Below, piece by piece: positions 1 to 25,673 of a DNA stretch of 25,673 nt. Position 1 is the first letter of the stretch. Each line of letters opens with the position of its first letter. The translations under genes and the position numbers were made by a program. The notes beneath the pieces are model-generated. The model was not told the DNA's origin, did not search any database, and saw only the letters and a program-made list of their open reading frames with translations. The DNA comes from Spirogloea muscicola (lineage: Eukaryota; Streptophyta; Zygnematophyceae; Spirogloeales; Spirogloeaceae). The DNA lies in the NCBI GenBank assembly GCA_009602725.1, contig WELB01000182.1, positions 87,970 to 113,642 on the forward strand. The letters are read 5' to 3'.

Positions 1-215
1 GCTGCCTCTGGCTCTGGCCAGGGGACCCACTTCCAGGAGCCCAGCATCTCTGATCTGCGGCTGCTTAGCAGGGGTTACTGAGTGTCTCGTAGCAGCTTTG
101 TTTCTGTTACTTAGCGCTTCCCCTGGCCCCCTTCTCGTACTCTGTTCATTCTTTTTCGGGCTGGTTATTCCAGCCCCTATTCTCAATGGGCGAGCACTTT
201 CTTCTAATCTGGCCG
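1..215 (+). repeat. Dispersed repeat copy P1: modules A (LTRGY end) and B (GWLFQP hairpin)
   Basis: Bases 1-81 read in frame as a peptide ending SDLRLLSRGY and a TGA stop. The window edge cuts off its start. Bases 144-203 read VHSFSGWLFQPLFSMGEHFL in module B. Bases 158-176 form a perfect hairpin, GGGCTGG / CCAGCCC with a 5-base loop. The block matches 22086-22305 almost base for base apart from short indels, so it is the same element about 22 kb away in the same orientation. The stop-to-B spacing of about 60 bases is kept in three other copies. Confidence 0.85.
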
Positions 216-751
216 CGCTTCCCTTCCAGCAGAAGGGCAATGGTGAAAGAAAGTGAACAAAACTCAACGGGGTCCGGAAAAGAAGAAGAAAAGGGGCCTA
301 AGCACACAGCGACTCAAGCGGCCACTGGGTGCTCAAGACTGCACAGCTTTGGCTTCATGCAAGAAACGATAACCAGGTCGATGGGGCTGAGCTCATGCCA
401 AGCTCACGCAGTGGCAGTCAGCGCTGCTCCGGCGACCACGGTACCACGTTGACTTTCGTGCACCATCGAAAGTCAGCCCCTCTTTGGTATTCAGGACTTG
501 AGAGTTATTGCCACACCCACAGAAGCATTCCGTTTGCTACACCCGCAGAAGCATTCCGTAATGGTAAAAGCTACCGATTAAAAGGCCACAATACAGAGGA
601 TTGGAAGAAGGTTAGCAATGGATAGCATTTGACAAGAAAATTGAGAGCACAAAGCGACCACAGTAGGAGAGGCACAAGTCCGTGCAAGTACATCAATTTC
701 ACAACAAGAAGTTAGGGTTAGGTCGCCCGGCGCCGGGCCCGCGCGCGCGCC
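216..751. other. Intergenic stretch upstream of the TMEM205-like gene
   Basis: I see no convincing gene. The stretch holds a hairpin at 450-475 (9-bp stem TGACTTTCG / CGAAAGTCA, 8-base loop). It also holds a direct repeat of a 21-base unit at 513-533 and 539-559 with one mismatch. A telomere-like TTAGGGTTAGG at 713-723 lies about 30 bases before the next start codon. An alternating GCGCGCGC run leads into that ATG. Confidence 0.6.
713..723 (+). promoter_or_regulatory. Telo-box-like TTAGGGTTAGG before the TMEM205-like gene
   Basis: The sequence TTAGGGTTAGG lies just upstream of the ATG at 752. Telo-boxes (AAACCCTA or its complement) are known promoter or 5'-UTR elements in plants. A regulatory role here is inferred from position only. 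Confidence 0.35.
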
Positions 752-1938
752 ATGGCGCGGGTCGGCTCCACGCTGGCGGCCGCAGCGCTGGCCGCCGCCG
801 CCGCCGTGCTCTCCACCGACAGCCTGCTCGCCCGGGTGCTCGACCACGCTCGCGCTTTCACCGGCGAGGCCCCCGTCACCGTAAGCCCCGCCTTTCGCCT
901 GTTATGCGCCATTGCCAGCTTAGGACTCAGGGTTTCGGGGTTTTGAGGTAGGATACAGGACTAGGTTTAGGATTTAGGGGTTCAAGGTTTCAGGGATTCA
1001 GGCTTAAGGATTTAGGCTTTACCGCCGCCGCAGCCTGACCGCCGCCGATTTCGCGCCCCGCGCGCCGCTGCGGTGCGCTGCCCGACAGGTTGTCACCTTC
1101 CAGGAGCACCGAGGCCTGGCGCTGCTGCGGCTGCTGCACCTCGTCGCCTTTGCCACGGCTCTCGGGACGGCCTACTGGGTGACTTTCGTCGGCGGCATCA
1201 TCATGTTCCGGTGAGGCTGTTGGCCGAAACGCCGCCGGCTGCAGATCTTGCGTGAAACACGGGACCTTCCAGCCTTACTCTTAATCGTGACCTGTCGACC
1301 TAAGCTCAACTTGTTTACTGCTACCTTTACTAGATATCTACTGCTATTCTAACCCTGCCCTTTCTTTACCCCACGCTGGACCACTGCTGCGACCGCAGGA
1401 ACCTGCCTCGGCATCAGTTTGGGACACTGCAGAGCAAGCTCTTTCCAGCCTACTTTGCCACACAGGCCGTGTGCGCCTGTGCTTGCATCGCCGTCTTCGC
1501 AGCACTCCACCCCGTGCGCGATTCGCAAGAGGCGCTACAGCTCGCTGCTCTGGGCGTCGTTGCGGTGTGCTCGCTTTTGAATATTGCCGTGTTTGGGCCA
1601 GTGACCAGAAAGGTCAGTAATCACCTCTGCATGCAACTAGCACCCTTGGCTGATAGCAAGGTATAACCTGCATGCGCATGGCTCACTCAAACCAGGTGAA
1701 ATGGACTGTGGTATTCACGCAGATTACTCAGGAGCGGCACAAGGTGGAGCGTGAGGCTGGTATTGGCCAGGAGGCTGGGCTTTCTAAGAATCGCGAAGTT
1801 GCCAAGACAAACCCACAGCTTGCAGCACTTAATAGGAAGTTTGGCACATGGCACGGACTCTCGTCCATAGTGAACATGATCTCGTTTTGTGCTCTGTGCG
1901 TCCACCTATGGTACCTGGCCTGCCGCCTCCTCGTCTGA
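752..1938 (+). CDS. TMEM205-like (DUF4149) four-pass membrane protein, 4 exons
   Basis: Exons 752-880, 1089-1210, 1399-1612 and 1696-1938 join in phase to about 235 residues. The start ATG at 752 has a strong GCC-ATGG context. Residues 1-25 are Ala-rich and signal-peptide-like. Family hallmarks follow: LRLLHLVAFAT then WVTFVGG in TM1 (about 58-83), NLPRHQFG and QSKLFPAYF at the exon 2/3 join, TM2 and TM3 in exon 3, then LNRKFGTWHG and TM4 near the C-terminus. This matches animal TMEM205 and the plant proteins that carry the same domain. The family's biochemical role is poorly defined; human TMEM205 is linked to cisplatin resistance. The first intron is the weak point: the strong AG at 1032-1033 breaks frame, so I chose the AG at 1087-1088, which keeps phase 0 and a plausible protein. 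The gene converges on the BRCT/PHD gene. Confidence 0.85.
925..1020 (+). repeat. Degenerate telomere-like heptads in intron 1
   Basis: Intron 1 of the TMEM205-like gene contains a run of imperfect 7-8-base units such as TTTAGGA, TTTAGGGG, TTTCAGGG and TTTAGGC. They resemble decayed TTTAGGG telomere repeats. The G-rich strand is the coding strand. Confidence 0.55.
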
Positions 1939-2066
1939 GAACCACCCACTGGCCACCACTTGTACAGCTTGTCCTCAAGGGCTCACATAGATTGCTTGAT
2001 TGAGCCCATTTTGTATGCACATAGTGAGATCTATGAGAGCAATCAGGAGCAAGTTTTGAGCATGCC

Positions 2067-2071
2067 TGTAA
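2067..2071 (+). terminator. Candidate TGTAA poly(A) signal, TMEM205-like gene
   Basis: TGTAA lies about 130 bases after the TGA at 1936-1938. TGTAA is the usual green-algal polyadenylation signal. It sits immediately before the convergent gene's stop codon, so the two 3' ends would nearly touch or overlap. Confidence 0.35.
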
Positions 2072-2080
2072 GTGCGGAAA

Positions 2081-5000
2081 TCAAGAAGCCTTTGTGCTAC
2101 ATGAAGAGCAGAACCAGTCCTCCTGGGGGACTGCATTGAGTGGCGGCATTAGGCAGTGGATGTGCACAGCCAGGCTGCAGCCACGCCCGCGATCATCCCC
2201 GCAGAGGATCATGATGTCCTCATCGTCTGTTCGGTGGCACTTAGTGCAGGCAATTGAGTCCACTTCCGCCCGGTTCTTGTCATCGCACGTGCCAGGCTCA
2301 CTGTGTCCATGTCCTGCCTGTGTTGCAGCTGTAGCTGCTTTAGCTCTCCTTGAAGAAGAAGCTCTTGCCGACTTGCTCCTGCCCTTGCCTTGTTTCATAG
2401 TTGCTTGTGGCAGTCCGACCACCTCAGGCTTTGACGCTTGTTCGCTGCCTGCAACATCCACCTGTTGCTTGCTGCTACGAGCTGCAGGTCTTGCATCCGC
2501 TTTGATAATCTCTGCCACCCTTGTTCCAACCTTTGCGAGTGCCTTCTCTACGGCTGGCCTTGACTCAAAGAGGATGAGTCTGCACAAACATGTATTTCAG
2601 ATTGCTTTAAATGCCTGTGAATGTCAAAGCAAACATTGTCCCCAAAGACAAGTATGCCCCCATATTGCTTCGCTATGTAAAGAGCAGACACTGGTGCTTG
2701 TATGTGGACAATGTACAGCTATGGTGCCTTATTATAAGTGTGATAGCAGAATATGCATTGCTTGTCAGCTTGGCCTTGAGGGCAATTTTCAGAGGGCAAG
2801 AAGCCCTCATACCTCACGGGGATTTTGCCACCCTTGGCAATGAGCTCCACAAGGAAGTCAGGTGCGACACAGCCCACACCAGCATCCAGCAGCCTTATGA
2901 CCCACGGGTCTTCTCGACTGATGGCAGGGCCGATGATGGCGAGGTCGAGGCCACCTGCAATGGCCCGTGCAAACGGTGGGCCAGTGCCTACCATCACGCC
3001 ATTGCCTGCTGTGATGCCCCTGACCAGGATACCCTACACACCACGTCAGCAATGAGGCTGTCAAAACACTTCTCAGTAGGCAAATGAAGTTGTTCTGCAA
3101 AGCTTCAAAGAAACCTGGCAAGAAGAGCTGTACATACTCATCAACCCGTAATCAGCGCATGCTAGCGCAGACAAGGAGTCTGTAAGCACTAGGTGTAATA
3201 TCAGTGAACAATATACAAGTAAGCAAGCTTGACAGTGTGACCATGTTCTAAGTGTGCCAAATACACCATGCCCGTCAACTCTGAAGTGCTCTCTCCTGGG
3301 CACTGTGCGCTCTGCTTATGCATTGGTCTTTCAGTTACAGATATGCTTGTTGATGCACAGTATTCAATGTGATCTGGATCACCAGGTGACTTGACTGTGA
3401 GCTGCTTACAGTGGGTGGCGAGACAAGGTCCCCATGAATGACAGCTTTCAGATCTTGAAATGCTGCACAGCTTGAGATCTGGCGCTGTTCTCTCCAGCAC
3501 CGTGCAGCAGCCAACTGTATAGACCCATCCTCGTTAGCACCATCGCCAAACCATTCATGATCCAACTCGGCAACGAAGTTATTAGCTGCTAGGCTTGCGT
3601 CAAGGTATGATGGCTTCAGCAGCCACCTACACTCGCATCAGCAATAAGCTTTAGCAACAGTACTGATGGTCAACAACACAAAGTAAAACATGTCAAGATC
3701 ATCAGTTCACATACTCATACCTTTGTCTTCCTTAGGCTTCTGACAGTGCATTACTCTCAAGTATGTGCAGCATGTGTTCCTTTGACCAAGCATCAGACAT
3801 AGTGGGGTGCAGGGAAGGGTAGCGACAGGGCCGGCAGGAAGCTGCATAGCAAGCAGAGGCATTATCAAGTGTACATAAAGAAACAGCTACGCTACACAGG
3901 TGGCCAATACCTGCCTGCAGCTGCACCAGCGAAGAACTTCTCAGTGCGTCGCAGGGGCTCCGGCAGGATGACATGCGTTGTTCTCTCATCCCACTGCTGC
4001 TGATCACGACACAGCTTCCCTCCTAGCTTCTTGATAATACCCTCATACCTGCTCTTGATTACTGACCTGCCTCCAAGTGCAAACCAGCGAATACACTGCT
4101 GCGTTGAACAGGTTAATCTGTCTAGCAGAGTCTTATCCGGACCTACAGTGTCTGAACTACAGAAATTGTCCTCTGCAGATGTAGACACAATATCAAGTCC
4201 CTGCCTTGATTCCGCACTACTCCTGCTAGTCAGATTGTCCTTCTTTGTTGGCTGACCACAATCGGGCCTGGCTTTCCGAGTTGCTATATCGCAAAAATGC
4301 AAATGACTGCTGATACTCAGCTTAGCAGTGACTCTGTTGTCTGCTTCGTCAGATTGCTCCGAAACAGTACTACTATCAATATCAGCCTTATCAATGGAAG
4401 CTTGATGAGCACCAAATTCACTGTAACTGACTACCAAAGTTTCTCCGGGGAGCTGAGGCCTTCTGCGCTTCAAACTGGGGTGACGACTACGCGACAGTGG
4501 AGAAATCACAGGAAGACCCTTATTAACCCCGTCTTGAGGAGCACATACAAAGGCTGGGTCCTCTGCAAAGAGCTTGTGAATTGATGTGTCACCTGCTCTG
4601 CCTTCGGTGTCCTGGTCGGCGTCTTGGCTAGAACTGCGACTCTGGCAGCGCTTCCTTCCCAGGTTGACGCCAACATTGCATCCTTTCCTTTCTAGAGGCT
4701 CACGTAAGACCTCATCCTCACGGTTGGCCTCCTGCCCCGGCAACTTGCCCTCAGAAGAATGGTACAATTGAGGCTGGATAGGTGAGCCAACAACCTCTTC
4801 TTTGCTGCTTCCCACATCAGGCATGTGCAGCACTGATTGGACTCCTGTCAGGCTGTCACCTGCTTGCCGAGATGAAGGTGTATCTTTGCCGTCCTTGGAG
4901 CACCACAAAGCGGCTCCATCACCTTCAGACCTGCTGCCAAGATTCTTGCTAGCTAGACCAAAGCCAATATCCCTGCTGTTGACGCCGGCCTTGAGGGCCC

Positions 5001-7743
5001 TCTCGGTCTCGCTTGCATCGCGGGTGTACACGAGCCACTCGTCGTCACGATTCACTTGCCTCCACCTCCCTGACCGCGCCGCTGACTTTGAGGGGGCAGG
5101 TATGCCAACTTGCTTTGCAGACTCCTGAGCACAACCTGCCTCGGATCCCTGCTGTTGCCTATTGACCTGGTCAACACCTCTCCCTCTTTCTTGCTCAGCC
5201 TTCTCATCAGGCAACTGACTGGTGAGTCTCTGGATATTCTGAAGTTGACCATCTTGCTTGTCATTGACAACACTGCCTGTGGCTTCATCGTGAGTAACCT
5301 GCCTAGCACCGAGCAAATCACTGTCATTCCGCCTGTCACCACTTAAGGCTTCCTGGTGGCTAGGAGCCTGTTTGAAGGCAGAAGCTTGGCACGTACTTGT
5401 GGACTGCTTTGCTGCTGTGGAGCTAGGTGTTGAAATCAGCGGGTTACAGGGCCTCGTCGACAGGTCTGCATCCACGTGCTTCTCACGCACAGAAACAGAG
5501 GGCACTGACTCGACTTCGCACTGCTCAAATGTCACTGCTTCGTCAGGGTCGTCTTCTGGCTGAGTGAGAGCGTCCAAGTCCACGTCAGCTGCTGCTCCTG
5601 CAGCTGTTCTTATAATCTCCACAGCCATCCCAACAGCAGCTTCACGATTGTTCATGTCCTTTGCAGCATCTGCATCTTCGCGATCAAGAGGCATCCTGTC
5701 TGAGCCTACAGCGACCAGCTGTACTGCCTCTGCCTCGCTCTTGAGGACATCATCACCACTGCAGCAGGAGAAGAGCAGACTGGGTTACTGCAAATAGGAG
5801 CTCTAAACTTGTCATGGTCTTACCTACACTCATTTGCATCATTGACAGTGGGTTGAGCAATCTGGAAATGGGCCCATACCTTGCACAGTATTTATCAGGC
5901 GGGAGCACTTCCCAGAAGCGCAAGCTGCTTGCAGATTGCAACAATTTGTCATGTTCCGATTGTAGTGTGTTAGCATGCAGGCAAATATTTTCGTCCAGGC
6001 CAAAGCTATTGAAAATCTACACCATTGATGCTGTACTTGTAAGAGCTGAGCATGGCAGAATACTGTCACAGAGCTTGGGAAGTGATTGCTAGTGAATAAG
6101 CTGCTCACCAGTCTTCAAGCCAGAGATGGTTAATAATGACAATTCGACCGGTCTTCACCGCCAGATTGTACTTCTCACCTGAGATTTCGCAGCGCCAAAT
6201 CTGTTAGACGATATTAATGCATTACAAATAATAGCAGCCATCCCAACTAGCACCAAGTCGTTTGCTAGCACGACAAAGTGTTGAGGACTTCTAATGCATC
6301 TGTTCCCAGAATTCCAAGCCTGAAATTGAAGTTCCTGAAGCAGGGGCAGGTAGCAAAAGTGCGGCAGAGACCTTCAAATCTGCAGCAGATCAGGTGAGAA
6401 ACACGATTGGCATGAAGTTGCTTGGAGAATGTTGCTCCCATCATCTCTGCCAGGAGCTACACAAAGGAAGAGCATGCGAATATGAATAGAAGTTGCAAAA
6501 TGTGCAGCATCACATTGACCTTCAGCAATTTTCAATCGGAGGCCCGATTAAAAGCCCAACGAGTAAGAGCTAGAGTCACTTGAGCAACAATTGTCGTCAA
6601 CTCGTCTGCATGCTTAATGTGAACAGAGGAGGTCCAAGGAAACAAGAGAATGAGAGTGAAAGAGACCATGATGTCACGGCGGAGCTTGCCCTGATATCCA
6701 GTGAGGGAAATAACAAGCTCGGATGCGGAAGGAATGCCTTTGACGTCCTTCACAGGCTGGTACAAAATCTGCACCTCCAGCAGCAAGCCTTGCGCACATA
6801 CTTAGCAGGCCTTCTAACCACTGTCACTAAGAACAGTGTTGCTGCAACTTTGCATCTACTCTAAGGCACGTACTTGGAGTAATGCAGGTTACCTCAATTG
6901 TACTCTGTGCGATGCAAATGGCTTTGTGGTGCTCACCTTTCCAGGAGCAATTGCCATCTTGGCGGTCAAGCAGTCCTCTACCCATCGGTTGGTCACCAGC
7001 ACCTTCCCATCCTTCTTGGCTGCCATGCAGATAGGATCACCCTACGCAGACCAAGAGATGCCAGCTTGTCATCACGGAAGGGCTTTGGATATGCAATCAT
7101 CTATGGACATGGCTTGTAGAATCAGTGTGCTACTTGTTCCTACTCGCACTGTTGTGAGCACAGGATGTGTCACACAAAGTCTTCTAATTGTATGCAGGCT
7201 GAAGGAATCCTACCAGAGCAAGGTTGCAAACGATCACGTGAGAGCACGACGTATCATATCTGCTCAGCACGTTGCCATCATGCTCCCTGATCGTTGCAGC
7301 CACCTGGATGCACTTATGCGATGAGTTGCGCCTGGCACTAGAATAGGAGCCTATACAGTGCTTCACATTTGTCAATGACCACGCCCTCCTTGACTCGATT
7401 CATAGGCTCAACACGATAGTCGGTCATAACAGGCTCGACAAATGACCTTGCAAATGTCTACTTCTAAAACATCACAAGCTGAAGGTGTTCTACTGCACCA
7501 ATCGACACTGCAGTGGGCAAGGCTCGTCGCTCGGGACGCCGCGGGTGCAGCTCGGCGCAATGGTGAGGATGAAGAAGCCGGACGCTGGGAGCCAAGCATC
7601 GAGGAGAGGCTGGCTGGGCGGCCCTGCAGCACCTGGCGCTCCGTCAGCTCGGTGAAGCCCGCCAGCACGGCCGTGACGCCGCCGAAGATGCCACCGCCGT
7701 CGGCGGCGACGGCGGCGGCGGCGGGCGCTGCCTGAGCAGCCAT
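2081..7743 (-). CDS. BRCT-repeat and PHD-finger nuclear protein (plant At4g02110-like), 11 exons
   Basis: Minus-strand exons 7743-7633, 7303-7214, 7041-6937, 6774-6667, 6456-6372, 6178-6109, 5924-5880, 5758-3911, 3626-3410, 3033-2813 and 2579-2081 join in phase to about 1132 residues. BRCT1 (about 19-100) runs from IFGGVTAVLAGF to VTNRWVEDCL. BRCT2 (about 110-205) has LVISLTGYQG, SHLICCRFEG, KYNLAVK and NHLWLEDCLRFWEVLPP. The 1.85-kb exon 8 is mostly acidic, Ser/Gln-rich and probably disordered, ending in BRCT3 (THVILPE, TEKFFAGAAAGRW). BRCT4 (AFQDLKAVIHGD) spans the exon 9/10 join. A C4HC3 PHD finger closes the protein (ACTKC, ILC, GC, HIHC, FCSSC). The order matches the plant BRCT protein represented by At4g02110. 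BRCT pairs usually read phosphoproteins in DNA-damage signalling and PHD fingers usually read histone H3, so a chromatin or repair role is inferred. Exon 1 is GC-rich and poly-Ala. Exon 4 could instead start at 6768. Confidence 0.9.
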
Positions 7744-8575
7744 CGGGCGGAACGGCGGCGGCGGAGAGTGGCCGCTGGCTGAGGCCGTCGGCGCTGAGGA
7801 CAGCGGCGGCGACTGCCATGGCGCATGGGTGTAAGCAACCCCCACCGTCTTGCCTCGGGGGATCGACACTGGCGCAAATCGTTAGTGGTGGAGCCATGTC
7901 GGGAGGTCCAGCGTCTCGTCAAGGTGTCCCCAACAATTGGCAGATAGGGGAGCTGGGGCGAGGCGGGGACAGAGACGCCGCAAAAAATCATCAGCGAGCG
8001 GTGAAGGACTATTGCATGACATTTTGCCCCGCTTGAGGCTGTCCAACTTCTGCAAACCGGCTGAGCAAACGTCTTGTCAATCAACTCCCGAAGTGTAGCC
8101 CCCGGGGGTCATTCGACCTTCCCGCCCGAACGATTACGATTTTAGAGAACGAGTAAATTTCCTCCGAAACCGCCGCCGCCGCCGCCGCCGCCGCCGTCGC
8201 CGCCGCCGCCGCTGTCGCCGCCGCCGCCGCCGCCGTAGCTATCGCAGCGTCCGCAGGTGATTTAGCGGCAAGAGCGCGGCTTACTTCAAGGCGCGTCCCG
8301 CGAGGCTGGCATGAACCGGGGCTCCGGACAGACGCTTGGCTGTGGAGGCCAGTCGTGCTGCTGCCAGACCTCGTTACTGAGTAGGTGTGGCTCACAGAGG
8401 TGGTGGCGCGCATGATGGGGACAAAGTTTACACGAGGCGCAGTGCAAGCTCTTTATAGTGGAGTCTCTTATTGGCGGCTATAGCAAGCTCAAGCCAGTCT
8501 CTCCAACTGCCCTGAAATGCGACATGAAATTTCAGCAGAGTGTAGCATAGCTTGCCAGAGGCAGTCCTCTTTACC
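7744..8575. promoter_or_regulatory. Shared divergent promoter region between BRCT/PHD gene and GCP2
   Basis: The two start codons lie 832 bases apart and point away from each other, so both promoters must fit here. The left part is GC-rich 5' leader of the BRCT/PHD gene. A long GCC run lies at 8170-8236. A TTTATAG at about 8454, some 120 bases before the GCP2 ATG, is a possible TATA-like site. I see no third gene. Confidence 0.6.
8170..8236. repeat. (CCG)n trinucleotide microsatellite in the divergent promoter
   Basis: There are about 22 near-perfect CCG/GCC triplets, broken only by two GTC units and one CTG. The repeat lies between two divergent genes and outside both coding models. Length variation between strains would be expected. 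Confidence 0.9.
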
Positions 8576-11500
8576 ATGGTGATGGCGGCTGACTTCAGCT
8601 CAAAAGATGGAGACACAGCAGGAGTGCAGAAGGGCGGTAATAAGCACGCCGAGGATGCGGTACGTTCTCCAGTGACTCCAACTAGTGTGCTACTGCTGTC
8701 TCTTGTATGAGCATGTCCTGGGGCATATCTTCAGGGAAGAAATGTAAGGAATGTCACTAGTCCTTGTGAGCCATACTACTTGCTTCTGCAGGTGACAGTC
8801 ATCCTGAGAGTACCAACTAATTGTCCTGAGTGTAGCCAAGCACTAGCTGTCAACCATGCTGGCCTTGGTGCAGTCCTTATTTTAGTACTAGCCAAGATCG
8901 TTAAAGATGCATCGGAAGTAGATTACAGCTCTCATCACTGTGACGTCTCACATTAATGATGGCAATCACAATTTGAATCTGTAGTTGAGGTCCACAGGAC
9001 GGCAGGTTTGTCAAGTGTATGCCAACCTGATAGGGCAGAGCATGATGACGATAGAAGCTGATATATCTGGCAGTATTGCAGTTATGCATTATGGAGGAGA
9101 TTCTTGCTGCTATGATCAATATCAGGGGGAAATACTTCGCAGAGACTAACAATATTCTGGTATTTGACCCAGACAGCTCCTTTGAAATGTCTGTCCAGGT
9201 ATGCCATGGGCTCAGACTATAAGCATCATCTGCTGCAGCTTATCTTGTCCACACAAGCCTGACGATGTTTCCCAAGTCATATCCCAGTATACTAGCTGCT
9301 CATGTGCATGATCTGACGACTGAGGGATCTGCGATACACTGCTGCATTTGCTCCAGTGGTTGATGTTGCTGGTGGTTGCAATATCAGGAGGTGGTGAGGC
9401 GAGTGATGCCCTTGTGTCAAAATCACAAAGCAATTGTTGAATTTGTAAAAGCTCGACTTGGCTTTGAATACGGCCTTGTAAGCCGTGCTCTGGCTTCTGC
9501 ACTTGACAGATTCTTGAAGGTTATCTGTCACCTTGAACCACTGAAGTAGATGTCATTATCTCCTCATTGCTGTTGATTTATCTGTTTCTTGAGTACAACA
9601 TGCCTTTGCTGGCATATGACTGTCGATTTCAACCTTGACATGTCTGTGAAGTGATGAAAGTAGGGCAGCTTATTGCATTCGTAAGCAAGGCCTATAAACT
9701 TTAGGCTTGGTCCTTGCTGGATCTGAGATGTGTGATCACGCTGTCTTCTCTTTGCTGTTCATTTGCAGGACTTCAATGTCACAGTAGCCCAGTTGGAGCA
9801 CCAACTTAAGATTGGAAAGCTCTCGCTGCAAAGGTTGTGGCTGTATTGTCAGGTGAATATGTGGCAGGCACCTATGAGACCAGCGTAACTGATGCTTGTT
9901 CTTTGCTTTGAGCGACTTTGCCTTAGACCAGCAAAGCTATTTCGAGGCTTATGTATGCATCTGACATGCACTTGAATGTCATCATTCACATGCCACCTGC
10001 AAACGATGCTACTTTCCATTGAGTCATTCCTATCCTGCACCAGCCCGTCATTCAGCCAATGAGACTCCTAGCCGAGCTTGTCACAACCATCAACAAAGAG
10101 TCACTCTTTGGTGCAGCAATTTTGAACCTCCTTCAGCACCAGGCATGGGCTTCCAATCCTTACTTGAAGTGCAGCGGTCAATGGAGTCAGCCTCCTCAGT
10201 GCTTCCTTAAATCCATTCTGAAAGAGAAGCTTGCTAGGAGTAAGGCATTCAGCCGTCATTGCTTGGTCAACTCTTCATGCCAGATGAGCTGCTATGTCAC
10301 CACTATGTCATAGTCTGTGAGCTCAAGCTGGGTCAAGCTGATGCAGTCATTCAGGCATATCAAAGGCAGTGGGTCTGCCAAACTGCTTGTTTGTGGAGTT
10401 ACTAGAGGCCTCCCTGGAAGGGTAGCTCAATTCAGATGTTTTGTGCAAAGACTTATTATTCCTCGCTCTGACTGCTACTGCCACCCAGGTGATGCTCTTA
10501 GGGGGGGACGCAAGTGCAAGGGTTTTGCTACAAGGCTTGCTTTTTGCATCAAGTATGCCTTACTTCCATTCATTGCGGAGGTAAATTGTGGTATCTTTTG
10601 CTCCCCAACACCAATTCCATCATGGGCTTGTAATGCTCAGAGAGCTCTACCTGCTCAAATTCGTTAGCAGTGCTGATCAGGAATCGCTCAGTGCTCAGAC
10701 ATAGATCTCAAATTCGTCATAAGCACGCGCAAGGACATGTAATTGAAAAAACCAAGGGGTTGACCATTGGAGCTAGGTTAGCAGGATTTTTACACTGTCG
10801 AAGTACATGAGCATGTTCAAGCATTGCGCATGCTGTTTTTGTGGCAGGTGGGTATGTGAGGGTGTGATTGATGACCCTGAAGGAGAATTTCTCATTGAAG
10901 AGGACCCCACTATTGGAAAGGTAAAGGTGTGAGCAGAGACTGGATCTGGTGATCAATGTGAAGCTGATTTGTTCCCTGCTAAGGACTCTAAAGTATTCAT
11001 ATGCCTTGATGTAAGGTTAGCATCTGTCATCATCTTCTTGAATTTGGTCTGCTTTACACATGCTTCAACGTATCTAAGAGTGTCTCGCCTTTCTTCTGAG
11101 ATGTACTAGGACAATCCAGAAGAGGAGACTTCTGCACAGTATTGGCGAGGACGTTATAAGCTAACGGCAGAGGTGCCCGTATTTCTCGCGTCCTCTGCTG
11201 AGCTTATCCTTACAACTGGAAAGTACCTGAACGCCCTCCAAGAATGTGGAGAGCCTGTGAAGGTACCTAACCATAGCCTGTTCTGCCGCATCTCACTGGG
11301 AGGCGGAGCAGAGGTTTGCCATGCCTAGATACTTATGCTGGCGCAATGCTCATAATTGCATACGACGTACTTGCAGACCAATAATAGCCACAACTTTTGC
11401 AATGTCTTAGGTTCCCTCGTCAGAGGGCTTGGTGATGGGACGCAGCGACTGGGAAAGAGTCTACTTAGAACAACTGCATGTAGCACATGCAACGGCTAGC

Positions 11501-14500
11501 CAAGCCTTGGTTGATGTCATTGTAAAGAAAGTGATATATCAATGTTCTTCAAACTTCTCTCTCAATTAGCCAGATGCTGAAATTTTGCAATTTTCATATT
11601 TTGGTTGTGTGGTGATTGCAGCTTCTTTTGGCCCTGTGACCTAGATTTGAATAAGGATTGTACCTGCCAAAGTTTGTGCTTCAATGTGCTATTGACATTA
11701 AATCATTTGCAGGGTGATTTGATTGGTCGACTTCGCACTGTCAAACATTTTTTCCTCCTTGACCAGGTATCTGGAGGGCAGGTTGCATTTGCTTGTGAAG
11801 TAGGGCATGACTTTGGGCCAATAGGATACTGATTTGCAGATAATGTATGAAGAAGATGTCATACTTGTCAACATACTGCAGCCTTTCATGTGACAGAGCG
11901 ACTTTCTCAATCACTTTATGGATACAGCCAAGGAGGAACTGCTGAAGCGTCCAAAGCTCATCCATCTGACGACACTTCAGGTTCGAATTGGGCAGAGTGG
12001 CCGCCTTTTGTGTCCACACGAGGTAATCTTTGCTGGGCACAACAGCTTCTTATAGCATACCAAAGGTTGGGTCTCTTGCAGGCCCTTTTGGAACTAGCAG
12101 TCAAGTCTTCATCCCTTGCTTCAGATCCTTATCACGAAGACATAACTTGCTGCATGGTAAGACACCTTGCGGATAGAGGATATATCTGAGTTCCAATGGC
12201 TTCTGCATTGATTGTTATTCGATGGCTCAACGTCCTGTTAGCATGCCCATAGCATTTAGTACTAGCATCATTGCGACATTGGTCGTGTTGTAAACGACAG
12301 GTGAAGGTGGCCTTTTGAATAGGCTCACTTTTCTTGATGATCTTCGAGCTGCTCATTCTGGTAGACTATCAGTTGCTCATTCACACACTATATGCTGCCT
12401 ATGCAGGACACCGTCTCTCTTGTAAATCAGCTGCACACCCAAGACCAGGCATCCACCTCAACTCTTTCACCTTTTGATTCATCTTCAGTGGACTCGCCAC
12501 TTCGCCAAGTGAGCAGCCCCAGGACATCATGGGCAACAGTCGCAGGAGCAATAACAGGCATTGACACTGTCACTCTGGACATCAAGGTCAGTTGCATGAT
12601 CAACTATACTTGGAACTTTCCTTGTAACAACTTCCTCACAATACCTCCTATTGTCCGCACAATGCTTTGCTATAGCAAAGGACTAACGGCATGAGCTGCT
12701 GCAAGTCACATCGCTTATACATGAAATGCATAATTTGGCGCTTTGCTGGTCATGCAACCATGAACTGCCACAAAACAGCCACTTTCAGTACATTTGCATG
12801 TGACTACGGATATGCAGATCAGCACGTAAGGCGGCAATGTTTGGTTATCGTTTTCAGACAGCTGCTTACCTTTTTCGCACCTTTTCATGTAAATTGATGA
12901 TCATTCCGCGCAATAATATAGCATTTTATCGGATGTTGTTATGCAGACTTCTTGGCCCACATCGCTCATTCTCTCAAAAGAAGCCCTGACAAAGTATCAG
13001 TATCTATTCAGATTCTTGTTCCTTTGCAAGCATGCAGAACGTCAACTGGGTGACACATGGCATGCCCACCAGGTATTTTCCAGGTTCGAATGCTGTGAGA
13101 CGCACATCAGAAAGCATGCATGGAGAAATCAGTTGCATGACAAATTCTATCCATTCATTCTTCATAAGCAGCTGGATCTTGTAAGTCATCTTACCGTACC
13201 ATACCGTGCGATGTCAGGGTACAAGGGTGCTTGAAATCAAGGAAACTGCCCTAGCCCAATCATACCTGCTGTGCCAGCAGATGCTGCACTTCATCAGAAA
13301 TCTGCAACAGTACAGCACCTACGAGGTAGGATGACTCCTTCCATACCTATCATGGACGTTGCGAAGCTGAGGAGAATGATGACTTAGCAGTGTTGTCTGG
13401 AGTCACAACCCTAGCATGACCAGTAAGTGGTTACCTGACTTGTAAGAGCAACATTCTTTGATTCTACGATGTCTCAATCGGAAGAAGTGGTCTGGTTGTC
13501 TTGAGGTAAGCAGGAATTTTCCATCTTGCACATGATAACATCAGCCACTCTGATTAAGAGCTGTATGCCATGTTGCAAGGAAGGTTCTGGAGCCGAGGTG
13601 GTACACCATGGTTGTGAAAATTGCAGAATGCAAGAGTGTGGATGAGGTAAGGGCAGGTCCATGCACGTACTGTCAAGTAGCAAGAGGGGCAAAGTTTGGG
13701 GCCAGTGTGGTCTTCGAGCAACTGTTCTGCTGGAAGATTATTCTGAAGCTGATGCACTGGAAAAGGTACAGAATGCAGCTGCTGCAGTTGCAAATATACC
13801 TATTTAATCTGCTGATGACCAGTGTGTACCAACATGTATCTCTATACTAATGAGAAGATTGATGTGCGCCGTGCATAGGTAATGGATCATCACAGTGAAT
13901 TTCTGAATGGTTGCCTGGCACAGTGCCTTCTGCAGCATCCCAAGCTGTTTAGAGTAAGTCAAGAGATACTTTCTTTCAGGACAAGTCCATATATCATGCA
14001 TTGCATACACAAGGCCAAGGGCAGTCAAATACATCAAATTAGTAGTATGCTTTGGAAGGCCTGTCCTTACTATCATCCTAGTGATTGTAACTGCACAACA
14101 GCATGGACCTCTTTCTCCTTATTGCTCTGGTGCGCAGTAAGATGCCTTGCATGACATGTATCAGATTGCCGTGGTGCAGAAACTTTACAAGCAAATCAAT
14201 ACCTGCTTAAAGTACACTGTTGAGATGAGAAGGTTCTTCGTTGAGCTGTCAAGCCTGGATCACGAGCCTCTCATATCCATTGTGAGGCTTAAAGTGAGTG
14301 ACAAAAAGTCTGCTACTGCAGAGAGGGAAAGAAAGGCTAAAGGTTTGCAGGAACATGTGAAGAGAGTCAGAGAGGCTGCTGACAAAGCAGCACTTGCAGA
14401 TGCAATAGGGTAAGTGCTGGCTTTTTGTCATAGGAATGGTAAGTCTGTTGAGTAATCGTGTCAGCATGAATTAGTGAATGGTGGATTGGTTTGTATCTCT

Positions 14501-14775
14501 GAAAGTGCGCCAATATCTCCATTCTCATAGACAATCTTAGAGCATCTTGCACTTGCAAACTTGGCGTGGGTAGTCAACAAAATGAGGCAATTGTGAGAGC
14601 TGTAATGCTGTGTACATGTGCTAATTTCGCTTCACCTTTTTGCAGGAGTCTAGACACGATATTCAGTCTGGAGCTTAAGGACACAATTGCCATGCTTGTT
14701 TCTGCTTCATCCTCAGAACCAAGCCTTAGTCGGCTGGCAAAGCGACTCCACAACAATACCTACTCTCAAGATTAG
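8576..14775 (+). CDS. GCP2: Gamma-tubulin complex component 2 (Spc97/GCP2), 19 exons
   Basis: Exons 8576-8659, 9082-9198, 9388-9519, 9769-9852, 10044-10142, 10489-10580, 10848-10920, 11110-11262, 11411-11530, 11713-11766, 11897-11980, 12082-12156, 12407-12586, 12947-13072, 13218-13325, 13584-13646, 13879-13953, 14165-14409 and 14646-14775 join in phase to about 697 residues. GCP2 forms the gamma-tubulin small complex with GCP3 and gamma-tubulin and nucleates microtubules. GRIP1-region motifs: [45 protein letters not shown]2-region motifs: [68 protein letters not shown]. The N-terminus before the first GRIP helices is only about 30 residues, against about 200 in human GCP2, so an upstream exon may be missing. 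The intron after exon 5 seems to use a GC donor. A second in-frame ATG at 8582 is an alternative start. Confidence 0.93.
10143..10488 (+). other. Probable GC-AG intron in GCP2
   Basis: Exon 5 must end at LNLLQHQ and exon 6 begin at [11 protein letters not shown] for the GCP2 alignment and phase 0. The bases after the exon are CAG|GCATGG, and I found no usable GT nearby. The acceptor is CACCCAG|GTG. GC-AG introns are a known minor U2 class. Confidence 0.6.
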
Positions 14776-15467
14776 TGTCTCTCTTCAAAGAAGAGTATGA
14801 ATGTCTGTGGCGACCGCAGTCTCCACCATACTTACGCAAGTTAATAACCGAGATGACATGCTCTCTGATACCCGCACTAGGCTACTGCAAGTAATATACG
14901 AAATGTTGAAACCAATCTATGTACCATTGTTTGTCCAATGTGTTTAATGATAGTCAAGATGTTCTGGTCATTGGATCATTTGCTTGCATGGCCTGTAATG
15001 ACGGATCCATGCAGCTTACGAAGTGGTTAAAGTAATATACTTTGACAACCAGATAGAGCACTGACTTTGACCTTCTTATAGGTAGCAGCAATACTTATTG
15101 CTAGCAGATTCTAAGCTTGCCCACCGTAGCTTTCAGATGTCAAGCTTTGCAGTCTAACTCTTTGCACATGTCAAAGGAGGTTGCGTCGTCCAGGTCGCTT
15201 GAAGCCTGCAATCTAGACTGCTCCACCAAGGAAGGCAACTGCGTGCCACCCGCGTCAAGTACCCTTAGGTCCACCATCTTCAAAAGCTGCAGCACACAGG
15301 TGGCTTGGCAGTGCAAATCAGCCAACGTTATCCTGGGCAAAGTTACTCTAAAAAGCAACACCAGAGACTTAGAGGCGAATTAGAGGCGATGATCAGGTGA
15401 CTTCAGAGTGTCAAAAGGGCTCTTCTTTCCTATGCTACTCATTTGCTTCACAATGGCTTGAGCGTGC
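14776..15467. other. Convergent intergenic region between GCP2 and the FAAL-ACP gene
   Basis: This is the 3' flank of both genes. A TGTAA at 14994-14998 (+) could be the GCP2 poly(A) signal. A minus-strand open frame of about 73 codons at 15361-15140 (containing LPRITLADLHCQ) has no family I recognise and overlaps an open frame on the other strand, so I do not call it a gene. The 10-mer TTAGAGGCGA occurs twice in tandem near 15368-15390. Confidence 0.5.
14994..14998 (+). terminator. Candidate TGTAA poly(A) signal of GCP2
   Basis: This TGTAA lies about 220 bases after the GCP2 stop at 14773-14775. I noticed no closer one. Assignment is by motif and position only. Confidence 0.3.
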
Positions 15468-20654
<5,187 letters not shown>

Positions 20655-20776
20655 GGCGGGCGAACGAGCTGCAGGCCAGGAATGGAGTGCGTAGTGAGTG
20701 ATGGAGGGCCTGAGTGGCCAAGTGCAAAGGCGGGCAGATTGGCAGATGTACATCACCTGCTGCTGAGCTGACCAGC
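20655..20776 (-). promoter_or_regulatory. FAAL-ACP 5' leader derived from repeat-element 3' flank
   Basis: On the minus strand this runs from the stop codon of repeat module A copy F to the FAAL ATG. Its first half matches the sequence after copy E (21545-21480): both contain a GTCA, CTGC, AGGTxATGTA, GCCTTTG, TGGCCA series in the same order. The leader or promoter of the ligase gene therefore appears to come from, or to have been invaded by, the repeat family. Confidence 0.5.
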
Positions 20777-20869
20777 TCAGTACCCACGAGTTAGCACGTA
20801 GAGGTCGGTAACCAAGGCCTGAGTACCGAAAGGCAGGCTGGAGAGGGAGCTGCAGGCCTTGTCTGCACG
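20777..20869 (-). repeat. Module A copy F (ends TDLYVLTRGY-stop)
   Basis: The minus frame reads RADKAC, then TDLYVLTRGY and TGA. It is 30 codons from the Arg, three shorter than the other copies. The frame stays open upstream to about 21139. A GTGCAG just before the conserved part could be a splice acceptor. Confidence 0.65.
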
Positions 20870-21149
20870 GCAGCCATGGCAGCCATGGCTGGCCAGCCCG
20901 AAGTTGCAGGCGGTGGCAGGGGGGAGCTGCAGGCTGGGGGCTGGCACCGCCTTTTGGCAGCGCCGCCAGACTTGGAGGCGGACGGAGTGCGCAGCGTTCC
21001 CCGTTCTGGCAGAATGGCCTTCTTCTGGCGGCGCACGGCGGCCGGGGTGCAGATCTCGGCTAGATTGGGCGACGGGCCGCTGGATCTGGGCCCCCGCTAG
21101 ATGGGGTCCTACTCTGGCGGAGCCGGGGAGGCACTCCACTCCGGGAAGC

Positions 21150-21212
21150 CCGCGCGACCACGACCGCGACCGTGGCTGCGACCGCGACCGAGACTGCGAC
21201 CGCGACCGCTAC
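21150..21212 (+). repeat. Imperfect GCGACC tandem repeat
   Basis: This is a run of CGACCG/CGACCA hexamers with occasional GTGGCT and AGACTG units. Read on the plus strand it gives alternating Arg-Pro or Asp-Arg, and on the minus strand Val-Ala. It looks like simple-sequence expansion rather than a gene. Confidence 0.7.
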
Positions 21213-21234
21213 GGCAGCCAAGAAGAGGAAAGGG

Positions 21235-21300
21235 AAGTAGACGCTTCCAGCAGAGGGCGACGTCTGTGACTGGCCAGCTGAGCAAAAATATACACGCTTC
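21235..21300 (-). repeat. Module B copy (degenerate)
   Basis: The minus strand reads VYIF then AQLASHRRRPLLEA. This aligns with the B consensus VHFFSGWLFQP and with the degenerate copy at 23195-23262. It directly follows the C module. Confidence 0.45.
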
Positions 21301-21304
21301 GAAA

Positions 21305-21415
21305 AGAGAGAAGGCGCGCGGTGCGCATGAAAACAAAGCGAGGCCGATTCAAGCCGACACAATGTTCAGGCAAAACATGCAGAAAGTGCAAAGAATGCAG
21401 CGCAAAGAATGTGGC
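21305..21415 (-). repeat. Module C copy 1 (LPEHCVGLNRPRF)
   Basis: This block of about 110 bp closely matches 25087-25196 over its full length and 22449-22511 over its first 60 bases. Shared blocks on the plus strand include GAGAGAAGGCGCGC, GCGCATGAA and TGTTCAGGCA. The minus strand reads LPEHCVGLNRPRF then FMRTARLLS. Confidence 0.75.
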
Positions 21416-21545
21416 TACATCTGGGCCGGAGGTGCCACGGAGCGGGGGAAAGAGATCGTGTATTAGAAAGAAATGTAGGCCAAATGGCCAGGTACAAAGG
21501 CAAGCACATCTAAAAATCTACATTACCTACAGCAGATTGACCCGC

Positions 21546-21656
21546 TCAATAACCACGGGTCAAAACATAAAGGTCACTACTCGATGCATGAATACTAGAT
21601 GCCAGGAACGGAGCCCTTCTGCCACCTACTAGAGCTCGCCCAGCTTTCTGGTGCAA
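21546..21656 (-). repeat. Module A copy E (36 residues to SSDLYVLTRGY-stop)
   Basis: The frame LHQKAGRALVGG ... SSSDLYVLTRGY-TGA is exactly 36 residues from the Leu. The frame stays open upstream to about 22115 and includes a tandemly duplicated segment. Confidence 0.75.
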
Positions 21657-21814
21657 GGCACTAGCCTGAGCACGCTGCAAACAGGCCGAAACTCGTCGTC
21701 GCAAGAGCGACAGATATGCAGCTGGCAAGCCCATCTCAGCCGGAAACACATCTGCAGGTCGAGTGTAGCCTAGATTGGCAATGTTTTGAAGCAGTGTGGA
21801 AGCGAGGACCCAAA

Positions 21815-22036
21815 CCGTGCTGACGGGGGGGAACCGTGCTGACGGGGGCCATGTAGACTCGACCTGTACCACTTGTGGAGCTGCTAGAGGAGGGTGAGAA
21901 AGCAGCAATGGCAGAAGGGTGGGCGGGTGGGGGAAAGGAGGGCCGGAGGTGCCACAGAGTGGGGAGAGCCGTGCTGACGGGGGCCAGGACAACTCGACCT
22001 GTACCGCTTGTAGAGCTGCTAGAGGAGGGTGAGTAA
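21815..22036. repeat. Tandem duplication, unit about 135 bp
   Basis: The block starting CCGTGCTGACGGGGG at 21834 recurs at 21969 and continues through TCGACCTGTACC and CTGCTAGAGGAGGGTGAG with few changes. A 15-base partial unit lies at 21815. The 135-bp period is a multiple of three, so the minus-strand frame feeding copy E stays open through both units. Confidence 0.8.
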
Positions 22037-22055
22037 GCAGTCTATGGCCCGGGCG

Positions 22056-22305
22056 TTGCACCTTCGTGCCGGCAGAGCCCTCGCTGCTGCCTCTGGCTCT
22101 GGCCAGGGGACCCACTTCCAGGAGCCTAGCATCTCCGACCTGAGGCTGCTTAGCAGAGGTTACCGAGTGATTCGTAGCTGCTTTGTTCTCTGTGTGCTTG
22201 TTCTTTTCAGCGCTTCCCCTGGCCCCCTTCTCATACTTTGTTCATTCTTTTTTGGGCTGGCTTTTCCAGCCCCTATTCTCAATGGGGCGAGCACTTTCTT
22301 CTGAG
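22056..22305 (+). repeat. Dispersed repeat copy P2: modules A and B, stop codon lost
   Basis: The plus strand reads LHLRAGRALAAASG ... SDLRLLSRGY, 36 residues, but the stop is CGA instead of TGA. Module B follows at 22240-22299, with a perfect GGGCTGG/CCAGCCC hairpin at 22254-22272. An extra G after ATGGG shifts its last residues. It is near-identical to 1-215. Confidence 0.85.
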
Positions 22306-22448
22306 GAAGCAGCAATGGCAGGGGGGATGGCGGGGGGGGGAGGAGGGCCTGTGGTGCCGCGGCCGCCAAGAGTTGGGTGGCCGAAGGGACAGAACCTCGC
22401 TTGTACTCAGGCCGTCGCTGCCCGTGAAGACAGGAGGCGCTTGGTAAG

Positions 22449-22511
22449 GAGAGAAGGCGCGCGGGGCGCATGAATTGAAAGGGAGGCCAATTCAAGCCAA
22501 TACATTGTTCA
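22449..22511 (-). repeat. Module C copy 2 (LPEQCIGLNWPPF)
   Basis: It shares GAGAGAAGGCGCGC, GCGCATGAA, GCCAATTCAAGCC and TGTTCAGGCA with the other C copies. It is cut off after the GCAG, so it lacks the last 45 bases found in copies 1 and 3. Confidence 0.75.
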
Positions 22512-22581
22512 GGCAGAGTCGAGTGCAGACTAAACAATGCTACATAATACGGAGACCTAATCTAAGGTACCTAAGATGACA

Positions 22582-22692
22582 TTAGTACCCACGGGTGAGC
22601 ACAAACAAATCTGACAAGCTAACTTGGGGAGCTGGAGCGCCGCCACGAAAGCCGGAGGCCTGACTTAGAGCGCGCCCTGCACGTTGATGAAG
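22582..22692 (-). repeat. Module A copy D (36 residues to SDLFVLTRGY-stop)
   Basis: The frame LHQRAGRALSQASG ... SLSDLFVLTRGY-TAA is exactly 36 residues. It is the only copy with a TAA stop. The frame is open upstream to about 22932. Module C copy 2 follows downstream. Confidence 0.75.
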
Positions 22693-22926
22693 GTAAGGGA
22701 GGACGAGCTCGGCTCCGCCGGGGTAGAGGAAACCGGGGGGCCCGAGGCCACCGCTGCGGGGCTTGAAGCGTCGGGAGGAGCAGCTGCCGCTGGCGCAGGC
22801 ACGGGGAACTGCTGCCCAGCCGAGGGTGACCGGGGCACTCGGCAGCGCTTGCCCGCGCGGGCAGCGCGAGGCACCCCGGAGGGGGGGGGCAGGGTTTTGC
22901 GCGGCCTTGAGCGTGGCGCCCAAAGT

Positions 22927-22986
22927 GTTCATTTTTTTTCGGGCTGGTTGTTCCAGCCCCTATTCTCAATGGGCGAGCACTTTCTT
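22927..22986 (+). repeat. Module B copy with intact hairpin
   Basis: The plus strand reads VHFFSGWLFQPLFSMGEHFL. The hairpin GGGCTGG/CCAGCCC lies at 22941-22959. No module A precedes it on this strand; it sits head-on to copy D on the other strand. Confidence 0.75.
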
Positions 22987-23194
22987 CAAAGAAGCCCCGC
23001 GGCCCGGCCCGGCCATGAGCTCGTCGGCGCTAGCTCGCCAGCCGGCGGCAGCGGGGGGCAAGCGCTGGCGCCCCAACGGTCGGGTGGGGAGGGGATGAAA
23101 GAATCCAAGAGACGCAAAAATGTACAAGCTTTAGAAAGTAGACGGCGGTGCTGTGGCAAGAAGAAGCTCTTTCAGGCGGGGGCATTGGCTGAGC

Positions 23195-23262
23195 GGCCCA
23201 AGGAAACAGCTCCACCAGTGTAAGGCTATGGCTGTGAGAGGCCAGTTCAGAAGCAATGAACA
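23195..23262 (-). repeat. Module B copy, decayed
   Basis: In the B frame the minus strand reads VHCF, stop, TGLSQP, stop. The stops and the imperfect stem show decay. The following CTTACACTGGTGGAGCTGTTT resembles CTTACAATGGTAGAGCTATTT after the copy at 23959. Confidence 0.55.
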
Positions 23263-23769
23263 CGGGCTTAGAGGGCCGGAAGGCGCAAATATCACGAAAC
23301 TCCTTCCCGTGACTTCCGCAAATTGACGCCCAACAACCTCTGGTCCACGAATGCAGATCGGTGTAAGTAGAGGGCGGCGGCGGAAGAGCGTTGCCCTATC
23401 GGAACCAGGAGGCAGCAGCCAAGGCTCTGGCCTGCATGCAAGTGTACGGCAAACGCCAAGCATTGCTACAAGGAGATGGCAAAGGCGCATTCTGTGCACC
23501 CGAGCAAGCGAGGTTTGGGACTTGTTGGCTCAACCTAGTCCAGCAGCTTGCGCAGCGTGCTGCAACCCGCCGTTCAATGGCAGCAGAGCCAGCAGCCTGG
23601 CTTCGACGCCGTCGGGTCGCTTGCTCGGGTATGCAGACTGTCCTTTCTCTTTCTCCTACCGGCGGCCGGAACAGCCAGGGGCGCTGCCCAGCTCAACGCA
23701 GCCGGCTCGCTAGCGCAGGTACTCCATATTCGGCTGGCGGTCTCGTTCCAGCGCTCCCTGGCTCACGCA

Positions 23770-24055
23770 ATTTACACGCGTGCAGGCCGTGCTATGGCTG
23801 CTGAGTCTGGGTCTCGGCGGAGTGTCTCATTCCCAACTTCGAGTTACTCAGACTCAGACTTGCTGTTGCTCACACGTGGGTACTGAGCTTCCTTCTGCGT
23901 CGTCTCGTGTCTACTTGTGTGATTTTTTTACTCGGCACCTTTTTGGGATTTGGATAGTGTCCATTTCTTTTTGGGCTGGCTTTGTCAGCCCCTCTTCTCC
24001 ATACGCGAGCACTTCTCCTTATTGCCTTACAATGGTAGAGCTATTTCTTCAAAAG
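23770..24055 (+). repeat. Dispersed repeat copy P3: modules A and B
   Basis: The plus strand reads IYTRAGRAMAAESG ... SDLLLLTRGY-TGA, 38 residues. Upstream, the open frame from 23548 contains QPGFDAVGSLA, which recurs as QPGFNAAGSFA in copy C's frame. Module B at 23959-24018 reads VHFFLGWLCQPLFSIREHF, with a weaker hairpin (GGGCTG/CAGCCC) at 23973-23991. Relative to the other B copies, the changes include synonymous third-base substitutions. Confidence 0.75.
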
Positions 24056-24135
24056 CCCCATGGAGACTAACTGCGAGCGCGACGAAGTCGTCGCTAGCAG
24101 GGTGGTCTGCGTGCTTCCGCTCCTTGGCATCTGCC
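24050..24135 (-). pseudogene. Module D copy 1: possible retroelement polyprotein C-terminal fragment
   Basis: The minus strand reads AKERKHADHP then DDFVALAVSLHGAF. It aligns without gaps with the fragment at 25225-25340, with about 15 of 26 residues identical and many synonymous differences. The pattern (K, about seven residues, then FVxLAVxxHGA) recalls the C-terminal region after the reverse transcriptase in some plant and algal retroelements. That family assignment is from memory of the pattern and is tentative. No reverse-transcriptase core is visible here. Confidence 0.4.
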
Positions 24136-24544
24136 GTTTGCGGACAGAGTAGCTCTTCTTCAGGGGGTGAGCGTTGCAATGAAGAAATGAGCTCTTCCAT
24201 ATAAAACTCGCTCTTCTAGAGGGGGCCGGGGTTGGTAATGGGCAGCCCCCATAAAGAATGAATAAGGTCCAGTGCTGCTGCAATCGCTTCTAGCTGCTCA
24301 TGGCTGCTGCTTCTGGATCTCGTCGGGGTGCCTCCTTTCCAGCTGCGGCTGCTGTCGGGATTACCAGCAGTCGCTGTGGTCACTTGCACAGCTGTGACAT
24401 TTGGCGCCTTTTGGCCCTGTGGACCTTTTCATTCTATCTGTGCTGGTCCATGTGCTGGGCCCTGGGGCCGAGCCAGACACACCCTCAGACGAGCTAGGGC
24501 AGTGTACATTGCCGGACTAACGCAGCAGCTAAGTCAAACAGCTC

Positions 24545-24830
24545 TTCCATGCTGACAGCGTGGCTGTAAGAGGCCAGCCCAACGAAGGAAGAGCCCGAAG
24601 GCCGCTTAGGGCGGCCATCAGCACCTACTCCCGCTTCAGCAGAGAGAGCCTTCCAGGAGAGGCGGGTGGCTGGACGAGAAGAAAGATGCTTTCAAGAGAG
24701 GGCGGTGGCTGGGAGAGGCCAGCCCATAAGAAACTGAAACAGTCCCGCTTCAGCCTTCCACAACGGAGAACAGCGCTTCCAGATTGACTGGTGGCTGTGA
24801 GGGGCCAAAAGAGTGGACAAGGTCTGGAAG
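24545..24830 (-). repeat. Three module B copies in a row, degenerate
   Basis: Minus-strand B-like blocks lie at about 24830-24770 (VHSFGPSQPP), 24748-24680 (FLWAGLSQPPPSLESIFLL) and 24600-24545 (LRWAGLLQP). Each shows the plus-strand core GGCTGTNAGNGGCCA or GGCTGGGAGAGGCCAGCC. The middle and last keep a short stem. The first lies 60 bases after the module A copy C stop, the usual A-to-B spacing. Confidence 0.6.
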
Positions 24831-24886
24831 GGCCGGATGGCGTAAGAAGCAAGACACTAATTGCTAAGCCGGCAGCAAGGGGGCAC

Positions 24887-24997
24887 TCAGTAACCGCGAG
24901 TTAGTAACTGCAAGTATAAGTAATTTGCAGGCGGATAGACGTCACTCCGATGGAAACCGCAGGCAGCAGCCAAGGCGCGGCCTGCGCGCAGGTGGAC
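24887..24997 (-). repeat. Module A copy C (36 residues to LQLLTRGY-stop)
   Basis: The frame VHLRAGRALAAACG ... YLYLQLLTRGY-TGA is exactly 36 residues. The frame continues upstream through QPGFNAAGSFA to about 25204, across module C. A CGCGCAG before the AGRAL segment is a possible splice acceptor, as in copies P3, D and F. Confidence 0.75.
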
Positions 24998-25086
24998 AGC
25001 GAAGGCAAAGGACCCGGCGGCATTGAAGCCAGGCTGCTCGCTCTGCTGCCCGTGGCGGCGGGTCACTGCACGCCACGCAAGGCGGT

Positions 25087-25196
25087 GAAGAGAGAAGGCG
25101 CGCAGTGCGCATGAAATTAAAGCGAAGCCAATTCCAGCCAATACGTTGTTCAGGCAGAAAATGCAGAAAGTGCAAAGAATGCAGCGCAAACAATCT
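25087..25196 (-). repeat. Module C copy 3 (LPEQRIGWNWLRF)
   Basis: Plus-strand blocks GAGAGAAGGCGCGC, TGCGCATGAAA, TTGTTCAGGCA and GTGCAAAGAATGCAGCGCAAA match copy 1. The minus strand reads LPEQRIGWNWLRF, FMRTARLLS. It lies upstream of A copy C and downstream of module D on the same strand, giving the order D-C-A-B. Confidence 0.75.
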
Positions 25197-25217
25197 GGCG
25201 ACATATGGTGAAGAAGG

Positions 25218-25544
25218 TCAAGCCATTTTGACCCGAGCTCCGTGTACGTCGACGGCGAGCAGGACGAACTCGTCCCCCACTGGGTGCTCCGCGGACTTCA
25301 GCTCCTTGACGCCCGCCGCTTGGCGGGTTGCGTAGCCGGCAATCTCCGACGAGCGTTGGGCGCTCCTGGTACCAATGCAGTCGGTGGTGACCAACGTCGG
25401 CAATGAGCCGGGGCCCCCCGCCGTCAGAGGCATGACGCTGGGAACGCGTTCCGTCCCGTTCACGTCTGCCGACATCCAACGTCGTCCGCCCGACGTCCGC
25501 GCGCCGCGGCGCGTGATTGCGCCGCGCGGCCCACGTGGAGACAA
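25218..25544 (-). pseudogene. Module D copy 2: possible retroelement polyprotein C-terminal fragment, truncated
   Basis: This open minus frame of about 108 codons contains VTTDCIGTRSAQRSSEIAGY, ATRQAAGVKELK and EHPVGDEFVLLAVDVHGA, then ends within six codons of the HGA. Copy 1 also loses similarity right after HGA, so both seem to break at the same place. The DVTxTD...A..GYA..K pattern followed by FxxLAVxxHGA suggests the segment after a reverse transcriptase. That is an inference, not a match I can prove. The upstream part is very GC-rich and its reading is uncertain. Confidence 0.4.
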
Positions 25545-25625
25545 CGGCGTCTCCTATTGGCTGATGCCGCCAAGATGCCACGTAAGCACCGGAAAGAGGG
25601 TGCTGCGCTTCTACGGCGAGTGGGG

Positions 25626-25673
25626 CCAGATTGGCAGCTCTCCGCCAATCTGGCGGGGGGGGGGGGCGGGGGG
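25626..25673. other. Perfect hairpin followed by long G-run at window end
   Basis: CCAGATTGGC (25626-25635) and GCCAATCTGG (25644-25653) form a 10-bp stem with an 8-base loop. The remaining bases are almost pure G with one C. The run could form G-quadruplexes, and it is also typical of a sequencing or assembly edge. Confidence 0.7.

Follow-up and report, generated by a model that had tools for sequence, protein, structure and literature searches.

RGY-ending peptides of Spirogloea muscicola as the very probable C-termini of RLE-type LINE proteins

The 25,673-nucleotide stretch of Spirogloea muscicola DNA analysed here, referred to below as the window, contains several short reading frames on both strands that end in the same residues. 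The question raised by this locus is whether the repeated peptide belongs to a host gene, to a mobile element or to a DNA repeat that merely looks coding.

The repeated C-terminus in the window

In a six-frame reading, the C-terminus was found in frame in seven copies, at 1-81, 22056 and 23770 on the forward strand and at 20777, 21546, 22582 and 24887 on the reverse strand, in agreement with the original prediction. The common end is typically SDLxxL(T/S)RGY, with synonymous drift between copies, and the Arg-Gly-Tyr codon variants match those listed earlier. The described length of 36 residues, from an L/V-H-x-x-AGRAL start to the final Y, was recovered by eye in four copies (21546, 22056, 22582 and 24887); the LHxRAGRAL start is absent from the 20777 copy. 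Two parts of that description each need an exception: the TGA or TAA stop is missing from the 22056 copy, in which TAC is followed by CGA, and the S/T-D-L motif is missing from the 24887 copy, which reads YLQLLTRGY.

The 36 residues had also been regarded as a unit of fixed length, which did not stand, as the similarity extends upstream in the better copies. The copy at 21549 (family B) extends upstream to 83 codons with 98.8% protein identity (tblastn, E 7e-39 at genome size), and more than 1,200 residues align between the master frames described below. The length of 36 residues is only what shows in the window and marks no unit boundary.

Altogether, 3' remnants of six families are present in the window (Table 1). 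The family F copy retains a 7-nt target-site duplication, and the A-like copy was matched by tblastn with a joint E of 2e-9 at genome size and 73% over its last fragment. An Rfam scan (gathering cut-offs) and a tRNA scan of the window gave no match. The window copies of the RGY element are inactive debris.

Table 1. Remnants of RGY elements and associated features in the window
Feature	Position	Strand	Details
Family C copy, 3' end	1..204	+	C-terminal peptide to 78, TGA 79-81, 3' UTR to ~204; clipped by window edge; blastn 100% over 204 nt to L030 3' end
Family D copy, 3' end	20697..20828	-	Peptide ends 20780, TGA, 3' UTR; 84% to D reference
Family B copy, 3' end, ~362 nt, 5'-truncated	21453..21815	-	Coding 21549-21797; 98% to L010 3' end
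Family C copy, 3' end	22040..22301	+	Stop codon changed to CGA at 22164-22166; 89% to C reference
Target-site duplication CCTTACC, 3' side of F copy	22443..22449	-	Placed by eye
Family F copy, 3' end, 244 nt	22449..22692	-	100% to F reference (real copy from L043); F master frame in L105
Target-site duplication CCTTACC, 5' side of F copy	22692..22698	-	Placed by eye
62-nt remnant, C-type terminal hairpin and tail only, without coding part	22926..22987	+	97% to C tail
Family A-like copy	23472..24016	+	Coding 23472-23576 (weak, 43%) and 23692-23883 (ends LTRGY-TGA); 3' UTR with hairpin to ~24016; blastn
Family E copy	24772..25090	-	C-terminal peptide ending 24890 and 3' UTR; weak blastn, 66% to E reference
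Decayed RLE-coding fragment	25236..25454	-	Upstream of E copy's C-terminus, same orientation; tblastn 49% over 73 codons to A_L002 RLE region, E 4e-9 at genome size

Master frames and selection on their protein

Uninterrupted open frames that end in the same C-terminus, 1292-1433 codons long, occur in four families: A (loci L001 and L002), B (L010 and L011), C (L030) and F (L105). The search for a longer intact master copy, suggested as a check on the earlier idea of an autonomous, multi-copy mobile element, was thus successful and bore this idea out. Protein identity between the masters is 66% for A-C and 42% for both A-B and C-B, and F is 45-51% identical to the others. Families D (L085, L067) and E (L032, L046) match the masters across the RLE region and the tail; for family G, its own copy had no match to any master protein, the single hit falling on the other strand. 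Some candidate frames were not accepted: the two that we fetched among open frames of thousands of codons cross assembly gaps, as does a 1331-codon F candidate (L031). A search for relatives in viral contigs gave 25 pattern matches, none of which was confirmed by tblastn.

The masters carry, in this order, C2H2 finger motifs, a reverse transcriptase (RT), a CCHC-like knuckle, an RLE motif set and the RGY-ending tail. The fingers are motif matches under the Pfam cut-offs. In the Pfam scan of the A, B and C masters, RVT_1 was above the cut-off (E 1.1e-16 in B, 8.3e-16 in C and 2.5e-13 in A), and YADD or FADD is present in the RT of all four families. When an RT profile built from A, B and C was compared with solved structures, three R2 retrotransposon proteins came out on top (E 1.3e-9 to 2.7e-9), with a group II RT at E 0.0043 and LINE-1 ORF2 entries at 0.0066-0.011; a phmmer search of the solved structures with one master gave nothing at E up to 0.1. 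The knuckle and the RLE motifs, comprising D-X14-D and K-X2-(K/H)-Y, lie downstream of the RT in 4/4 families. The knuckle spacing is CX1CX11-12HX3C, the pattern given in one published description being CX2-3CX7-8HX4C (PMC5678591). The RLE motifs deviate in that A, V or L stands in place of the P of PD and, in B and F, H in place of the second K of KX2KY. Because solved structures gave no match to a profile of the RLE region alone at E up to 10, we based the endonuclease call on motifs and position, by which the RGY LINEs appear to carry an RLE. Pfam scans of the A, B and C masters detected no APE family at E up to 10, a limit at which the HMMER filters drop most matches above ~0.1; cysteine protease and RNase H families were likewise absent from the matches. 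We consider it very probable that the RGY peptide forms the extreme C-terminal end of the only protein encoded by a non-LTR retrotransposon (LINE) of the RLE type, which comprises at least six families (A-F) in this genome and a seventh (G) known from its end only.

The original prediction had ascribed the constant peptide to selection on a protein, and the codon comparisons agree with this. From residue 430 of A_L001 onward, dN/dS between families was 0.18 (A-C, over 997 codons), 0.29 (A-B) and 0.31 (C-B), dS being near saturation in the comparisons with B. In the last 12 codons, differences between families were distributed over the three codon positions as 92/58/166, serine and arginine being encoded from both codon blocks, and among the single-change codons of the 21 family pairs 95 were synonymous vs 15 non-synonymous (95/110), the neutral expectation for the synonymous share being 26-34%. 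The outcome named beforehand as refuting selection, dN/dS near 1 or an equal likeness in other frames, did not appear in these between-family comparisons. The synonymous shares within families, for the copies fetched and after removal of pairs with more than 40 differing sites (8/36 C pairs; none elsewhere), were 82% in A (884/1073), 87% in E (160/184), 68% in C (76/111), 64% in G (21/33), 52% in B (138/263), 51% in F (36/71) and 44% in D (310/705). These patterns indicate that selection operated on the protein of active copies, and selection for a working protein in active elements would account for the constant C-terminus. The weaker synonymous excess in B, D and F fits inactive copies descended from several selected master lineages. 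From residue 430 on, the separate loci A_L001 and A_L002 differ in 1/1004 codons and B_L010 and B_L011 in 1/985; such near-identity of the masters suggests recent activity of both families.

Dispersal, insertion and target choice

In the 153 Mb genome, CTNACNCGNGGNTAYTGAG had 2,052 + 2,100 exact matches and the C-type pattern CTNAGCAGRGGNTAYTGAG had 1,793 + 1,753, whereas each reversed pattern had 0; the pattern is therefore not due to chance. Together, the two 19-base RGY-stop patterns account for 7,698 exact matches. The copies are scattered over many contigs, and the flanks varied among those that we fetched. In 30.6 kb taken from arbitrary places, 12.7% was covered by matches to the RGY families, a figure that is rough in both directions, given a small, uneven sample and references that are real copies and incomplete for D-G.

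The RGY elements have no LTR. Among six full-length loci, L002 and L010 lacked any direct similarity between the 5' and 3' ends, and the 195 nt of such similarity at L030 fits an older C copy upstream. Short matches were seen at L001 (37 nt), L011 (69 nt) and L105 (45 nt), and those of L001 and L011 are missing from the second copy of their own family. Both junctions were available for 32 copies, of which 2 exceed 3.9 kb and 30 begin within 400 nt of the 3' end, a spread in which the fetched length favours short copies. Flank strings of at least 7 nt were common to both sides in 10/32 copies vs a mean of 1.97 expected after re-pairing. A duplication was scored as the longest string that both junctions had in common within 22 and 24 nt, and a few of these strings include letters of the element tail; the count left out copies with less than 95% identity, with N or with a junction at the reference start. 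The copies show the 5' truncation and target-site duplications of target-primed reverse transcription. By the known LINE mechanism, the protein would bind the 3' end of its own RNA and the RLE would nick the target DNA; the nick would prime cDNA synthesis, which would often halt early and leave 3' ends like the window copies.

The element 3' UTRs are short and end in a terminal inverted repeat followed by pyrimidines. Single-tail folds were significant in A (z -4.0) and C (z -5.5) only, the scores of the other five families, B, D, E, F and G, lying between -0.5 and -1.6. RNAalifold found an outer and an inner 7-bp helix in 32 A/C-type tails, a set that leans towards structure, 10/42 collected tails having been omitted by eye as truncated or unrelated-looking in the outer arm. 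As 0/14 pairs had changed on both sides, the A/C tail structure is predicted but unproven.

A peptide that is repeated in frame, with protein-level constraint and a constant end, could also be expected of the final exon in a large family of host genes, which was the other origin first suggested. This reading is extremely unlikely, given that the masters are single uninterrupted frames with an RT, that the two end-site patterns match exactly at thousands of places and that the copies begin at many points and carry target-site duplications. Hardly more credible is a neutral satellite or MITE-like repeat with a coding appearance: many copies are indeed short and some remnants consist of the tail only, but the third-position bias between families, the use of both serine and arginine codon blocks and the A-C dN/dS all argue against it. 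A LINE of another type, either Dualen (APE and RLE) or an L1/Zepp-like APE element, has the advantage that both groups are known from green algae and that Zepp arrays are described as mostly 3' ends arising by nested insertion (PMC8226300). We nevertheless regard it as improbable, as the three masters scanned have no APE match within the limits given above, the RLE motifs are downstream of the RT and R2 proteins rank above LINE-1 ORF2. The 36-residue signal in S. muscicola is genuinely protein-coding, but it belongs to a known kind of element.

Within the RLE-type LINE reading, the elements might prefer as targets the 3' ends of earlier copies of themselves, a reading that at first looked strong from head-to-tail arrays. 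In the C1 sample (the first 41/48 C1 places among the matches listed, 100 of 4,152; 39 loci), 8/54 5' boundaries adjoin the tail of another copy in the same orientation vs 3.3% of random positions, with 1 tail-to-tail and 2 5'-to-5' joins. Across the genome, two A/C tails follow each other in tandem at a spacing of 45-75 nt in 35 pattern matches, and the first four bases past the 3' end are 81-84% pyrimidine vs 58% at positions 21-40 (n=103). However, tail adjacency would also be produced by any insertion into an older 3' UTR, and the pyrimidines may be part of a variable element tail. The same adjacency test in the window gave 0/7. Of 66 cases, 9 were nested within an older copy, two of these doubtfully (a 37-nt gap and a 27-nt overlap), which is close to what random insertion would give at a genome share of ~12.7%. 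In this test some 5' boundaries, chiefly in D rows, are identity drops only, and nesting and adjacency counts may miss cases because the references are incomplete for D-G and those for A2 and G apparently contain parts of foreign repeats. Two facing tails were also common (28 matches, two sites being counted on both strands). On account of the nesting rate, the window result and the facing tails, we kept self-targeting only as a rival, and an unlikely one.

Relation to known LINEs and significance

The RGY elements resemble the R2 group in having a single ORF with N-terminal finger motifs, RT, knuckle and RLE motif set, a domain order that agrees with a published description (PMC5678591), and the R2 RT is the closest among solved proteins to that of the A, B and C masters. 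They differ from R2 in the knuckle spacing, in the first RLE motif and perhaps in their conserved C-terminal tail ending in RGY. R2 in the strict sense inserts at one 28S rDNA site, whereas the RGY elements are dispersed, judged by thousands of matches, many contigs and varied flanks. Utopia/NeSL elements are similar in layout, with one to three N-terminal fingers, a central RT and one finger plus RLE at the C-terminus (PMC4640811). In contrast to them, the A, B and C masters had no cysteine protease or RNase H match. Utopia is described as bound to U2 snRNA genes, with reports from Amoebozoa, SAR and Opisthokonta (PMC4640811); the dispersal of RGY copies, the varied flanks of those fetched and the lack of an Rfam match in the window would argue against such a target. 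HERO elements, compared here by description only, carry an RLE and many are non-specific (PMC4640811), as the RGY elements seem to be. Dualen, a further RLE-bearing LINE, encodes APE and RLE (PMC4640811) and is present in Chlamydomonas relatives (PMC8226300); the A, B and C masters differ from it in the lack of an APE match. The 5' truncation and nesting seen here are also frequent in Zepp/ZeppL, L1 LINEs of green algae (PMC8226300). In Coccomyxa these elements form strictly one cluster per chromosome, whereas RGY copies are scattered over many contigs. L1 elements, Zepp included, have an APE endonuclease upstream of the RT, and no such match was obtained in the masters scanned.

We tentatively propose, as a possibility rather than a probability, that A-F and G form an undescribed RLE-only LINE clade of a photosynthetic eukaryote that has lost target specificity and become a main intergenic repeat. 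Its hallmark would be the C-terminal appendage AGRAL...SDLxxLTRGY after the endonuclease, and at least A and C would also have a 3' RNA end that is structured. The appendage would be functional, e.g., by contacting this end of the RNA or by stabilising the nuclease.

The unusual coding signal is explained by the RGY LINEs, which may also make up much of the intergenic DNA of this genome. For annotation, short RGY-ending open frames should not be counted as genes here. The constant C-terminus past the nuclease motifs represents a testable functional element. Most RLE LINEs are described as target-specific (PMC4640811), and several RGY families with near-identical open copies and no evident site would thus be helpful in studying the loss of site specificity.

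The repeated C-terminus and the long frames that end in it

Reading the window in six frames, we found each of the seven copies of the peptide ending in RGY at its predicted position. The length of 36 residues, from L/V-H-x-x-AGRAL to RGY, held for four of them, and the AGRAL start was absent from the 20777 copy. The common ending required two corrections: the 22056 copy has CGA instead of a stop after RGY, and the 24887 copy is without S/T-D-L. DNA alignment among the copies was chiefly close to the C-terminus, since the copies come from different families and the 3' UTR differs between families. Once the 3' ends are assigned to LINE families (A to G, G being known by its end alone), the seven copies resolve into as many separate 3' ends, from six families.

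LINE-derived features in the window
Feature	Positions
Family C 3' end	1-204
Family D 3' end	20697-20828
Family B 3' end	21453-21815
Family C 3' end	22040-22301
Family F 3' end	22449-22692
Family C tail, no more than the tail	22926-22987
A-like 3' end	23472-24016
Family E 3' end	24772-25090
Decayed RLE-coding fragment, goes with the family E copy	25236-25454

The family D 3' end lies directly upstream of an apparent same-strand gene start (about 20655, - strand, placed by eye), the downstream part of this gene being an AMP-binding match (PF00501, 19215-19625); the remnant may lie in the 5' leader or promoter of an AMP-binding-type gene. A direct repeat, D2, occurs at 21304-21424, 22447-22567 and 25088-25208; its second copy overlaps the tail of the F copy, and the first and third, read by eye, resemble 3' tails of F type that lack the coding end. 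LINE 3' ends in the window thus seem to outnumber RGY copies. Two 80-nt repeats (21826-21905 and 21961-22040) are 89% alike, and the second of them ends at the start of the C copy. Frames at 1334-1663 (+), 2084-2596 (-) and 3895-5784 (-) gave matches to DUF4149, PHD-finger and BRCT, and the two LINE reference matches listed at about 0.2-20.6 kb were both weak and in GCC-rich repeats.

The assembly (153 Mb, 471 contigs) gave 68 matches to PF00504, the chlorophyll a/b-binding protein family (best E 3.9e-33), and of 14 control genomes Synechococcus elongatus alone matched as well; together with the genome size, this points to a photosynthetic eukaryote as host, assumed in the original prediction to be a chlorophyte. 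When the assembly was searched with the translation of 23539-23883, 150 of 13,279 first-look candidates were scored, several of which sit in frames that stay open for about 1,400 codons. Longer open master copies, which the original prediction proposed to look for, were found for four families: A (two fetched loci, L001 with 1433 codons and L002 with 1393), B (21546-type query; L010, 1313, and L011, 1350), C (22056-type query; L030, 1328) and F (22582-type query; L105, 1292). These are open-frame lengths, not protein lengths. The long frames at L003, L004 and L031 cross assembly gaps and were rejected as masters. A block of about 90 residues (RGGDxPSTSE...PMDEDVPPDGAPTATPL) occurs twice in the F master (L105, 266-4141, - strand), on its N-terminal side.

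Protein anatomy and selection

RVT_1 passed its Pfam cut-off in the A, B and C masters; C2H2 motifs, two each in A and C and one each in B and F, were below Pfam cut-offs where scanned, and the sole NCBIfam matches were to group II reverse transcriptase (RT), far under the cut-off. For a profile of the five A, B and C frames that begins upstream of the RT and extends to the C-terminus, the top solved structures were R2 retrotransposon proteins (E 1.3e-9, 2.1e-9 and 2.7e-9), followed by the RNA-directed DNA polymerase 8c8j (E 0.0035) and a group II RT (E 0.0043), with LINE-1 ORF2 entries (E 0.0066-0.011) and other bacterial RTs at lower ranks. Downstream of the RT, C-x-C-x(11-12)-H-x(3)-C (the knuckle), D-x(14)-D and K-x(2)-(K/H)-Y were present in all four families A, B, C and F. 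Their motif order agrees with that of LINEs with a restriction-like endonuclease (RLE), as described in PMC5678591, whereas the knuckle spacing and the P of PD deviate. The RLE region alone, as a profile, had no match among solved structures.

The four families share an invariant residue at 146 of 360 RT positions, at 20 of 41 surrounding the knuckle, at 34 of 121 RLE positions, at 22 of 73 positions of the C-tail and at 8 of the final 12; it is these 12 positions, not the C-tail as a whole, that are conserved at least as well as the enzyme cores.

The protein-level selection that had been proposed was borne out between families. A and C, compared across 997 codons starting at residue 430 of the family A frame at L001, differed with dN 0.21 and dS 1.17, and comparisons with B gave dN/dS 0.29-0.31 at near-saturated dS. 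In the final 12 codons, 21 pairs from seven families showed 92, 58 and 166 differences at codon positions 1, 2 and 3; 95 of the 110 single-change codons were synonymous, against 26-34% expected without selection, and both codon blocks were in use for serine and for arginine. Within families, the synonymous share ran from 44% in D (310/705) to 87% in E (160/184), with the highest values in families of mixed sub-lineages. The pattern is consistent with masters under selection and copies in decay, and a clean neutral signal is found in none of the families.

Abundance, 3' ends and insertion sites

Exact genome-wide matches numbered 2,052 + 2,100 for the LTRGY-stop-G pattern and 1,793 + 1,753 for the C-type LSRGY-stop-G pattern; an A/C tail pattern gave 1,421 + 1,373 matches, and the reversed control for each of the three gave 0. 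As the LTRGY and LSRGY patterns are mutually exclusive, sites of this kind number at least 7,698. Matches to families A-G covered 3,894 of the 30,628 non-N bases (12.7%) in 16 arbitrary 2.5-kb stretches, three of them entirely N. Coverage was uneven: four stretches supplied 3,804 bases, two fewer than 50 each and seven none. From residue 430 on, full-length copies differed at 1 of 1004 codons in A (two loci) and 1 of 985 in B.

The 3' UTRs, as cut for references, measure 95-141 nt including the stop, carry a terminal inverted repeat and close with a stretch rich in pyrimidines. Predicted tail folds beat shuffles in A (z -4.0) and C (z -5.5), and those of B, D, E, F and G were not stronger than shuffles; two-sided changes were looked for in the A/C fold and none was found. 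Among the 32 copies for which both junctions were available, 10 had flanks with a string of at least 7 nt in common (mean for re-paired flanks, 1.97), and CCTTACC flanks the F copy in the window (22443-22449 and 22692-22698).

Pyrimidines make up 76-84% at the first five bases past the 3' end and 58% at positions 21-40; the enriched bases may represent the target or a variable tail. Nesting inside an older copy was seen in 9 of 66, close to the fraction of the sampled genome that the elements make up. Tail-to-5' joins in the same orientation were above chance among 39 loci sampled from C1 (8 of 54 vs 3.3%) and numbered 0 of 7 in the window. Facing A/C-type tails at most 30 nt apart gave 28 matches genome-wide, two sites being counted on both strands (e.g., G000:C11:1240124-1240162), which suggests opposite-orientation insertion at almost one place.

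In R2 and related RLE LINEs, a single-ORF protein binds the 3' end of its own RNA and nicks one DNA strand, and the RNA is copied starting at the nick. By analogy, the protein from the single ORF would here bind its RNA at the 3' end and nick one strand of the target, priming the copying of RNA there; early arrest would leave 5'-truncated copies, and repair of staggered nicks would create short duplications. The anatomy, the truncation and the duplications are all seen in these elements.

Relation to known LINEs

Besides Dualen, five RLE clades are named in PMC4640811, with many non-specific families in the HERO clade and Utopia reported in Amoebozoa, SAR and Opisthokonta. Chlamydomonas relatives carry L1, Dualen and Zepp-like LINEs, and Zepp nesting is described (PMC8226300; for related literature, see PMC3446292, PMC11005252 and PMC5348765). 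No RLE LINE family in algae was announced in the titles examined; the sole paper from one such search concerned oomycetes and plants.

Both the original observation and its protein reading were right: the peptide is the C-terminus of a LINE, apparently of the RLE type. It is an ordinary kind of object, of moderate interest for the number of families, the near-identical open copies and the conserved end.
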